Assembly (NCBI RefSeq): GCF_000378305.1
Contig: NZ_KB899538.1
Span: 1,334,001 to 1,398,000, forward strand
Source: Thioalkalivibrio sp. ALJ12
GTDB lineage: Bacteria > Pseudomonadota > Gammaproteobacteria > Ectothiorhodospirales > Ectothiorhodospiraceae
Length of the DNA stretch: 64,000 bases
Direction: 5' to 3'
In this document: one piece after another, positions 1 to 64,000 of the stretch
Layout of the letters: every line of letters starts with the position of its first letter
How positions within the stretch are numbered: the first letter of the stretch is position 1
The notes under the pieces: generated by a model
The model's input: the letters and a program-made list of their open reading frames with translations, nothing else
Told to the model about the DNA's origin: nothing
Database searches by the model: none
Made by a program: the position numbers and the translations under genes

Positions 1-519
1 CGGGTCGATGGTGCGGATGACGTAGTCCAGCTCGGGCGCCGCCTCGAAGGCCTCCAGGTGCTGGCGCCCGGTAGTGATGAGCACGCGCCGGCCGAGGCCG
101 GGGAGCGCGCAGGCGGCGGCCTCCAGGTCGGGCACGCGCAGCCAGTGATCCCCGGGGCCGGCCTGCCACGGCGGCCGGGTCAGCCGGGCCAGGGGTACGC
201 CGGCGTGGCGCGTGGCGGCGACGGCATTGGCCGAGATCTGCCGCGCGAACGGGTGGGTCGCGTCCACCAGGGCGTCGACCGCGTGTTCGTGCAGCCAGGC
301 GGCAAGGCCCTCGGCGCCGCCGAACCCGCCGGTGCGCCGCGGCAGTCGCGAGGGCGCGGGCCTGCGCGTGCGTCCGGCCAGCGACACGGTGGCGTGCAGC
401 CGCGGGTGGCCGTCCAGCAGCGGTTCCAGCGCCGCGGCCTCGGTGGTGCCGCCCAGCAGCAGGATCTGCCGCGGGCGCGCCGCCCGGGGGCTGGAGTCAG
501 GAGATGAACGGGAGCTCAT
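1..519 (-). CDS. cobK: Precorrin-6A reductase (partial, C-terminus beyond window)
   Basis: NAD(P)H-dependent reduction of the corrin precursor precorrin-6A in cobalamin synthesis (CobK/CbiJ family). The leftward frame opens at ATG 519 and stays open to base 1, giving 173 residues. Visible features are an N-terminal nucleotide-binding stretch ILLLGGTTEA (about residues 19-28), the family motif DATHPFA (about 92-98) and RVLITTGRQH further on. The family is about 240-260 residues, so roughly the last third is missing. Its start codon overlaps the start region of the divergent cobL, so the two share one tiny regulatory interval. Assignment is by motifs and by neighbouring cob genes. Confidence 0.88.
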   Translation of the reverse strand, partial: MSSRSSPDSSPRAARPRQILLLGGTTEAAALEPLLDGHPRLHATVSLAGRTRRPAPSRLPRRTGGFGGAEGLAAWLHEHAVDALVDATHPFARQISANAVAATRHAGVPLARLTRPPWQAGPGDHWLRVPDLEAAACALPGLGRRVLITTGRQHLEAFEAAPELDYVIRTIDP

Positions 520-1759
520 GAGGATGACCAGTCTAGCCACGAACGAGGAGCGAGCGCCATGGCTGAATATCGTCGGCGTGGGCGCGGAGGGGCTCGCCGG
601 GCTGGCCCCGGATGCCCGCATGGCGCTGGACACGGCGGCGACGGTGATCGGCGGCGCACGGCATCTGGAGATGCTGCCGGAGCGGCCGGGGCAGGAGCGC
701 CTGGTGTGGCCGTCGCCGCTGGAGACCGCGCTGGACTGGATCGAGGCGCGCGCCGGGCAGCCGCTGTGCGTGCTCGCCAGCGGCGACCCCTTCTGGTTCG
801 GGGTGGGCGCGACCCTGATGCGGCGTTTTCCGGCCGCGCAGACCTGCGTCTGGCCGGCGCCCTCGGCGTTCAGTCTGGCCGCCGCGCGCATGGGCTGGCC
901 GCTGCAGCAGACCCGCTGCCTGTCGGTGCACGGCCGGCCGATGGAGGCGCTGCGGCCCTGGCTGCATGACGGCGCGCGGCTGCTGATCCTGAGCCGCGAC
1001 GGGGATACCCCGGCGGAACTGGCGCACTGGCTGACCGGGCTCGGCTTCGGCGATTCCACCCTGACCGTACTGCAGTCCCTGGGTGCGGACCGCGAGGCGG
1101 CGGTCCGCGAGCGCGCCGGGGCCTGGCCGGAGGTCGCGATCGAGGCGCTGAACACCGTGGCGCTGGAGTGCCGGGCCGATCCGGCGGCGCAGGTGCTGGC
1201 GGCCAGTGCCGGCCGGCCGGAGGCGCAGTTCGAGCAGGACGGACAGATCACCAAGCGCGAGGTGCGGGCGGTGGCGCTGGCCCTGCTGGCGCCCGGACGC
1301 GGCGAGCGGCTGTGGGACGTGGGCGCGGGCTCCGGTGCCATCGGCATCGAGTGGATGCTGGCGGATCCGGCCAACACCGCCGTGGCCATCGAGCCGCGCG
1401 CGGAGCGCCTGGAACGCATCGCGCGCAACGCGAGCACGCTGGGGGTGCCGACGCTGCGGTGCATCCACGGGCGGGCGCCGGGGGCACTGGGAGACCTGCC
1501 GCCACCCGATGCGATCTTCATCGGTGGCGGGCTGACCACGCCGGGGCTGGTGGAGCACTGCATCGGCCAACTGCGCCCGGGCGGGCGGCTGGTCGCCAGC
1601 AGCGTGACCGTGGAAGGGGACGCGGTGCTGGCGGCGGCGCACGAGCGCCACGGCGGCGAGCTCACGCGGATCAACGTCAGCCGCGCGGAGCCGCTGGGCG
1701 GCATGGCCGGCTGGAAGCCGCTGCGGCCGGTGACCCTGTGGTCGCTGCGCCGGAGCTGA
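518..1759 (+). CDS. cobL: Precorrin-6Y C5,15-methyltransferase (decarboxylating), CbiE-CbiT fusion
   Basis: Methylates C-5 and C-15 of precorrin-6Y and decarboxylates the acetate side chain to give precorrin-8. The 413-residue product has an N-terminal CbiE-type tetrapyrrole methylase (from [11 protein letters not shown], about residue 16) and a C-terminal CbiT methyltransferase beginning near residue 235 (QITKREVRA), with SAM motif [13 protein letters not shown] near 267. This is the fused CobL form. ATG 518 is used; ATG 524 is also possible and is better spaced from GGAG at 511-514. The frame is open back to 212 but the upstream part does not resemble CobL. It overlaps the divergent cobK start and the following cobE. 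Confidence 0.93.
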
Positions 1760-2217
1760 GGGAAACGCCGAGCGGGGCGCGTGTCCGGGTGACCCCCGGG
1801 GTCGGCTTCGCCTCGGCCTGCACGGCCGGCGAGCTGGAGGCATTGGTCCGCGAGGTGCTGGCCGAGGCGCACGCCGTGTTGCGGGCGGGGGGCGGCGAGG
1901 CGATCGAGATCCGGCAGCTGGCGGCCCCGGGGCACAAGGGCGACAGCCCGGTGCTGTGGACGGCCGCGCGCGACCTGGAGCTGGAGCCGGTGTTCGCGTC
2001 GGCGGCCGCGCTGGCCGCGCGCGACGCTGCCTTGTCCACGGACTCGGCGCGCTCGCGTGCCGTCGCCGGGGTCGGTTCGGTGGCGGAGGCGGCGGCGCTG
2101 GCGGTGGCCGGCGACGGGGCGCGCCTGCTGCTGCCGCGGCGGCTCTCGGCACGGGCGAGCTGCGCGGTGGCCGTGCGGACGGTGAACGGGACAGACGGGA
2201 ATTTCGAGGAGTTTTGA
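1738..2217 (+). CDS. cobE: Cobalamin biosynthesis protein CobE / CbiG C-terminal domain
   Basis: Small protein of the CobE/CbiG-C family. In aerobic cobalamin producers it accompanies the methyltransferases, and the anaerobic homologue CbiG opens the ring lactone. Recognised by the N-terminal [20 protein letters not shown] and the internal [13 protein letters not shown] and [11 protein letters not shown] stretches. The start is uncertain: GTG 1738 (159 aa, overlapping cobL by 22 bp) is given, and GTG 1789 would start closer to the conserved segment. Its TGA shares bases with the ATG of cobM (TGATG at 2215-2219), so translational coupling is likely. Confidence 0.78.
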
Positions 2218-2981
2218 TGACGGTTCATTTTGTCGGAGCGGGGCCCGGTGCGGCCGATCTGCTGACTTTGCGCGGGCGCGATCGTATCGCGGCCTGCCCG
2301 GTATGCCTGTATGCCGGTTCGCTGGTGCCGGAGGCGGTGCTGGAGCATGCCCCGGAGGGGGCGCGCGTGGTCAACACCGCGCCGCTGACGCTGGACGCAA
2401 TCATGGAGGAGATCGAACGCGCCCACGCGGCGGGCCAGGACGTGGCGCGCCTGCACTCCGGCGATCTTTCGGTCTACAGCGCGCTGGGCGAGCAGATCCG
2501 TCGGCTGGAGGCGGCCGGGATCGATTACAGCATCACGCCCGGCGTGCCGGCATTCTCCGCCGCCGCCGCGACCCTGGGGCGGGAACTGACGGTGCCGGAG
2601 GTGGCGCAGTCGGTGGTGCTGACGCGCACGCCGGGACGGGCGTCCTCCATGCCGGAGCGCGAACGGCTGGCGAGCTTTGCCGCCACCGGGGCGACCCTCG
2701 CGATCCACCTGTCGCTGCACAATATCGAGACCGTGGTCGAGGACCTGCGGCCGCACTATGGCTGCGACTGCCCGGTGGCGATCGTGTTTCGCGCCAGCTG
2801 GCCGGACGAGAGCGTGGTGCGCGGTACGCTGGGGAATATCGCGGAACGGGCGCAGGCCCTGACCACACGGCGCTCGGCGCTGATCCTGGTGGGCCCGGCG
2901 CTGGACCCGGGCGATTTCCGCGACAGCGCGCTGTACGACCCGGCGCATGTGCGCCGTTACCGCGGCATGGACGGGGACTAA
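2217..2981 (+). CDS. cobM: Precorrin-4 C11-methyltransferase
   Basis: SAM-dependent methylation of C-11 of precorrin-4 (CobM/CbiF). The 254-residue protein has the tetrapyrrole methylase N-terminus [18 protein letters not shown], the family segment [15 protein letters not shown] and the [13 protein letters not shown] motif typical of this clade. ATG 2217 lies directly on the cobE stop and is preceded by GAGGAG near 2205. It is the last gene of the rightward cobL-cobE-cobM run and converges on the cytochrome c' gene. Confidence 0.95.
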
Positions 2982-3047
2982 GCGGTGGCGCCCCTGATCT
3001 TCCGCAGGCAGGGATAACGCCGGTGGGTGTTGTGGGACACGGGGCTT

Positions 3048-3107
3048 TTCGCCTGCAAGCAGGCTCCCACATCGCCAGGAACCTGTAGGAGTCTGCTTGC
3101 AGGCGAA
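3048..3107. repeat. REP-like inverted pair
   Basis: Two arms of about 22 bp in opposite orientation, 3048-3069 and 3086-3107, match except at one position (CCTGCTTGCAGGCGAA against TCTGCTTGCAGGCGAA when read the same way). Each arm itself contains the palindrome CCTGCAAGCAGG or its variant. This is the form of repetitive extragenic palindromic elements, and it lies in the convergent space after cobM. No other copy was seen in this window. Confidence 0.65.
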
Positions 3108-3136
3108 GGCGGTTTCTTCCCGATCAGGGTCACGGC

Positions 3137-3162
3137 AAGGGGCCGCCATGCGGCGGCCCCTT
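3137..3162. terminator. Hairpin between convergent cobM and cytochrome c' genes
   Basis: Stem AAGGGGCCGCC (3137-3147) pairs with GGCGGCCCCTT (3152-3162) across a 4-base loop. Its place between two converging genes fits a two-way terminator, though the U tracts are only two bases long. Confidence 0.55.
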
Positions 3163-3176
3163 GGTTCCCGGCCGGT

Positions 3177-3755
3177 TTAGCGGCGGCGGTAGTTGTCGTG
3201 GCAGGCCAGACAATGGTGGCGCACGCCGTTCAGGGCCTCGGTGGCGCGAAGCTGGAAGTCTTCGTTCTCCAGGTCGTCGGCCGACTCCACCTTGCGCTGC
3301 AGTCGTTCGGCGGCCTCGCGGTAGGCTGCCTTGTACTCGGAGAACTCCGGGGCCTCCCAGGCCGCGGGCAGGGCCCCGGGTTCGCCGTCCCGCGCCGGTG
3401 TCTCGCGTGCGAACCAGGTTTCGATGTCGTCGGCGCGGCGCGCCAGTTCCTCGGCCAGACCGGGCAGACGTTCGGCGAATGGTGCGTCATAACGCAGGAT
3501 CTGCTCGATGCTGCGGTAGGTGGCCGAGGTGCCCTGCATGCTCTGCTGACGGAAGCGCTGGAAGGCCTCGGTCGCATCCACTTTGGCCGGATCGTCCAGG
3601 GTCTCGTCATAGTCGCCCCAGGGGCCCGGCATTGTGACAGTGACCTCCGCGGTGGCCGGGCTGCCGGTGGCAGCCAGCAACAGGATCGCAAAGAGGATGG
3701 TTCTCAACGGGTGGTGGATCGGTTGCATCCAGTTCATGTCGATTCTCCCGGTCAT
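3177..3755 (-). CDS. Cytochrome c' (class II c-type cytochrome), exported
   Basis: Periplasmic four-helix heme protein. Of 192 residues the first about 36 form a signal peptide (hydrophobic LRTILFAILLLAA, cleavage likely after ATA). The single heme motif CLACH is at the extreme C-terminus, as usual for cytochrome c' (class II); the rest is helical and rich in E, A and R. Start ATG 3755 is given; ATG 3737 is also possible. It begins 3 bp after the porin stop, so both genes form one leftward unit under the upstream cobalamin riboswitch. The physiological ligand (NO, CO or other) cannot be read from the sequence. Confidence 0.82.
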   Translation of the reverse strand: MTGRIDMNWMQPIHHPLRTILFAILLLAATGSPATAEVTVTMPGPWGDYDETLDDPAKVDATEAFQRFRQQSMQGTSATYRSIEQILRYDAPFAERLPGLAEELARRADDIETWFARETPARDGEPGALPAAWEAPEFSEYKAAYREAAERLQRKVESADDLENEDFQLRATEALNGVRHHCLACHDNYRRR

Positions 3756-3758
3756 TTC

Positions 3759-4874
3759 TCAGAAGCGGAACTGGTGCTGCAGGTGCAGCTCCCAGTCCGA
3801 GGTGTCGGTGTCGCGGTCCAGCCACATCAGTTGGGTCTTGTGCCGCTGGCCACGGTGATACCAGTTGAGGCCGGCACCCCATTCACGCTGCCAGCGCTCG
3901 TCAGTGCCAAGATCGTCGCCTGCGTCGTGGCGCAATACGGCGTGGCGCGCGGCGAACTCCAGTCCCTCCACCGGCAGCGACTGCGCCAGTTCCAGTTCGG
4001 CCCCCAGGTCGTGGTAGCTCGCGGTGCGGTCGGGGGAGACATCGCGGCGGAAGGCCGCCAGCGACAGCGAGGTATGGGCGAACTTGACCACCGCGTCGGC
4101 GGTGGCGGTGATCCAGTCGGCGCGTTGGTTGGCCACCGTGTCTTCGATGCCGCGGCTCCAGTCGCGCAGGTGGTTGCGGCTGGCGGCCTGTACGCCGGCG
4201 CCCAGGGCGACGGTGCGCTCCACGGCCTGGCCTAACGTGGTGTTGTCACGTGGGACTGCGCCGACCGGGGCCCACGCGCCGCGCGCGCTGAACAGGTGGC
4301 CGGATGTGGAGGGGCGATCGTCGCGCTGATCCAGACGCCCGCGACCGTCAAACACGCCGATGGCCCATGCCCGGTTGTCGCCGGCGCCGCCCAGCAGGGC
4401 GATACCGGTGTCGCGGCCGGCCGGAACCTCGAACTGGTTGCCGGCGATGCTCAGTTCGGTGAACAGGCGGTTGGGTCCGCCGATATCCCGCGACAGGCCG
4501 AAGGGGACCGTAAACTGGCCAGCCCGCAGGCCCAGGTGTTCACCCAGTGCGTACTGCAACCAGATGTCGCGCATGGACAGCTCGCCGCTGCTGAAATCCG
4601 GCTGCAGGCGGAAGCTCAGATCGGGGTGGAACAGGGTGCCCGAGGTGTCCAGCCAGGCACGACGGAAGTCGAATTCGCTGCTGGAGCCATCCGGGTCTCG
4701 TTCGTAGCTGTAGCGGCCCTGGATCAGCGGATCCAGGGTGACCTGCAGGCCGTCTTCCGCGTCGCCGAATTCGAAGCCGGCTTGTGCCGGCGCGATGCCC
4801 GCGGCCGTCATCAGGCACAGGGTGGCCAGGGCCGGGACGGCATGCTGTCCCGGTCGGAGATGGGTATGGTTCAT
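3759..4874 (-). CDS. OprO/OprP-type outer-membrane porin
   Basis: 371-residue outer-membrane beta-barrel. It has a signal peptide ending near PAQAGFEF, alternating hydrophobic strands throughout (for example FDFRRAWLDTSGTL, LRAGQFTVPFGLSRD) and a terminal phenylalanine (HLQHQFRF), the BAM recognition signature. The segment RAGQFTVPFGL is typical of phosphate-selective porins O and P; actual substrate preference is unknown. ATG 4874 is chosen because it follows GGGAG with about 10 bases spacing and starts the signal peptide. Upstream lies a cobalamin riboswitch, so expression should respond to B12. Confidence 0.85.
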   Translation of the reverse strand: MNHTHLRPGQHAVPALATLCLMTAAGIAPAQAGFEFGDAEDGLQVTLDPLIQGRYSYERDPDGSSSEFDFRRAWLDTSGTLFHPDLSFRLQPDFSSGELSMRDIWLQYALGEHLGLRAGQFTVPFGLSRDIGGPNRLFTELSIAGNQFEVPAGRDTGIALLGGAGDNRAWAIGVFDGRGRLDQRDDRPSTSGHLFSARGAWAPVGAVPRDNTTLGQAVERTVALGAGVQAASRNHLRDWSRGIEDTVANQRADWITATADAVVKFAHTSLSLAAFRRDVSPDRTASYHDLGAELELAQSLPVEGLEFAARHAVLRHDAGDDLGTDERWQREWGAGLNWYHRGQRHKTQLMWLDRDTDTSDWELHLQHQFRF

Positions 4875-5013
4875 TGTTGGGTTGCTCCCTTGGACGCGCG
4901 ACCCCGCACGCCGTGGATGAAACGACGCCGGAAGCTGGACAGGGAGCAGGGGAGGCCGGGCGATGCGAGCACGCCGGACTGGCCCGCTCGGCCGCCCACC
5001 GCGGCGTCGGGTG

Positions 5014-5222
5014 TCGTCCAGGCCGGTCTCCGGACTCGCGAAGTGGATGCGCGATGCATCCAGGGCGGATCGCCTTCCCGCGGGCATCCCGGGGATGCGC
5101 CGCAGTGGCATTGGATCCGCCCGTCTCCGCCTACCGTTGCGGGGGCAGTGCCGGCCTTGCGAATGTCGATTCGCGCACCGGCTTCCCGATTATCCCCGGC
5201 GGCTGAGCGCCGGGGCACCTAG
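5014..5222 (-). promoter_or_regulatory. Cobalamin (B12) riboswitch
   Basis: Read leftward, the RNA shows the conserved cobalamin riboswitch blocks in order: GGTGCCCCGG, GGGAAGCCGGTG, the B12 box GGCACTGCCCCCGCAACGGT, GCCACTG, GGGAAGGCGA and the closing AGTCCGGAGACCGGCC. The aptamer ends about 140 nt before the porin ATG, which leaves room for an expression platform. Ligand-bound RNA normally lowers expression of the downstream gene. What is unusual is the gene controlled: a porin plus cytochrome c', not btuB or a cob gene. Confidence 0.95.
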
Positions 5223-5326
5223 AGAGGGGCGAACCGTAATGGAGGGAAAAGGGGGGGTCAAGTTTGTCCGGGTATCCCGGGAAACGGTGTAGTGGGGGCG
5301 AACCCGGCTCCCCTGGAGGCTGATAA

Positions 5327-5340
5327 TTGATGCAGATCAT
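5327..5340 (+). promoter_or_regulatory. FNR/ANR-type box ahead of the di-heme peroxidase
   Basis: TTGAT-GCAG-ATCAT differs from the FNR consensus TTGAT-N4-ATCAA at one base. It is centred about 150 bp before the peroxidase ATG. A possible -10, TAGGGT (5382-5387), would put the box near -60. Oxygen-dependent control of cytochrome c peroxidases by FNR family proteins is well known. Confidence 0.65.
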
Positions 5341-5482
5341 CTCCGGGGCGGATTTTGATCGCGACCAGGTTTCCGCGTCTGTAGGGTGGGTTTTAAGTGG
5401 TTTGGACCGAGTCTATTTCGGTTCGCGCCGATATCCGCTTCTCAGATGTCTGTTACTCATCTGTTACTCAAGGGAGACCTGT

Positions 5483-6487
5483 ATGAAAACGCTTTCCGGA
5501 TTCCGCATGACGGCGCTGGCGGCTTGTGCAGCCGTCGCGTTCGGGGCCGCAGCCCCGGCCGTGGCCGATACCGACTATTCCGAATACCGCGACGTGTTCG
5601 AGCCGCTGCCGGCGCTGCCGCCGATCCCGGCGGACAACTCGATGACCAAGGAGAAGATCGAGCTGGGCAAGATGCTGTTCTTCGAGCCGCGCATCTCCAG
5701 CTCCGGCGTGATCTCCTGCGCCACCTGCCACAACCCGGCGCTGGGCTGGGCGGACCGCATCCCGCGCGCGGTGGGCCATGACGGCCAGGTTGGCGAGCGC
5801 AATACCCCGACCGTGCTGAATTCCGGCTTCTTCACGGCCCAGTTCTGGGATGGCCGCGAGGACGATCTGGAAGGCCAGGCCCTGGGCCCGATCCAGGACG
5901 CGATCGAGATGGCGATGCCGCTGGAGGAGGCGATCGCGCGCCTGGAGGAGTTCAACGAGTACCAGGAGAAGTTCGAGGCCGCCTATCCCGATTATGACGG
6001 CGACAACGTGATCAATACCGACCACGTGGCCAAGGCCCTGGCGACGTTCCAGCGCACGCTGAACACCCCGAATTCGCCGCTGGATCGCTGGCTGGTCGGG
6101 GACGAGGGTGCGATGAGCGAGCAGCAGATGCGCGGGATGAAGCTGTTCGCCGATAACGGCTGCGTGGCCTGCCACAGCGGACCGGCGTTGACCGACAGCA
6201 ACTTCCATCGCATCCAGGTGCCGGGCTCGGAAGACAAGGGCCGCTATCTGGTCACGGGCGATGAGGCCGACAAGTTCGCGTTCAAGACCCCGACGCTGCG
6301 CAATGTGGCGCTGACCTACCCCTACATGAACAACGGCGAGACCGCGACGCTGGACGAGGCGATCCGCATCATGGGGCAGGAGATGCTGGGCATGGAGTTC
6401 AGCGATGACGAGGTCGCGGACATCGAGGCCTTCATGCACGCACTGACCGGCGAGATGCCGCGCTTCGATATCCCCGCGCTGCCGTAA
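5483..6487 (+). CDS. Di-heme cytochrome c peroxidase (CcpA/MauG family)
   Basis: Periplasmic reduction of hydrogen peroxide with electrons from small c-type cytochromes. The 334-residue protein has a signal peptide (to about AVAD, residue 29), a first heme motif CATCH near residue 79 and a second CVACH near 230, with the usual segments FWDGREDDLEGQA and FKTPTLRNVALT between and after. Length matches bacterial CcpA. ATG 5483 follows AAGGGAG with good spacing. It stands alone between an FNR-type box and a strong terminator. MauG-like oxidases share the fold, so a different oxidative role cannot be excluded. Confidence 0.92.
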   Translation: MKTLSGFRMTALAACAAVAFGAAAPAVADTDYSEYRDVFEPLPALPPIPADNSMTKEKIELGKMLFFEPRISSSGVISCATCHNPALGWADRIPRAVGHDGQVGERNTPTVLNSGFFTAQFWDGREDDLEGQALGPIQDAIEMAMPLEEAIARLEEFNEYQEKFEAAYPDYDGDNVINTDHVAKALATFQRTLNTPNSPLDRWLVGDEGAMSEQQMRGMKLFADNGCVACHSGPALTDSNFHRIQVPGSEDKGRYLVTGDEADKFAFKTPTLRNVALTYPYMNNGETATLDEAIRIMGQEMLGMEFSDDEVADIEAFMHALTGEMPRFDIPALP

Positions 6488-6513
6488 CTGGCCGCACTGG
6501 GATCGGGTGTTAC

Positions 6514-6545
6514 AAGCCCCCTCCGGAGACGGAGGGGGCTTTTTC
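6514..6545 (+). terminator. Rho-independent terminator after the peroxidase gene
   Basis: Perfect 10-bp stem AGCCCCCTCC (6515-6524) / GGAGGGGGCT (6531-6540) with a 6-base loop, followed by TTTTT. It may also serve the convergent DUF4399 gene. Confidence 0.92.
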
Positions 6546-6555
6546 GTGGGTGCGT

Positions 6556-6999
6556 TTATTCGACCGTGATAGTGATCTTTTCGGACACAACCGGTGGGTC
6601 GAAGCTAATGTGGCGGTAGTCCATGAACAGCAACTGCAGGGTGTACTCGCCGGGTTCCAGTTCCAGCTCGCCCTCGGTCTGTCCACCACCGAAATGACGC
6701 TTGTGGTCGGAGAAGGGCAGCGAGGCATCCAGGTCCACCTCGTCGAGTGGCTTGTTCACCAGCAGGTGGTGGTGGCCGGTGTTGTCCATCTCCACGCCGG
6801 CCGGCGCGACACCCATGCCGCGCAGGCCCATCTGGACACGCACTGGACTTTCGAGCGTTTCGCCATCCTGTGGACTGATGAAATAAACCTCGGCCCCGTC
6901 CGGTGGCGCAATGCGGTCGGTCGCCATGGCATTCCCGGCCAGCGCCAGGCCGCCGGTCAGTGCCAGTAACGTGGAAAGTCGGGTGAGCGTGGGATTCAT
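6556..6999 (-). CDS. DUF4399 family exported protein
   Basis: 147-residue exported protein of unknown function with a signal peptide ending at about AMA (residue 26). The DUF4399 core is clear: MGLRGMGVAPAGVE, then TGHHHLLVN, then FGGGQTEGELELEPG and FDPPVVSEKITITV. The His-rich TGHHH motif could bind metal, but that is inference. Monocistronic; leftward start ATG 6999 follows a GGAGCC-type ribosome site. Confidence 0.85.
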   Translation of the reverse strand: MNPTLTRLSTLLALTGGLALAGNAMATDRIAPPDGAEVYFISPQDGETLESPVRVQMGLRGMGVAPAGVEMDNTGHHHLLVNKPLDEVDLDASLPFSDHKRHFGGGQTEGELELEPGEYTLQLLFMDYRHISFDPPVVSEKITITVE

Positions 7000-7137
7000 G
7001 AAGGCTCCTTTGGCCCGCGTTCGGGCATCCGTGTGGTCCCAACTCCAGTATAGACCGCGGTCCCTGCGGCAGCCCCGCGGCGTTCTGCTACCCTAGGCGC
7101 CTTCAAATTCCACCTTCCTCAGGAACGAGTGCTTCGC

Positions 7138-8544
7138 ATGACTTTTCGTACCCGTTTTGCCCCCAGTCCGACCGGCTATCTCCATATTGGCGGTGCCCGC
7201 ACCGCGCTGTTCTCCTGGCTGTATGCGCGTCACCACGGTGGCGAGTTCGTGCTGCGCATCGAAGACACCGATCTGGAGCGCAGCAATGCGGAATCGGTCA
7301 ACGCGATCCTTGAGGGGATGAACTGGCTGGGGCTGACTTACGATCACGGGCCGTTCTATCAGACGGAGCGTTTTGATCGGTACAAGGAGGTAATCGACCA
7401 GCTGATGGCCGCAGGTCACGCCTATCGCTGCTACTGCACGAAGGAAGAGTTGGATGCGATGCGCGAGGAGCAGAAGGCGCGCAAGGAAAAGCCGCGCTAC
7501 GACGGTCGCTGCCGCGCGCGCACCGAGCCGCGCGAGGGCGTGGAGCCGGTAATCCGTTTTCGCACGCCGGACGAGGGGGTAACCATCGTCGACGACATGG
7601 TGCGCGGCAAGGTCGCGTTCCAGAACAGCGAGCTGGACGACTTGATCATCGCCCGCTCCGACGGCTCGCCAACCTACAACCTGACGGTGGTGGTCGACGA
7701 CATGGATATGGGGATCACCCATGTGGTCCGTGGCGATGACCACTTGAACAACACCCCGCGCCAGATCAACATCCTGAAGGCGCTGGACGTGGAACCGCCG
7801 CGCTACGGCCACCTGCCGATGATCATGGGCCCGGACGGTGCCAAACTGTCCAAGCGCCACGGGGCGGTCTCGGTGATGCAGTACCGCGACGAGGGCTATC
7901 TGCCGGAGGCCCTGCTGAATTATCTGGTGCGCCTGGGCTGGGCCCACGGCGACCAGGAGATCTTCTCGGTGGACGAACTGGTGCGCCTGTTCGATATCGA
8001 GGACGTCAACCAGTCCGCCTCGGCGATCAACCCGGACAAGCTCCTCTGGCTCAACCAGCACTACATCAAGACCCTGGACCCGGACCATGTGGCGTTGGAG
8101 TTCGGCTGGCACCTGGGTCAGTTGGGTATCGATCCGTCCAGCGGCCCGGCGATGCGCGACGTGGTGATCGCTCAGCGCGAGCGGGCGCGTACCCTTCGCG
8201 AGATGGCCGAGAACAGCGTGTACTTCTACCGCGAGTTCGAGGACTACGACGAGAAGGCCGCGCGCAAGCAGCTCACCGCCGAAGCACTCCCGGTGCTGCA
8301 GACGCTGCATGACGGTTTCAGTGCGCTGGGAGCCTGGGAGAAGGAGCCGCTGCACGAGGTCGTGGTGCACACCGGCGAGCGGCTGGATCTCAAGCTGGGC
8401 AAGGTCGCGCAGCCGCTGCGTGTGGCCCTGACCGGCGGCACAGTATCGCCGCCGATCGACGACACCCTGGTGCTGATTGGGCGTGAGCGATCACTGGCTC
8501 GGATCGAGCGGGCGCTGAAGAAAATTTCGGCGGAAGCGGGTTGA
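7138..8544 (+). CDS. gltX: Glutamate--tRNA ligase
   Basis: Charges tRNA-Glu. The 468-residue class I synthetase has the HIGH-type signature ([14 protein letters not shown], residues 8-21) and the KMSKS-type loop KLSKRHG near residue 237. ATG 7138 is preferred over GTG 7129 because AGGA at 7121-7124 is better spaced and the conserved N-terminus begins [12 protein letters not shown]. It is followed at once by tRNA-Ala and then tRNA-Glu, its own substrate. The -35 box of the tRNA promoter overlaps its stop codon. Confidence 0.97.
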
Positions 8545-8569
8545 CACTCCAGGGGGTGCTGGCTACAGT
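8541..8569 (+). promoter_or_regulatory. Sigma-70 promoter of the tRNA-Ala gene
   Basis: TTGACA (8541-8546), a 17-bp spacer and TACAGT (8564-8569), followed by a GC-rich discriminator ACGCGCTCG. The expected start is near 8576, about 10 nt before the tRNA. The GC-rich discriminator is typical of stringently controlled stable-RNA promoters, which matters because dksA is also in this window. Confidence 0.82.
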
Positions 8570-8586
8570 ACGCGCTCGCCTGACAC

Positions 8587-8662
8587 GGGGCCATAGCTCA
8601 GCTGGGAGAGCGCCTGCATGGCATGCAGGAGGTCGGCGGTTCGATCCCGCCTGGCTCCACCA
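8587..8662 (+). tRNA. tRNA-Ala (anticodon GGC)
   Basis: 76 nt cloverleaf including encoded CCA: acceptor GGGGCCA/TGGCTCC, D arm GCTC...GAGC, anticodon stem CCTGC/GCAGG with loop ATGGCAT (GGC at 8620-8622), T arm GGCGG-TTCGATC-CCGCC. Confidence 0.97.
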
Positions 8663-8687
8663 AATTCGGGTGTAAGCGAGTTCACCG

Positions 8688-8918
8688 ATGCATCGTTTTG
8701 GGGTTATATCCATCTGGGTGGGTCTGGTGATTGCAGTGGTTGGGCTGTTCGGCGGTTTCGGGCTGATGTTCACCGGGGAGCAAACCTGGTCCAAGCCCCT
8801 GATTGCGGCGGTTCCGATCGGATTTCTTCTGGTGTTTACTGGTGTTGTAACCACGATCATTTATCGTGAGACCGCCGGAGGTCACAGAAGCGGCCGGCCC
8901 CAGGGCCCGCCAAACTAG
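8688..8918 (+). CDS. Small two-helix membrane protein between two tRNA genes
   Basis: 76-residue hypothetical protein with two hydrophobic helices (ISIWVGLVIAVVGLFGGFGL, about 7-26, and a second about 39-58 around PIGFLLVFTGVVTTII) and a polar tail. The hydrophobic pattern and clean frame favour a real gene, but the ribosome site (AGCGAG) is weak. It lies between tRNA-Ala and tRNA-Glu and would be co-transcribed with them. No family recognised and no function proposed. Confidence 0.55.
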   Translation: MHRFGVISIWVGLVIAVVGLFGGFGLMFTGEQTWSKPLIAAVPIGFLLVFTGVVTTIIYRETAGGHRSGRPQGPPN

Positions 8919-8938
8919 CAACAAGACGTTGCCTCTGC

Positions 8939-9014
8939 GTCCCCATCGTCTAGAGGCCTAGGACACCGCCCTTTCACGGCGGCGACCGGGGTTCGAATCC
9001 CCGTGGGGACGCCA
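8939..9014 (+). tRNA. tRNA-Glu (anticodon TTC)
   Basis: 76 nt with encoded GCCA end: acceptor GTCCCCA/TGGGGAC, anticodon stem CCGCC/GGCGG with loop CTTTCAC (TTC), T arm CGGGG-TTCGAAT-CCCCG. A terminator follows within 10 bp. Confidence 0.97.
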
Positions 9015-9023
9015 TTATTTCGA

Positions 9024-9059
9024 GAAGGCCCGAATCGAAAGGTTCGGGCCTTTTCTTTT
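9024..9059 (+). terminator. Rho-independent terminator of the tRNA unit
   Basis: 10-bp stem AAGGCCCGAA (9025-9034) / TTCGGGCCTT (9043-9052) followed by TTCTTTT. It closes the gltX-side tRNA transcript and faces the leftward regulator gene. Confidence 0.93.
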
Positions 9060-9094
9060 GTGCGCGCCGGTACCCGTGCTGGCGCGGGACCGGT

Positions 9095-12000
9095 TCAGGC
9101 GAGCTGCGGGTTTTGCTGCAGCGCCTGCTCGGATGGGTGTCGTCGGGGGATGATGCAGTGGTTGATGCGCAGGAGTTCGCGTTCGCTCCACTGGCGCCAG
9201 ACGTCATCGCGAGCAAAGCGGGCATAGTCGAGCAGGGTTAATCGTTCGATATTCGGGTTGCCGTGGTCGTGGGCCAGACGTCGTGCCCGCTCCAGCTCCT
9301 GCCAGCCCTCGTTGTCGGTGCCGTCGCTGCGTTCCAGTAGCGCATGCGCCCGCAGTCGCCGGATGGCGGGTTCGAAGCCGTGATCCCCTCGTTTCAGGCA
9401 GTTGGTCAGTGTATCGGTGGCGATCTGCAGGCGTTCCGAGGGCTTGGCGCCGGTTGCATGCAGGGCGTCGAGCAGGAAGAGCTGAAAGATGGTGCTGACG
9501 CCATCCATGATGTGGCGCAATGCATCTGCCTGTTCCCGGAGTGGCGCCACAGCCGAGGGGTCGCCCTGGCGCGCGAGGGCCCAGTGCTGTAGTGCCAGGC
9601 CTGAGGCCCGCCAGAGGGGATAGTCATAGTCCTCGGCAATCGCGAGCGCGCGGCGGGCGGAGGTCAGGGCTTCGTCAGGGTCGTCGGCGAAGAAGCCAAG
9701 CGCTGCCCGGAAGGCGTAGACAAAGGCCTCGGTGGGGCGGTGTTCCAGCGCTGTGGCCTCGGCGCAGGCCGCATCCATTTCATCCCACGCGCGAGCGTGG
9801 TTGCCGAAGAAGAGGAGCGTCCAGGCCATGAAGCCGCGTGAGCTGATCGCAGGGTTTTCGGTGTGGCGCGCGACCAGGTGTGGGTGGTCGTCTTCGCGGT
9901 ACAGGGCGAGCGCCTGGGTCTGGTGTTCCAGCGCCAGCGGCAGCTGGCCACTCCAGAAGTGCGTGTTGCCTTGTACATAGTGAGCGGCGATCCGTAGCAG
10001 GCGGTCGTTCGACTGCTCTGCGACCTGTTCCATGTCGTTGGCCAGGCGGTGGGCTTCATCAAAGCCATGCCAGGATCCGGCACCGTGCCAAAGTCCCCAG
10101 AGCACACGGAAGTACTGCACCGCGTCTCGCTGGGGCGCGGTGATGCCCAGCGTACGCTCAAAGATCGCGTGCACCGTGCGCGAGCCGTATCCCAGCAAGG
10201 CGAGGTTTGAGGCACCCAGTCCGCCCAGGGCTCGCTGGGTCTGCGCATCGCGTTCTTCCGACGGTTCCCGCTCACCCAGCTCGCGATCGAGGCAGCTGAG
10301 CGCGTCTTCGAAGTAGTGCGAGGCCTCCAGCAGCATGCCCCGGGCGAACGCCGCCTCTCCCGCCTCGAGCCAGGCGGGCACCGCCTCCTCCACACGCCCG
10401 GCGTGATAGAGATGGCTGGCCACCTGGCCCCAGTCGATACTGCTTGTGCCTCCATCGTCACGCAGGAGATCGGCCAGGCGGCCGTGAAGACGCGTTCGTT
10501 CGGCCACCAGCATGGATTCGTAGGCGGCCTGCTGAAACAGCGCGTGACGGAACCGGTAGCGCACACCGTCCAGGACGCCGACCGGCTCGATGAATCCGCG
10601 GCCGGTGAGGCGGCTGAGCTGGCGGCGGATCACGTCGGCCGGCTGCTCCAGGAGGTGACTCAGGATGCGCGTATCAAAATCGCGTCCGATTACGGCCGCG
10701 GCGTGGGCCAGGTCACGCGCGGTCCCGGTTTGTTCCAGACGTGCCACCAGCAGATTAGCCAGCCCGGGCGGCAAGGTGTCGGGCAGGGTCCCGGTGCGCG
10801 CCGCTTCGAGGGTGTAGCGCGTCAGCTCCTCGAGAAAAAGCGGGACGCCCTCGCCGCGCTCGATGAGTTGTTCGCGCAGGTGTGTCGTCAGGCGATGCTG
10901 GGTGTCGCAACGCTCGATGAGTTCATGTGCAGCCTGGTCGGGCAGGGCGTGCAGTCGCAGGTGCTCGAGCGGGATATCGCGCCAGTTGGAGCGAAAACTC
11001 ATGCGGGCCGTGAGCAGGGTCAGCAACGGGCGGTCATGCAGGCGCTGATACAGGCGTCGGAGGAATTCGGCCGTGCCGGAATCCATCCAGTGCAGGTCGT
11101 CGCAGATCAGCAGGATGGGGCCTCGTTGGGCTCGGCGCCGGGCGAGTTCGACGAGGACGTCAATGATGTGATCCCGGTCGAGACCCTGCGCGGCCAGTGC
11201 TTCGAGGCCGTTGCTGTCCGGGTGTGTGAGCCAGTGCGCCAGGGCGTCGGCGATGTCCGCATCGAGTGACCGAGCGGTGCCGAGGGCACGTGCCAGTCGG
11301 CGCTGGCGGCTGGCATTCATGCTGCCGAGCCCAAGCCAGGTGGCGAACGCTTGACGCACGGGCGTCAACAAGTGCCGCGCGCGGTCCTCGCGGCACTTCA
11401 GCAGGAAGCGCGAGCGCGCCTGGCCGCGGATGCGCTCGTCGAGGTGTCGTGCGAGACGGCTCTTGCCCAGGCCGGCTTCACCCTGAATCAGTACATAGTG
11501 TGGTTTGTGATGTTCGAGTGTCTGGCGCCAGATCATGTGCAGGCGCTCAAGCTCCTCTGTGCGTCCTGCCAGAGGAGTGAGGCCACCTCGGGCGTGCTGG
11601 GCATCGACGCGATCCAGGGGGCCGGGGTCGCCGGTGACGCGCTGGCTTCCTTCGAGTACTCCCGTGCCTGCGTGAGGGCTGAACAGAAAATACCCCGAGA
11701 CGCGCTGGTGCACGGATGGCGAGACCACGAGCGTCCCCGTGTCGGTCGAACGTGCCAGAGCCTGTGCGCGCTGGCTGAGCAGGCCAGCGGGGTCGGGGGT
11801 GTCCGGGTCGACCCCGGTTACGATGAGGTCGGTATCGACGCTTATGCGCAGCTCGCAGTCGCTCGGGGCTGTTTGCAGGACTTGCCAGGCGGCGTGGACG
11901 GCATCGACGGTGGCCTGCTCGCGACCTGCAGGATAGCCAAAATAGGCGAGGAGGCCGCTGCCAGGGGCCCGAACCACATGCCCCCGATGGTTCAACAGGA

Positions 12001-12916
12001 CCAGGTCCAGTTGCTCCAGGGTGTGTTGCATGCGTTCATTCTGCAGCTCGACGTCAAGCTCGGCGTCCGCCTGGACCAGGCAGGCCACAACGGTGACCCG
12101 GCGGCGCTCGGCACGCAGAGAGGCTGTTTCGGGTGTGGCAGTAGAAGACACCGTTGCCGGTGTCTTTGGTGTTGGGGCCAGGATTTCGTCGCGGGTTCGC
12201 ACCAGCAGGTGGCCAGGGCCATCGACCGCCTGGCGCTCCAGGCGGCCAAAGTGTTCCAGCGCCCGCTCGCGGTTACCCATGCCGGCCAAGGTCAGCATGA
12301 CCAGGCGGTGCAGGGCCTCTTCATGGGGCTCCATCGCCAGCAGTCGCTGGAGTTCGGTGAGCAGGGCTTCGGCGTCTGCGGAGTGGCAGAGATCGTCGAG
12401 ATTTTCCTCGATCAGGAGGAGCAGCTGGGACCAGTAGTGGTCGCGCTGTGTCTGTGCCCAGGCGGCGAGCTCGGGGAGATCCTGGAGTGCGCGCACGGGA
12501 TCAAGAAAGGGGCCATGGTAGTGGCGGATACTCGCGAGAGTTTGTGCGGCCAGTTCGTTGCAGCTCAGGTGGCTGCGGTCGGCCCGCAGGCGGTGCAGGG
12601 CGAGGAAATCGATCTCGGTGCCGGGCTGAAGCTGGAAGTGGACGTAGCGCGGTGTGGCCTCGAGCAGGGCGGCGGGCGGATCCGGCAGTTGCCGCCGCAG
12701 TTGAAATAGCCCCTGGCGCAGGTTGACACGTGCGCTGTCGCTGTCCAGCTCGGGCCAGAACAGGTGCGCCAGTTCCTGGCGTGGCACGCGCCGTGGGCAT
12801 TCGGCCGCCAGGTAGGTCAGCAACAGCCCCAGCTTGGTGCCGGACAGGGCGGGCACATCACGGCCCTCGACCCGCACGCCGACTGTGCCGAAGGTCGTGA
12901 TCTCCAGATGAGCCAA
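9095..12916 (-). CDS. Very large BTAD / cyclase-like / AAA ATPase / TPR regulator
   Basis: About 1273 residues. The order is: winged-helix and BTAD transcription-activator region (about 1-240; LEITTFGTVGVRV, QGLFQLRRQL, then helical repeats); a cyclase-homology domain (about 270-430; GHVVRAPGSGLLAYFGYP) lacking the metal-binding aspartates of active class III cyclases; a STAND/AAA ATPase (Walker A GEAGLGKSRLA near 478, Walker B ILLICDDLHWMD); and a long TPR-like C-terminus. There is no C-terminal LuxR helix-turn-helix, so DNA binding would be N-terminal as in SARP/AfsR proteins. TTG 12916 is chosen because it follows AGGGGGGA and starts the conserved region; the frame is open to TTG 12952. 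Targets and ligand unknown. Confidence 0.8.
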   Translation of the reverse strand: MAHLEITTFGTVGVRVEGRDVPALSGTKLGLLLTYLAAECPRRVPRQELAHLFWPELDSDSARVNLRQGLFQLRRQLPDPPAALLEATPRYVHFQLQPGTEIDFLALHRLRADRSHLSCNELAAQTLASIRHYHGPFLDPVRALQDLPELAAWAQTQRDHYWSQLLLLIEENLDDLCHSADAEALLTELQRLLAMEPHEEALHRLVMLTLAGMGNRERALEHFGRLERQAVDGPGHLLVRTRDEILAPTPKTPATVSSTATPETASLRAERRRVTVVACLVQADAELDVELQNERMQHTLEQLDLVLLNHRGHVVRAPGSGLLAYFGYPAGREQATVDAVHAAWQVLQTAPSDCELRISVDTDLIVTGVDPDTPDPAGLLSQRAQALARSTDTGTLVVSPSVHQRVSGYFLFSPHAGTGVLEGSQRVTGDPGPLDRVDAQHARGGLTPLAGRTEELERLHMIWRQTLEHHKPHYVLIQGEAGLGKSRLARHLDERIRGQARSRFLLKCREDRARHLLTPVRQAFATWLGLGSMNASRQRRLARALGTARSLDADIADALAHWLTHPDSNGLEALAAQGLDRDHIIDVLVELARRRAQRGPILLICDDLHWMDSGTAEFLRRLYQRLHDRPLLTLLTARMSFRSNWRDIPLEHLRLHALPDQAAHELIERCDTQHRLTTHLREQLIERGEGVPLFLEELTRYTLEAARTGTLPDTLPPGLANLLVARLEQTGTARDLAHAAAVIGRDFDTRILSHLLEQPADVIRRQLSRLTGRGFIEPVGVLDGVRYRFRHALFQQAAYESMLVAERTRLHGRLADLLRDDGGTSSIDWGQVASHLYHAGRVEEAVPAWLEAGEAAFARGMLLEASHYFEDALSCLDRELGEREPSEERDAQTQRALGGLGASNLALLGYGSRTVHAIFERTLGITAPQRDAVQYFRVLWGLWHGAGSWHGFDEAHRLANDMEQVAEQSNDRLLRIAAHYVQGNTHFWSGQLPLALEHQTQALALYREDDHPHLVARHTENPAISSRGFMAWTLLFFGNHARAWDEMDAACAEATALEHRPTEAFVYAFRAALGFFADDPDEALTSARRALAIAEDYDYPLWRASGLALQHWALARQGDPSAVAPLREQADALRHIMDGVSTIFQLFLLDALHATGAKPSERLQIATDTLTNCLKRGDHGFEPAIRRLRAHALLERSDGTDNEGWQELERARRLAHDHGNPNIERLTLLDYARFARDDVWRQWSERELLRINHCIIPRRHPSEQALQQNPQLA

Positions 12917-13064
12917 CCATCCCCCCTGTCGCAAACGCCGGGCGCATGCCAACGGGCGTCGTCGCCGCTGTTGCCGATGCCCGGGTGGTTATTGCGTGTC
13001 TTGCCCGCGCTGTCTGGCCGCGAGACGAAATCACCCGGATTGTACCGGGATTTGAGGTGCTGGG

Positions 13065-13565
13065 TCAGTCGATCCGGATAGTGGTGTATCCCTGCTGCTC
13101 GTAGCCCATGATGGACAGGAAGGTGTTGCCCACCAGATTGACGCCCGGGATCAGGTCGTCCTGGCCGAGATCGAAGCGACGGGTGGCGATGTAGCAGGCC
13201 TCCATGTGGACACCATCCAGCTCCTGGATGTCGGCCAGGCGGTCATGGATGTGGCGTACCGCCGATACGTCCTCGATCTCCAGGTGGTCGGTGTCGCGTG
13301 CAATCAGCGCGGCGGCACCACCGCGAAACGCGAACACCATGTTCGGTTCCAGACCCTGGCGCACCATGTCCTCGTGGGTCTCCTCGATAACGCTCAGCCG
13401 GGCAATCAGGCGTTCGGGATCGCCAATGGTGATGTCCCAGAGGATCTGGCCGTGTTCGATGCCTGCGAGTGCACGCTCGTCGGATGGCTTTTCCGCCGCC
13501 ACCGGACCCGTGAGCAGGAAGGCCAGCAGGACAGTTCCGATCATGCCGATCAGCCGGTATTTCAT
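13065..13565 (-). CDS. Exported DsrE-family protein
   Basis: 166 residues. A signal peptide (LIGMIGTVLLAFLLTGPVAA) precedes a DsrE/DsrF-like alpha/beta domain (ILWDITIGDPERLIARLSVI; GLEPNMVFAFRGGAAALI; GVNLVGNTFLSIMGYEQQGY). Cytoplasmic relatives carry sulfur on a cysteine. Here a Cys lies in HMEACYIATRR (about residue 124), but whether it is a persulfide carrier is unknown. ATG 13565 has an ideal AAGGAG seven bases upstream; the longer frame to 13655 includes a large hairpin and is rejected. Sulfur metabolism elsewhere in the window makes a sulfur-handling role plausible. Confidence 0.8.
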   Translation of the reverse strand: MKYRLIGMIGTVLLAFLLTGPVAAEKPSDERALAGIEHGQILWDITIGDPERLIARLSVIEETHEDMVRQGLEPNMVFAFRGGAAALIARDTDHLEIEDVSAVRHIHDRLADIQELDGVHMEACYIATRRFDLGQDDLIPGVNLVGNTFLSIMGYEQQGYTTIRID

Positions 13566-13621
13566 GGCGAGCTCCTTGCCGACCCAGAGCCGGTTTCTGC
13601 GGTGACTATGCCTCAAGTTTA

Positions 13622-13658
13622 GGGCATGGGGACCCGTGTGCACACGAGTTCCCATGCC
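13622..13658. repeat. Long hairpin between the photolyase operon and the DsrE-like gene
   Basis: Inverted repeat with arms GGGCATGGGGACCCGTGTG and CACACGAGTTCCCATGCCC, about 19 bp with two mismatches and no loop to speak of. It lies 46 bp after the end of the leftward photolyase operon and 57 bp before the DsrE-like ATG. There is no U tract, so it could be an mRNA 3' barrier, a cruciform or an operator. Confidence 0.55.
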
Positions 13659-13703
13659 CAGCCTGCTTCGGGGGGCCGGTTGGATGGCCCCCGCGCGGGC
13701 GAT

Positions 13704-13967
13704 TTAGTGCCCGTGGTAGCCCTTGTGCAGGTACTCGACACCCTCGAGGTTTTGCACCTGGATCTCGCGCACCGGGATGAAGCGTGCAGTGCCGGGCCCG
13801 ACGATCTCCTCGGTCACTCGGATGCGGTACGGGGCTTTCGAATTCAGGACCTGCCCGACGTATTGCTTGCCCTCGTGGGTCACGCGTACCGGGGTCGTCT
13901 TGTCGTGGCGGCTGAAGTTGTAGCTAACGCCTTTGGGGTAGTTCAGGTTGCGTTCGGAAAAGGTCAT
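13704..13967 (-). CDS. Small conserved-looking protein at the end of the photolyase operon
   Basis: 87 residues, soluble, mixed charge, with two predicted beta-rich stretches (TPVRVTHEGKQYVGQVL; APYRIRVTEEIVGPG) and a Gly/His-rich end. Family not recognised. Its ATG (13967-13965) overlaps the photolyase TGA in an ATGA arrangement, which implies translational coupling and a role tied to the repair operon. The coupled start was chosen over the longer frame, which would overlap phrB deeply. Confidence 0.72.
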   Translation of the reverse strand: MTFSERNLNYPKGVSYNFSRHDKTTPVRVTHEGKQYVGQVLNSKAPYRIRVTEEIVGPGTARFIPVREIQVQNLEGVEYLHKGYHGH

Positions 13968-15403
13968 GTCTGGGCCTTGCTGGATGACTTGGTTTGACTG
14001 GTTGATGTGTTCTTGATGGCCTCGAAGGCCTCCAATGCGGCCTGGCGGCTGGCTTTCAGGTCGACGATCGGGTCGGGATAGCCCAGGGTGCCGCCGGCGC
14101 CCGGGGCGTGAATATACCGTGTTTCGGTCTTCTTGAGCACCGGCAAAAAGCGTCGCACGAATCGGCCGTCCGGGTCGTATTGTTCCCCTTGGCGTTGTGG
14201 GTTGAAGATTCGGAAATACGGTGCGGCATCGGCGCCGCAGCCACCGGCCCACTGCCAGCCCAGAGTGTTGGAGGCAAGATCGGCGTCGACCAGGGTGTCC
14301 CAGAACCAGCGGGCGCCGTGCACCCAGTGCAGGCGCAGGTTTTTGGTCAGGAAGGATCCTACGACCATGCGCAGGCGGTTGTGCATCCAGCCGGTTTCCC
14401 ACAGCTGGCGCATCGCCGCGTCCACGATCGGGATTCCGGTGCGGCCCTGTTGCCAGGCGGCGAGGTCGGCCTCCGATTCGCGCCACGGGAAATCCTCGAA
14501 GCGCGGGTTCAGGGGCTGTTCCGGCGTGTGCGGGAAGTGATAGAGCACATGGTGCGCAAAGTCGCGCCAGCCGAGTTCGCGCACGAAAGACTCGGGCCCC
14601 TTGTGCTCCAGGCTGATGTTGGCATCGCGCAGGGCGCGCAACACTTGCCGCGGCGAAACCTCGCCAAAATGCAGATGCGGTGACAGCCCGGAGGTGCCGT
14701 CCTGGTCGGGGCGGTCGCGGCTGTCGGCATAGCCTGTGATCGACTGCCCGAGGAACCGCTCCAGGCGTGCCTGGGCGCCGCGTTCGCCGGGTGCCCAGGT
14801 GGCGCGCAGGCCGGCGGCCCAGTCGATTCGGGGCAGCAGTGCCAAGTCGTCGAGCGTCAGGGAGGCCGGTGGTTTTTCGGGCCCCGGCAGGCGAGAAGGG
14901 GCGGGGAGCGGGTCCTGTTCAATCCCGCGCTGCAGGCAGGCGCGCCAGAACGGGGTGAAGACCCTGTACGGGCCGCCCTGGCCGGTCTCGACGTCCCAGG
15001 GCTCGATCAGCAAGGCCGCGTTGAAGCTGCGAACCTCCAGGCCGTCGGCACGCAGCCCGGCCTTGATCCCCTGATCGCGCAGGACGCGGGCCGGTTCGTA
15101 TACGCGGTTCCAGTACACGGCCTCGGCGCCCGTCTCGACGACCAGCTCGCGCAGGGTGTCGAGGCTCGGGCCGGCGCGAACGACCAGAGGGCTGCCGGCC
15201 TTGTTCAGCGCCTCGTTGAGCGACTGCAGGCTGTGGTGCAGCCACCAGTTGGAGGCGGCCCCGGGGGCCCACTGCAGGTCCTCGTCCGGGGCATGAATGA
15301 AGACCGGGATCACGGGCCCGCCACGTTCGGCGGCGGCTTGCAGTGCGGGCTGGTCGGCCAGGCGCAGGTCCTGGCGCAGCCAGACGAGGGTGGGTCCGGG
15401 CAT
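13964..15403 (-). CDS. phrB: Deoxyribodipyrimidine photolyase (class I CPD type)
   Basis: Light-driven repair of cyclobutane pyrimidine dimers using FAD plus an antenna chromophore. 479 residues: N-terminal antenna domain (LVWLRQDLRLADQPAL) and C-terminal FAD domain with TSGLSPHLHFGEVSPR, RELGWRDFAHHVLYH, MRQLWETGWMHNRLRM and the signature NTLGWQWAGGCGADAAPYFR. Start ATG 15403 overlaps the TGA of the upstream FeS-type photolyase (ATGA), so the two are coupled. Member of a four-gene leftward operon headed by a CarH/LitR-like regulator. Confidence 0.95.
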   Translation of the reverse strand: MPGPTLVWLRQDLRLADQPALQAAAERGGPVIPVFIHAPDEDLQWAPGAASNWWLHHSLQSLNEALNKAGSPLVVRAGPSLDTLRELVVETGAEAVYWNRVYEPARVLRDQGIKAGLRADGLEVRSFNAALLIEPWDVETGQGGPYRVFTPFWRACLQRGIEQDPLPAPSRLPGPEKPPASLTLDDLALLPRIDWAAGLRATWAPGERGAQARLERFLGQSITGYADSRDRPDQDGTSGLSPHLHFGEVSPRQVLRALRDANISLEHKGPESFVRELGWRDFAHHVLYHFPHTPEQPLNPRFEDFPWRESEADLAAWQQGRTGIPIVDAAMRQLWETGWMHNRLRMVVGSFLTKNLRLHWVHGARWFWDTLVDADLASNTLGWQWAGGCGADAAPYFRIFNPQRQGEQYDPDGRFVRRFLPVLKKTETRYIHAPGAGGTLGYPDPIVDLKASRQAALEAFEAIKNTSTSQTKSSSKAQT

Positions 15404-16980
15404 CAGAGTCGCTCCCCCTGCTGCAGCCGTTCGCGGATCGCGGCGGCCTGTGTGCGAATGGCCTGAAGGCGTTCGGTGTCCATCTTCTCGATGTGCTTCC
15501 ACTGCAGCGCGGTGCGCGGATGATTCGCGAAGCGTTCGCGGTGGCGATCGAGGAAGTCCCAGTAGAGGGTTGTGAACGGGCAGGCGTCGTCGCCGAGCGC
15601 CTCGGTCGGGCGGTAGCGACACTGTGTGCAGTAGTTGCTCATGCGCTGGATGTAGCGCCCGGTGGCGACATAGGGCTTGGAGGCCATGCGGCCGTCATCG
15701 GCGTATTGCGACATGCCGATTACGTTCGGCATCTCCACCCATTCCACCGCATCGACGTAGATGCCCAGATACCACCCGTGAATGGCGGTCGGTTGTACCC
15801 CCAGCAGCTGCGCGAACAGGCCGGTGACCATCAGGCGCTGGATATGGTGGGCATAGCCAAGACGCAGGGTCTGTCCGACGGCTTCGCGCAGGCAGCGCAT
15901 CTCGGTGTCGGCATCCCAGTACAGCGCCGGCAGGGGTTCCCCGGCTTCGAGCGCGTTCCAATCGTGCCAGCGCTCGCCGAAATGGAAATACAGGCCGCGC
16001 ACGTATTCGCGCCAGCCCAGGATCTGGCGGACAAAGCCTTCCACTGCGGCCAGCGGGGCATGGCCACGGCGCCAGGCGTCCTCCGCTGCAGCGATTACCT
16101 CGCGCGGGCTGAGCAGGTGCAGATTCAGGGCGGCGGACAGGCGGGCGTGGTACAGCCAGGGCTCGCTGCTCCACATCGCGTCCTGGTACTGACCGAAGTG
16201 TGGCAGCCGGTGGGCGATGAAATCGTCCAGCGCCTCGCGCGCATGCGCGGGTGTGACTGGCCAGTCGAAGTCCTCGCAGCGGCCGGGGAGGTCGGGCAAC
16301 TGCTCGGCGACGATCTGGATGACCTCGCGCGTGACGGCGTCGGGCGGGAAGCGTCTCGGTGCGGGCAGTAGGCCGGGACCTTCGCGGCCGAAATGCCCCC
16401 GGTTCTCGGCGTCGAAGTTCCACTGGCCGCCGGCGGGCTCGCCGTCATCCATCAGCACATCAAGACGGCGGCGCTGGTCGCGGTAGAAATACTCCATGCG
16501 CAGTTGCTTGCGGGTCCCGGCCCACTCGGAAAATGCCTCGAGCGATACCAGGAACAGCGGGTCGGGCAGGATGGTGAGCGTGACCCCGGCTCTGCGGCAG
16601 GCCGTCTCCAGCTCGCGCTGTACGCGAACTTCGCCGGGTTGCAGGACCTGAACTTCGCGCGGACGCAGGCGGCGCAGATCGGCCTCCAGGGCGGACTCGA
16701 GCGTGTGATGCCCGTGGTCGCCCAGGGCATGGTAGTGCAGCGCCCATCCGTCCTCGCGCTGGCGCCGGGCGAAGTGGCGCATCGCCGAGAGAAACATTAC
16801 GGTACGGGCGGCGTGCGACGGGACATGCAGCGATTCGCCCGGCACCTCGGCCATCCAAAGGGCGTCGCGGGAGGGGTGCAGGGTTTCCTGCACGGGGTGC
16901 GGCTGGGCGAGCTGGTCGCCGAGTACCACCAGCAATTTCGTCGGGTGGTCGTTCGCGCTCGGAGGTTGGCCGGAGTCCAC
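15403..16980 (-). CDS. Iron-sulfur bacterial cryptochrome/photolyase (FeS-BCP, PhrB-like (6-4) photolyase)
   Basis: 525 residues. N-terminal DUF-type antenna domain (LLVVLGDQL), then FAD-binding region (GWREYVRGLYF; MVTGLFAQLLGVQPTAIHGW; NVIGMSQYADDGRMASKPY). Four cysteines at about C362, C451, C454 and C467 (RCLRE, YCTQC, DACPF) have nearly the spacing of the [4Fe-4S] ligands in Agrobacterium PhrB, a (6-4) photolyase. GTG 16980 is used; no strong ribosome site is visible, but it starts 18 bp after the regulator stop. It repairs the UV lesion that phrB cannot, so the operon covers both main photoproducts. Confidence 0.9.
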   Translation of the reverse strand: MDSGQPPSANDHPTKLLVVLGDQLAQPHPVQETLHPSRDALWMAEVPGESLHVPSHAARTVMFLSAMRHFARRQREDGWALHYHALGDHGHHTLESALEADLRRLRPREVQVLQPGEVRVQRELETACRRAGVTLTILPDPLFLVSLEAFSEWAGTRKQLRMEYFYRDQRRRLDVLMDDGEPAGGQWNFDAENRGHFGREGPGLLPAPRRFPPDAVTREVIQIVAEQLPDLPGRCEDFDWPVTPAHAREALDDFIAHRLPHFGQYQDAMWSSEPWLYHARLSAALNLHLLSPREVIAAAEDAWRRGHAPLAAVEGFVRQILGWREYVRGLYFHFGERWHDWNALEAGEPLPALYWDADTEMRCLREAVGQTLRLGYAHHIQRLMVTGLFAQLLGVQPTAIHGWYLGIYVDAVEWVEMPNVIGMSQYADDGRMASKPYVATGRYIQRMSNYCTQCRYRPTEALGDDACPFTTLYWDFLDRHRERFANHPRTALQWKHIEKMDTERLQAIRTQAAAIRERLQQGERL

Positions 16981-16998
16981 GAGCCGTGGTGGACCGGC

Positions 16999-17982
16999 TC
17001 AGTGAGGCAGTTGTCGGCTGAGGAGTTCGGCCGCTTCGAGCGGCGCGCCGGGCAACACTTCGATTTCGCGCTGGTGATTCACCTGGGAGAGTTCGAGCGC
17101 CGCGGAACCCGCCAGATAGCAGCGAGGCCCGGGGCGATTCAGGATAGCCTCGATGCGCGGCAGTTCGGGGGAGCGCATCAGCTGCGAGGAGCCGTGGATT
17201 ATCACGGCAGGCGCGGACTGGCGTTTCACCAGCGCCTCAAGGGCCTCGGGGCTGGTCGCGTCAAACAGGGGCAGTGTTTTGAGGCCTCGCCGGGCGCAGG
17301 CCAGTTGCAGGAGCATGCCGCCAACCTGCTGGTGCCCGCCGCCCAGGACCAGGCAAGGAATGGCGGGACCTTCGCAGGCCCGGATCGCTGCGCGCAGCTG
17401 ATCGGCAAAGGCCGCGGTGGCCCAGGCCGCGAAAACCGCCAGGCGAACCTCGCCTTCGGGCGAGTGCCGCGATTCTTCCCGCAGGCGCCGATAGACCTCG
17501 AGAAAGGCGCTTTCATGCACGCCGTTCCAGCCGTGGCGCATAACCAGGCGCGCGTAGGTCCTCTCCAGCTGAGCCGTGTCCAGTTCCGCGGCAGAGGAAT
17601 AGAGCGCCTCGGCCAGTGGGTCGAGCGTGTGAGGGGCGATACCGGGTTTGCTGGTGCCCGTGCGATTGCGGCTGGCGGATGCTTCGGATTGGGTATGCGA
17701 CGAGGGGGGCGGTTCCACCGTTGCGCTTTCGCTGGCCAGGACACGATGGACCTGGGAGACCGGAATCCCCTGATCGAGCAGCTCCAGGATGCGCTTGATG
17801 CGGGCAATGTCGTCTGCGCTGTATAGCCGATGACCCTTGGGGGTGCGCATCGGGCGAATCAGCCCGTAGCGACGCTCCCAGGCGCGCAGAGTGACGTCAT
17901 TGATCCCGGTCTCCGCGCACACGTGGCGGATGGGATAAAGACCTTCCTGTTCGGATGTGCCCAATTGTGTCGCGCTGGCCAT
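16999..17982 (-). CDS. MerR-family CarH/LitR-like regulator of the photolyase operon
   Basis: 327 residues: N-terminal MerR winged helix (YPIRHVCAETGINDVTLRAW, ERRYGLIRPMRTPKGHRLYS), a Ser/Thr-rich linker (about 90-115), a helical bundle and a Rossmann-like B12-binding-type domain. The canonical DxHxxG cobalamin motif is not intact: the matching region reads GGGHQQVGG, and the E-H pair of the CarH bundle is not visible. Light sensing by adenosylcobalamin is therefore doubtful here. It heads the photolyase operon and has three GTACA repeats at exact 11-bp spacing directly upstream. Confidence 0.85.
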   Translation of the reverse strand: MASATQLGTSEQEGLYPIRHVCAETGINDVTLRAWERRYGLIRPMRTPKGHRLYSADDIARIKRILELLDQGIPVSQVHRVLASESATVEPPPSSHTQSEASASRNRTGTSKPGIAPHTLDPLAEALYSSAAELDTAQLERTYARLVMRHGWNGVHESAFLEVYRRLREESRHSPEGEVRLAVFAAWATAAFADQLRAAIRACEGPAIPCLVLGGGHQQVGGMLLQLACARRGLKTLPLFDATSPEALEALVKRQSAPAVIIHGSSQLMRSPELPRIEAILNRPGPRCYLAGSAALELSQVNHQREIEVLPGAPLEAAELLSRQLPH

Positions 17983-17988
17983 AGGTTA

Positions 17989-18018
17989 ATTGTACAGCAT
18001 CTGTACGGATCATGTACT
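17989..18018 (-). promoter_or_regulatory. CarH-like operator (three 11-bp direct repeats) over a leaderless promoter
   Basis: Leftward, GTACA occurs three times at exactly 11-bp steps (plus-strand TGTAC at 17991, 18002 and 18013). CarH-type regulators bind direct repeats of this period. The repeat nearest the gene contains TACAAT (17994-17989), a near-consensus -10; its expected start falls on the A of ATG 17982, so the mRNA may be leaderless. The outer repeat overlaps the -35 position, which suits repression by occlusion. Confidence 0.78.
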
Positions 18019-18185
18019 GCGTATTCGGGCCGAGCATCGGCCGTACTGATGGTTGCCGTCAACCCCGGCCTCGACCGCTCCCCCCGCGATTGGCCACCAG
18101 GCCTTCATGGGGGGGGTCTGTTGGAATGAACCCGAACGGGGTTTAGTCCCCTAATAGGGCAAAGGATCCCATACGGAGGCGAACC

Positions 18186-20093
18186 ATGCCGCAGGACGGA
18201 CACAGAGCGCGACATCCGGTCATTCGGGGAGGTTCTATGCTGGCCGTGATTACAGCCCTGTCCTGGGCTGTGGCCATGCCGGTGCAGGCCAATCCCGAAA
18301 TGGCAGAGAGTATTTCCCCGTACCTCAGATTGCATGTCGACGACCCGGTAAAGTGGCGTGCCTGGGATCCTGCGCTGCTGGAGAAAGCCCGCGAGGAACA
18401 GCGCCCGTTATTGATCTCGAGTGGGTATTACTCCTGCTATTACTGCCACGTCATGCAGGAGGAGAGCTTCCAGGACGAAGGCATCGCCGAGCGCCTGAAC
18501 GAGCATTTCATCCCGGTCAAGGTCGATCGCGAGGTGAACGGTGCGCTCGATACCTATCTGCTCGAGTTTCAGCGCGCCACCGCCGGGGCGACTGGCTGGC
18601 CCCTGAACGTGGTGGTCACGCCCGAGGGGTACGCGCTGACCGGTGTGGTGTATGCCCCGCGTGATCAGTTCGCGGAGTTCCTGGATGGCATTGCCGACCG
18701 CCTCGAGGCCGACTATGACCGGCTTCTGGATCTCGCCCGACGCGGCAGTGACGAGCTCTCCGAGCAGCTGCGCAAGGGCGAAGAGCCCATGTCCGACAGC
18801 CGGGCGGCGCGTCTGCCGCAGGTCCTCTGGAACGCGATGGAACGCGAGGCCGATGACCTCCAGGGTGGGTTCGGGAGTTCAACCAAGTTTCCGCACTCGC
18901 CGTGGCTGCGCGCGATGCTCGAAGCCGAGCAGGCCGGCAAGGCGCCGAACTGGGTCCCGGAGTTTCTCGAGATCACCCTGGACGAGATGGGCGGGTCCGG
19001 ATTGCGTGACGTACTGGGTGGCGGGTTCTTTCGTTATTCCGAGTCGCCGGACTGGGACGAGCCACATTTCGAGGTGATGCTGGAGGACCAGGCCCAGCTG
19101 GCCTGGCTTTACCTCAAGGCGGGTACGCATTTCGATCGTGACGACTGGATCGATATCGGCCTGGAGAATCTCGATTTCGTGAAGCGCGACATGGCCCTGC
19201 GCGAGGATGATCTGGGCGAACAGGCCGACGTCGGTCCCGATGGCTTTCGTGGGTTCGCCGCCAGTCTTTCGGCTATCGACGAGCAGGGGCGCGAGGGCGG
19301 CGCATACCTGTGGCCGGAGGAGGATCTCGACGCGGCGCTGGCGGATCACGAGAACCCGGAACTGGTGCGGGCCTATTTCGGGATGGAAGGCGCCTCGGTG
19401 TTCGACCTCGGATACCTGCCGCGTGGAGGCGATTCCATCACGCAACTGGCCGAGCGCTTCGAGCTCGACGAGGAGGTGGTGCAGGAGCAGGTGGACAGAG
19501 GCCGCGAGGCCCTGATCCAGGCTCGCGAGGAGCGCGGTCTGCCGCGCGACGAAAAGGTCCTGACCGGGGCGCACGGGCTCCTGCTGTCTGCGCTGGCGCT
19601 GGCGGCGGACCACGACGAGCGCTTCGAGGAGGCCGGAGAGGCCGTGCGCTCGTGGTTGCTGGAGGTGGCCGAGTCGCCTGATGAGTTGCCGACGCTGATG
19701 GGCCTCCCGAGCGAGGATGCCGGTGAGGCGACGCTGAACGATTACGCCTATGTTGCCCAGGGGCTGCGTGACTGGGATTCGACGCGCGACAGTGGTGATC
19801 GCGACAACGCAATCGCCTTGCTGGAGACGGCCTGGGAGCGTTTCCGCGACGACGACGGCTTTCGGTCCGAGCCGGAACCCCCGCTGCCCGGGATGATCTC
19901 GCAACGCTTCCATCCGGCGGTTCATCGGCCGTCGCCGACCACTCTGATCCTGCGGATGACCGAAGAGTGGCTGGAGCACAGCGAGACGCTCAAGACGGCC
20001 TTCGAGGAGTACGACCTGCGCCCGGGGCGCGGAGTCGAGGGGCAGCCCAAGCATCATGCGCGGCTGATCCTCTGGTTCGAGGACCGCGACTGA
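18186..20093 (+). CDS. DUF255 / YyaL-type thioredoxin-fold protein, exported
   Basis: 635 residues. An N-terminal hydrophobic export signal (MLAVITALSWAVAMPVQAN) precedes a thioredoxin-like domain with CYYC in SSGYYSCYYCHVMQEESF and ATGATGWPLNVVVTPEG, then an alpha/alpha barrel-like region, as in the DUF255 (SPATA20/YyaL) family. Most homologues are cytoplasmic, so a signal peptide is notable. ATG 18186 is preceded by GGAGGCG; ATG 18237, inside the frame, also has GGGGAGG just upstream. Function unknown; a redox role is inferred only from CxxC. Confidence 0.85.
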   Translation: MPQDGHRARHPVIRGGSMLAVITALSWAVAMPVQANPEMAESISPYLRLHVDDPVKWRAWDPALLEKAREEQRPLLISSGYYSCYYCHVMQEESFQDEGIAERLNEHFIPVKVDREVNGALDTYLLEFQRATAGATGWPLNVVVTPEGYALTGVVYAPRDQFAEFLDGIADRLEADYDRLLDLARRGSDELSEQLRKGEEPMSDSRAARLPQVLWNAMEREADDLQGGFGSSTKFPHSPWLRAMLEAEQAGKAPNWVPEFLEITLDEMGGSGLRDVLGGGFFRYSESPDWDEPHFEVMLEDQAQLAWLYLKAGTHFDRDDWIDIGLENLDFVKRDMALREDDLGEQADVGPDGFRGFAASLSAIDEQGREGGAYLWPEEDLDAALADHENPELVRAYFGMEGASVFDLGYLPRGGDSITQLAERFELDEEVVQEQVDRGREALIQAREERGLPRDEKVLTGAHGLLLSALALAADHDERFEEAGEAVRSWLLEVAESPDELPTLMGLPSEDAGEATLNDYAYVAQGLRDWDSTRDSGDRDNAIALLETAWERFRDDDGFRSEPEPPLPGMISQRFHPAVHRPSPTTLILRMTEEWLEHSETLKTAFEEYDLRPGRGVEGQPKHHARLILWFEDRD

Positions 20094-20128
20094 TCGCCAG
20101 CGCCCGGCGTGTGGCGCACCTGTCCGGG

Positions 20129-21037
20129 GCCGTTGAGGCTGGGCCTGGTTCGTCTTTCAGTGTTTACGGTGGCTTCGGTCCGCATACTGCCGTGCGCTCA
20201 CTCGCGAGCGCGCCGCGAGGTACTTCTTTGCTCGTGCAAAGAAGTACCCAAGAAACACGCCCGACTGCCGCGACCCCGGCCCGCTGTGCCGGGGTTTCCC
20301 TCGCTCCGAGGGTTTTCGCGGGCGGCGCTGAAACTCGCTGCGCCTTCGGCTTCGCTCAGACAGTCAGCGCCCCCGTTTCTATTTTGAATCGTCCCGCGAA
20401 AACCCTCTCCACTCGGCGCGACGACAACGGGGGTGAAGGTCCAAACAACGGCTGTCCCAGCGGCGTAGCACATGGATAGAGGCCGGGTCTTCCGACATCT
20501 TAGGCACGCGCGGCCTACGGCCATGGCGGTCCGCGCCCGCAAGCGGGCGCTAAGGGTAGGATGCCGATGAGCGCAGCGAATCGCATCAGGGTTGCCCCGA
20601 CGCCGGAACGGTGCGTTTCGCTACGCTCAACCGCACCCTACGAAGGCTAGATTGACTGCAGGCATGGGGATACCTTCTGTTTTGACCTTCGTCCCCCGTA
20701 TGAAGCCCCTTGCGGAAGGGTTCTCGGGACGGAAGATTCAAAATAAAAACGGGGGCGCTGACTGTCTGAGCGAAGCCGAAGGCGTAGCGAGTTTCAGCGC
20801 CGCCGGCCCGAGGGCCCTGGAGCAAGGTTCCCGGGCGGAATCCGGGTGCGCCTCGACGGGTACTTTCTTGGGCTAGCAAGAAAGTACCTCGCGGCGCGCT
20901 CGCGAGTGAGCGCACGGCAGTATGCGGACCGAAGGCACGTATACACCGGGTGCCGAACCGGGCCGGCCACAATATGGTAGGCGGTCGGACGAAGCCACGG
21001 TAAACGCCAGAGGACGAAACAGGCTCAGCCTAAACGG
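20129..21037. repeat. Large non-coding inverted repeat (about 310 and 360 bp arms)
   Basis: The interval 20094-21102 has no supported gene. Arm 1 (20129-20440) and arm 2 (20680-21037, opposite strand) share long matches, for example GGTCCGCATACTGCCGTGCG, GCGCTGAAACTCGCT and GACAGTCAGCGCCCCCGTTT. Arm 2 carries an extra segment of about 60 bp (roughly 20935-20995). Each arm holds a hairpin at the same place (20219-20248 and 20859-20888) whose stem bases differ between arms but stay paired. It looks like two divergent copies of one dispersed intergenic element in inverted orientation, or one large foldback element. Confidence 0.8.
20555..20643. repeat. Pair of short palindromic repeats inside the large inverted repeat
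   Basis: Unit 1 (about 20555-20590) contains GATGCCGATGAGCG and CAGCGAATCGCATC; unit 2 (about 20609-20643, other strand) contains GGTGCGGTTGAGCG and TAGCGAAACGCACC. Each is a hairpin, and the arms differ between units in a compensatory way (GATGC/GCATC against GGTGC/GCACC). The form matches a common intergenic repeat of proteobacteria. Confidence 0.7.
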
Positions 21038-21102
21038 CGCGGAAGGTGGTCGGGGTGCGCGCCTACCGGGGCGTTAGCCCGGCAGGGCGCGAAGGGGAGG
21101 GC

Positions 21103-21915
21103 TTAGTCGTTCGCTTGGGCGGCGCGTTCTTTTTCGGCCTGGTGCAGGCGCTGCAGCATGGCCTTGAGCACCTTCGGGTTGCCGGCGACGACATCGCCGC
21201 GGCGAAGCACGTCTGGGTTGCCGGCCCAGTCGCTGACAACGCCACCCGCCTCCTGCACCAGCAGCAGGCCTGCCGCGATGTCCCAGGCCTGCAGGCCCAT
21301 CTCCCAGAAGCCATCGAAGCGTCCGCAAGCGACCCAGGCCAGATCCAGCGCGGCGGAGCCCGGGCGGCGTACACCGGCGGTGCCGGGCACCAGGTGGCGC
21401 AGGCTGCTCAGGTAGCGCTCCAGATCCTGGCCTTCGCGGAAGGGGATGCCGGTGCCCAGCAGGGCGCCGTTGAGGTCCTTGCGGTCGGACACGCGGATCC
21501 GGCGGCTGTTGAGAAACGCCCCGGCACCCCGCGTCGCGGTGAACAGCTCTTCCTTCAGCGGGTCGTAGACCACCGCCTGCTCCAGCCGCCCCTTGTGCTT
21601 GAGTGCGATGGAGATGCCGTACTGGGGGATCTGGCGCAGGTAGTTGGTGGTGCCGTCCAGCGGGTCGATGATCCAGACGTATTCGCCGTCGGCTCCGTCC
21701 TGCTGCCCGCCTTCTTCCGCCATGATGGTGTGGTCGGGATAGGCGCGGCGCAACGTCTGCACAATGGCCTGCTCGGCGGAGAGGTCGACATCCGACACCC
21801 AGTCGTTGCGGGCCTTCTCGCGCGTGTTCATGCGATCCGGTCGTCCCCAGGCGCGGGTGGTGATGCGTCCGGCTTCGCGAGCCGCCGATACCGCCGTGTT
21901 CAGCATGGGGTGCAT
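21103..21915 (-). CDS. suhB: Inositol-1-monophosphatase family protein
   Basis: 270 residues with the Mg-dependent phosphatase motifs: SDVDLSAE, MAEEGG, the signature WIIDPLDGTTNYLRQIPQYG (about 81-100) and the second metal motif WDIAAGLLLVQEAGG. Besides hydrolysing inositol monophosphate, enterobacterial SuhB takes part in rRNA antitermination. ATG 21915 follows AGGAGAC at good spacing. Divergent from trmJ, the order commonly seen in gammaproteobacteria. Confidence 0.94.
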   Translation of the reverse strand: MHPMLNTAVSAAREAGRITTRAWGRPDRMNTREKARNDWVSDVDLSAEQAIVQTLRRAYPDHTIMAEEGGQQDGADGEYVWIIDPLDGTTNYLRQIPQYGISIALKHKGRLEQAVVYDPLKEELFTATRGAGAFLNSRRIRVSDRKDLNGALLGTGIPFREGQDLERYLSSLRHLVPGTAGVRRPGSAALDLAWVACGRFDGFWEMGLQAWDIAAGLLLVQEAGGVVSDWAGNPDVLRRGDVVAGNPKVLKAMLQRLHQAEKERAAQAND

Positions 21916-22064
21916 GGGGTGTCTCCTGGTGTTCTGAGGGGTGTCCAGCGGGCGCGCGCACGCGCCGCGGAAAGGCCGCGAACAATACACAAGCGGCTCT
22001 TTTTTGGGAAGTCGCAGGCACCGGTGTGTACAATCCGACGCCTTGAACGAAGGGGGTTCCGCAT

Positions 22065-22808
22065 ATGGAGCAACGCCTGGGCCGGGTGCGGGTCGTGCTG
22101 GTCGGTACGACGCATCCGGGCAACATCGGCTCTGCCGCGCGTGCAATGAAGGCCATGGGGGTTACCGATCTGGTGCTGGTGGCGCCGGAGCGGTTCCCGC
22201 ATGCCGATGCCACGGCGCTGGCCTCCGGGGCCGATGACCTGCTGGCGCGGGCACGGGTGGTGGACGACCTGGCGGCTGCGGTCGCGGACTGTGTGTGGGT
22301 GATCGGGACCAGCGCCCGGCTGCGCACGCACTCTGTGCCCGTGCTGGGCCCGGATATTGCGGCCGAACAGGTGCTGACGCATGCGTCCGAGGGGCCGGTC
22401 GCGCTGGTGTTCGGGCGCGAGCACAGCGGGCTGACCAATACCGAGCTGGATCACTGCAACGCCTTTGTCCAGATCCCGACCGTCCCGGATTTCAGCTCCC
22501 TGAATCTTGCTGGCAGCGTGCAGGTGATGACCTATGCGCTGCGCATGGCCGCCCTGGCCGGGGAGTCGGTTGGGGCCGCGGCTGCGGCCGAGCCCGAGGA
22601 TGCGCGCGACCCGCTGGCGACCCAGGCGGAGATGGAGGGCCTGTTCAGTCATTTCGAGCAGGCGCTGACGACCATCGAGGTGCTGGATCCCGAGAACCCG
22701 CGCCATTTGATGCGGCGCCTGCGCCACCTCTACATGCGCGCGGGGCTCAGTGCCAGCGAGGTGCGCATGCTGCGCGGCATATTGACGCACACGGAGCGTG
22801 GCCGCTGA
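22065..22808 (+). CDS. trmJ: tRNA (cytidine/uridine-32-2'-O)-methyltransferase TrmJ
   Basis: SPOUT-class methyltransferase that modifies position 32 of tRNAs. 247 residues with the trefoil-knot motifs VVLVGTTHPGNIGSAARAMK (near the N-terminus), ALVFGREHSGLTN and the SAM-binding end IPTVPDFSSLNLAGSVQVM, plus the C-terminal extension typical of TrmJ. It starts a rightward run with cysE and the isc operon and is divergent from suhB. Confidence 0.95.
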   Translation: MEQRLGRVRVVLVGTTHPGNIGSAARAMKAMGVTDLVLVAPERFPHADATALASGADDLLARARVVDDLAAAVADCVWVIGTSARLRTHSVPVLGPDIAAEQVLTHASEGPVALVFGREHSGLTNTELDHCNAFVQIPTVPDFSSLNLAGSVQVMTYALRMAALAGESVGAAAAAEPEDARDPLATQAEMEGLFSHFEQALTTIEVLDPENPRHLMRRLRHLYMRAGLSASEVRMLRGILTHTERGR

Positions 22809-22865
22809 GACGGGTCGCGCGCGGAAGTGATACCTTAGTAAATGACTCAGGAATGAGGCCCGGCC

Positions 22866-23693
22866 ATGTTTGACAGGATGCGCGAGGACATTCGCTGCGT
22901 GTTCGCACGCGACCCCGCCGCCCGCAACGCCTTCGAGGTGGTGACGGCGTATCCCGGTCTGCATGCGCTCTGGTATCACCGGCTGGCGCACTGGCTGTGG
23001 AACCATCGCATGCGCTGGCTGGGGCGGGTGATTGCCAACTTCAGTCGCTGGGTGACCGGGATCGAGATCCACCCGGGCGCGAAGATCGGGCGGCGCTTCT
23101 TTATCGACCACGGTATGGGTGTGGTGATCGGCGAAACCGCCGAGGTCGGCGATGACTGCACGATCTACCACCAGGTGACCCTCGGCGGTACCAGTTGGGA
23201 GGGCGGCAAACGCCACCCGACGCTGGGCGACGAGGTGGTCATCGGTGCGGGGGCCAAACTGCTGGGCCCGATCCACGTGGGTGACCGCGCGCGCATCGGT
23301 TCGAATGCAGTGGTGCTGAAGGATGTCCCGGCGGATGCGACGGCGGTCGGGATCCCGGCGCGGGTCATCGGTCCGCGGCCGGAGCCGGACCCGCGGTTTC
23401 AGCAGATGGCCGACCGCCTGGGTTTCGATGCCTACGGTGTTGCGCGCGATATGCCCGACCCGGTGGCCAACGCGATTCATCGGATCGTGCACCGAGTGCA
23501 TGAGCTGGACGAGCGCATGGACAAGGCCTGCCAGGCCCTGAAGCGTGCGGGGATCGACCCCGGCGAGGTGGTGGGCGATGCGGATTCGAGGCCGATCGAG
23601 CCCTGCGATCTGGAGGGGCTGGAGCCGGACGAATGCGAAGTGCCTCGGCCTGCGGAAAGCCAACAAGAACGTAAACAGCAGGGGAATACTTGA
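22866..23693 (+). CDS. cysE: Serine O-acetyltransferase
   Basis: Makes O-acetylserine, the acceptor of sulfide in cysteine synthesis. 275 residues: helical N-terminus, then left-handed beta-helix hexapeptide repeats ([40 protein letters not shown]) with the catalytic His of the DHG motif. The C-terminal tail of about 100 residues after GIPARVIG is longer than in short homologues. Placed just before iscR, it links cysteine supply to Fe-S assembly; its stop codon lies inside the IscR-like site. Confidence 0.95.
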
Positions 23694-23710
23694 TCGTTTT
23701 GGTCGGTTAT
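23686..23710 (+). promoter_or_regulatory. Type 1 IscR-binding site upstream of iscR
   Basis: The segment reads ATACTTGATCG, TTTTGGTCGGTTAT, closely resembling type 1 IscR sites (ATA-YTTGAC...TTAGTCGG-TAT). It overlaps the cysE stop and precedes iscR by about 40 bp. Holo-IscR would repress here, giving the usual feedback by Fe-S status. Confidence 0.6.
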
Positions 23711-23750
23711 TCTAAGCTGCACGTCAAATGAGCAGGAAGCAGACACAGCC

Positions 23751-24245
23751 ATGAAACTGACAACCAAAGGGCGCTACGCCGTCACTGCCATGCTGGACGT
23801 GGCGATGCACACCGAGAACGGCCCGGTATCACTGGCCGAGGTGGCGCGACGCCAGAAACTGTCATTGTCCTATCTGGAGCAGCTTTTTTCCAGGCTGCGC
23901 CGGCAGGGGCTGGTGAACAGCAGTCGCGGCCCGGGCGGTGGTTATGCGCTGAGTCGGGAGCCCGAGGGTATCTCGGTGGCCGATATCATCGTCGCGGTCG
24001 ACGAGCCCGTGGATGTCACGCGCTGTGGCGGCAAGGCCAACTGCAATTCCGAATCGCGCTGTCTGACGCACGATCTGTGGACGGATCTCAGCCAGCAGCT
24101 CTACGACTTTCTCAGCAACCGGACGCTGGCGGATGTGCTGGAACGGCATCGGGCACAGAAGGAGCAGGATGGCGTGAAGGAAGTGGTCGTGCATGGCAAC
24201 GCCCTGAAGGGCGATGCAACCAAATCGAGCAATGCGACCGCCTGA
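23751..24245 (+). CDS. iscR: Fe-S cluster regulator IscR
   Basis: Rrf2-family [2Fe-2S] transcription factor. 164 residues: N-terminal winged helix ([42 protein letters not shown]), and the ligand loop with three cysteines spaced as in E. coli IscR ([21 protein letters not shown]92/C98/C104 type). First gene of the isc operon with a type 1-like site upstream, so autorepression is expected. Confidence 0.96.
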
Positions 24246-24272
24246 GGCGGCTGCGTAAGGAGTGAACGCGTA

Positions 24273-25496
24273 ATGAGTGACCTGAAACTGCCCATCTACC
24301 TGGACTACTCCGCGACCACGCCGGTCGACGAGCGTGTGGCCGAGAAGATGACCGGCTGCCTGACCAAGGACGGCCTGTTCGGCAACCCGGCATCGCGCAG
24401 CCACAGCTTCGGCTGGGGTGCGGAAAAAGCCGTGGAGAATGCCCGTGAGCAGGTTGCTGCGCTGGTTGGCGCTGACCCGAAGGAGATCATCTGGACCTCC
24501 GGCGCCACCGAGTCCGACAACCTGGCGATCAAGGGTGCCGCGAATTTCTACCAGCGCAAGGGCAAGCACATCATCACGGTCAAGACCGAGCACAAGGCCG
24601 TGCTGGACACTGCGCGCCAGCTGGAGCGCGAGGGCTTCGAGGTCACCTATCTGGGCGTGAAGGAGAACGGCCTGGTGGACCTGCAGGAACTCAAGGATGC
24701 GATCCGGGACGACACGATCGTCGTCTCCGTGATGCACGTGAACAACGAGATCGGCGTGATCCAGGACATCGAGGCGATTGGCAATCTGTGCCGCGAGCAC
24801 GGGATCGTCTTCCACGTGGACGCGGCCCAGTCCGCCGGCAAGGTCGCGGTCGATCTGTCCAAACTCCCGGTAGACCTGATGAGCTTCTCCGCGCACAAGG
24901 CCTACGGGCCGAAGGGCATCGGTGCCCTGTATGTGCGCCGCAAGCCGCGGGTGCGCATCGAGGCGCAGATGCACGGTGGTGGGCACGAACGCGGTATGCG
25001 CTCTGGCACGCTGGCGACTCACCAGATCGTCGGCATGGGCGAGGCCTTCCGAATTGCCGGCGCGGAAATGGGTACCGAACTCGAGCGCATCCGCATGCTG
25101 CGCGACCGCCTGTGGGCGGGCCTCGACGGCATGGAAGAGGTCTACCTGAACGGCGACGCCGAACAGCGGGTCGCGCACAACCTGAATGTCTCTTTCAACT
25201 TCGTCGAGGGCGAGAGCCTGATCATGGCGCTGCGCGACATCGCCGTGTCCTCCGGATCGGCGTGTACCTCGGCGAGCCTGGAGCCGTCCTACGTGCTGCG
25301 AGCACTGGGTCGCGACGACGAGCTGGCGCACAGCTCGATCCGCTTCTCCATCGGTCGCTACACGACCGTCGAGGAGGTCGACCATACGGTCGAGATCGTG
25401 CGCGCCGCAGTCGCCAAGCTGCGCGAGCTCTCCCCACTGTGGGAGATGTATCAGGACGGCATCGATCTGAGCACCGTCGAGTGGGCGGCCCACTAG
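24273..25496 (+). CDS. iscS: Cysteine desulfurase IscS
   Basis: PLP enzyme that supplies persulfide sulfur from cysteine to IscU and other acceptors. 407 residues. PLP lysine in [12 protein letters not shown], catalytic cysteine in [13 protein letters not shown] on the mobile loop, N-terminal [17 protein letters not shown] precedes ATG 24273. Second gene of the operon. Confidence 0.97.
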
Positions 25497-25550
25497 GCCA
25501 CCGGCTCGGCACCACGAACGCAACGCGTACTACGCAATAGGAGAACGGTC

Positions 25551-25961
25551 ATGGCTTACAGTGACAAGGTTCTGGACCACTACGAAAATCCGCGCAACGT
25601 CGGCAGCTTCGACAAGAACGATGACTCCGTCGGTACCGGCATGGTCGGCGCCCCGGCCTGCGGCGATGTGATGAAGCTGCAGATCAAGGTCAACGACGAA
25701 GGCGTGATCGAAGACGCCAAGTTCAAGACCTACGGCTGTGGCTCCGCCATCGCCTCCAGTTCGCTGCTCACCGAGTGGGTGCGCGGCAAGACCCTGGACG
25801 AGGCCAGCCAGATCAAGAATACGCAGATTGCGGAAGAACTGGCCCTGCCGCCGGTGAAGATCCACTGCTCCGTGCTGGCCGAGGACGCGATCAAGGCAGC
25901 CATCTCCAACTATCAGGAGCGGCACGGTCAGGACGAGCAGGCCGAGCAGAAGACCGCCTGA
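25551..25961 (+). CDS. iscU: Fe-S cluster scaffold IscU
   Basis: 136 residues. The three ligand cysteines are in [18 protein letters not shown] and [11 protein letters not shown], and the HscA recognition motif LPPVK precedes the last. It accepts sulfur from IscS; clusters are released with HscA/HscB. AGGAG lies just before ATG 25551. Confidence 0.97.
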
Positions 25962-25968
25962 GGTGTCT

Positions 25969-26292
25969 ATGGCGATTACACTGACCGAACCGGCAGCCGA
26001 GCGCATCCAGAGCTTTCTTGCCCAGCGTGGCAAGGGTGTGGGCGTGCGCCTCGGGGTCAGGACGACCGGCTGCTCGGGCATGGCCTACGTGGTCGAGTTC
26101 GCCGACGATATCGAGGACACCGACACGGTGTTCGAGGATCGTGGCATCAAGTTGGTGGTCAACCCGAAGTCGCTCGTCTATCTGGATGGCACCGAGCTGG
26201 ATTTCGGCAAGGAAGGCCTGAACGAGGGTTTCAGGTTCAATAACCCGAACGAGAAGGCCCGGTGCGGCTGCGGTGAAAGCTTCAGCATCTGA
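25969..26292 (+). CDS. iscA: A-type Fe-S carrier IscA
   Basis: 107 residues with the three conserved cysteines of A-type carriers (TGCSGMAY and the C-terminal CGCGESF). ATG 25969 is preferred over GTG 25963 because GAGG (25960-25963) is then correctly spaced. Seven bases separate it from iscU. Confidence 0.96.
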
Positions 26293-26410
26293 CTGATGCA
26301 CGCATCCGGGGTGGTGCATGGTGGTTGCCTGGCAGCCACTGTCCCACCCCGTTTTGCGTTGGGCGCCCGTGCCCGATGCCAGCCTCTTGTTGCGAGGACC
26401 ACAGGACGTC

Positions 26411-26935
26411 ATGACCGACCCCTTCGAGCAGTTCGACTTGCCGGTCGCTTTCGAGATCGACCGTCAGCAGCTGGCCGAGCGCTTCAAGCGCCTGCAGGCC
26501 GAGCTGCACCCCGACCGCTTCGTGCGTCAGGGCGACCAGGCGCGGCGCATGGCTGCGGCGATGGCGGCCGATGTCAACGAGGCCTATGCCATTCTCGACG
26601 ACGACTACCGCCGTGCGGTGGCCTTGCTGGAGCGCGGTGGGATTGCGTTCGATGCAGAACGCGATACCAGCCAGAACATCGAGTTCATCGAGGCCCAGAT
26701 CGAGTGGCGTGAACGCCTGGAAGAGGCCGAATCCGCCGGCGACCGCGAGGAACTGGACGCGGTGGGGATGGAGCTGGAAAAGGCCCGCGACGAAACGCGC
26801 TCGAAGGTCGCCGAGGCCCTGGCCGATCCGACATCGCCCGCGGCGCAGGCCAAAGATCGCGTACTCGAGCTGCGCTTTTTCGACCGCTTGCTGGCGGAGC
26901 TGAAACGAACCCGACAGAACCTGGCGCGCGGCTGA
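26411..26935 (+). CDS. hscB: Co-chaperone HscB
   Basis: 174-residue J-domain protein that delivers IscU to HscA. The HPD tripeptide is in AELHPDRFVRQGD near residue 36, followed by the C-terminal three-helix IscU-binding domain. The frame is open from 26318 but ATG 26411 matches the conserved N-terminus (DPFEQFDLPVAFEID) and follows AGGA. Confidence 0.94.
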   Translation: MTDPFEQFDLPVAFEIDRQQLAERFKRLQAELHPDRFVRQGDQARRMAAAMAADVNEAYAILDDDYRRAVALLERGGIAFDAERDTSQNIEFIEAQIEWRERLEEAESAGDREELDAVGMELEKARDETRSKVAEALADPTSPAAQAKDRVLELRFFDRLLAELKRTRQNLARG

Positions 26936-26965
26936 GCCGCCGCCGTGTGAAGGAGCCGAATTTCG

Positions 26966-28849
26966 ATGGCGTTACTGCAGATCACCGAACCCGGAGCCGA
27001 CTCCGCCCCGCACCGGCGGCACCTGGCGGCCGGGATCGACCTCGGCACCACGCATTCGCTGGTCGCCACCGTGCGCAGTGGCGTGGCCGACACCCTGCCG
27101 GACGAGCAGGGCCGGCATATCCTGCCTTCTGTGGTGCACTACGCGCCGGATGCGGTAAGCGTCGGGCACGCGGCGGCCGAGCATGCGGCGGATGATCCGC
27201 ACAACACCATTGCCTCGGTCAAGCGCCTGATCGGTCGAGGCGTGGCGGATGTGGCCACGCTGTCGGGCGAATTGCCGTTTCGGCTGAAAACCGGGGACTC
27301 CAGCGTTCCGCGGATCGAGACGGCGGCCGGCGACAAGACGGCGGTGGAGGTCTCGGCCGACATCCTCAATACTCTGCGCGAACGCGCCGAAGCCACGCTT
27401 GGCGACGAGCTGGAAGGCGTGGTTATTACCGTGCCGGCGTACTTCGACGATCCGCAACGCCAGGCGACGCGCGACGCGGCGCAACTGGCGGGCCTGAACG
27501 TCCTGCGGCTGATTAGCGAGCCGACCGCCGCGGCTGTGGCCTACGGCCTGGACCAGGGCGAAGAGAGCACCATTGCGGTCTATGACCTGGGTGGCGGGAC
27601 CTTCGATATCTCCATCCTGCAGCTGCGCCGGGGTGTGTTCGAGGTGCTGGCCACCGGGGGCGATTCCGCCCTGGGCGGCGATGACATCGACCGCGCGATC
27701 GCGGACTGGCTGCTGAATCAGGCCGGAATGACCGGCGAAACCGACCCGCAGCGTCTGCGCCGCGTGCTGCTGGCCGCGCGCGAGGCCAAGGAGGCCCTGA
27801 CCGACGCCGACAGCACTCGCGTCGAGGTCGTGCGCGCCGATGGCTCGACTTATACGGCGGAGCTCGACCGCGCGACGCTGGTGGAGCTGGCCCGGCCGCT
27901 GCTGGACCGGACGATGGCCGCCTGCCGCCAGGTGCTGGAAGATGCCGACCTGGCGCCGGACGCGATCGACGAGGTCGTGCTGGTCGGTGGTTCCACGCGC
28001 ATGCCGGCGGTCCGCGAGGCGGTGGAAGCGTTCTTTGGCCGCGCGCCGCACGCCGGGATCGATCCCGATCGTGTGGTGGCCATCGGGGCGGCCCAGCAGG
28101 CGGACATCCTGGCCGGCAACAAGCCCGATACCGAGCTCCTGCTGCTGGACGTGATCCCGCTGTCGCTGGGGCTGGAGACGATGGGGGGACTGGTCGAGTT
28201 CATCATCCCGCGCAACACCACGATCCCGGCCACCCGCGCGCAGGACTTCACCACCTTCAAGGACGGCCAGACCGCGATGTCGCTGCACGTGGTGCAGGGC
28301 GAGCGTGATGTGGTCGATGCCAACCGCTCGCTGGCGCGTTTCACCCTGTCCGGTATCCCGCCGATGGTGGCCGGGGCCGCGCGTATCCGCGTGACCTTCC
28401 AGGTCGATGCCGACGGGCTGCTGAACGTGACCGCGCGCGAGCAGACCCAGGGCGTGGAGGCGCATATCGAGGTCAAGCCCAGCTATGGCCTGACCGACAG
28501 CGAGATCGAGCAGATGCTGCGCGATTCCGCCTCCTCCGCGCGCGAGGACATGGAGGCGCGGCGCCTGCGCGAGGAGCAGGTCGAGGCCGACCGCGTGCTC
28601 GAGGCGCTGGATGCCGCGCTGGAGACGGACGGCGATCGCTACCTCGAGGCCGAGGAGCGCCAGACCATCGAGCAGGCGCGCGATGCGCTGCGCGCCGAAC
28701 GCGAGAAGGGTGCCGATCCCGACGCCATCGAGGCAGCGCGCAAGCGCGTGGAACAGGCCTCCGAGGCCTTTGTCGCGCGGCGCATGAATGACAGCATCCG
28801 GCGCGCGCTCGCCGGACACAACGTTAGCGAATACGACGCAGGGAACTGA
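26966..28849 (+). CDS. hscA: Fe-S protein assembly chaperone HscA
   Basis: 627-residue specialised Hsp70 that uses ATP to help transfer clusters from IscU. ATPase motifs [29 protein letters not shown] and [16 protein letters not shown]; the C-terminal substrate-binding domain contains [12 protein letters not shown]. The first 22 residues before the ATPase resemble the HscA, not the DnaK, N-terminus. Confidence 0.97.
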
Positions 28850-28853
28850 CAAC

Positions 28854-29192
28854 ATGCCCCAGGTAATCTTTCTGCCCCACGAGGAAATCTGCCCGGAGGG
28901 GGCCTCCATCGAGGCCGAGCCGGGCATCAGCATCTGCGATCTCGCCCTGAAAAACGGGATCGAGATCGAGCATGCCTGCGAGAAGTCCTGCGCCTGTACC
29001 ACCTGTCACGTCTATGTACGCGAGGGCTTCGACACCCTCGAGGAGCCGACCGAGGACGAGGAAGACATGCTGGACAAGGCCTGGGGTCTGGAGCCGGACT
29101 CCCGACTGTCCTGTCAGGCGATCGTGGCCGACACCGATCTGGTGGTCGAGCTGCCGAAATACACCATCAACCAGGTCTCCGAGAACCACTGA
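28854..29192 (+). CDS. fdx: [2Fe-2S] ferredoxin of the ISC system
   Basis: 112 residues, adrenodoxin type. Cluster ligands HACEKSCACTTC plus a later Cys in RLSCQAIV. It provides electrons to cluster assembly on IscU. Starts 4 bp after hscA, whose stop region serves as leader. Confidence 0.96.
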   Translation: MPQVIFLPHEEICPEGASIEAEPGISICDLALKNGIEIEHACEKSCACTTCHVYVREGFDTLEEPTEDEEDMLDKAWGLEPDSRLSCQAIVADTDLVVELPKYTINQVSENH

Positions 29193-29202
29193 GGGCACGG
29201 CT

Positions 29203-29406
29203 ATGAAGTGGACCGATACCCAGGAAATCGCGATCCAGCTGGCGGACGAACACCCGGACGTGGACCCGCGCAACATCAACTTCATGGACCTGCGCCAGTG
29301 GGTCATGGAGCTGCCGGAGTTCGACGACGACCCGAACCGTTCCGGCGAGCGCATCCTCGAGGCGATCCAGGCCGCCTGGATGGAAGAGGCCGACGTCGAC
29401 GACTGA
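29203..29406 (+). CDS. iscX: Fe-S assembly protein IscX
   Basis: 67-residue acidic protein (KWTDTQEIAIQLADEHPDVD, FMDLRQWVMELPEFDDDP, ILEAIQAAWMEE) that binds IscS and modulates its activity. Last gene of the isc operon, converging on the Atm1-like gene with a 1-bp gap. Confidence 0.95.
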   Translation: MKWTDTQEIAIQLADEHPDVDPRNINFMDLRQWVMELPEFDDDPNRSGERILEAIQAAWMEEADVDD

Positions 29407-29407
29407 G

Positions 29408-31225
29408 CTATTCGCCAGGCGTCGCCGGATGGGGCTGTTCGGCCTCTTCCTGCTGGTGGCGCCATAGCCGCGCGTAGGCACCTTTGAGGGCCAGCAACTC
29501 GCGGTGTGTGCCGCGTTCGACCACGTGGCCGTGCTCCATGACCGCGATCTGTTCGGCGTCGATCACCGTCGACAGCCGATGCGCGATCACGAGCGTGGTG
29601 CGCCGTGCCGAGACCTCGTTCAGCGCGCGCAGGATCGCCTTCTCCGAGCCCGAATCCAGCGACGAGGTCGCCTCGTCGAAGACCAGGATCGGTGGGTCCT
29701 TCAGCAGCATGCGGGCGATCGCGATCCGCTGTTTCTCCCCGCCCGAGACCTTCAGCCCCCGTTCCCCGACAACCGTATCCAGCCCGTCCGGCAGTTGTGC
29801 GATGAAGTCGTCCAGGTGTGCGAGGCGCACTGCGCGACGAATCGCCTCCTCGTCCGCGCCTGGCTGGCCGTAGGCGACGTTGTAGCGGATGGTGTCGTTG
29901 AACAGCACGGTGTCCTGCGGCACCACGCCGATGGCCCGGCGCAGACTAGCCTGCGTCACCTCGCGGATGTCCTGCCCGTCGATCGTGATGCGCCCGCCGT
30001 CCACGTCGTAGAAGCGGAACAGCAGGCGCGCCAGGGTGGATTTGCCGGCGCCGCTGGGGCCGACGACGGCCAGCTTGTGACCGGCCGGGATCTCCAGCGA
30101 GACGTCCTCGAGGATGCGCCGGTTGGCGTGATAGCCGAATTCCACATGCTCGAAGCGCACCGTGCCCGCCCGGACTTCTAGATCGGGGGCATCCGGGCGG
30201 TCCTCCACCTGAACCGGTTTTTCCAGCAGGCCGAACAGCCGCTCGATGTTGGCCAGTGACTGGCGAATCTCGCGATAGACGAAGCCGAGGAAGTTCAGCG
30301 GCATGAACAGCTGGATCATGTAGGCGTTGACCATCACCAGATCCCCCAGTGACATCTCGCCGGCGGCTACCTGGCGCGTGGCCAGCAGCATGATCACGGT
30401 GATCGCGGCGGCGATGATCAGGGCCTGCCCGGAGTTCAGCAGCACCAGCGACAGGACGTTCTTGGTGCGCGCCTGCTCCCAGGCGGCCAGCCCGCGGTCG
30501 TAGCGCTCGGCCTCAAAGGACTCGTTGCCGAAGTACTTGACCGTCTCGTAGTTCAGCAGGCTGTCGATCGCGCGGGTGTTGGACTCGTTGTCGCGCAGAT
30601 TGGCCTCGCGCACGAAGCGCGTGCGCCATTCGGTGATCCAGATCGAGAACGCGATGTAGACCGCGACCGCCACCAGCACCGTGACCATGAATACCGGCCC
30701 CACGGCGATCAGCAGGATCACCGCGACCAGCGCGATCTCGATCAGGGTCGGCAGGATGTTGAATACGGTAAAGCGCAGCAGGAAGCTCATGCCGCTGGTG
30801 CCGCGCTCGATGTCGCGCGCCAGACCACCCGTCTCGCGCGCGAGGTGAAAACCCAGCTCCAGCCGGTGCAGGTGCTGGAACACGCGCAGCGAGGCGCGGC
30901 GCATCGCGCGCTCCGCCACGCGCACGAATACCGCGTCGCGCAGCTCGCCGAACAGCGTGCTGCCAAAGCGCAACAGACCGTAGCCGATCACCAGGGCCAC
31001 CGGTACGGCGACCAGTGCCTCGGTACCGGCGTCCTCGAAGTGCTCGACGATGTACTTCAGCGCCAGCGGGATCGCGACCGTGGCCAGCTTGGCCAGGCCC
31101 ATCAGCACAAGCGCCAGGATCAGCCGTCCGCGAAACTCCGCCAGATAGGGGAGCAGGCTCTTGAGGATGCGCCAGTTCACCGCCCCGGGGGGCGGTGCAT
31201 CCGGATGCGCCGTGTGCCCACGCAT
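29408..31225 (-). CDS. Atm1-like ABC exporter (fused permease-ATPase)
   Basis: 605 residues: six-helix exporter domain (about 20-320) with LNYETVKYFGNESFEAERYD, characteristic of the Atm1/HMT1 clade, then an ATPase domain with Walker A GPSGAGKSTLA, signature VSGGEKQRIAIARML and Walker B ILVFDEATSSLD. Bacterial Atm1 homologues move glutathione persulfide-type or metal-thiol conjugates. Its place end-to-end with the isc operon supports a sulfur or Fe-S link (inference). Its start abuts the stop of the diguanylate cyclase gene. Confidence 0.9.
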   Translation of the reverse strand: MRGHTAHPDAPPPGAVNWRILKSLLPYLAEFRGRLILALVLMGLAKLATVAIPLALKYIVEHFEDAGTEALVAVPVALVIGYGLLRFGSTLFGELRDAVFVRVAERAMRRASLRVFQHLHRLELGFHLARETGGLARDIERGTSGMSFLLRFTVFNILPTLIEIALVAVILLIAVGPVFMVTVLVAVAVYIAFSIWITEWRTRFVREANLRDNESNTRAIDSLLNYETVKYFGNESFEAERYDRGLAAWEQARTKNVLSLVLLNSGQALIIAAAITVIMLLATRQVAAGEMSLGDLVMVNAYMIQLFMPLNFLGFVYREIRQSLANIERLFGLLEKPVQVEDRPDAPDLEVRAGTVRFEHVEFGYHANRRILEDVSLEIPAGHKLAVVGPSGAGKSTLARLLFRFYDVDGGRITIDGQDIREVTQASLRRAIGVVPQDTVLFNDTIRYNVAYGQPGADEEAIRRAVRLAHLDDFIAQLPDGLDTVVGERGLKVSGGEKQRIAIARMLLKDPPILVFDEATSSLDSGSEKAILRALNEVSARRTTLVIAHRLSTVIDAEQIAVMEHGHVVERGTHRELLALKGAYARLWRHQQEEAEQPHPATPGE

Positions 31226-32224
31226 TCAGGCGGTTTCGACGCGGTTGCGGTTGGCGCGCTTGGCCGCGTACAGCGCCTCGTCCGCGCGCGCGATCAGGTT
31301 CTCGGCCGACTCCCCCGGCTGGTGGCCGGTAACCCCGAAGCTCGCGGTCAGCGGTGGGGCGGTCCCGAAGTCATGTGCCTCGATCGCATGGCGCAGGGCC
31401 TCGGCGAGATTCGCGGCCTGTTCGGCTGTGGTGTTCGGGCAGAGGATCAGGAACTCCTCGCCACCCCAGCGTGCGGCAGTATCGGAGCTGCGAATGCGGT
31501 CGCGCAGCAGGTGTCCGGTCTCGCGCAGGACATGGTCGCCGCGAGCGTGCCCCTGCTGGTCATTGATGGTCTTGAAGTGATCCAGGTCCATCAGGATCGC
31601 GGTCAGAGGGCTCGCGTCCCGGCGGGCCTGCAGGATCGCTTCCTCGAGGGCATGGTTACCCTTCAGGCGGTTGTGCAGCCCCGTCAGGGGGTCGGTGGTG
31701 GCCAGGCGCTCCAGGTGCTCCTGAGCGGCCTCGAGATCCCGCGTGCGTTCGCTGACCATGCGATCAAGGACCTGGGCGCGGTCCTCCAGTTCCTTGATCG
31801 GGTAGGGCTCGTCGGCCCCGTGGACAGTGGTGGGGAACGATCCGTGCAGGTGCGCCAGACGCCAGCCGTCGTCGGTGCGTCGAAAAACCAGGCTGCCCCT
31901 CAACTCGTTGAGTCTGATCTGTTGTCCGTGGATCCGGGTGTGCATCGCGAACGTGATCATCGCGATCGCGACCTCCGGATGCGGAAAGGTCACGTGCTCG
32001 TGCTGGATCATGTAGTCGAAGGGCTCCGGGGCCTGCTCGATATCGCGCCGAATGATCGAAGCGGCCTCGTCGGGCGAGAACGCCGCCTCGTCCATGCCGG
32101 TTCCGAAACCACAGACGGTTTCGGCGTTAAGTGCCATCACCTCGTTTGCATCCCGGTGCCGCAACCAGGCATCCAGGTACTCGCGGACCGCGCTGCGGAC
32201 TTCCTCGTCAACCGAATTGCGCAT
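31226..32224 (-). CDS. Diguanylate cyclase with SnoaL-like N-terminus
   Basis: 332 residues. N-terminal SnoaL/DUF4440-like cone domain (about 5-130), short coiled coil (about 145-170), then a GGDEF domain (about 175-330) with [18 protein letters not shown] and the active-site motif GGEEF. An RxxD inhibitory site (RSSD) lies exactly five residues before GGEEF, so product inhibition is likely. The N-terminal domain may sense a small ligand. Co-directional with the Atm1-like gene with no gap. Confidence 0.9.
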
Positions 32225-32411
32225 GCTTTCGGACCATCACGTCTGGTGGTGGATACGGGTCGGGCGGGGTGATGCCCAATGTACACGGTGGCAGTTGATT
32301 CGTACCAGTCGCGACGGAAGAGAGCGCCCCGGCGGGTCGGGCAGTTTCGAGGCTTGCAGCTTCCGCTGGCATTCGGCAGGCTTCGGAGTTTGCCAGTCCC
32401 TGGAGTTTCTT

Positions 32412-34292
32412 TTGGAACCGACACGTCTCGCCGCCGGGCACGCGCAGGGAAGCGCCTCGGCCATTGCGCCGCTGGACATCCTGCGCGAGACCTTCGGCTA
32501 TTCCGATTTTCGTGGCCAGCAACAGGCGGTCATCGAGCATGTGATCGCCGGTGGCGATGCCGTGGTGCTGATGCCCACTGGTGGTGGCAAGTCGCTTTGC
32601 TACCAGGTGCCGGCGCTGGCCCGCCCGGGCTGTGCGGTCGTGATTTCGCCGCTGATTGCGCTGATGCAGGATCAGGTGGCGGCCTTGCGCCAGAACGGGG
32701 TGGCCGCGGCCAGCCTGGATTCCGGTCAGGACGCCGAGACCGCGCGCGGTGTGCTGGCCGCACTCCATGCGGGCGAACTGGATCTCCTGTACCTGTCCCC
32801 GGAACGGCTGTTTGCCTCGGGCATGCTGGAGCGTTTGCAGGGGATCGAGCTGGCCCTGTTCGCGATCGACGAGGCGCACTGCGTTTCCCAGTGGGGTCAC
32901 GACTTCCGCCCGGAATACGGCCAGCTCGCGGTGCTGGCCGAACACTTCCCGGATGTCCCGCGCATGGCGCTGACCGCCACGGCCGACGGGCCGACTCGCC
33001 AGGAGATCCGCGAACGGCTAAGGCTGGAACAGGCCCGCGCGTTCATCAGTTCCTTCGACCGCCCCAACATCCGCTATCGTGTGGCTCAGGCCGATGGCGG
33101 GCGCGGGGGCACGCCGCGCGACCGCCTGCTGCGCTTTATCCGTGAGGAGCACGCCGGCGAAGCGGGCATCGTCTATTGCCTGTCGCGCAAGAAGGTCGAC
33201 GCCCTGGCCGAGTGGCTGGCGGAGCAGGGGATTCCCGCGCTGCCCTACCATGCGGGCCTCTCGGCGCGGACCCGCGCGGAAAACCAGACCCGCTTCCTGC
33301 GCGAAGAGGGCGTGATCATGGTGGCCACGATCGCGTTCGGCATGGGGATCGACAAACCCAACGTGCGGTTCGTCGCGCACATGAACCTGCCCAAGAGCCT
33401 GGAGGGGTACTACCAGGAGACCGGGCGCGCGGGGCGCGACGGGCTGCCGGCCAATGCCTGGATGGTCTACGGCCTGCAGGACGTGGTCACCCTGCGCCAG
33501 ATGCTGGAGGGCTCGCAGGCCGGCCCGGAGCGCCAGCGCATCGAGCAGCAGAAACTGGACGCGATGCTGGGGTTCTGCGAGATCACCAGCTGCCGCCGCC
33601 AGGCTCTGCTGGCGTACTTCGACGAACACATGCCGGAACCCTGCGGGACCTGCGACAACTGCACGGATCCGCCCGCGACCTGGGATGCCACTGTGCCGGT
33701 TCAGAAGCTTTTGTCCTGCATCTACCGCACCGGCGAGCGCTTCGGGGCCGGGCATGTGATCGACGTGCTGCGGGGGTCTTCGAGCGAGCGCCTGCAGCGG
33801 CTCGGGCACGACCGGCTGAGTACCTACGGGATCGGCACCGAACTGGACAAGATGCAGTGGCGCGGGGTAGTGCGCCAGCTATTGGCCCGAGGTCTGCTGC
33901 GGCTGGATGACGAGGGCCACGGCGGCTTGCGCCTGGATCCGGCCTGCCGGGGCGTGCTGCGCGGGGAGGAGTCCATCCACCTGCGCGAGGAGCAGGCCCG
34001 TCCGGCGCGGCAGGCCCGGCCCGCACGCCGCGACACAGCGCGCAGCGTATCCGCGATGGACCCGGAAGACCGGGGTCTGTGGGAGCGCCTGCGGGCGCTG
34101 CGCACGGACCTGGCGCGCGAGCAGGGGGTGCCGCCGTATGTGATCTTCTCCGACGCCACACTGCTGGAGATGGTGGCCAGCGCGCCGCGTACGCCCGAGG
34201 AGATGGCCGGGATTACCGGGGTGGGGCAGCACAAGCTCGAGCGCTACGGCGACGCGTTCATCCGGGCCATCGAGGGGCATTTCGGGCTATAG
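32412..34292 (+). CDS. recQ: ATP-dependent DNA helicase RecQ
   Basis: 3'-5' helicase of recombination and fork repair. 626 residues: motif [15 protein letters not shown], motif [22 protein letters not shown], motif [14 protein letters not shown], zinc-binding cysteines (FCEIT, CGTCDNC) and a C-terminal HRDC domain. TTG 32412 is chosen: GGAG at 32402-32405 is ideally placed and the protein then begins just before the conserved [10 protein letters not shown]. The frame extends to 32052 without sense. Confidence 0.95.
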
Positions 34293-34348
34293 TGGTGCAA
34301 ACGCCGGGACAGGCCCGATAACAAGACAACAACAGCCGGGGAGACCGC

Positions 34349-35104
34349 GTGAGCCATACCCCTTTTCTGAAAGATTTCTACGAACTCCGGGATGGCCAGG
34401 TGGTGGTGACTCCCGAGCAGGGTAGCGACTTCGCCAAGACGCTGGCGGGCGACTTCAACCCGATCCATGACGCCGACAACCGGCGTTTCTGTGTGCCCGG
34501 CGATCTGCTGTTTGCCCTGGTGCTGGATACCTTCGGCGCGAGCGCGAACATGCATTTTCGCTTCACCAGTATGGTGGGCGGACATGTGCCGCTGATCTTC
34601 CCGGACACCCCGGGCGATGCCTTCGCCATTACGGCAGACGGCGGCAAGAGCGTGATCGAGGTCGAGCGCTCCGGGCGTGTGATCGATGATCCGGATGTGA
34701 TCGAATCGCTGATCCGCAGCTACGTCAGCTTCTCCGGGCAGAATTTCCCGCATGTGCTCGTGCCGCTGATGGAGGAGCACGGGGTGATGGTGAACCCCAA
34801 GCGCCCGCTGGTGATGTACGAGCGCATGGGCTTCAGCCTGCCGGAGCCGCTGGCCGCAACGGCCGGTGTCCCGGAACCGCGGCTCAAGGATGCGGTGATG
34901 ACCGTCAACGGCAAGCGCGGCGAGATCCGCCTCGACTACGAGCTGGTGATCGACCAGGCCGTCGTGGCCGAAGGCAGCAAGCATCTGGTGCTGAGCGGCC
35001 TGCGCCCGTACGACGCCGCGGACGTCGAACAACTGGTGGCCGACTACGAGAGCTGGAAGGCCGCCTACAGCGGCGAGAGCCGTGCACGGCGGGTGGCCGG
35101 CTAG
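34349..35104 (+). CDS. DUF3581 family protein
   Basis: 251 residues, soluble, function unknown. The fold appears hot-dog-like (DFNPIHDADNRRFCVPGDLL resembles the dehydratase hydration motif), but no enzymatic role is established. GTG 34349 follows GGGGAGACC. Independent unit after recQ. Confidence 0.82.
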   Translation: MSHTPFLKDFYELRDGQVVVTPEQGSDFAKTLAGDFNPIHDADNRRFCVPGDLLFALVLDTFGASANMHFRFTSMVGGHVPLIFPDTPGDAFAITADGGKSVIEVERSGRVIDDPDVIESLIRSYVSFSGQNFPHVLVPLMEEHGVMVNPKRPLVMYERMGFSLPEPLAATAGVPEPRLKDAVMTVNGKRGEIRLDYELVIDQAVVAEGSKHLVLSGLRPYDAADVEQLVADYESWKAAYSGESRARRVAG

Positions 35105-35111
35105 CTCCGCC

Positions 35112-35131
35112 GACTCCGCATCCTTCGGAGT
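35112..35131. terminator. Small hairpin between convergent genes
   Basis: GACTCCG...CGGAGTC, a 7-bp stem with a 6-base loop, between the DUF3581 and DUF2237 genes. No clear U tract; a weak two-way terminator at best. Confidence 0.4.
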
Positions 35132-35137
35132 CGCTAT

Positions 35138-35518
35138 CTACTCGGCCGTATCGCGCGCGTGTTCGGCCAGGAGATCGCGCGGGATGATCGCCAGCGTCTC
35201 CTCGTGCGTGGCGCGCAGGAATACCCCGGGCGCACAGCCGGCCTTGTAGGCCTCCAGCCAGCGCCCCGCACAAAGACACCAGCGATCCCCGGCCTTCAGA
35301 CCCGGAAACCCGAATGCCGGATTGGGTGTGCTTAGATCGTTTCCCCTGGCGCGCGAGTACTCCAGAAAATCCTCGGTCATCTCGGCACAGACGGTGTGAA
35401 TGCCCTGGTCGTCATGGCCGGTCGCGCAGTCACCGTCGCGATAAAAGCCGGTGACGGGATCGGTGCCGCAGGGTTCCAGCGGGCGACCAAAGACGTTGCG
35501 GGACTCGAAGCGCTGCAT
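35138..35518 (-). CDS. DUF2237 family protein
   Basis: 126 residues with the family blocks NVFGRPLEPC, TGFYRDGDCATGHDDQGIHT, VCAEMTEDFLEYSRARGNDL and FPGLKAGDRWCLCAGRWLEA. Several conserved Cys/His/Asp residues suggest metal binding, but function is unknown. The 225 bp beyond its start (35519-35743) shows no gene. Confidence 0.88.
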   Translation of the reverse strand: MQRFESRNVFGRPLEPCGTDPVTGFYRDGDCATGHDDQGIHTVCAEMTEDFLEYSRARGNDLSTPNPAFGFPGLKAGDRWCLCAGRWLEAYKAGCAPGVFLRATHEETLAIIPRDLLAEHARDTAE

Positions 35519-35743
35519 CAGTCAGCATCTCCTGGTGAATGATCTACCCTGGCAGGATATCGAAGTCGTCAGCGTACCGAGTGGTTCCTGCACAGGGGAT
35601 GAGAGTTCATCCTGGAACGACGGCGTAAGGTCTCGTGAAGCGACTGCATAGTGTGAAGGGATTGGCAGTTTTTCGGGTGTGCCGGAACGCCCGGGCCTTT
35701 CGCGCGGACTCACGGGCAGGAATCCACACAAGGAGTAGGTGAC

Positions 35744-36052
35744 ATGATGTCGACGAAACGTTGGGTATTGGCGGCGGCGCTGGGCGCCTTGTTCACGGTC
35801 GGCACCGCTCAGGCGCAACCGGGCCCCGGTGGCCCGCCGGGGGGCTCGCCCGGGGCCAGTGGTGGTACCCCGGCCGGAGGCAATCCGCCCCCGGGCCATG
35901 GCGGAACACCCCCGGGACAGCAGCGCGGTGGCAGCAGCCCGGACCTGCCCAAGCCGCCGCGTTCGTCCAGCCCGCCCTCGCCGGGGGATGGCCCGTTGCC
36001 GGATCCGTCCGACCTGCCGGAGCCGCCGACCCCGCCGACGCCTGATCTCTGA
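35744..36052 (+). CDS. Exported Pro/Gly-rich low-complexity protein
   Basis: 102 residues. A clear signal peptide (RWVLAAALGALFTVGTAQAQ) is followed by a disordered stretch made of Pro, Gly and Ser (PGPGGPPGGSPG, then LPEPPTPPTPDL). AAGGAG is well placed before ATG 35744. The mature part is unstructured; a cell-envelope spacer role is possible but not shown. High GC alone can create such frames, but the signal peptide and ribosome site argue for a real gene. Confidence 0.6.
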   Translation: MMSTKRWVLAAALGALFTVGTAQAQPGPGGPPGGSPGASGGTPAGGNPPPGHGGTPPGQQRGGSSPDLPKPPRSSSPPSPGDGPLPDPSDLPEPPTPPTPDL

Positions 36053-36070
36053 TCAACCTTCCCGGATGGT

Positions 36071-37333
36071 TTAGCGATTCTCTGCCCGTCGCGCCCGCAG
36101 CGCGGCGGGCAGGGCCGGGTTCATCAGAACCGCATAGGCCGCGGTGGCGGCCACCACACCAACTAGTGGCGGCACGACGGGCGAGTAGTACGCGGCCGCC
36201 GAGCCGGCGGCGTAGGCCAGCAGCCCCGGCCAGTGAAAGCTCGGGAGCCGGGTGTTGGCCAGTTGTGGATACTGCCCCCGGTGGCGCAGCCAGTAATCGG
36301 CCATGATTACACCCCCCAGCGGCGGGATGAAGGTCCCCAGCAGGATCAGGAACGGCACCAGGTAGTCATACATCCCGGCCACCGCCAGTGCCGTGCCGAT
36401 AGCGGCCCCGAGTACCGTCACCAGGCGCCTGCGTTGGGTGCGCAGCAGATTGCAACCGGCCACGCCGAAGTTGTAGATGGTGTTGTCCTGAGTACTCCAG
36501 ATGTTCAGCAGCAGCATCAGCAGCGTGAAGGTCACGAACCCCTGCGCCAGCATCACGTGGACGATGTCCGCCTCGTGATAGATCAGCGCGCCCAGTGCGC
36601 CGGTCAGTACCATCAACCCATTTCCCAAGACGAAGGCCGCCAGGGTGGCGATCACCGCAATGCGGGGTGTGCGGGCGAAGCGGGTCCAGTTGGTCGCCAG
36701 CGTCGCGCCGCCCACAAACGTCCCGATCACGATGGTGAGCGCGGCGCCGAAGCCCATCTCTGTTTCCGGATCCTGCCCCAGCAGACCGCCGGGGCCGCCG
36801 ACCTCGCCCACGCCAATGAACAGCGTGAACAGGATAAACAGCAGCATTACCGGCACGGCGACGCGGGAGAGCCAGTCGAGACCACGGTAGCCGATCATCG
36901 CGGTGATGCAGAAGGCGAAGCCGAACAGCACCATCAGTCCGACCTCCATGGGTTCGGGGAGGGCGGTGGTCTCGACCAGGATGATCGCAACCGTTGCGGT
37001 ACCCCAGGCGTACCAGCCGATCTGGGTGAACGCGAGGATCACGTCGGAGAGCTTGCTGCCCCACTCGCCGAAGCAGAAGCGCCCCATCAGCACCGTGTGC
37101 AGCCCGCTCCGGCAGCCGATGTAGGCAAGGGTGGCGGCATAGGCGCCCAGCAGGAGGTTGCCCAGCGCGATCACCAGCATCAGTTCGCCGAAGCTGAAGG
37201 CGGTGCCCAGCGACCCGCCGGCCCACAGGGTCGAGGTGAAGAAGGTGAACCCGAACAGGACCACGGTAATGGACCAGAAGCCCTTGCGGGCGTGGTCCGG
37301 GACTTCGCTCAGGGGGTGGTCGTTGTGGTTCAC
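36071..37333 (-). CDS. codB: CodB-type cytosine permease (NCS1 family)
   Basis: 420 residues and about 12 membrane helices, the length of E. coli CodB. N-terminal motif HARKGFWSITVVLFGFTFF, then LWAGGSLGTAFSFGELM, and YDYLVPFLILLGTFIPPLGG near the C-terminus. Probably a proton- or sodium-coupled nucleobase transporter; no cytosine deaminase is adjacent, so the substrate is inferred from family. GTG 37333 gives the family-typical N-terminus; the frame upstream to 37444 is unconvincing. Confidence 0.85.
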   Translation of the reverse strand: MNHNDHPLSEVPDHARKGFWSITVVLFGFTFFTSTLWAGGSLGTAFSFGELMLVIALGNLLLGAYAATLAYIGCRSGLHTVLMGRFCFGEWGSKLSDVILAFTQIGWYAWGTATVAIILVETTALPEPMEVGLMVLFGFAFCITAMIGYRGLDWLSRVAVPVMLLFILFTLFIGVGEVGGPGGLLGQDPETEMGFGAALTIVIGTFVGGATLATNWTRFARTPRIAVIATLAAFVLGNGLMVLTGALGALIYHEADIVHVMLAQGFVTFTLLMLLLNIWSTQDNTIYNFGVAGCNLLRTQRRRLVTVLGAAIGTALAVAGMYDYLVPFLILLGTFIPPLGGVIMADYWLRHRGQYPQLANTRLPSFHWPGLLAYAAGSAAAYYSPVVPPLVGVVAATAAYAVLMNPALPAALRARRAENR

Positions 37334-37379
37334 ACGCGTCCGTCGGCTGGGGATCCGGGGGAGTGTACCGATGGTCGCG

Positions 37380-37958
37380 TTACTTCGCCTGTCCTCCCAA
37401 CTCCCGCATCCTTGCCAGCCAGCGTTCGCGGCTAGCGGCATCACCTCCGGACTGCCCGATCAGGGTGTGGCGCACGGGGCCGAAGCCGCAAAACCGAAAG
37501 ACGTTGCGCTCCAGGCTTTTCAGGCTGTGCGCGCGATAGAACCAGCGGTAGATCGGTGCCGGCATGCCCATGGTGACGACGATGCGCACCGAGCGGCCCC
37601 TGAGCCGGGTATGGCGCAACTGGTTCATGTCGTCGTCGCCCACAAAGGACGGCCGAAAGACCTGCTCCAGAAAGCCCTTGACCAGTGCCGGCATGTCGCC
37701 CATCCACAGGGGGTAGATCAGTACCAGGTGGTTGGCGACCTCGATCAACTCCTGCGCCTCAAGGATCGCCGGGGGTACGGCCTCCTCCAGGAACTCGGCC
37801 TGGCTGCGCAGCAGCGGGAAGTCACGCTGGGCGATCGGGAACGCATCCACTGCGAGACCTGCACGCTCGGCACCCTCGCGGTAGGCGTCCGCCAGCGCAT
37901 GGTCGAAGTGGCCTTCGGCCGGGTCCGGGTGGCCCTGCAGGATCAGGATGCGTGTCAT
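37380..37958 (-). CDS. Flavodoxin-fold NAD(P)H:quinone reductase
   Basis: 192 residues. N-terminal FMN phosphate loop LILQGHPDPAEGHF, then YPLWMGDMPALVKGFLEQVF (dinucleotide/flavin loop) and GFGPVRHTLIGQSGG. Resembles the Kef-associated/MdaB-like family of two-electron quinone reductases. ATG 37958 is chosen because it starts the conserved segment. Probably protects against quinone or electrophile stress. Confidence 0.85.
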   Translation of the reverse strand: MTRILILQGHPDPAEGHFDHALADAYREGAERAGLAVDAFPIAQRDFPLLRSQAEFLEEAVPPAILEAQELIEVANHLVLIYPLWMGDMPALVKGFLEQVFRPSFVGDDDMNQLRHTRLRGRSVRIVVTMGMPAPIYRWFYRAHSLKSLERNVFRFCGFGPVRHTLIGQSGGDAASRERWLARMRELGGQAK

Positions 37959-38118
37959 CGGCCAGCCTCCGGCAGCTCGGGAACAAACCACTCATTACGA
38001 GCGTAGCCCATCACTGAAGCCGTCTGGCTTTACTGCCAGTAGCAGCGGCGGATCGATGCACATTGATTCGAGTTTGCCCTACGATATTCCGGGTGCTGCA
38101 GCGCAGTAACGGAGACGG

Positions 38119-39072
38119 GTGGAAATGGCTTTTGATCCGGTAGTTTTGTTCTTCCTGCTCGGGGCAATTGCCGGGCTGGCCAAGTCGGATCTCAAGATCC
38201 CGATGGCGATCTACGAGGCGCTGTCGATCTATCTGTTGCTGGCCATCGGGTTGCATGGCGGCGTGAAACTGGCCGAGAGCGAGTTGGTGCCGCTGATTCT
38301 GCCCGGCCTTGCGGTGCTGACGGTCGGGGCCCTGATCCCGCTGCTGGCGTTCCCAGTGCTGCGCTGGCTGGGGCATATGCCGCGCGCGGATTCGGCCTCC
38401 ATCGCCGCACACTACGGCTCGGTCAGCGTGGTGACGTTCTCGGTAGCGGTCGCCTTTCTCGCAGCCCGCGGGATCGACTACGAGGGTCACATGGTGGTCT
38501 TCCTCGTGCTGCTGGAGATGCCGGCGCTGGTGATCGGCATCCTGCTGGCACGCATGGGCACGAAGGGACCGGTGCAATGGGGCAAGACCATGCACGAGGT
38601 CTTTTTCGGCAAGAGCATCTTCCTGCTCGCCGGTGGGCTGGTGATCGGCTTCGTGGCCGGTCCCGAATTGATGGACCCACTGGAGCCGATGTTCTTCGAT
38701 CTGTTCAAGGGCGTACTGGCCCTGTTTCTGCTGGAGATGGGGCTGGTCGCCTCCAGCCGGATCGCCGAGGTGCGCCAGTACGGGCTGTTCCTGGTGGTGT
38801 TCGCGATCGTGATGCCGGTGGTCTCGGCGATCCTCGGGATCCTGCTGGGCTGGGGCTTGGGCATGAGCCTGGGTGGTACGCTGCTGCTGGCTACCCTGTA
38901 CGCGAGTGCGTCCTACATCGCCGCACCCGCGGCCATGCGCATCGCGGTACCCAAGGCCAACCCCGCGCTGTCGATCGGGGCCTCGCTGGGGGTCACCTTC
39001 CCGTTCAATATCTTCCTGGGCGTCCCGCTGTACTTCTGGATGACCCAGTGGCTCTACTCGCTGGGAGGCTAG
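38119..39072 (+). CDS. sbtA: Sodium-dependent bicarbonate permease SbtA
   Basis: 317 residues and about ten membrane helices of the SbtA (DUF897) family. Conserved stretches AAHYGSVSVVTFSVAVAFL and YASASYIAAPAAMRIAVPKA near the transport site. Imports bicarbonate with sodium, suiting an autotroph in carbonate brine. GTG 38119 is used, ATG 38125 is equally possible. sbtB follows after 4 bp. Confidence 0.92.
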   Translation: MEMAFDPVVLFFLLGAIAGLAKSDLKIPMAIYEALSIYLLLAIGLHGGVKLAESELVPLILPGLAVLTVGALIPLLAFPVLRWLGHMPRADSASIAAHYGSVSVVTFSVAVAFLAARGIDYEGHMVVFLVLLEMPALVIGILLARMGTKGPVQWGKTMHEVFFGKSIFLLAGGLVIGFVAGPELMDPLEPMFFDLFKGVLALFLLEMGLVASSRIAEVRQYGLFLVVFAIVMPVVSAILGILLGWGLGMSLGGTLLLATLYASASYIAAPAAMRIAVPKANPALSIGASLGVTFPFNIFLGVPLYFWMTQWLYSLGG

Positions 39073-39076
39073 GACA

Positions 39077-39367
39077 ATGCAATCGGAGGAGATGCTGCTG
39101 TTGACGGTGGTGGCCGAGGCCATCCTCGAGGATATTCTGATCGAGGAGGTGCGCCGCCAGGGCGCGGCTGGCTACACCGTGTCCGACACCCGGGGCTGGG
39201 GCAAACATGGCAAGCGCCGGGGCAACTGGCGCCAGGGCGGCAACATCAAGCTTGAAGTGGTCGGTTCCCCGGACCTGTGCGACCGCATTGCCAAACAGTT
39301 CAAGGAGCAGTACGAGGCGGACTATGGCCTGTTGATGTTCACATCCCCGGTCACGCTCAAGAACTGA
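39077..39367 (+). CDS. sbtB: PII-like regulator SbtB
   Basis: 96 residues with a ferredoxin-like PII fold and a basic T-loop segment (DTRGWGKHGKRRGNWRQGG). SbtB proteins bind adenine nucleotides (including cAMP in cyanobacteria) and gate SbtA. Directly downstream of sbtA. Its last 11 bp overlap the tail of convergent thpR. Confidence 0.9.
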   Translation: MQSEEMLLLTVVAEAILEDILIEEVRRQGAAGYTVSDTRGWGKHGKRRGNWRQGGNIKLEVVGSPDLCDRIAKQFKEQYEADYGLLMFTSPVTLKN

Positions 39368-39878
39368 GCCGGACCCGCGCGAGGACCTTGTAGGGGCCGG
39401 GGTTGCCACCCTGGCCGGATTCGATCAGCACGACCTCCGTCGCGTTCCAGTGGATCGCGTGCTCGGGCGTCTCGCGTTCGGGCGGACGCGCGAAGCGGCG
39501 CAGGGTCACGTGCGGCCGGAACGAGTGATCCTCTGGCGTGGCGCCGCAGGCTCGGGTGAGGTCGCGCGCCCGGGCCGCGAGCGTGTCGAGCGCGGCCGGT
39601 GTCGCGGAGGGCCCGATCCAGCTGACGTGCGCCCGCTCGAAATGGCCGAGCCGGTCCAGTGTGAGCGGAAAGGCCTCCTGCCCCAGCGTACCCATCTCCC
39701 GGGCGATACAGTCGGCCTGGGTGGCCGGGATGGTGCCGGCAAAGGCCAGCGTCAGGTGCAGGTGGCCCCGGGGGACGGGCCGTCCCGGGCCAATCAGGCG
39801 TTGCGCTTCGTCATCCAGCATCCCGCGCGTGGTGTCATCGGGCCACAGCGCGAGGAACACGCGGCGTGCGTCGCTCAA
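39357..39878 (-). CDS. thpR: RNA 2',3'-cyclic phosphodiesterase (LigT/ThpR)
   Basis: 173-residue 2H phosphoesterase with both HxTx motifs, HLTLAF (about 42) and HVTLRRF (about 125). Opens 2',3'-cyclic phosphates on RNA. TTG 39878 is the start, with GAGGAGAG upstream. Tail-to-tail overlap with sbtB. Confidence 0.92.
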   Translation of the reverse strand: MSDARRVFLALWPDDTTRGMLDDEAQRLIGPGRPVPRGHLHLTLAFAGTIPATQADCIAREMGTLGQEAFPLTLDRLGHFERAHVSWIGPSATPAALDTLAARARDLTRACGATPEDHSFRPHVTLRRFARPPERETPEHAIHWNATEVVLIESGQGGNPGPYKVLARVRLSS

Positions 39879-39920
39879 GGCGTCTCTCCTCGACCCGGTC
39901 AGGCCGCCCGGCCAGGCCGC

Positions 39921-41231
39921 TTAAGGGCGGGGCAGGCCCTCGCGCTGGCGGCGTTCCCACAGGGTCTTGCGGCTGATACCCAGGGCGCGCGCGAGTTCGG
40001 TCTCGGTCATCTGGGCCTGGTTCTGTTGTACGAAGCGGCGGAAATAGTCATTGAGGCTCGAGCCTCCGGGAGTCGTGTCGCCATTGCCCGTAGCCGGGGC
40101 CAGTCCCAGGTGGTCCGGTTCGATCCGGCTGTCCGGGCTCAGCACCCAGCCGCGCTCGAGGGCATTCGCCAGTTCGCGCACGTTGCCCGGCCAGTCGTGG
40201 GACTCGAGTGTTTTCTGCGCGGCCTGGGTGAGTTCGGCGGGTGGTCCGCCATTCCCTGCCAGATCGGAGAGGAAATGCCGGGCCAGTGCCGGGATATCCT
40301 CGCGGCGCTCGCGCAGCGGCGGGATGGACAGCTCCAGTACGCGCAGGCGGTAGTACAGGTCGGCACGAAAGGCCTGTTCGCCGATCATCGCCTCCAGGTC
40401 GCGATGCGTGGCCGCCAGCAGGCGGACATCGACCTTCAGGTTTTCGTTCGCGCCGACCGGGCGGATCTCGCCGTCCTGCAGCACGCGCAGCAGGCGCGCC
40501 TGCGCGGCCGGGGCCAGTTCGCCAATCTCGTCCAGGAACAGCGTGCCGCCGTGGGCCGCCTGGATCAGGCCGGTGCGCGCCTTGACGGCGCCGGTATAGG
40601 CGCCCTGGGCATGGCCGAACAGCTCGGCTTCGACCAGTCCCTCGGGGATGGTCGCGCAGTTGACCGCAATAAACGGCCCGGTTGCGCGCGAGCTGAGCCG
40701 ATGCAGGGCCCGTGCAGCCAGCTCCTTGCCGGTGCCCGACTCGCCGCGCAGCAGTACGGTGGACTGAGTGGTCGCGACCCGGCGGATCTGGTCACGCAGG
40801 CGCTGGATGGCCACGCTGTCGCCCACCAGGCCCAGACTGTCGTCGTCGGCATCGCGGTCGCTGCCCGCCGACGTTGCGGCGGGGACCCCCCGCAGCGCCG
40901 CGCGCAGGGTGAGCAACAGGGCGTCGTGATCGAATGGCTTGGCGATGTAGTCGGCCGCGCCTTCCTTCATCGCGGTGACGGCCGAGGGGACCGAGGCGTA
41001 GCTCGTCATGATCACGGTGGGGGTATGGCCGGCCTCGGCCAGTAGCTCGATGCCCTCGCCGTCGGGCAGGCGCAGGTCCACCAGCATCAGGTCCGGCAGT
41101 TCCTCCCGCAGGGCGGTGCGGGCGCTGGCGAGGTCTTCGGCCAGCCGCACCTGGAACCCGTGATGCTCCAGGAACCGGCGCACGGCACGGCGGATCGGGG
41201 CTTCGTCGTCAACCAGAAGGATGCGCGTCAT
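39921..41231 (-). CDS. CbrB-like sigma-54 response regulator with variant GAYTGA loop
   Basis: 436 residues: receiver domain (phospho-acceptor Asp in LMLVDLRLPDG; ITKPF-type YIAKPFDHD), AAA domain with Walker A GESGTGKE and Walker B TLFLDEIGEL, and a Fis-type helix-turn-helix (TETELARALGISRKTLWERR). The sigma-54 contact loop reads GAYTGA instead of GAFTGA; tyrosine at this place is a rare natural variant. Paired with the upstream histidine kinase by a 4-bp overlap. In Pseudomonas the CbrA/CbrB pair controls carbon/nitrogen balance; targets here are unknown. Confidence 0.9.
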   Translation of the reverse strand: MTRILLVDDEAPIRRAVRRFLEHHGFQVRLAEDLASARTALREELPDLMLVDLRLPDGEGIELLAEAGHTPTVIMTSYASVPSAVTAMKEGAADYIAKPFDHDALLLTLRAALRGVPAATSAGSDRDADDDSLGLVGDSVAIQRLRDQIRRVATTQSTVLLRGESGTGKELAARALHRLSSRATGPFIAVNCATIPEGLVEAELFGHAQGAYTGAVKARTGLIQAAHGGTLFLDEIGELAPAAQARLLRVLQDGEIRPVGANENLKVDVRLLAATHRDLEAMIGEQAFRADLYYRLRVLELSIPPLRERREDIPALARHFLSDLAGNGGPPAELTQAAQKTLESHDWPGNVRELANALERGWVLSPDSRIEPDHLGLAPATGNGDTTPGGSSLNDYFRRFVQQNQAQMTETELARALGISRKTLWERRQREGLPRP

Positions 41232-44173
41232 GCGTGGTCGCCATCGGGGTTGTGTCGCGGCAGGATCAGGATAAAGCGCGCACCGCCGTCCGGGCGGTTC
41301 GCGGCCATCAGGGTACCACCGTGGTCGCGCACAATGCTGTAGGCCACCGGCAGGCCGAGCCCGGTGCCGTGGCCGGCGGGCTTGGTGGTAAAGAATGGCT
41401 CGAACAGCCGCTCCAGGCTGGATTCCTCGATGCCCGGTCCGCGGTCGTCGATGATCAGGTGGATGTTGCGACCGCGAGCGCTGGCGCTGATCGCTACCGT
41501 CGCATTCTCGGGTGAGGCCTGTTCGGCATTGGTCAGCAGGTTGATGAACACCTGCAGCAGGGTCGCGTGCGAGCCGCGCAGATAGAGGCCTTCGAGGCCG
41601 TCCAGCTCGAAGCGCAGGTCCTTGCGCCCGGCGAGGCGAGTGAGGCGGATCGCCTCGTTGACGATGGCATCCAGCGCGATGGTCTCGAAATGCCCGGCGG
41701 AGGGGCCCTCGTCGGCATGGGCGAAGGTGACCAGCGACTGCACGATCGCATTGATGCGCCGCGTCTGCGCGAGGATGTCCTCGGCGGTGCCCCGGACCTC
41801 TTCGGGGTCCTCCTCCAGCGGGAGGTTCTGCGCCAGCGAGGCGATGCCCGTCAGCGGGTTGCCGATCTCGTGCGCGACCCCGGCGGCAAAGCGCCCGATG
41901 GAGGCCAGGCGATCACCGTGGGCTATTTCGGACTCCAGCTGGGCGCGCTCGGTGATGTCCTCGATCAGGACGATGCGACCCTCCAGCCGGCCATGCTCGT
42001 CCTGGAGTGCGGACTTGTGGAGGTTCAGCCGCCGGTTGCCATCGGGCAGATCGACGTTGAGCTTGTACCACTGGCGATCCGGGCTCTCGATAAAGGCGGT
42101 CAGCAGCCCCGCCCAGGGACTCTCGAGCTGCTGCAGATTGCATCCGATGGCCTGGTCAGTGTTGATCGCGGTCAGTTTGGCCAGGGCCTGGTTCCAGCCG
42201 GTGATCTCGCCGGTGGTGCCAAGGCTTGCTACCCCCAGCGGCAGTTCGTGAAGGATCTGGCGGTGGAAGCGGCGCAGGGCGTCCAGCTCGGCCGCCAGAC
42301 CCGACAGGGGCAGGGCGCGCGTCTCGAGTTGCTCTTCCACCCGGCGCAGGCTCTCGCTCAGAGTGTGGCGCCCGGCGGCGTCGAGACGCAGGTGCTGGTC
42401 GACGATCATGCGGGCGAGCACCGGGCCCAGCAGGCCCGAAAGGTTGCGCTCGATGCGCTCGCGCAGCGTGCGCAGGTCGCCGCGCGAACGGGTGTGGCGC
42501 GGCAGGCCGAGATCGTCGAGGGCCCGCTGGACCTCGTGACGGGCAGCGCTGGCACCGAGCGTGGCGGCCAGTGCGGTCTCCATCTCGGCGACATCGCCGG
42601 CCAGCGGCAGGCCGCCGCCGGTCCCGGCCGATTCGTTGGGGCAGCAGGCGCGCCCGGCCTCGGTCTCCTCGCGGTTGGGGCGGGTCAGCAGCGAGCCGAG
42701 CACAAACAGCACGGCATTGATGCCGAGGCTGCACATCAGGGCGAAGGTCCACGGGTCCAGGGTCTCGGCCCGAAGCATTCCCTGTGGGTCCGGGTAGCCA
42801 GCAACGATCCCCGCCTTGGCCATCAGCGGCAGCACCAGCGTCAACAGCCAGCCGGCGATGCCCGCACAGAGTCCCAGCAGGAAGCCGACGCGGTTGGCCT
42901 GTTTCCACAGCATCAGCCCGATCAGCCCCGGTAGCAGTTGGGCCACGGCGGCAAACGAGATCAGGCCCAGCTGGGCCAGGCCTTCGACCACCTGCAGCAG
43001 GCCGTAGAACGCGTAGCCCAGACCGATGATGAACACGATCCACAGGCGTCGACCCCAGAGGAGCCGGGAATAGAGGTTGGCGGCGGCGCTGTCCTCGTCG
43101 TGCAGGCGCGTCAGTGGCGACAGGTAGTTGGTCCCCATGTGGGCCAGGGCCAGCGTGGTCACGATCATCATTGCGCTGGCGGCCGAGAGACCACCAATGA
43201 ACACCAGCAAGGCCAGCGAGGGCGAGTCGACCATGCCGGCGATGCCGATTGCGTAGTAGTTGGTGTCGATGCCGAGCTCGGCCGCCTCTCCGGCCCAGTA
43301 GAGCACCGGCATCGGCAGGTTCAGCAGGAGCAGGAAGGCGGGAAAGGCCCAGGCAGCCCGGTTGAGCGCCGCCGGGTTGATGTTCTCGGTAAAGAGCATG
43401 TGGAACTGGCGCGGCAGCAGGAAGGCGGCGGCAAACGCCAGGATCATCATCGCGAACCAGCCGCCCTCGCGTACCGGCGCGTACAGCGCATCCACGGCCT
43501 CGGGATTCTCGGTCAGCCAGGTGTCCAGGCCGGAAAACCCGCCGAAGACCGCGTACAGCGCGACTGCGGTGATGCCGAGGATCGCCACCAGCTTCACGAT
43601 GGACTCGAACGCGATGGCCAGCACCAGGCCGGCGTGTTTCTCGCGCGGTGCGATATGGCGGGCGCCGAACAGGATCGCGAACAACGCGATGGTGGCGCTG
43701 AAGGTCAGGGCCAGGAGGTGCGGTGGCGTCTCGGCCGTCAGGACGCCGGCGGATTCCGCGACCGCCTTGATCTGCAGCGCGATGTACGGGAGTACCCCGG
43801 CCAGCATGAACAGCGCGACGATGGGGCCGGTCCAGCGGCTGCGATAGCGAAACGCGAACAGATCCGCCAGGGATGTGAGCTGCTGCTCGCGGGTCAGGCG
43901 CAGGATCGGGCGCAGCAGCCACGGGGTAGCGGCGAAGGCCAGCGTCACGCCCAGGTAGATCGTCAGGTACAGGTAGCCATGGTCCGCGAGGAAGCCGAGG
44001 TTGCCGTAGAAGGTCCAGGACGTGGCATAGACGCCGAGCGACAGGCTGAATACCCAGCCGTTGGCCGCGATGCGCCCGACGCGCGGAACGCGATCGGCCA
44101 GGAAGGCGATCCCGAACAACAGCGCCAGATAGGCCACGCCGACGGCGTAGATCAGGCCCAGGCTAAGGGTCAC
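41228..44173 (-). CDS. CbrA-like sensor: SSS transporter-fused histidine kinase
   Basis: 981 residues. The N-terminal about 480 form a sodium/solute symporter-like domain with about 13 helices (WVFSLSLGVYATSWTFYGNL; LADLFAFRYRSRWTGPI). A linker, a PAS-like domain and then the kinase follow: H-box GVAHEIGNPLTGIASL, G boxes DDRGPGIEESSLERLFEPFF and GTGLGLPVAYSIV. This is the CbrA layout. GTG 44173 is chosen because GGGGG precedes it and it aligns with the family N-terminus; TTG 44200 would add nine residues. It overlaps the small upstream cbrX-like gene by 11 bp. Confidence 0.9.
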   Translation of the reverse strand: MTLSLGLIYAVGVAYLALLFGIAFLADRVPRVGRIAANGWVFSLSLGVYATSWTFYGNLGFLADHGYLYLTIYLGVTLAFAATPWLLRPILRLTREQQLTSLADLFAFRYRSRWTGPIVALFMLAGVLPYIALQIKAVAESAGVLTAETPPHLLALTFSATIALFAILFGARHIAPREKHAGLVLAIAFESIVKLVAILGITAVALYAVFGGFSGLDTWLTENPEAVDALYAPVREGGWFAMMILAFAAAFLLPRQFHMLFTENINPAALNRAAWAFPAFLLLLNLPMPVLYWAGEAAELGIDTNYYAIGIAGMVDSPSLALLVFIGGLSAASAMMIVTTLALAHMGTNYLSPLTRLHDEDSAAANLYSRLLWGRRLWIVFIIGLGYAFYGLLQVVEGLAQLGLISFAAVAQLLPGLIGLMLWKQANRVGFLLGLCAGIAGWLLTLVLPLMAKAGIVAGYPDPQGMLRAETLDPWTFALMCSLGINAVLFVLGSLLTRPNREETEAGRACCPNESAGTGGGLPLAGDVAEMETALAATLGASAARHEVQRALDDLGLPRHTRSRGDLRTLRERIERNLSGLLGPVLARMIVDQHLRLDAAGRHTLSESLRRVEEQLETRALPLSGLAAELDALRRFHRQILHELPLGVASLGTTGEITGWNQALAKLTAINTDQAIGCNLQQLESPWAGLLTAFIESPDRQWYKLNVDLPDGNRRLNLHKSALQDEHGRLEGRIVLIEDITERAQLESEIAHGDRLASIGRFAAGVAHEIGNPLTGIASLAQNLPLEEDPEEVRGTAEDILAQTRRINAIVQSLVTFAHADEGPSAGHFETIALDAIVNEAIRLTRLAGRKDLRFELDGLEGLYLRGSHATLLQVFINLLTNAEQASPENATVAISASARGRNIHLIIDDRGPGIEESSLERLFEPFFTTKPAGHGTGLGLPVAYSIVRDHGGTLMAANRPDGGARFILILPRHNPDGDHA

Positions 44174-44336
44174 GGCGACCCCCGGCAAAGACAACGGCAA
44201 CCAGGACGATGAAGGTCGCCCAGCCAGCGAATGGCCACCACCAGGCCGGCGTCAGGTGCGCGACCCAGATGACCAGTGGGCTGAGGAACAGCAAGGCGCC
44301 CAGCAGGGCGACGAGGATTGCGCGTGAAGACTGCAA
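44163..44336 (-). CDS. CbrX-like small membrane protein coupled to the CbrA-like kinase
   Basis: 57 residues, shorter than usual gene-calling cut-offs. It has two hydrophobic helices: SRAILVALLGALLFLSPLVI, then a Trp-rich turn (PAWWWPFAGW), then TFIVLVAVVFAGG, ending in a basic tail RRDP. TTG 44336 is the most likely start. Its TAG lies inside the kinase start region (11-bp overlap). Pseudomonas has a small cbrX frame overlapping cbrA in the same way and controlling its translation, so I call this by position and profile. Confidence 0.72.
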   Translation of the reverse strand: MQSSRAILVALLGALLFLSPLVIWVAHLTPAWWWPFAGWATFIVLVAVVFAGGRRDP

Positions 44337-44435
44337 GGTCAGCGCCCCGGAGTGTGCCGATCCGGCCTGTGACGGGCCGCAGGCCGTGGCGCGAATGTGG
44401 GGGTGGACAGGCGCAGCATGGCCGCAGTCTACCCC

Positions 44436-44740
44436 CTAGGGAAACACTGATGAATGTACACGTTCGCGCTCGAGTCACTTTTTTCGTGTGAACAAGGCGC
44501 GGTGACTGCCGTGCAGTCATTCTGCACAAGGGAGCCGCAACGCAGTTCCCACGCCCGTTTTTGATAACAACCGGCGGCCGAGCCCTTTTGGGGTTGGCAC
44601 CCCAGGTTCCCCGATCCTGCGTTGCGCCCCGAATTGATCAAAAACGGGCGGGTAGATCCACTACCCGCTGCACGACGCGCCTTGTCTCGGAAAACCTGGG
44701 GTGCCAACGCGAGCGTGTACATTCATCAGTGTTTCCCTGG
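44436..44740. mobile_element. CTAG-bounded palindromic element, copy 1 (305 bp)
   Basis: Boundaries CTAG (44436) and CTGG (44737-44740, a decayed CTAG). Perfect 25-bp terminal inverted repeats: AGGGAAACACTGATGAATG... on the left and its exact complement on the right. Inner segments are also inverted between halves (ACAAGGCGCG, CGCAACGCAG, CCCGTTTTTGAT), so the whole unit can fold into a long hairpin. No protein of its own: it has the form of a MITE. It lies between gluQRS and the cbrX-like gene, and the right end carries the gluQRS stop codon. Confidence 0.88.
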
Positions 44741-45670
44741 CTCGCGGACGGGCACGCCGGTAGTGAGTGGCAGGCGAGTGGCCAGGGGACGGTCGGTCAG
44801 GCGCTCCAGTGCCTCGGCCAGCTGGGCAGCGGGCCGGTCGGGGCAGTCGGGGTCGCTGGGTGCCAGCCCGATGCAGGTCAGCACTGAGGCGAGCTGGGCG
44901 CGTGTGGTGTCCTCGCGCAGACCCTCGGCGCCTGTCGCCTTGGACAGCTTCTGGCCACCCGCGCCGATCAGCACGGGGTGGTGCGCGTAACGCGGCCAGG
45001 GCGTGGTCAACGATTGATACAGCTGCATCTGACGGGGAGTGGAGCCCAGCAGATCGACTCCGCGCACCACGTCGGTCACGCCCAACCCGAGATCATCCAC
45101 GACGGTGGCCAGCTGGTAGGCGAACAGGCCATCCGCGCGGCGGATGACGAAGTCGCTGCCGAGGGCCTCGAGGTCGAAGGCGACGGGGCCCAGGAAACGG
45201 TCTTCCACGTCCCAGTGTGACTGCGCCGCACGGGCACGGAAGGCCCGCGGCGGGTGTCCGGCCGGCGGACCCTGACGACAAGTTCCGGGGTAGATCGGGC
45301 CTTCCCAGCCCGGTTTGCCGTTGTGAGCAAGGTCGCGCCGGGTGCAGGCGCAGCCAAAGGCGAGGTCCCGGGCTAGCAAGTGCTCAAGCGCGGCCTGGTA
45401 TGTCGGGGTGCGGTTGCTCTGGCGGGTGGGCGGGCCGTCCCAGTCCAGGGCGAAGGCCTCGAGTGCCGAAAGGATCGCGGACTCCGCGCCCGTCTGGACG
45501 CGCGGGGTGTCGATGTCGTCGATACGCAGGTGCCAACGGCCGTGGTGACTGCGGGCGTCCAGCCACGAGATGACGGCGGCGAACAGGGAACCCGCATGCA
45601 GCGGGCCGGAGGGGGTAGGGGCAAAGCGCCCCACATAGGGGGCGCCTTGATTCGAGCTGGCGGTAGTCAT
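44726..45670 (-). CDS. gluQ: Glutamyl-Q tRNA(Asp) synthetase
   Basis: Paralogue of glutamyl-tRNA synthetase that attaches glutamate to queuosine of tRNA-Asp. 314 residues without an anticodon domain; HIGH-type motif PTPSGPLHAGSLFAA, KLSKATGAEG loop, and zinc ligands CACTRRDL ... YPGTC. Usually it follows dksA directly. Here an inserted palindromic element separates them, and a second one takes over its 3' end: the last codons (PGKH) and TGA lie inside that element's inverted repeat. Confidence 0.93.
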   Translation of the reverse strand: MTTASSNQGAPYVGRFAPTPSGPLHAGSLFAAVISWLDARSHHGRWHLRIDDIDTPRVQTGAESAILSALEAFALDWDGPPTRQSNRTPTYQAALEHLLARDLAFGCACTRRDLAHNGKPGWEGPIYPGTCRQGPPAGHPPRAFRARAAQSHWDVEDRFLGPVAFDLEALGSDFVIRRADGLFAYQLATVVDDLGLGVTDVVRGVDLLGSTPRQMQLYQSLTTPWPRYAHHPVLIGAGGQKLSKATGAEGLREDTTRAQLASVLTCIGLAPSDPDCPDRPAAQLAEALERLTDRPLATRLPLTTGVPVREPGKH

Positions 45671-45700
45671 GGCACAGCCATCCTGCCGCCGGATGACCTG

Positions 45701-46003
45701 CTAGGGAGACGCTGATTTAATCGCACGTCCGCGTTGGTGCCCCCTGTTTTCCGAGACAAGGCGCGTCGTGCAGCGGGTAGTGGTTCTACCCGCCCGTTTT
45801 TGATGAATGCGGGGCGCAACGCAGGATCGGGGAACAGGGGGCACCAACCCCACAAGCCATTGAAAGCAGGGGCTCGGCCGCTTTTGCGTGGGAACGGCGT
45901 TGCGGTTCCCTTGTGCAGAATGACTGCACGGCAGTCACCGCGCCTTGTTCCCACGCAAAAGCGACTCGAGCGCGGACGTGCGATTAAATCAGCGTCTCCC
46001 TAG
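45701..46003. mobile_element. CTAG-bounded palindromic element, copy 2 (303 bp, inverted)
   Basis: CTAG at both ends (45701-45704, 46000-46003). Perfect 31-bp terminal inverted repeats beginning AGGGAGACGCTGATTTAATC. The repeat differs from copies 1 and 3 at several positions, yet both arms of this copy agree completely. Internal order is reversed relative to copies 1 and 3. It lies between dksA and gluQRS, and the right CTAG provides the dksA stop codon. Confidence 0.9.
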
Positions 46004-46452
46004 GCCATCTGCTTTTCCTTGATCTCCGCCAGCTGCTTGCAGTCGATGCACATCGTGGCGGTCGGGCGTGCCTCGAGGCGGCGGATGCCGATCTCGACGC
46101 CGCAGGTCTCGCAGTAGCCGTAGTCCCCGGTGTCGATCTTGCGCAGGGCCTCGTCGATCTTCTTCGACAGCTTGCGCTCGCGATCGCGGGCACGCAGCTC
46201 CAGGCCAAACTCCTCTTCCTGGGTCGCGCGGTCGGCCGGGTCCGCGAAGTTCGCGGCGTCCTGACGCATGTGGCCCACGGTACGGTCGACCTCTTCGGCC
46301 AGCTCCTGGCGCCATGCCCGCAGCAGGCTGCGGAAATGATCGAGCTGATCCGGATTCATGTACTCTTCGCCGGACTTCGGCTCGTAGGGCGCGATGCCTC
46401 CGGCAACCATGTGCTTGGTGGAGGGGTGGTCCTGATTCTTGTCAGCAGCCAT
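46000..46452 (-). CDS. dksA: RNA polymerase-binding transcription factor DksA
   Basis: 150 residues, the length of E. coli DksA. Coiled-coil with acidic tip residues (FADPADRATQEEEFGLELRA) and C4 zinc finger (CETCGVEIGIRR ... CIDCK). Acts with ppGpp at stringent promoters such as the tRNA promoter at 8.5 kb. ATG 46452 gives the family N-terminus. The stop TAG is part of the CTAG that borders palindromic element copy 2. Confidence 0.96.
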   Translation of the reverse strand: MAADKNQDHPSTKHMVAGGIAPYEPKSGEEYMNPDQLDHFRSLLRAWRQELAEEVDRTVGHMRQDAANFADPADRATQEEEFGLELRARDRERKLSKKIDEALRKIDTGDYGYCETCGVEIGIRRLEARPTATMCIDCKQLAEIKEKQMA

Positions 46453-46592
46453 GCGGGCATTCTCTCCGGCTGGAAAAATAAGGCGCACTTAGTATCAGAG
46501 ACAGCCCGGCTGGGCAAGTCCCGTGCCAGTATTTTTTGTGTGGGGCCCGGAGCGAATCCCACTTTATCAGCCACATACCCAGAGGAACCCGG

Positions 46593-47369
46593 ATGCAGGA
46601 ACTGAAGGCCTTGATCTTCGATGTCGACGGCACACTGGCCGATACCGAGCGCGACGGGCATCGCGTCGCATTCAACCAGGCGTTTGCCGAGGCCGGGCTG
46701 GACTGGGAGTGGAGCGTCGAGCGCTACGGACAGTTGTTGCGCGTGACGGGTGGCAAGGAACGCATCCGCCAGTACCTCTCGGAGGATCATCCCGACATCC
46801 TGGACGAGCCCGAAATCGATCAGCGCATCCGGGACCTGCATGCGGCCAAGACAAGGCACTACGTGGCGCTGCTGGAGACCGGCGCGATCCCGCTGCGGCC
46901 GGGGGTCGAACGTCTGCTCGACGAGGCGTCGGCGGCAGGACTGCGCCTGGCGATTGCTACCACCACGACGCCCGAGAACGTCACCGCGTTGCTGGAGGCG
47001 ACGCTGGGCGAAGAGGGTCCGGACCGCTTCGAGGTGATCTCTGCCGGTGACGTCGTCCCGGAGAAAAAGCCCGCCCCGGATATCTTCCAGCACGCCCTGG
47101 AGGCGATGGATCTGCCGCCACAGGCCTGCTTGGCCCTCGAGGACTCGGACAACGGCGTGCGCGCAGCCCGGGGGGCGGGGCTGAATGTGGTGGTCACGAC
47201 GAACGACTACACGCGCGAGCAGGACTTCACCGGCGCCCTGGTTGTCCTGGATGGATTTGGCGAGCCGCAGTGTCCGGCAACGGTGTTCCGGGGGCCGGAT
47301 TTGCCGGGCCCCTGTGTCGATGTTGCCGCGCTCCGCGAGTGGGCCGCGGCAGCGCAAGGCGGGCGTTGA
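46593..47369 (+). CDS. cbbY: HAD-family phosphatase, CbbY type
   Basis: 258 residues. HAD motif I FDVDGTLADTERDGH, motif II TTTTPEN, motif III/IV KPAPDIFQHAL and LEDSDNGVRAA. CbbY proteins remove xylulose-1,5-bisphosphate, an inhibitor made by Rubisco. Together with sbtAB this supports autotrophy. ATG 46593 follows AGAGGAA. Symbol assigned by subfamily motifs, not by an adjacent cbb operon. Confidence 0.82.
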   Translation: MQELKALIFDVDGTLADTERDGHRVAFNQAFAEAGLDWEWSVERYGQLLRVTGGKERIRQYLSEDHPDILDEPEIDQRIRDLHAAKTRHYVALLETGAIPLRPGVERLLDEASAAGLRLAIATTTTPENVTALLEATLGEEGPDRFEVISAGDVVPEKKPAPDIFQHALEAMDLPPQACLALEDSDNGVRAARGAGLNVVVTTNDYTREQDFTGALVVLDGFGEPQCPATVFRGPDLPGPCVDVAALREWAAAAQGGR

Positions 47370-47377
47370 GCCCGGTC

Positions 47378-47389
47378 CGTGTTTCCCTA
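47378..47389. repeat. Possible solo end of the palindromic element at the cydC stop
   Basis: Leftward, the cydC stop reads TAGGGAAACAC, identical over 11 bases to the outer end of elements 1 and 3. Similarity stops after that. Either a decayed or excised copy, or chance. Confidence 0.35.
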
Positions 47390-49093
47390 AGCAGTAGTAA
47401 CCGAATCAGAACCCGTCCGGGGCAGCGCGGGGCGCGGTAGCAGCAGACGTGTCCAGTCCGGCGGCAGCGCGTCCGGGGCATGGGTCACGAGGATGCATTG
47501 GCGCCGAGCCAGCCAGGGCCGGAGGCGCTGCAGGATCCGCTGGATGGTGGCGGCATCGAGACCGGAAAAGGGTTCGTCCAGCAGCACGATCGGGCGGTTC
47601 TGCAGGAGTATGGCGGCGAGCGCCAGGCGCTGACGCTGGCCACCGGACAGGTGCTGCCCGCCCTCGCCGATGCGGGCGTCCAGTCCATCCGCATCGGCGC
47701 CAACCCGGTCGGCCAGGTCGACTTGCCGAAGCGCATCCCACAGGGCCTCGTCCTGGTGGTCGTCATGCGGACCGGGCGCGAGGATTTTGCGGATGCGGGT
47801 GTCCGGCAGGTGCGGGGTCTGCGGCAGATAGCTGATCCGGGCATAGCGGGCATCGACCGACAGGGTCTCGATGGGTGTCGACCCGATCCGGACCGACCCG
47901 GCCAGGGGCGCCTGTTCGCCGGCGAGGGTGTCCAGCAGGGTGCTCTTGCCGTGTCCGCTCGGGGCGGTCACGACCAGCGGCGTCCCGGGTTCGGGTGCCA
48001 GGTCCAGCGGTGCCGACAGCGGGCGGCCGGCCTCGAATCCCGTCACCAGGCCCTGCGCGGACAGGCGCGGGTGTCCCTGCCGTTCACCCCCTTCGGGCAA
48101 ATCGGCCGGGAGGGGCTTCCGCGCGACCACATGCCGTATGCGGCGCGCGGCGGCCAGGCTCTCGCCGGCCCGCCACCAGGCGCCCGGCAGGCTGCCCAGG
48201 ACCTCGCCCAGGCCCAGGGTCATCAGGGGCAGCAGGACTGCCACAGGTGCTGAAATCAGCCCCTGCGTGTACCAGTGCAGGGCCAGCAGGAGCATCAGCA
48301 GTGCCGAGACGGCGACCACCGCCTGCACCACGGGCTCGGTCAGTGTGCCCACCGACTCCTGTCGGGTCAGTCGCCGGGCATGGTCGCGGTTCTGCCGCGC
48401 CAGCGCCTGTTCGGTATCGCCCGCCCGCTGGAAGGCGATCAGTTCGGCCAGGCCTCCGATGTAGTCGGCCAGGGCGATACGCTCATGAGCCCGGGCGCGC
48501 ACCAGCTGGCGGCTGTCACGTTGCCCGACCCATGCGAGCAGCAGCGAGACCAGCATGGTCAGGGTGCCGGCCACCAGCAGGAGCGCCGCCGCCGGCCATG
48601 GCGCCAGCCAGAATGCAATGACCAGTGTGACCAGCAGGCTCAGCAGAGCGGCGATGATCGGGCCCGCGACCCGCAGCGGCATCGCGTCCAGGGTGTCGAT
48701 GTCCCCGGTCAGCCGGGTCTGCAGGTCGCCGCTGCGATAGGCGCGGACCCAGCCGGCGGGACGGGCCGCCAGGCCCCGGAAGGTCCGGCCCCGCAGGTCG
48801 GCGAGGCTGCGCAGCACCGCCTCGTGGCTGACCAGCCGCTCGGAATAGCGCGCCAGCGTGCGCGCGATCGCCGCGGTTCGGATGCCGCCCGAGGGGACGT
48901 AGACGTCGAGGGTGGCCAGCAGGCCGGCCCCGGCCAGGGCTGTGGCCGTAATGAACCAGCCGGACAGCGCCAGCAGCACGATCCCGGCGACCCAGGTCAG
49001 GGCCAGCAGGGCCCAGGCGCCCCAGTACCACAGCCGCCGTTGCCGGAAGACCGCGTGCAGGAAGCGCAGATCCCGGAAGCCGTCCCTACGCAT
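47387..49093 (-). CDS. cydC: Thiol reductant ABC exporter subunit CydC
   Basis: 568 residues: six-helix exporter domain (ALLALTWVAGIVLLALSGWF near the start) and ATPase domain (Walker A APSGHGKSTLL, signature LSGGQRQRLALA, Walker B IVLLDEPFSGLD). With CydD it exports glutathione/cysteine to the periplasm, which is needed to assemble cytochrome bd. Overlaps cydD by 8 bp. Ends at TAG shared with a fragment resembling the palindromic element. Confidence 0.92.
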   Translation of the reverse strand: MRRDGFRDLRFLHAVFRQRRLWYWGAWALLALTWVAGIVLLALSGWFITATALAGAGLLATLDVYVPSGGIRTAAIARTLARYSERLVSHEAVLRSLADLRGRTFRGLAARPAGWVRAYRSGDLQTRLTGDIDTLDAMPLRVAGPIIAALLSLLVTLVIAFWLAPWPAAALLLVAGTLTMLVSLLLAWVGQRDSRQLVRARAHERIALADYIGGLAELIAFQRAGDTEQALARQNRDHARRLTRQESVGTLTEPVVQAVVAVSALLMLLLALHWYTQGLISAPVAVLLPLMTLGLGEVLGSLPGAWWRAGESLAAARRIRHVVARKPLPADLPEGGERQGHPRLSAQGLVTGFEAGRPLSAPLDLAPEPGTPLVVTAPSGHGKSTLLDTLAGEQAPLAGSVRIGSTPIETLSVDARYARISYLPQTPHLPDTRIRKILAPGPHDDHQDEALWDALRQVDLADRVGADADGLDARIGEGGQHLSGGQRQRLALAAILLQNRPIVLLDEPFSGLDAATIQRILQRLRPWLARRQCILVTHAPDALPPDWTRLLLPRPALPRTGSDSVTTA

Positions 49094-50756
49094 CCCGATC
49101 CCCCACGAGATTCAGGGTCCGCTGGCAACGGGCCTGCACCGTCGTGTGGTGCGTGGCCACGACCAGCGTGAGCCCGTGCTCCCGGGCCAGCCCGAACAGG
49201 GTGTCCAGCAATGCGCGCTCGGTCGCCGCGTCGAGTGCGCTGGTGGGCTCGTCCAGCAGCCATAGCCGGTAGCCGGAGAGCAGGCCGCGGGCAAGGGCGA
49301 CACGCTGGGCCTGGCCGCCGGAGAGGCCGCGGCGCTGCTCGCCAATCGCCGTATCCAGCCCGTCCGGCAGCTCCGCCGCCTGCAGCGGCAGGCCGGCCTG
49401 CGCCAGCGCCGAGCCCATCTCCTCATCGGAGAGGGGCTCGCGGCGGGCCAGCTGCAGGTTCTCGCGCAGGGTCCCGTGGAACAGGTGGGCCTGTTGTCCG
49501 ATCCACACGAACGATTGCGCATCACCATGGCGCCGTACGCATCCCTCGTCCGGTTGCAGGAACCCCGCACACAGGGCGAGCAGGGTGGATTTTCCCGCGC
49601 CACTGGGCCCGGTGATCGCGATGGATTCGCCGGGCTGGACCGTCAGCGTGGTCCGGGGCAGGGCGAGTGCGTCCTGGCCGGGATAGCGCAGGCTGACGGC
49701 TTCCAGTGCGAGCATCGCGCCGGTCGGGTCAGTCTCGGGCGGCTCGATGGCCGGAGCGGCGCTGGCGGCGGGGTGTTCGGCGGGCGCGGTCAGCGGGGCC
49801 AGAGCCTCGGCCGCCGCGAGCGCACCGGCGCGGTCGTGATAGCTCTGTGCGAACTGCCGCAGCGGCAGGAAGTATTCCGGCGCCAGCAGCAGCACGAACA
49901 GACCGGTGAACAGCGTCAGCTCCGCGGCCGGGCCGTAGTCCAGCGCCCCGAACAGGGCAAAGCCGACATAGATCGCGACCATGCCGATGGCCACGGCGCT
50001 GAAGAACTCCATGACGGCCGAGGACAGGAAGGCCACCCGCAGCGTACGCATGGTAAGTCGGCGCTGATGGTGGCTGCGCTCCACCACCTCGGACTGGGTG
50101 GCCTCGATTGCGCGTGCCCGGCGCAGCCAGTCGAGGGCGCGGATGCGGTCCAGGAAGTGCCCGGCGAGACGGTCCTGCTCGGCCTGCTGCTGGCGATGGA
50201 TCTGTTCGGCCCCCATGCCGACGATAGCCATGAAGGCCGGAATCAGCGGGGCGGCGAACAGCAGCAGCAGGCCGGCCAGCCAGTCCAGCCAGAACACCGT
50301 GATCAGGATCGCCAGCGGGATCAGGATGACCGCCTGCAGCGCGGGCAGGTAACGCGCGTAGTAGCCGGTCAGGTCCTCGCCGCGGGCCTGGAAGCGTTCG
50401 ATCCATTCGCCGGTGGTGGCCTGTGCCGCGAGCCGCGCCGGACCGGCCTCGCGGGCGCGATGCAGCAGCTCGCCGCGCAGGCGGCCCTTGACCGCGTGGG
50501 CCAGCCGCTGGCCGGCCAGGTCACGCAGTCCCTGTGCGCTGTAGCGCAGCACGATCAGTACGAGCCCGGCCGCCAGCACCGCTGCCCAGTCCAGGCGCTC
50601 GGGCGCGAACAGGGCCTGGTACACGGCCTGGGCGATGATGCCGGCCACGCCGATCGTCGCGCCGGCCGCGATCAGGGAGCCGGCCGCGGACATCCAGAGC
50701 CAGCGGCGATGGGGGCGGGCACGCTGGCGCAGCCACTCCCTGGCGGTAGCATTCAT
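49086..50756 (-). CDS. cydD: Thiol reductant ABC exporter subunit CydD
   Basis: 556 residues: exporter domain (GVAGIIAQAVYQALF; TGEWIERFQARGEDLTGYYARY) and ATPase domain (Walker A GPSGAGKSTLLALC, signature LSGGQAQRVALA, Walker B LWLLDEPTSALD). First gene of the cydDC pair, 77 bp from palindromic element copy 3. Serves the bd oxidase encoded 2 kb away. Confidence 0.93.
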   Translation of the reverse strand: MNATAREWLRQRARPHRRWLWMSAAGSLIAAGATIGVAGIIAQAVYQALFAPERLDWAAVLAAGLVLIVLRYSAQGLRDLAGQRLAHAVKGRLRGELLHRAREAGPARLAAQATTGEWIERFQARGEDLTGYYARYLPALQAVILIPLAILITVFWLDWLAGLLLLFAAPLIPAFMAIVGMGAEQIHRQQQAEQDRLAGHFLDRIRALDWLRRARAIEATQSEVVERSHHQRRLTMRTLRVAFLSSAVMEFFSAVAIGMVAIYVGFALFGALDYGPAAELTLFTGLFVLLLAPEYFLPLRQFAQSYHDRAGALAAAEALAPLTAPAEHPAASAAPAIEPPETDPTGAMLALEAVSLRYPGQDALALPRTTLTVQPGESIAITGPSGAGKSTLLALCAGFLQPDEGCVRRHGDAQSFVWIGQQAHLFHGTLRENLQLARREPLSDEEMGSALAQAGLPLQAAELPDGLDTAIGEQRRGLSGGQAQRVALARGLLSGYRLWLLDEPTSALDAATERALLDTLFGLAREHGLTLVVATHHTTVQARCQRTLNLVGDRDA

Positions 50757-50832
50757 CGCGTGCGGACGACGGGCATCCGGGCTCGACGCAGCGGGAGCGG
50801 ACGGATTGGGCGTGTGGACATCAGTCAGGCTC

Positions 50833-51136
50833 CTAGGGAAACACTAATTAATGTACACGCTCGCGCTCGAGTCGCTTTTGCGTGCGAACAAGGCGCGGTG
50901 ACTGCCGTGCAGTCACTCTGCACAGGGGAACCGCAACGCAGTTCCCACGCCCGTTTTTGATAACAACGGGCGGCCGAGCCCCTTCGGGGTTGGCTCCCCA
51001 GGTTCTCCGATCCTGCGTTGCGGCCCGAATCCGTCAATAACGGGCCGGTAGAACCACTACCGGCTGCGCACCGCGCCTTGTCTCGGAAAACCTGGGGTAC
51101 CAACGCGAGCGTGTACATTGATCAGTGTTTCCCTAG
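50833..51136. mobile_element. CTAG-bounded palindromic element, copy 3 (304 bp)
   Basis: CTAG at 50833-50836 and 51133-51136. Terminal inverted repeats AGGGAAACACTAATTAATG... with two mismatches over 31 bp. Same orientation and inner order as copy 1 (about 85-90% alike by eye). Lies between sqr and cydD; the right CTAG provides the sqr stop codon. Confidence 0.88.
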
Positions 51137-52524
51137 CGCAGGTAGCGCCCACGCAGCATGTTGAAGTACAGCGGCTTGATCATGTGCACCTTCAGACGCC
51201 ACCACATCCAGCTGGGTTCGCCCTGATCGATGAAGCCGAAGGTCGGGACCTCCTGCAGGCTGTAGTCGAACTCCACCAGGGCGGCCTTGCCGACCTCGGT
51301 GATCAGCGGGCAGGAGGTGTAGCCGTCGAACTCGCGCGATGGCTCGCGATCCTGCAGTACATCCACCAGGTTGTCCGGCATCACCGCGCCGTGGGAGCGC
51401 ACGGTGGAGGCGGTCTTGCCGATCGCGGTGGCGACCACATCGCCGGCGCCGAAGATGTTCGGATAGCGGGTGTGCTGGAGGGTGCGATCATCCACCGCCA
51501 GCCAGCCGCCATCGGCCAGCGCGCCATCCTCCACGGCAAGCCCGGCCTCGCGCACGAACCCGTGGGCCCGCATCGGCGGCGTCACATGGAGGTAGTCGTA
51601 GTCGACCGTCTCCTCGTTGCCGTTCGTCCCGCGGAAGGTGGCCTGCCGGGCGTCGATATCGACCGCGGCGAGAAACCCATCCTCGTTCACGGCGATGTCA
51701 CGCTCGGCATACAGGTCGCGCACCATCGTGTCGAAGCGCGCGACGCTGAACAGGCGGTCTGCCCCGGTGTGGTAGTGGAACTCCGCATCTCCGCGCTGGC
51801 CGGCGCTCTGCAGCAGGCTCTCGGCGATGAAGGTGGCCTTGATCGGGGCGCCGGCACACTTGATCGGCGTCCCCGGGATGGTGAAGCGGGCCACGCCGCC
51901 GCGCTCGCCAAAGGTGCGTACCTGTTCGTAGGCATCGCGCGCGGCCTCGGCGCTGGCGTAGATGCTGGTCAGGCCCGGGCGGCCGATGTCCTCGCGGCGC
52001 AGGCCGTCGATGGCCTCGAAGTCCAGGTGCAGGCCGGTTGCGACCACCAGGAAGTCGTAGTCCAGGTGGTCGCCATCGACCGTCTCCACCCGCTGCGACT
52101 CCGGGTCGATCGCGGCGACGGCGGAACGCACCCAGTCCACCCCGCGCGGGATATAGCGCTCGTTGCGCCGCTGGACCTCGCCGACCGAATAGACGCCCGC
52201 CGCTACCAGGGTCCAGCCGGGCTGGTAGTCGTGGATCTCGCTCGGTTCCACCACGGTAATACGGGCGCCATCGAGCAGGGCGCGCAGGCGCGCGGCCATG
52301 GTCAGGCCGGCCGCGCCTCCACCCAGCACGACGATACGTGCCCGTGTCGAGACCGCGGCCTGAGCCGGGGCGGCCTGTACGCCGGTCGCCGAGGCCAGGC
52401 CGGCCGCACCGGCGATCTTCAGGAAGTCGCGGCGGGACAGGCCGCTGCGGTCCATGGCGGCAGCCAGGGCCTCGGTCGACTGCTGCTGGCGGCTGCGATT
52501 TTCGCGCTGTTCGGGCTGGGACAT
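51133..52524 (-). CDS. sqr: Sulfide:quinone oxidoreductase with Tat signal
   Basis: 463 residues. Twin-arginine signal LSRRDFLKIAGAAGLA (about 28-43), FAD-binding GxGxxG in VVLGGGAAGLTMAARL, second flavin motif NIFGAGDVVATAIGKTA, two conserved cysteines (PIKCAGAPIK, YTSCPLI) and an amphipathic C-terminal anchor (PSWMWWRLKVHMIKPLYF). Oxidises sulfide, giving electrons to quinone and making sulfane sulfur. Sigma-54 promoter upstream; GGAG precedes ATG 52524. Related FccB flavoproteins share the Tat signal but normally lack this anchor, so SQR is favoured. Confidence 0.86.
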   Translation of the reverse strand: MSQPEQRENRSRQQQSTEALAAAMDRSGLSRRDFLKIAGAAGLASATGVQAAPAQAAVSTRARIVVLGGGAAGLTMAARLRALLDGARITVVEPSEIHDYQPGWTLVAAGVYSVGEVQRRNERYIPRGVDWVRSAVAAIDPESQRVETVDGDHLDYDFLVVATGLHLDFEAIDGLRREDIGRPGLTSIYASAEAARDAYEQVRTFGERGGVARFTIPGTPIKCAGAPIKATFIAESLLQSAGQRGDAEFHYHTGADRLFSVARFDTMVRDLYAERDIAVNEDGFLAAVDIDARQATFRGTNGNEETVDYDYLHVTPPMRAHGFVREAGLAVEDGALADGGWLAVDDRTLQHTRYPNIFGAGDVVATAIGKTASTVRSHGAVMPDNLVDVLQDREPSREFDGYTSCPLITEVGKAALVEFDYSLQEVPTFGFIDQGEPSWMWWRLKVHMIKPLYFNMLRGRYLR

Positions 52525-52614
52525 GCTGGATCTCCGTCGTCCGGCACCGCGGTTCCTGCGGTGCACTCTTGTTATGAAAGGCGGGCGTCTGACGCGCCCT
52601 GCTTGCCGTTTTCT

Positions 52615-52631
52615 TACAAGTTGCGTGCCAG
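52615..52631 (-). promoter_or_regulatory. Sigma-54 promoter of sqr
   Basis: Leftward CTGGCACGCAACTTGTA matches TGGCAC-N5-TTGC[A/T] except for the last C. Expected start near 52604, about 80 nt before the sqr ATG. Same form, including the deviating TTGTA, as the divergent cioAB promoter. Confidence 0.75.
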
Positions 52632-52682
52632 ATCGCAGAGCCCGCTCGCGCCTGCCGCTGGCGGCGGGTTGTGCCACGACAG

Positions 52683-52730
52683 GACTGCCACAAATGGCAG
52701 TCGTGGGGTTTTTGCTGCCATGAATGGCAG
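52683..52730. promoter_or_regulatory. Two matching palindromes: likely enhancer sites for the FisR-like activator
   Basis: GACTGCCA-CAAA-TGGCAGTC (52683-52702, perfect 8-bp arms) and CTGCCA-TGAA-TGGCAG (52715-52730). Centres are 30 bp apart, close to three helical turns. They lie about 88 and 118 bp from the predicted sqr start and about 123 and 153 bp from the cioA start, normal distances for sigma-54 enhancers. Confidence 0.72.
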
Positions 52731-52818
52731 TCACAGCGGCGCTGTGGCGAGCGGGTGCGGGCGGTTGTCTTCGAGGCCGGTTGCCGCCTGCCGGGCCCGC
52801 GAGCGGGAGGCGGGCTTG

Positions 52819-52835
52819 CTGGCACGGTACTTGTA
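52819..52835 (+). promoter_or_regulatory. Sigma-54 promoter of cioAB
   Basis: CTGGCACGGTACTTGTA: -24 TGGCAC, 5-bp spacer, -12 TTGTA. Expected start near 52846, giving a leader of about 40 nt to ATG 52887 with GGAGG. Mirrors the sqr promoter on the other strand. Confidence 0.76.
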
Positions 52836-52886
52836 AGGACGCGGTAGCTGCGTCCGGACGGCGCACCCTGACAATGGAGGAACGCC

Positions 52887-54293
52887 ATGGAGCTCGACCC
52901 CATACTGCTATCACGAATCCAGTTTGCATTCGTGGTCTCGTTTCACGCCATCTTCCCGGTCTTTACCATCGGGCTGGCGTCGTTCATCGCCTTCCTGGAG
53001 TTTCGCGCCTGGAAGACCGGCGATGCGATCTACACCCAGATCTCGAAGTTCTGGATCAAGATCTTCGCGGTCGTGTTCGGGATGGGGGTGGTCTCCGGGC
53101 TGGTGATGTCGTTCCAGTTCGGGACCAACTGGAGTGCGTTCTCCTATGCGACCGCCAACTTCCTCGGGCCGGTGCTCTCCTACGAGGTGCTGACGGCCTT
53201 CTTCCTCGAGGCGGCCTTCCTGGGCGTGCTGCTGTTCGGCCGTGACCGGGTACCGCAGGGCGTGCACCTGTTCGCGGCGCTGATGGTGGCGCTGGGTACC
53301 TTCATTTCCTCGTTCTGGATCCTGGTCGCCAACAGCTGGATGCAGACCCCGGTGGGCTTCGAGTTGCAGGACGGTGTCTTCCACGTGACCTCCTGGATCA
53401 CCGCGATCTTCAACCCGAGCTTCTGGCCGCGCTTCTTCCATATGGGCCTGGCCTCGCTGCTGACCGCGGGTTTCGTGGTCGCCGGCGTCTCGGCCTGGTA
53501 CCTGCTGCGCCAGCGCGATGTGCTGGTCAACCGCAAGGCGCTGGGCACCACGATGTGGGTGTTGCTGCTGGCGGCCCCGGCCCAGCTGGTGGTGGGCGAC
53601 ATCCATGGCCTGAATACCTTTGAACATCAGCCGACCAAGGTCGCGGCGATGGAGGGCGTCTGGGAGACCGAACGCGGGGCACCGCTGCTGCTGTTCGCGA
53701 TCCCGGATTCGGCCAACGAGACCAACCACTTCGAGATCGGTATCCCGAAGATGGCCAGTTTCATCCTGACCCACGAGCTGGATGGCGAGGTCCCTGGCCT
53801 GCTGGAGGTACCCGCCGAGGAACGCCCGCCGGTGGGAATCACCTTCTGGTCGTTCCGCATCATGGTCGCGATCGGGATGGTGATGATCCTGTTCGTGCTG
53901 GCCGGTGCCTGGCTGCGCTTCCGGCGCCGCATGTTCGCCTCGCCGCGTTTCCTGCGGGGTCTGACCTGGATGATCCCGGCCCCGTTCATCGCGGTGGTCG
54001 CCGGCTGGTTCGTGACCGAGACCGGGCGCGCACCCTGGCTGGTCTACGGCGTGATGACCCATGCCGAGGGCATCACCCCGGCGCTGACGGGAGGCATGGC
54101 CCTGTTCACGCTGATCGGCTACGTGCTGGTCTACGCCGCCGTGTTCACGGCTGGCGTCTACTACCTGGTGCGTATCGTGCAGAAGGGACCGGAGACCACC
54201 GAGGTCCGGCAGGCCCCGGCCCACGCGAAACGGCCCTGGTCCGCGGCCGATACCTCGATCGACGACGCCGCTACCGGCGCTGCAAGGAGCTGA
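52887..54293 (+). CDS. cioA: Cytochrome bd-type quinol oxidase subunit I (cyanide-insensitive, short Q-loop)
   Basis: 468 residues, about nine helices. Heme ligand His in SFHAIFPVFTIG (about 20), second in FFHMGLASLL; quinol-site residues K and E in HQPTKVAAMEGVWE. The Q-loop lacks the long C-terminal insert of E. coli CydA, as in the CIO/short-loop branch. Bd oxidases keep working in sulfide that blocks heme-copper oxidases. Promoter and position tie it to sqr: quinol made by SQR is re-oxidised here. Confidence 0.93.
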   Translation: MELDPILLSRIQFAFVVSFHAIFPVFTIGLASFIAFLEFRAWKTGDAIYTQISKFWIKIFAVVFGMGVVSGLVMSFQFGTNWSAFSYATANFLGPVLSYEVLTAFFLEAAFLGVLLFGRDRVPQGVHLFAALMVALGTFISSFWILVANSWMQTPVGFELQDGVFHVTSWITAIFNPSFWPRFFHMGLASLLTAGFVVAGVSAWYLLRQRDVLVNRKALGTTMWVLLLAAPAQLVVGDIHGLNTFEHQPTKVAAMEGVWETERGAPLLLFAIPDSANETNHFEIGIPKMASFILTHELDGEVPGLLEVPAEERPPVGITFWSFRIMVAIGMVMILFVLAGAWLRFRRRMFASPRFLRGLTWMIPAPFIAVVAGWFVTETGRAPWLVYGVMTHAEGITPALTGGMALFTLIGYVLVYAAVFTAGVYYLVRIVQKGPETTEVRQAPAHAKRPWSAADTSIDDAATGAARS

Positions 54294-54296
54294 TCC

Positions 54297-55301
54297 ATGG
54301 AAACCACGCTTGATATCACGCTGATCTGGGTGGTCATCATTGCCGTCGGCATCATCGCCTACGTGCTGATGGACGGGTTTGATCTGGGGGTCGGGATCCT
54401 GTTCCCGTTCGCCCCGGGCGAGACCTCGCGCGATGTGATGATGAACTCGGTCGCCCCGGTCTGGGACGGCAACGAGACCTGGCTAATCCTCGGCGGGGCG
54501 GGGCTGCTGGCGGCCTTCCCGCTGGTGTACTCGGTGTTCCTGCCGGCCCTGTATATCGGCGTCTTCCTGATGCTGGCGGGGCTGATCTTCCGCGGGGTGG
54601 CGTTCGAGTTCCGGTTCAAGGCCAATACCTCCAAGGGGTTGTGGAACGTGGCCTTTGCCGCGGGGTCGGCGGTGGCGGCGTTTGCCCAGGGGGCCGTGGT
54701 GGGCGCCTACATCCAGGGCTTCGAGATGGAGGGTCTGAGCTTTGCCGGCGGGCCGCTGGACTGGCTGACGCCGTTCACCGTGCTGACCGGTATCGGTCTG
54801 CTGGCGGGCTATGCGCTGCTGGGCGCGACCTGGCTGATCGTCAAGACCGATGGCGAGACCCAGGCCTTTGCCTATCGCGTGGTGCCTGGCCTGCTGGCCC
54901 TGGTCCTGGTGGTGTTCGCGGCGGTGAGCCTGATCACGCCGTTTATTGACCCGAAGGTGATGGAACGCTGGATGGGCACCTGGCAGTACCTGTGGGTCCT
55001 GCCGGCGCTGGCCCTGTTGTCCGCCTGGATACTGATCCGGGCGGTGCGGCGGCGTGACGAGGGGATCCCGTTCGTAGCGACGATCGCCCTGTTCATTACG
55101 ACCTATCTGGGGCTTCTGGTCAGCAAGTGGCCGTATGTGGTGCCGCCGGACCACACCTTCTGGGATGCGGCGTCGTCCCCGGATGCACAGTTGTTTATCC
55201 TGGTCGGGGCGCTGTTCGTGATCCCCATCATCCTGGGGTACACGGCCTGGACGTACTGGGTCTTCCGCGGCAAGGTGACGCCCGAGACCGGGTACCACTA
55301 A
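54297..55301 (+). CDS. cioB: Cytochrome bd-type quinol oxidase subunit II
   Basis: 334 residues and eight or nine helices; conserved YVLMDGFDLGVGILFPF, SVAPVWDGNETWLILGG and FRGVAFEFRFK. Partner of subunit I, 3 bp downstream. Length matches the CIO branch (about 335) and is shorter than E. coli CydB. Confidence 0.94.
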   Translation: METTLDITLIWVVIIAVGIIAYVLMDGFDLGVGILFPFAPGETSRDVMMNSVAPVWDGNETWLILGGAGLLAAFPLVYSVFLPALYIGVFLMLAGLIFRGVAFEFRFKANTSKGLWNVAFAAGSAVAAFAQGAVVGAYIQGFEMEGLSFAGGPLDWLTPFTVLTGIGLLAGYALLGATWLIVKTDGETQAFAYRVVPGLLALVLVVFAAVSLITPFIDPKVMERWMGTWQYLWVLPALALLSAWILIRAVRRRDEGIPFVATIALFITTYLGLLVSKWPYVVPPDHTFWDAASSPDAQLFILVGALFVIPIILGYTAWTYWVFRGKVTPETGYH

Positions 55302-55416
55302 GCGGGATCCGTAGAGACCGGCCGTGATGCCACTGAACGTACCTCGGTTGAGCGTGTCTATTGGGCAGAGTCATCGGAGGACCACCGCCGCGGCGCCTCC
55401 CCTGGATACCTGGCCC

Positions 55417-56799
55417 ATGCGAGAAGACGTGACGATTAGCCGACTGGCGATTCCGTGTGGCAACGAGACGGACCTCTCGGCGATGCGACAGATGATGGAG
55501 GCCTTTCGCGAGCCCTCCATCCTGTTGTCGCCCGATTACCGGATCCTGGCCGCGAATACGGCCTACCAGAGGGTCTACGGCACGGATGCCGATGGCTCTT
55601 CCCGGGCCTGCTATGAGGCCTCGCACGGCTATCAGCGTCCGTGCGACGAGGCCGGGGAAGCCTGTCCGCTCCAGGCTGCGCTCGCCAGCCGCCGCCGGGA
55701 ACGTGTCCTGCATGTGCATCACACGGCGCAGGGCCGCGAGCACGTGGACGTCGAGCTGACTCCGATCCTGGGGGCGGAGGGGGCTGTTCGCTATTTCGTC
55801 GAGCGCCTCCATCATCTGCCCGTATCCAGCCCGCAGAACGGGGCCACCGGGCTGGTCGGGCGTTCGCGGGCGTTCAATACCATGCTGGGCTTGATCAGTC
55901 GCGTGGCACCCAGCAATGCCTCGGCGCTGCTGCTGGGTGAGTCCGGTACCGGCAAGGAGTTGATCGCCCGGGCGATCCACGAAGAGAGCCCGCGCCGCGA
56001 CAAGCCGTTTGTCGCGGTTGAGTGCTCCGGACTGACCGAGACCTTGTTCGAGAGCGAGTTGTTCGGCCACGAGAAGGGGGCCTTCACGGGTGCGGCCTCG
56101 GCCAAGGTCGGGCTGGTCGAGGCCGCGTCCGGCGGCACGCTGTTCCTGGACGAGGTGGGCGATATCCCATTGGGCCAGCAGGTGAAGCTGCTGCGCCTGC
56201 TGGAGACGCACGCCTACCGCCGGGTCGGCGGAATCGAGTCTCGGAGTGCGGATTTTCGACTGGTTTGTGCCACCCACCGGGATCTGGAGGCGATGGTGCG
56301 GGCCGGCGAGTTTCGCGAAGACCTGTTCTACCGGATCAATACCTTCCCCATCGAGGTGCCGCCGCTGCGCCAGCGCAGCGGCGATATCCCGCTGCTCGTC
56401 GAGGCCATGCTGGATCGCTCCGAGCTGGTGCCGCGTCCGACGATGGAGGACGACGCGATCCGGGTTTTGGAGGGATATGCCTTCCCCGGCAACGTGCGTG
56501 AACTGCGCAACATCCTGGAACGCGCGGCCCTGCTGGCGGATGGCGGTCCGATCCGGCCGGAGCACCTGCCAGGCCCGGTGCGCCAGCAGGCCACGCGCGC
56601 CGAATCGGGTGCGGCCGGAGAAGGTTACGCGGAGTTGGTCCATCCGCGGGAACTGCGTCCGCTGGATCAGATCGAGCGCGAGTATCTGCGTCACGCCCTG
56701 GCGGTACACCAGGGTGATCGGCGGAGCCTCGCGCGCCGGCTGGGCCTGAGCGAGCGCAGCCTGTACCGGCGCTTGCGGGAACTGGATCGAGACGGCTGA
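55417..56799 (+). CDS. fisR: FisR-like sigma-54 activator with three-cysteine sensor domain
   Basis: 460 residues: PAS-like sensor (about 25-130), AAA domain with Walker [15 protein letters not shown] loop, Walker [11 protein letters not shown], and a Fis-type helix-turn-helix ([20 protein letters not shown]). The sensor holds C65, C76 and C83 ([20 protein letters not shown]) with spacings 11 and 7, those of Cys53/64/71 in Cupriavidus FisR, which senses polysulfide and activates sqr through sigma-54. ATG 55417 is chosen; GTG 55324 is possible. It follows cioAB by about 115 bp. Very likely controls sqr and cioAB. Confidence 0.85.
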
Positions 56800-57036
56800 T
56801 CCGGCGGCCCCAGGTACGGGTTCTGACGGGCCGCCTGCGGTGAGTGTTCCCGTCTGCGCAGTATGCCGCGGTCGGAGAAACCTGAATCGCGCGTGGTGCT
56901 GCAGGGTCGCAGGAGCTGCATAACCACAACTCCCGAACACCAGAAGGGCCGCGCCCGCCCGGCCGGCCGATGGTGATGTGATGCCCCAGGCATCAGAAAT
57001 ACCGAATATTCCCAACCACCAACACGAGGTGAACTG

Positions 57037-57693
57037 ATGAAAAAGACGACCATTGCACTGTCTCTCTCGGCTGCGCTGCTGGCCGCACCGCTCACGGCGG
57101 CAGCCGAGTCGCTTTCGTTTGGCGAGGAGCAGACCGTTCGCGCCATGGCGGGCGGCAATGTCGGACAGGCCATTGCGAGCATGATGGAGGCCGAGTCGCT
57201 GGCCGTGGTCAACAACCGTTCCGCGATCTGTGGCGCGCTGACCGGCGGTCTCGGGGCCGGGATGCTGGCCGCCAACCCGGAGGCCGGGTTCAGCATCGCG
57301 GGCATGGAAGGGCCCGAGGATGCCGCCGACGCAGTAGCGGCGATCGGTGACGCCGAGGTGACCTATCTCGCCTTTGGCGCCGGTGCCAGCCGTGACGACA
57401 ACGTGGCCCTGGCCCACGCCCTGCTCGGCGAGCTCGCGAAGGCCGAGTGGGACGGCACGTTGATGCTGCATATCTCCACCTGGATGCAGCAGCAGGTACA
57501 GGCCGCGGCGGAGATGGACGAGGCGGTTGCCGAATACCTGACCGGGCGCCCGATGGTTGCGCTGATGCCCGATGTGGAGGCCGGCGAGGCCGTGATGCTG
57601 CGCGTGTCCTTCGACGGCTCGGAATTTACCACCGAGGAGATGGGGCGCCAGCCGATGCGTGACGACCTGGCCGAGCTCTTTCGCCGCATGTAG
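57037..57693 (+). CDS. Exported protein of unknown function
   Basis: 218 residues. Signal peptide TIALSLSAALLAAPLTAAAE; mature part acidic and Ala-rich with no cysteine cluster except one Cys (SAICGALTGG, about 68) near a Gly-rich loop. Other stretches: VTYLAFGAGASRDDNVALAH, LTGRPMVALMPDVEAGEAV. I do not recognise the family. GAGGTGA precedes ATG 57037. The 237 bp before it hold a GATGCC-N3-GGCATC palindrome (about 56977-56991) but no sigma-54 promoter that I can see. Confidence 0.75.
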   Translation: MKKTTIALSLSAALLAAPLTAAAESLSFGEEQTVRAMAGGNVGQAIASMMEAESLAVVNNRSAICGALTGGLGAGMLAANPEAGFSIAGMEGPEDAADAVAAIGDAEVTYLAFGAGASRDDNVALAHALLGELAKAEWDGTLMLHISTWMQQQVQAAAEMDEAVAEYLTGRPMVALMPDVEAGEAVMLRVSFDGSEFTTEEMGRQPMRDDLAELFRRM

Positions 57694-57873
57694 TGACGGG
57701 TGGGCCGCTCGGGGCGGGGTGCCCTTGTTGCGGCTCGTCTTAGGTGCCGGCTATCGAGGCCTTAGAGAATTAGTAATAGCTAATGCAGTGGGGTCGCGAT
57801 ACCTTGGTTTCCACGGGGAGCCGAGACGGCCCCGAAACTTGCAAACCATTGATTATCAAGAAAGGAGTACATC

Positions 57874-58500
57874 ATGGCACTTCGACTGGGTGATACCGCC
57901 CCGAACTTCCAGATTGACACCACCAAGGGCAAGATCGATTTCCACGAGTGGATCGGCGATTCCTGGTGCTTCTTCTTCAGCCATCCGGCCGACTTCACGC
58001 CGGTGTGCACCACCGAGATGGGCCGCACTGCCCAGCTCGCGCAGCAGTTCGCGGATCGCAACGTGAAGCCGCTGGGCCTGTCCACGGATACCGTCGACGA
58101 GCACAACAAGTGGATCGAGGACGTCAACGACACCCAGAACACCACGCTGGAGTTCCCGATCGTTGCCGACGCCGACAAGAAGATCTCCGAGCTCTACGAG
58201 ATGATCCACCCGGGCGAGAGCGAGACTGCCGCGGTGCGTTCGGTCTACATTATCGACCCGAACAAGAAGATCCGGCTGATGATGACCTACCCGATGTCGG
58301 TGGGCCGCAACTTCGACGAGATCCTGCGCGTGATCGATGCGCTGCAGACCGGAGACCAGCACGGCATCGCTACGCCGGCCGACTGGACCCCGGGCGATCG
58401 CGTGATCATCCCGCCGACGGTCAGCAACGAGGATGCGCAGAAGAAGTTCCCGCAGGGCTTCGAGGAGATCCGCTCCTACCTGCGCTACACCCAGGTCTGA
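57874..58500 (+). CDS. 1-Cys peroxiredoxin (Prx6 type)
   Basis: 208 residues. Peroxidatic cysteine in HPADFTPVCTTEMGR (about 45), no resolving Cys in the usual place; C-terminal extension of Prx6 (ATPADWTPGDRVIIPP). Reduces hydrogen and organic peroxides. AAGGAG precedes ATG 57874. Upstream, ATTAG-N6-CTAAT (57769-57784) is a possible operator of unknown protein. Confidence 0.93.
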   Translation: MALRLGDTAPNFQIDTTKGKIDFHEWIGDSWCFFFSHPADFTPVCTTEMGRTAQLAQQFADRNVKPLGLSTDTVDEHNKWIEDVNDTQNTTLEFPIVADADKKISELYEMIHPGESETAAVRSVYIIDPNKKIRLMMTYPMSVGRNFDEILRVIDALQTGDQHGIATPADWTPGDRVIIPPTVSNEDAQKKFPQGFEEIRSYLRYTQV

Positions 58501-58564
58501 CTCCGACCTGAAGCCTTGGCGTCCGCCCGGCATTGCCGGTCGGACGTCATTGACCAAGCTGTCA

Positions 58565-58588
58565 GAGGCCCCATTACGGGGCCTTTCT
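58565..58588 (+). terminator. Terminator after the peroxiredoxin gene
   Basis: AGGCCCC-ATTAC-GGGGCCT followed by TTCTT. The rest of 58501-58789 shows no gene. Confidence 0.8.
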
Positions 58589-58789
58589 TGGTTGGGGAGA
58601 GTGATACGCGTTCGGTCGACTGTCCCTGCTCCTCGGACCGTTCAGAAAGCTGTCCCGCCAATACCGACAAGACGCAAGGGATCGGCTTCTCGAATTCGGG
58701 CCCCGGCCCCTTGATTCCTGTGCGCAGCGGAACCCTGTCCCGGACCACCGAGTCCACGGACATGTATGGATGCAACAGGAGTTCGCGGG

Positions 58790-59464
58790 ATGAGCAAGAC
58801 GATACTGATGGTGGTGACCAGTCACGGCGAGATCGGCGACGGCCACGCGACCGGCGTGTGGTTTGACGAGTTCTCGGTGCCCTATGACCGCTTCCGCAAG
58901 GCCGGTTTCGAGATCAAGGTGGCCAGTCCCAAGGGCGGGCCCGTCCCTCTGGATCCCAAGAGCCTGGAGTCGAATCATCCCGGACCGGCGGCCGTCGCCG
59001 CGCAGGAGGCCCTGGACGACACGATCCATCTCGATGAAGGCATGCACCACGATGCCTACGCGGCAATCTTCTTCCCCGGTGGGCACGGCACGATGTTCGA
59101 TCTGCCGGAGAATCCGCATGTGCAGCGCCTGGTCGGCGAGTTTCTGGAGAACGACAAGGTCGTGGGCGCGGTGTGTCACGGGCCGGCCTGTCTGGTCGGC
59201 GCGATGCTGAAAGACGGCAGTCCGGCAGTGAAGGGGCGCAAGGTGGCCGCGTTCACCAACAGCGAAGAGAAGGCGGTACAGCTCGATCAGGCCGTGCCGT
59301 TTCTGCTGCAGGACCGCCTGGCCGAACTGGGTGGGGAGGTCGAGACCGCCGAGGACTGGACCGACCATGTCGTGGTGGATGGCAAACTGGTGACGGGGCA
59401 GAACCCGCAGTCCAGCAAGAGCGTGGCCGACGCGATCGTGCGCCTACTGCGTGAAGCCGGCTGA
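58790..59464 (+). CDS. DJ-1/PfpI family protein (class I glutamine amidotransferase-like)
   Basis: 224 residues. Nucleophile elbow GAVCHGPACLVG (Cys about 130), AAIFFPGGHGTMFDLPEN and SHGEIGDGHATGVWFDE near the N-terminus, the last also seen in HchA-like chaperone/glyoxalase members. Probably deals with methylglyoxal or protein glycation (family inference). ATG 58790 follows AGGAG at eight bases; the upstream ATG 58766 is less well placed. Confidence 0.88.
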   Translation: MSKTILMVVTSHGEIGDGHATGVWFDEFSVPYDRFRKAGFEIKVASPKGGPVPLDPKSLESNHPGPAAVAAQEALDDTIHLDEGMHHDAYAAIFFPGGHGTMFDLPENPHVQRLVGEFLENDKVVGAVCHGPACLVGAMLKDGSPAVKGRKVAAFTNSEEKAVQLDQAVPFLLQDRLAELGGEVETAEDWTDHVVVDGKLVTGQNPQSSKSVADAIVRLLREAG

Positions 59465-59487
59465 TTGGGCGCCGATGACAAGCGGAC

Positions 59488-59514
59488 CGGGGCCTTCTGG
59501 GCCCCGTTTTTTTG
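59488..59514 (+). terminator. Terminator after the PfpI-type gene
   Basis: CGGGGCC-TTCT-GGGCCCCG with a seven-T run. Separates the gene from the TetR operon. Confidence 0.92.
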
Positions 59515-59567
59515 CTTGTTGAGTGAACGAGGTTCAAATCTTGGTTCCGATTCGGTAGTCTGCGCCG

Positions 59568-60302
59568 ATGGGCACCGAGAATCGAAAGCAGCGCGAGCGC
59601 GAGGCGCGCGAGACCCTCTTTGTCGAAAAGGCCCACGAGCTGATCCGCTCGGAGGGCCTTTTGGCGTTGCAGATGTCGCGTCTGGCGGCCGCCTGCGAGT
59701 ACGCGACCGGCACGCTGTACCAGCATTTCAACTCGAAGGAAGATCTGCTGGCGGCCGTCGCGACCCGGGCAACGCGTCAGCGTGCGGAGCTGTTTCGGTG
59801 CATTCCTCGGCTGCCGCTGGGAACCCGTTCACGAATGCTGGCGATGGTGCTGGCCGATATCGATTTCGCGCAGGCGAATCCGGACTACTATCGATTGACC
59901 CAATTCGTGACGACAGAGGTGGTCTGGGCGAGTACGTCGGAGGCGCGGCGGCAGGAGTTGCTTGATGCGGCTCAACCGATCAGCCAGGCGATCAACGCCA
60001 TCGTGGCCGAGGCGCGGGCGAACAAGGACCTGCCACCGGCCCAGGAGATGGGCGAGGAAGAGATGGGGCTGGGGCCGTGGGCGCTGAATACCGGGATGCA
60101 GGCGCTCGCGAATGCCCAGGGGCTGCTGGATGCCTACGATATCCACCGCCCGTATGAACACTTGATCCGCCATACCCATGCGCTGCTGACCGGCTGGCGC
60201 TGGGAGCCGCGAATCGATCCAGACGAACCCTCGGTCGTGCGCGCCGAGACGGAGCGGGTGCGCGCGATCGTGCGCGAGCACATTCCTGAGGCAAATTCAT
60301 GA
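59568..60302 (+). CDS. TetR-family regulator of an RND efflux operon
   Basis: 244 residues. N-terminal helix-turn-helix (LLALQMSRLAAACEYATGTLYQHF) followed by a helical ligand domain. First gene of the operon with the efflux pump; its TGA overlaps the adaptor ATG (ATGA). A likely local repressor that senses a pump substrate, which cannot be named. Its promoter lies in the 50 bp after the preceding terminator. Confidence 0.9.
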   Translation: MGTENRKQREREARETLFVEKAHELIRSEGLLALQMSRLAAACEYATGTLYQHFNSKEDLLAAVATRATRQRAELFRCIPRLPLGTRSRMLAMVLADIDFAQANPDYYRLTQFVTTEVVWASTSEARRQELLDAAQPISQAINAIVAEARANKDLPPAQEMGEEEMGLGPWALNTGMQALANAQGLLDAYDIHRPYEHLIRHTHALLTGWRWEPRIDPDEPSVVRAETERVRAIVREHIPEANS

Positions 60303-61411
60303 GCAAGCGATTCTTCCTGATGCTGCTGGGCGTAGCCCTGGTCCTGGGTGGCATCTTTGGTTTCAAGGCCTTCGTGGATCAGCAGATCGCGGAGTTCTTT
60401 GACGAGATGCCGGAGCCGACTGCGACCATCAACGCGGCGACCGTGGAGACCGATCGCTGGGCCCCGCAGCTGCGTGCGGTGGGGGACCTGGAGGCGGTGC
60501 AGGGGGCCACGCTGAGTTTCGAGGCACAGGGCATTGTTGACCGCATCCATTTTGCCAATGGGGCCTTCGCCGAGGCGGGCGAGACGCTGGTCGAACTCGA
60601 CACCGAGCTGGACGAGGCGGAGCTGGAAAGCCTGCGCGCCGAGGCGCAGCTCGCGGCGCGCGAGCTGGAACGGGCGCGGGGCCTGGTGCAGCGCAACGAT
60701 ATTTCCGACTCGGAGTTCCAGCGCCGCGCGACCGAGGCGCAACAGGCCGAGGCGGCGGTCAAGGCACAGGATGCCCGTATTCGCCAGAAGCGTCTGCGGG
60801 CGCCCTTTGACGGGCAGCTGGGTATCCGTCAGGTGAACGAGGGCCAGTTTGTCGGCCCGGGCGACCCGATTGTGGTGCTGGAGTCCCTGGACCCGCTGTA
60901 TGTGAACTTCACGTTGCCCGAACGCCGGCTGGCGAATGTCGAGCTGGGGCAGTCGGTCGAGGTCACCGTCGATGCCTATGGCGAGACCTTCGAGGGGCAG
61001 ATTACCGCGATCGAGCCGCGTGTCCGTGCTGCCTCGCGGATGTTCCGCGTGCAGGCGATGATCACCAACGAGGACCATCGGCTGCGCCCCGGTCAGTTCG
61101 CCCGCGTCACGCTGCAGCGTGGCGAGCCGGAGGAGGGGCTGGTGGTCCCGCAGACGGCCATCCGTTTCGCACCCTGGGGCAACTCGGTGTTCGTGATCTT
61201 TGAAGACGATGACGGCGACAAGCGTGTGGAGCAGCGCCTGGTGGAGATCGGTGAGCGACGCGGTGACCTGGTGCGCATCGTGGATGGCCTGGAAGAGGGC
61301 GACGAGATTGCGGTCAGCGGTCTGCTGAAGCTCCAGAACGATACCCCCGTGAAGATCACGGAGGATGCCCAGCCCGATGCCGAACGCGATCCGCGGCCAG
61401 CGAATCGCTGA
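60299..61411 (+). CDS. RND efflux periplasmic adaptor (membrane fusion protein)
   Basis: 370 residues. N-terminal membrane anchor (FFLMLLGVALVLGGIFGF), lipoyl/barrel-sandwich halves (LSFEAQGIVDRIHFANGAFA and IRQKRLRAPFDGQLGIRQV), coiled-coil hairpin between (about 95-160) and beta-barrel (DPLYVNFTLPERRLANVELG). Bridges the inner-membrane pump to an outer-membrane channel, which is not encoded here. Confidence 0.93.
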   Translation: MSKRFFLMLLGVALVLGGIFGFKAFVDQQIAEFFDEMPEPTATINAATVETDRWAPQLRAVGDLEAVQGATLSFEAQGIVDRIHFANGAFAEAGETLVELDTELDEAELESLRAEAQLAARELERARGLVQRNDISDSEFQRRATEAQQAEAAVKAQDARIRQKRLRAPFDGQLGIRQVNEGQFVGPGDPIVVLESLDPLYVNFTLPERRLANVELGQSVEVTVDAYGETFEGQITAIEPRVRAASRMFRVQAMITNEDHRLRPGQFARVTLQRGEPEEGLVVPQTAIRFAPWGNSVFVIFEDDDGDKRVEQRLVEIGERRGDLVRIVDGLEEGDEIAVSGLLKLQNDTPVKITEDAQPDAERDPRPANR

Positions 61412-61422
61412 GCGGGCCCGCG

Positions 61423-64000
61423 ATGATGCGCTTTACCGATATCTTTATTCAGAAGCCCGTGCTGGCCACTGTGGTCAGCCTGTTCATCCTGCTGTTCGGG
61501 GTGCGGGCGGTGTTCGACCTGAACGTGCGCCAGTTCCCCGAGGTGCAGAACGCGGTGGTCACGGTCAGCACCGCCTATATCGGCGCGGATGCGGACCTGG
61601 TACAGGGATTCATCACCACGCCGATGGAGCGCGAGATCGCCGAGGCGGAGGGGATCGACTACATCGTGTCCAACAGCCTGCCGGGGATAAGCACGGTGCA
61701 GGCGTTCCTGGAGCTGGACTACGATCCGAACCAGGCGCTGACGCAGATCTCCGCCCAGGTGGACAAGATTCGCAGCGATCTGCCATCGGAGGCCGAGGAC
61801 CCGGTGGTGGATCTCTCCGTGGGTCAGGATGTGGCGGCGATGTACCTGTCGTTCTATTCCGAGCGCCTCTCCAACAATCAGACCACCGACTACCTGATTC
61901 GCGAGGTGCAGCCGGAGCTGGCCACCGTTAACGGCGTTCAGCGGGCCGAGATCCTCGGCGATCAGAGCTTTGCGATGCGCGCCTGGCTGGACGCCAATCG
62001 CATGGCGGCCTATGGCGTAACCGGGCGCGACGTTCGGTCGGCGCTGGAGGGCAACAATGTCCTCTCCGCGGTGGGGCAGACCAAGGGCTCGATGGTGAGC
62101 CTGGACCTGACCGCGGATACCGACCTGCAGACCCCGGAGGCGTTCGAGCAGCTGATCCTGTTCGAGCAGGAGGGCGACCTGGTGCGTCTTGGCGATATCG
62201 CCGAGGTGGAGCTGGGGTCGGAGAACTACGACACCTCGGTGCGCTTCAACGGTCAGGCGGCGACGTTCATCGGCATCGAGCTGGCGCCGGATGCCAATGC
62301 CCTGGAGGTGATCGCGGATGTACGCGAGATCTTCGAGGAGCGCATCGAGCCGCGCCTGCCCTCCGGGCTGGAGGGCGAGATCGTTTATGACTCCACCGAA
62401 TACATCGAGAGCGCGATCGACGAGGTGTTGACGACCATCGTGCTGGCGCTGCTGATCGTGCTGGTCGTGATTTATCTGTTTCTTGGCTCGTGGCGCAGTG
62501 TGCTGATCCCGGCGGTGGCGGTACCGCTGTCCCTGATCGGGACCTTCATGCTGATGCTCCTGATGGGGTTCTCGCTGAACCTGCTGACGCTGCTGGCGAT
62601 GGTGCTGGCCATCGGCATCGTGGTCGATGACGCGATCATCATGCTGGAGAACATCTCGCGGCATATCGAGGAGGGCATGTCGCGCATGGACGCGGCGATC
62701 CAGGGGGCGCGCGAGCTCGCGTGGCCGATTGTCGCGATGTCGACCACGCTGGTGGCGGTCTTCCTGCCGCTGGGGTTCATCGGCGGCCTGACCGGCACGC
62801 TCTTCATCGAGTTTGCGTTTACCCTGGCGGCGACGGTCGTGATCTCGGGGATTGTCGCGATCACGCTGTCGCCAATGATGTGTTCGAAAATCCTGCGCGA
62901 TGGTTCGGTCGAGCGGCGCGGGCGCATCGAGTCGTGGCTGGACGCGCGCTTTGACAGCCTGCGCGAGCGCTATCGCCGACGGCTGCACGGGGCACTGAAT
63001 GACCGCTTCACCGTCGCCGCCTTCGGCGCCATCGTGCTGGTGTCCTGCTACTTCCTGTTCGTGACTTCGCAGACCGAGCTGGAGCCGCAGGAGGACCAGG
63101 GTTTCGCCTTCTCGATCATGGAAGGCGATGCCTACATGGGGATCGATTACCTGGAGCGCAACACCGCGCTGACCGACGGCTTTTTCGACCGCATCCCCGA
63201 GCTCGACAACATCTTTATCGTGAACGGCTTTGGCGGCGGACCCGGTATGGCCGGGGCGACCAACCAGGCCCTGGGCGGTTTCGTTATGGCGCCCTGGGAT
63301 CAGCGTGACCGAACGACTGCCAAGATCCTGGAAGAGGACCTGCAGCCGGCGCTGGAAGGGCTGCCAGGGCTCGAGGTGTTCGCGATCCAGCCGCCGCAGC
63401 TGCCGACCCCGGGGCAGGGCGCGCCGGTCAGCGTTGTGTTCGGCTCCACCAGCTCGTTCGAGGAGTTGAACGAGCTGAGTCAGGAGATCAAGGACCGGGC
63501 GATGGAGACGGGTCGGTTCATCTTCCTCGATACCGATCTCAACTTCGACCAGCCACGGGTGGATCTGAAGATTGACCGCGAGCGTGCCTCGCAGCTTGGC
63601 ATCGACATGGCGACGCTGAATGCCGATCTGGCGACGTATCTCTCCGGCGGGTTCGCCGGGCGGTTTGCGATGGAGAACCGCAGTTATCGCGTGATCCCGC
63701 AGGTCCAGCGTTCCGACCGCCTGACGCCGGAGCAGCTTGAGGAGCTGTACACGCGCACCGCGGACGGCGAGCCGATACCGTTGTCCAGCATCGTGACGCT
63801 GGAAGAGACGGTCACGCCGCGCCAGCTCAACCGCTTCCAGCAGCTGAACGCGGTGACCCTGCAGGGGGTGCCACGGCCCGGCGTCACCCTCGGGGAGGCG
63901 CTGGACATCATCGACCGGATTGCCGCCGAGGTGCTGCCGCCCGATGTGAACGTGGACTATGCCGGCGAGTCGCGGCAGCTGAAGGCCGAGGGTGGGGATC
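61423..64000 (+). CDS. RND efflux inner-membrane transporter (partial, runs off window)
   Basis: Open from ATG 61423 (second ATG at 61426) to the window end, 859 codons; family members have about 1020-1050. Begins FTDIFIQKPVLATVVSLFIL, has the proton-relay aspartates in GIVVDDAIIMLENI (TM4) and porter-domain segments such as PLGFIGGLTGTLFIEFAF and AIQPPQLPTPGQGAPV. Hydrophobe/amphiphile (HAE1) branch by overall layout. Twelve bases after the adaptor stop. Confidence 0.95.
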   Translation, partial: MMRFTDIFIQKPVLATVVSLFILLFGVRAVFDLNVRQFPEVQNAVVTVSTAYIGADADLVQGFITTPMEREIAEAEGIDYIVSNSLPGISTVQAFLELDYDPNQALTQISAQVDKIRSDLPSEAEDPVVDLSVGQDVAAMYLSFYSERLSNNQTTDYLIREVQPELATVNGVQRAEILGDQSFAMRAWLDANRMAAYGVTGRDVRSALEGNNVLSAVGQTKGSMVSLDLTADTDLQTPEAFEQLILFEQEGDLVRLGDIAEVELGSENYDTSVRFNGQAATFIGIELAPDANALEVIADVREIFEERIEPRLPSGLEGEIVYDSTEYIESAIDEVLTTIVLALLIVLVVIYLFLGSWRSVLIPAVAVPLSLIGTFMLMLLMGFSLNLLTLLAMVLAIGIVVDDAIIMLENISRHIEEGMSRMDAAIQGARELAWPIVAMSTTLVAVFLPLGFIGGLTGTLFIEFAFTLAATVVISGIVAITLSPMMCSKILRDGSVERRGRIESWLDARFDSLRERYRRRLHGALNDRFTVAAFGAIVLVSCYFLFVTSQTELEPQEDQGFAFSIMEGDAYMGIDYLERNTALTDGFFDRIPELDNIFIVNGFGGGPGMAGATNQALGGFVMAPWDQRDRTTAKILEEDLQPALEGLPGLEVFAIQPPQLPTPGQGAPVSVVFGSTSSFEELNELSQEIKDRAMETGRFIFLDTDLNFDQPRVDLKIDRERASQLGIDMATLNADLATYLSGGFAGRFAMENRSYRVIPQVQRSDRLTPEQLEELYTRTADGEPIPLSSIVTLEETVTPRQLNRFQQLNAVTLQGVPRPGVTLGEALDIIDRIAAEVLPPDVNVDYAGESRQLKAEGGD

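Follow-up and report, generated by a model that had tools for sequence, protein, structure and literature searches.

The first gene of a photolyase operon in Thioalkalivibrio sp. ALJ12 encodes a LitR/CarH-family regulator that has lost its B12 ligands, and it is preceded by three GTACA repeats at exact 11-bp steps that overlap its predicted promoter. The best explanation of this locus is that the regulator is a dark repressor of its own operon, gated by a short LOV protein, a reading that is given somewhat better than an even chance. Counting against it are the location of the LOV gene outside the operon, the weakness of the -35 element and a repeat spacing unlike that of class II LitR operators. 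Light control of the operon as such is plausible. Positions without a contig label are those of the window, the whole 64,000-nucleotide stretch of contig NZ_KB899538.1 that was analysed.

Operator repeats

The operator occupies 17991..18017 on the (-) strand, with GTACA cores at 18017-18013, 18006-18002 and 17995-17991. The original prediction described three exact 11-bp repeats; the cores do follow one another at exact 11-bp steps, but only these 5 bp are identical and the 11-mers (GTACATGATCC, GTACAGATGCT and GTACAATTAAC) are not identical copies. The pattern GTACA-N6-GTACA-N6-GTACA occurs once in the window and in none of 100 dinucleotide shuffles. Across the 2.78-Mb genome (6 contigs), the shorter GTACA-N6-GTACA matches 11 times, at 6 separate places, and its reversed control never. 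With one pyrimidine allowed (GTAYA-N6-GTAYA-N6-GTAYA), 15 of the 47 family genomes contain the triple pattern; every one of the 15 belongs to the genus of the window (control: 0/47). An Rfam search gave no match at the operator.

Because TGTACA is palindromic, a pair of copies can be read as either direct or inverted repeats. Half-site asymmetry was counted in copies with at least 4 of the 6 letters of TGTACA, a threshold that 8 copies of repeat 1 did not reach; two of these 8 end in C. The last A (A6) is kept in all 70 counted repeats and the first T (T1) in 51, with 19 losses. For repeats 1 and 2 alone, T1 is lost in 12 of 44 copies and A6 in 0 of 44 (p = 0.0002, with the kinship of the genomes ignored). 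This asymmetry makes CarH-like, oriented direct repeats more likely than a palindrome, and it is the direct arrangement that the sequences favour. A purely inverted operator is disfavoured on the same count, taken from genomes that share ancestry.

The CarH repeat consensus is given as nnnnTnnACAn in the available text of PMC9304148 and as nAnnTnnACAn in that of PMC8156234. All three repeats of the operator have the ACA of the former, and only repeat 3 has its T as well. A GTACA repeat does not by itself identify a CarH protein: GTACA as a direct repeat/palindrome is also the binding site of E. coli BluR, a regulator that a BLUF protein releases (PMC3509220, in the part available).

Conservation of the operator

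Matches to the regulator are found in 42 of 47 family genomes and in 28 of the 30 within the genus, one of the latter being a weak 63-aa piece (G028). The footprint was built from 26 of these 28 genomes, leaving out the weak piece and a truncated match (G038). That the repeats lie over the promoter of the regulator's own gene, as first proposed, is upheld by all 26 usable orthologs, in each of which two or three repeats with exact 11-bp steps lie over the -10 element when TATACA is allowed in two of the orthologs (G013 and G014); strict NGTAYA cores are found in 24. Three repeats are present in 14 orthologs by strict reading and in 15 if TGCACA is allowed, and the remainder have two. A stricter set of half-sites, applied to the 480-500 nt upstream, recovered the 11-bp step for 21 of the 26 regulators. 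The mean information content is 1.1 bits per column within the operator and 0.23 upstream of it. Because of shared ancestry, these ortholog counts are not counts of independent events.

Outside the genus, the regulator genes of Ectothiorhodospira (loci L143 and L220) have a single TGTACA only, and the operator is not kept. Pairs of the form TGTACA-N5-TGTATA lie about 2-3 kb from the B12-less LitR genes of these two loci (at 7212 in L143 and 7505 in L220) and of Cocleimonas (L203, at 1925 and 6655). These distal pairs are possible further targets with an 11-bp step. In Arhodomonas (L145), a TGTACA pair is found at a 13-bp step instead.

Promoter geometry

The predicted -10 element, TACAAT (17989..17994 (-)), overlaps the last repeat, and the regulator ATG (17980..17982 (-)) follows it after 6 nt. 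With TACAAT at 17994-17989 and ATG at 17982-17980, a transcript starting 7 nt after the -10 element would begin with the A of the start codon. In all 26 orthologs the -10 position reads TACAAT, TACAGT, TATAGT or TACACT. The gap between this element and the ATG is 6 nt in 21 orthologs and 7 nt in 5, and its letters vary almost freely while their number stays at 6-7. Shine-Dalgarno-like words (GGAG, GAGG or AGGA) were found 4-16 nt before the ATG in none of the 26; in G012 and G022, GGAG lies nearer to the ATG than this range. One ortholog (G013, locus L039) has an in-frame ATG 1 nt after the -10 element, and its geometry was scored from the next ATG, which aligns with that of G014. The earlier suggestion that TACAAT places the start at the regulator's own ATG agrees with both the geometry and the lack of these words. 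An autoregulatory, probably leaderless promoter is thus well supported at the level of sequence, with a start at the ATG as the simplest reading of the predicted geometry.

The candidate -35 element, AGTACA (18013..18018 (-)), lies inside the first repeat with an 18-bp spacer and is weak, matching TTGACA at 3 of 6 positions. TGTACA, which has 4 of 6 matches to the -35 consensus, is at this position in 7 of the 26 orthologs. A strict promoter scan reported no promoter here. This miss and the weak -35 would both fit an alternative in which the promoter lies further upstream, the repeats act as a roadblock in the 5'-UTR and the mRNA is not leaderless. Such an arrangement is unlikely, since the distance from ATG to -10 element is held at 6-7 nt in 26/26 orthologs although the letters between them vary, none of the 26 has a Shine-Dalgarno-like word at the usual distance, and the 30 columns 5' of the repeats contain no conserved block.

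The regulator

The regulator (327 aa, 16999..17982 (-)) has a MerR DNA-binding domain at its N-terminus (PF13411, residues 16-84; E-value: 4.1e-17). An AlphaFold2 model made from 26 alignment rows (mean pLDDT 81.3, pTM 0.61) predicts the C-terminal fold of CarH, a four-helix bundle followed by a Rossmann cobalamin domain. Against cobalamin-domain chains of T. thermophilus CarH, the model gives Z-scores of 16.9-18.4 with an rmsd of about 3 and 24% identity. This match is no proof of B12 binding, because the fold is also common to photocobilins (Z 17), the AppA SCHIC domain (Z 15) and MetH (Z 14).

The residues expected to hold B12 are absent. Trp131, Glu141, His142 and His177 of T. thermophilus CarH (L221) are replaced by S, L, A and Q, respectively, and in the alignment neither the Wx9EH residues nor the cobalt-ligating His is kept in any of the 26 genus rows. 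The His177 position, within the ExHx2G motif, is Q or R in 26/26, and a His one residue before it (His217) is conserved in 25/26. The roles of His177, Trp131 and Glu141 in CarH are stated in the available part of PMC10442372, and Wx9EH is described as absolutely conserved in the CarH homologs studied in PMC8156234 (part available). The NCBIfam model TransRegCarH scores 85.9 bits against the regulator, compared with a cut-off of 400.

These losses leave unsupported the original prediction that the regulator is a CarH protein that itself dissociates in light, and CarH membership was rejected on the missing B12-binding residues. A genuine CarH would bind AdoCbl, repress in the dark and fall apart when light breaks the Co-C bond. 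The predicted cobalamin-domain fold (Z of about 18), the 11-bp direct repeats, the cobalamin-related sequences of the window described below and, as a caveat, the His retained beside the His177 position would suit such a protein, but with all four ligand-site residues gone from every ortholog, a CarH score far below cut-off and a motif reported to be invariant in homologs, this identity is very improbable.

The Pfam model of the helical domain, PF02607, gives no match at E-values up to 10 in the regulator or in a control, the homologue of P. mendocina FFL34, and so cannot separate the LitR classes. Its sole match in the genome is a 1309-aa frame, probably methionine synthase. The window also contains a cobalamin riboswitch (RF00174, 93 bits; 5017-5223 (-)) upstream of a porin-like ORF (3759-5111 (-)), and both adjoin ORFs that resemble cobalamin biosynthesis methyltransferases (212-2981 (+)). 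Judging from these sequences, B12 itself seems not to be lacking.

In a quick tree, the loss of the B12 ligands falls on one branch (SH-aLRT 91). The genus groups with Ectothiorhodospiraceae sequences, outside the Pseudomonas/Halomonadaceae clade (99), and the exact placement is unsafe because of several long branches. Nine rows were left out of the tree (seven from the genus, L141 and L142). Among the relatives' loci, 78 of 80 were used; L166 and L192 were dropped, as no ORF was found by motif.

Enzymes of the operon

Directly after the regulator, the operon encodes a 525-aa FeS-BCP photolyase/cryptochrome of the CryB/PhrB family (15403..16980 (-)). This protein has the DPRP domain (PF04244; E-value: 1.4e-68) and four Cys that align with CryB, at the positions of the cluster cysteines of the FeS-BCP family. 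It is about equally near to 3zxs, which we take to be R. sphaeroides CryB (1.2e-140), and to the (6-4) photolyase PhrB (4dja, 4.5e-135). The second enzyme is a DNA photolyase family protein of 479 aa, probably of CPD type (13964..15403 (-)); its ATG, at 15403, shares bases with the stop codon of the gene before it (TGATG). Its nearest PDB entry is 4u63, a 'DNA photolyase' (3.8e-137) that is presumably a class III CPD photolyase. Plant cryptochromes come next (1u3c, 1.7e-105), ahead of E. coli photolyase (1dnp, 1.7e-84), and no NCBIfam model that the protein matched reaches its cut-off. CPD repair by this enzyme is likely from its sequence.

The original prediction was of two photolyases for the two main UV photoproducts. 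Two photolyase-family proteins are indeed encoded, but the division of photoproducts between them is not established, because the FeS-BCP protein resembles CryB and PhrB about equally and the second protein falls nearer to plant cryptochromes than to E. coli photolyase and below the NCBIfam cut-offs.

The second photolyase gene is beside the regulator gene in all 14 relatives' stretches compared and the FeS-BCP gene in 5 of them, the latter count being of adjacency only. A conserved 86-aa ORF directly after the photolyase gene (13704..13964 (-)) is a possible last member of the operon; it follows phr in 6 of the 14 stretches and has no Pfam or NCBIfam match at an E-value of 0.001. Downstream of the operon lies a gene for a 1285-aa BTAD/AAA/TPR regulator (9095-12952 (-)) with a TIGR03903 match below cut-off, which is also in place in L104-L107.

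Operator sites elsewhere in the genome

TGTACA pairs with spacers of 0-30 were sought in the genome and mark 5 places (2 per strand for the reversed control). The spacer is N5 at four of these and N14 at the remaining one, which additionally carries an N5 pair with TGTATA. The exact form TGTACA-N12-TGTACA does not occur in the whole genome. Perfect TGTACA-N5-TGTACA is found at 51 sites in 26 of the 30 genus genomes and once in the other 17 genomes of the family, and its reversed control is absent from all 47.

Six sites are considered to be operators. Site A is that of the regulator/photolyase operon. Site B (C2:456775) belongs to a Tll0287-like gene that adjoins a short-LOV gene. Site C (C1:723030) lies between pntB and priA and is found in 10 genomes, and site D (C1:405746), upstream of cheY-cheA, in 9. 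Site E (C2:569162-569189; L016 4163-4190) has three repeats between a lipoprotein-like ORF and a gene for a PAS-PAS chemoreceptor; it is found in 9 genomes, one of them (G044) of another genus, where it stands at the homologous gene. Site F (C3:157209) lies between DUF3429-folE and a FAD-oxidoreductase-DUF1365-CMAS cluster, which is called UfaM-like on the basis of its CMAS domain and gene order. The names PntB, CheY and CheA likewise come from reading the sequences. A further match at C1:165890 is inside an ORF, looks like chance and was rejected.

Site F is conserved in 25 of the 26 orthologs examined, and the exception, G013, is one mismatch away; L265 and L266 (a second G025 copy, in which the motif was not found) are outside this count. 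It has the form TTTACA-N5-TGTACA-N5-TGTATAA or close to it, and its repeats 1 and 3 include hexamers that could serve as -35 and -10, respectively. In contrast to the near-constant spacing at the regulator ATG, five different distances, ranging from 76 to 81 nt, separate this operator from the GxGxxG motif of the FAD-oxidoreductase. From the recurrence of the operator, the genes beside sites A-F would presumably be under common control.

The nature of these genes bears on what the regulator senses. Sites near priA and before the Tll0287-like gene could point to a stress regulon in which the photolyases are controlled by singlet oxygen, redox state or DNA damage instead of light, and M. xanthus CarA is B12-independent and requires CarS, a protein induced via singlet oxygen (PMC9304148, available text). 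We consider a regulon of this kind, with photolyases, priA and chemotaxis genes, to be improbable: a short LOV gene adjoins one of the operator-bearing genes, and phrB, cryB and ufaM are light-induced under a class II LitR in Pseudomonas. In P. putida these three genes and folE are described as light-inducible and PplR-dependent (PMC9758184, available sections).

Candidate light sensors

As the B12 site of the regulator is gone, a short LOV protein of 147 aa is the most likely light sensor (C2:457625-458065; L015 4626-5069). This protein is a stand-alone LOV domain with the photoactive Cys in DCRFLQG. Its best PDB matches are 'sensory box' proteins (7r5n, 2.4e-58; 3sw1, 4.1e-53), entries that we assume to be Pseudomonas short LOVs. 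Each of the 30 genomes of the genus encodes such a protein, closely related to the Pseudomonas short LOV. Among family genomes from other genera, the regulator is matched in 11 (E-value < 1e-29), and just 6 of the 11 also have a match to the LOV protein (E-value < 1e-60).

The Tll0287-like (DUF3365) gene (L015 3746-4444, on C2) and the LOV gene are neighbours in the loci of 27 of the 30 genus genomes. The operator is found in the stretch read at 18 of the 30 LOV loci and further upstream in G016, and 11 have none (two of these at contig ends). By our own criteria, a terminator-like hairpin lies between the two genes in 23 of the 27 genomes, although a terminator scanner did not list it. This hairpin makes co-regulation of the LOV gene through the operator doubtful, and the LOV gene itself was dropped from the regulon; it probably has its own promoter. 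In agreement with this, transcription of pmSB-LOV is constitutive (PMC9758184, Table 1). In P. mendocina, the B12-less LitR protein PmlR2 is inhibited from binding DNA when it is bound by a short LOV protein activated by blue light (PMC9758184, available sections). This precedent, together with the presence of a short LOV gene in the genome, favours LOV-gated derepression.

A light signal could instead come from a partner other than LOV, with the operon's FeS-BCP/CryB protein or a BLUF-domain protein serving as anti-repressor in the manner of BluF. A CryB-family gene does follow the regulator directly, a BLUF-domain protein is encoded at C3:262727-263017 (L267), and BluF is known to release BluR in E. 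coli (PMC3509220, part available). A partner of either type is nevertheless rather unlikely. Only 5 of the 14 stretches have the FeS-BCP gene next to the regulator (as this is adjacency only, the gene may lie elsewhere), and the 5 kb around the BLUF gene contain no operator-like repeat. The BLUF protein also appears, from its sequence, to end in a membrane segment.

Proposed model and significance

The steps of the preferred model, LOV-gated repression, would be the following. In the dark, the B12-less regulator represses its own operon by binding to the oriented 11-bp repeats, where it would cover the -10 and probably the -35 element and block RNA polymerase. When transcription is permitted, the mRNA would start at or within 1 nt of the regulator ATG and encode the regulator, the FeS-BCP photolyase/cryptochrome and the second photolyase. 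Blue light would cause the short LOV protein to bind the regulator, which would then leave the DNA, as PmlR2 does with PmSB-LOV in P. mendocina. The same operator would govern a genome-wide set of genes that includes the UfaM-like (furan fatty acid) cluster. A more speculative version, to which we give little credence, is that the emptied cobalamin fold docks LOV or, with His217, holds haem, bilin or flavin, so that a non-B12 light signal dismantles a CarH-type assembly on direct repeats and a single operator links DNA repair with replication restart and chemotaxis.

The Thioalkalivibrio regulator is probably a LOV-gated, B12-less LitR protein acting on CarH-type direct repeats. Each of these features is known singly: CarA is a B12-less relative of CarH that acts on CarH-like operators, PmlR2 is gated by LOV and BluR binds GTACA repeats. 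The novelty lies in their combination, in the leaderless autoregulation that is predicted and in the extended set of operators. A literature search that covered these topics in part and was confined to openly accessible papers found no description of the combination, and no title or abstract on Thioalkalivibrio with photolyase or LOV dealt with a light regulon. If the model is correct, the system would be a natural intermediate between the B12-based CarH proteins and the LOV-gated class II LitR proteins, in which the chemistry of the sensor has been replaced and the DNA code kept. It would allow a comparative test of how operator spacing (11 versus 18 bp) and light input evolve, and it predicts a Thioalkalivibrio light regulon of photolyases, furan-type fatty acids, a chemoreceptor and perhaps priA. 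With operator, -10 element and start codon within about 40 bp, it also offers a compact design for light-controlled expression.

Comparison with known systems

The spacing of half-sites differs among relatives. TGTAYA-N5-TGTAYA is found at 12 of 19 B12-type LitR loci compared with 1 of 29 B12-less Halomonadaceae loci, and TGTAYA-N12-TGTAYA at 0 of 19 compared with 9 of 29. The 18 Pseudomonas loci have too few pairs to serve as a control (N12 in 2, N5 in 1, and neither in the P. mendocina FFL34 locus, L199). Of the 10 other B12-less loci, 3 also have N5 (L143 and L220 of Ectothiorhodospira and L203 of Cocleimonas), so the Thioalkalivibrio group is not quite alone in combining B12 loss with this spacing. 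A simple rule of spacing by class is contradicted by these three loci and by those of Pseudomonas. The simple reading of these counts is that N5 is ancestral and that N12 would have arisen in the Pseudomonas/Halomonadaceae branch.

The closest working precedent is the Pseudomonas class II LitR system (PmlR2 of P. mendocina, PplR1-3 of P. putida). It shares with Thioalkalivibrio a B12-less MerR-type LitR protein, TGTACA half-sites, a short LOV protein of the same kind in the genome, and targets that include a photolyase, a CryB-type protein and a UfaM-like cluster with folE nearby. The two differ in operator form, which is T(G/A)TACA-N12-TGTA(C/T)A in Pseudomonas and N5 (an 11-bp step) here; in the LOV gene, which is near the regulator there and elsewhere here; and in promoter P6650, whose start lies 48 nt before its ATG compared with a predicted 0-1 nt. 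The tree also sets the Thioalkalivibrio clade apart from the Pseudomonas/Halomonadaceae clade.

CarH and the class I LitR proteins of T. thermophilus and B. megaterium resemble the regulator in having a MerR DNA-binding domain joined to a cobalamin-domain fold and 11-bp direct repeats over promoter elements. In T. thermophilus, phr is two genes from carH and divergent, and phr is near the regulator here as well. Unlike CarH, the Thioalkalivibrio protein has lost the B12-binding residues, so that no B12 photochemistry is expected, and its operator has a GTACA core with a free first base in two of the three repeats where CarH has TnnACA. In the CarA/CarS system of M. xanthus, CarA is likewise a B12-independent CarH paralogue that uses a CarH-type operator and needs a protein anti-repressor; however, CarS is expressed in light without being the receptor, and the target is a carotenoid operon. 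BluR/BluF of E. coli follows a similar logic, in which a blue-light flavoprotein releases a MerR-like repressor from its GTACA sites, but with a BLUF-EAL partner and ycgZ-ymgABC as the regulon.
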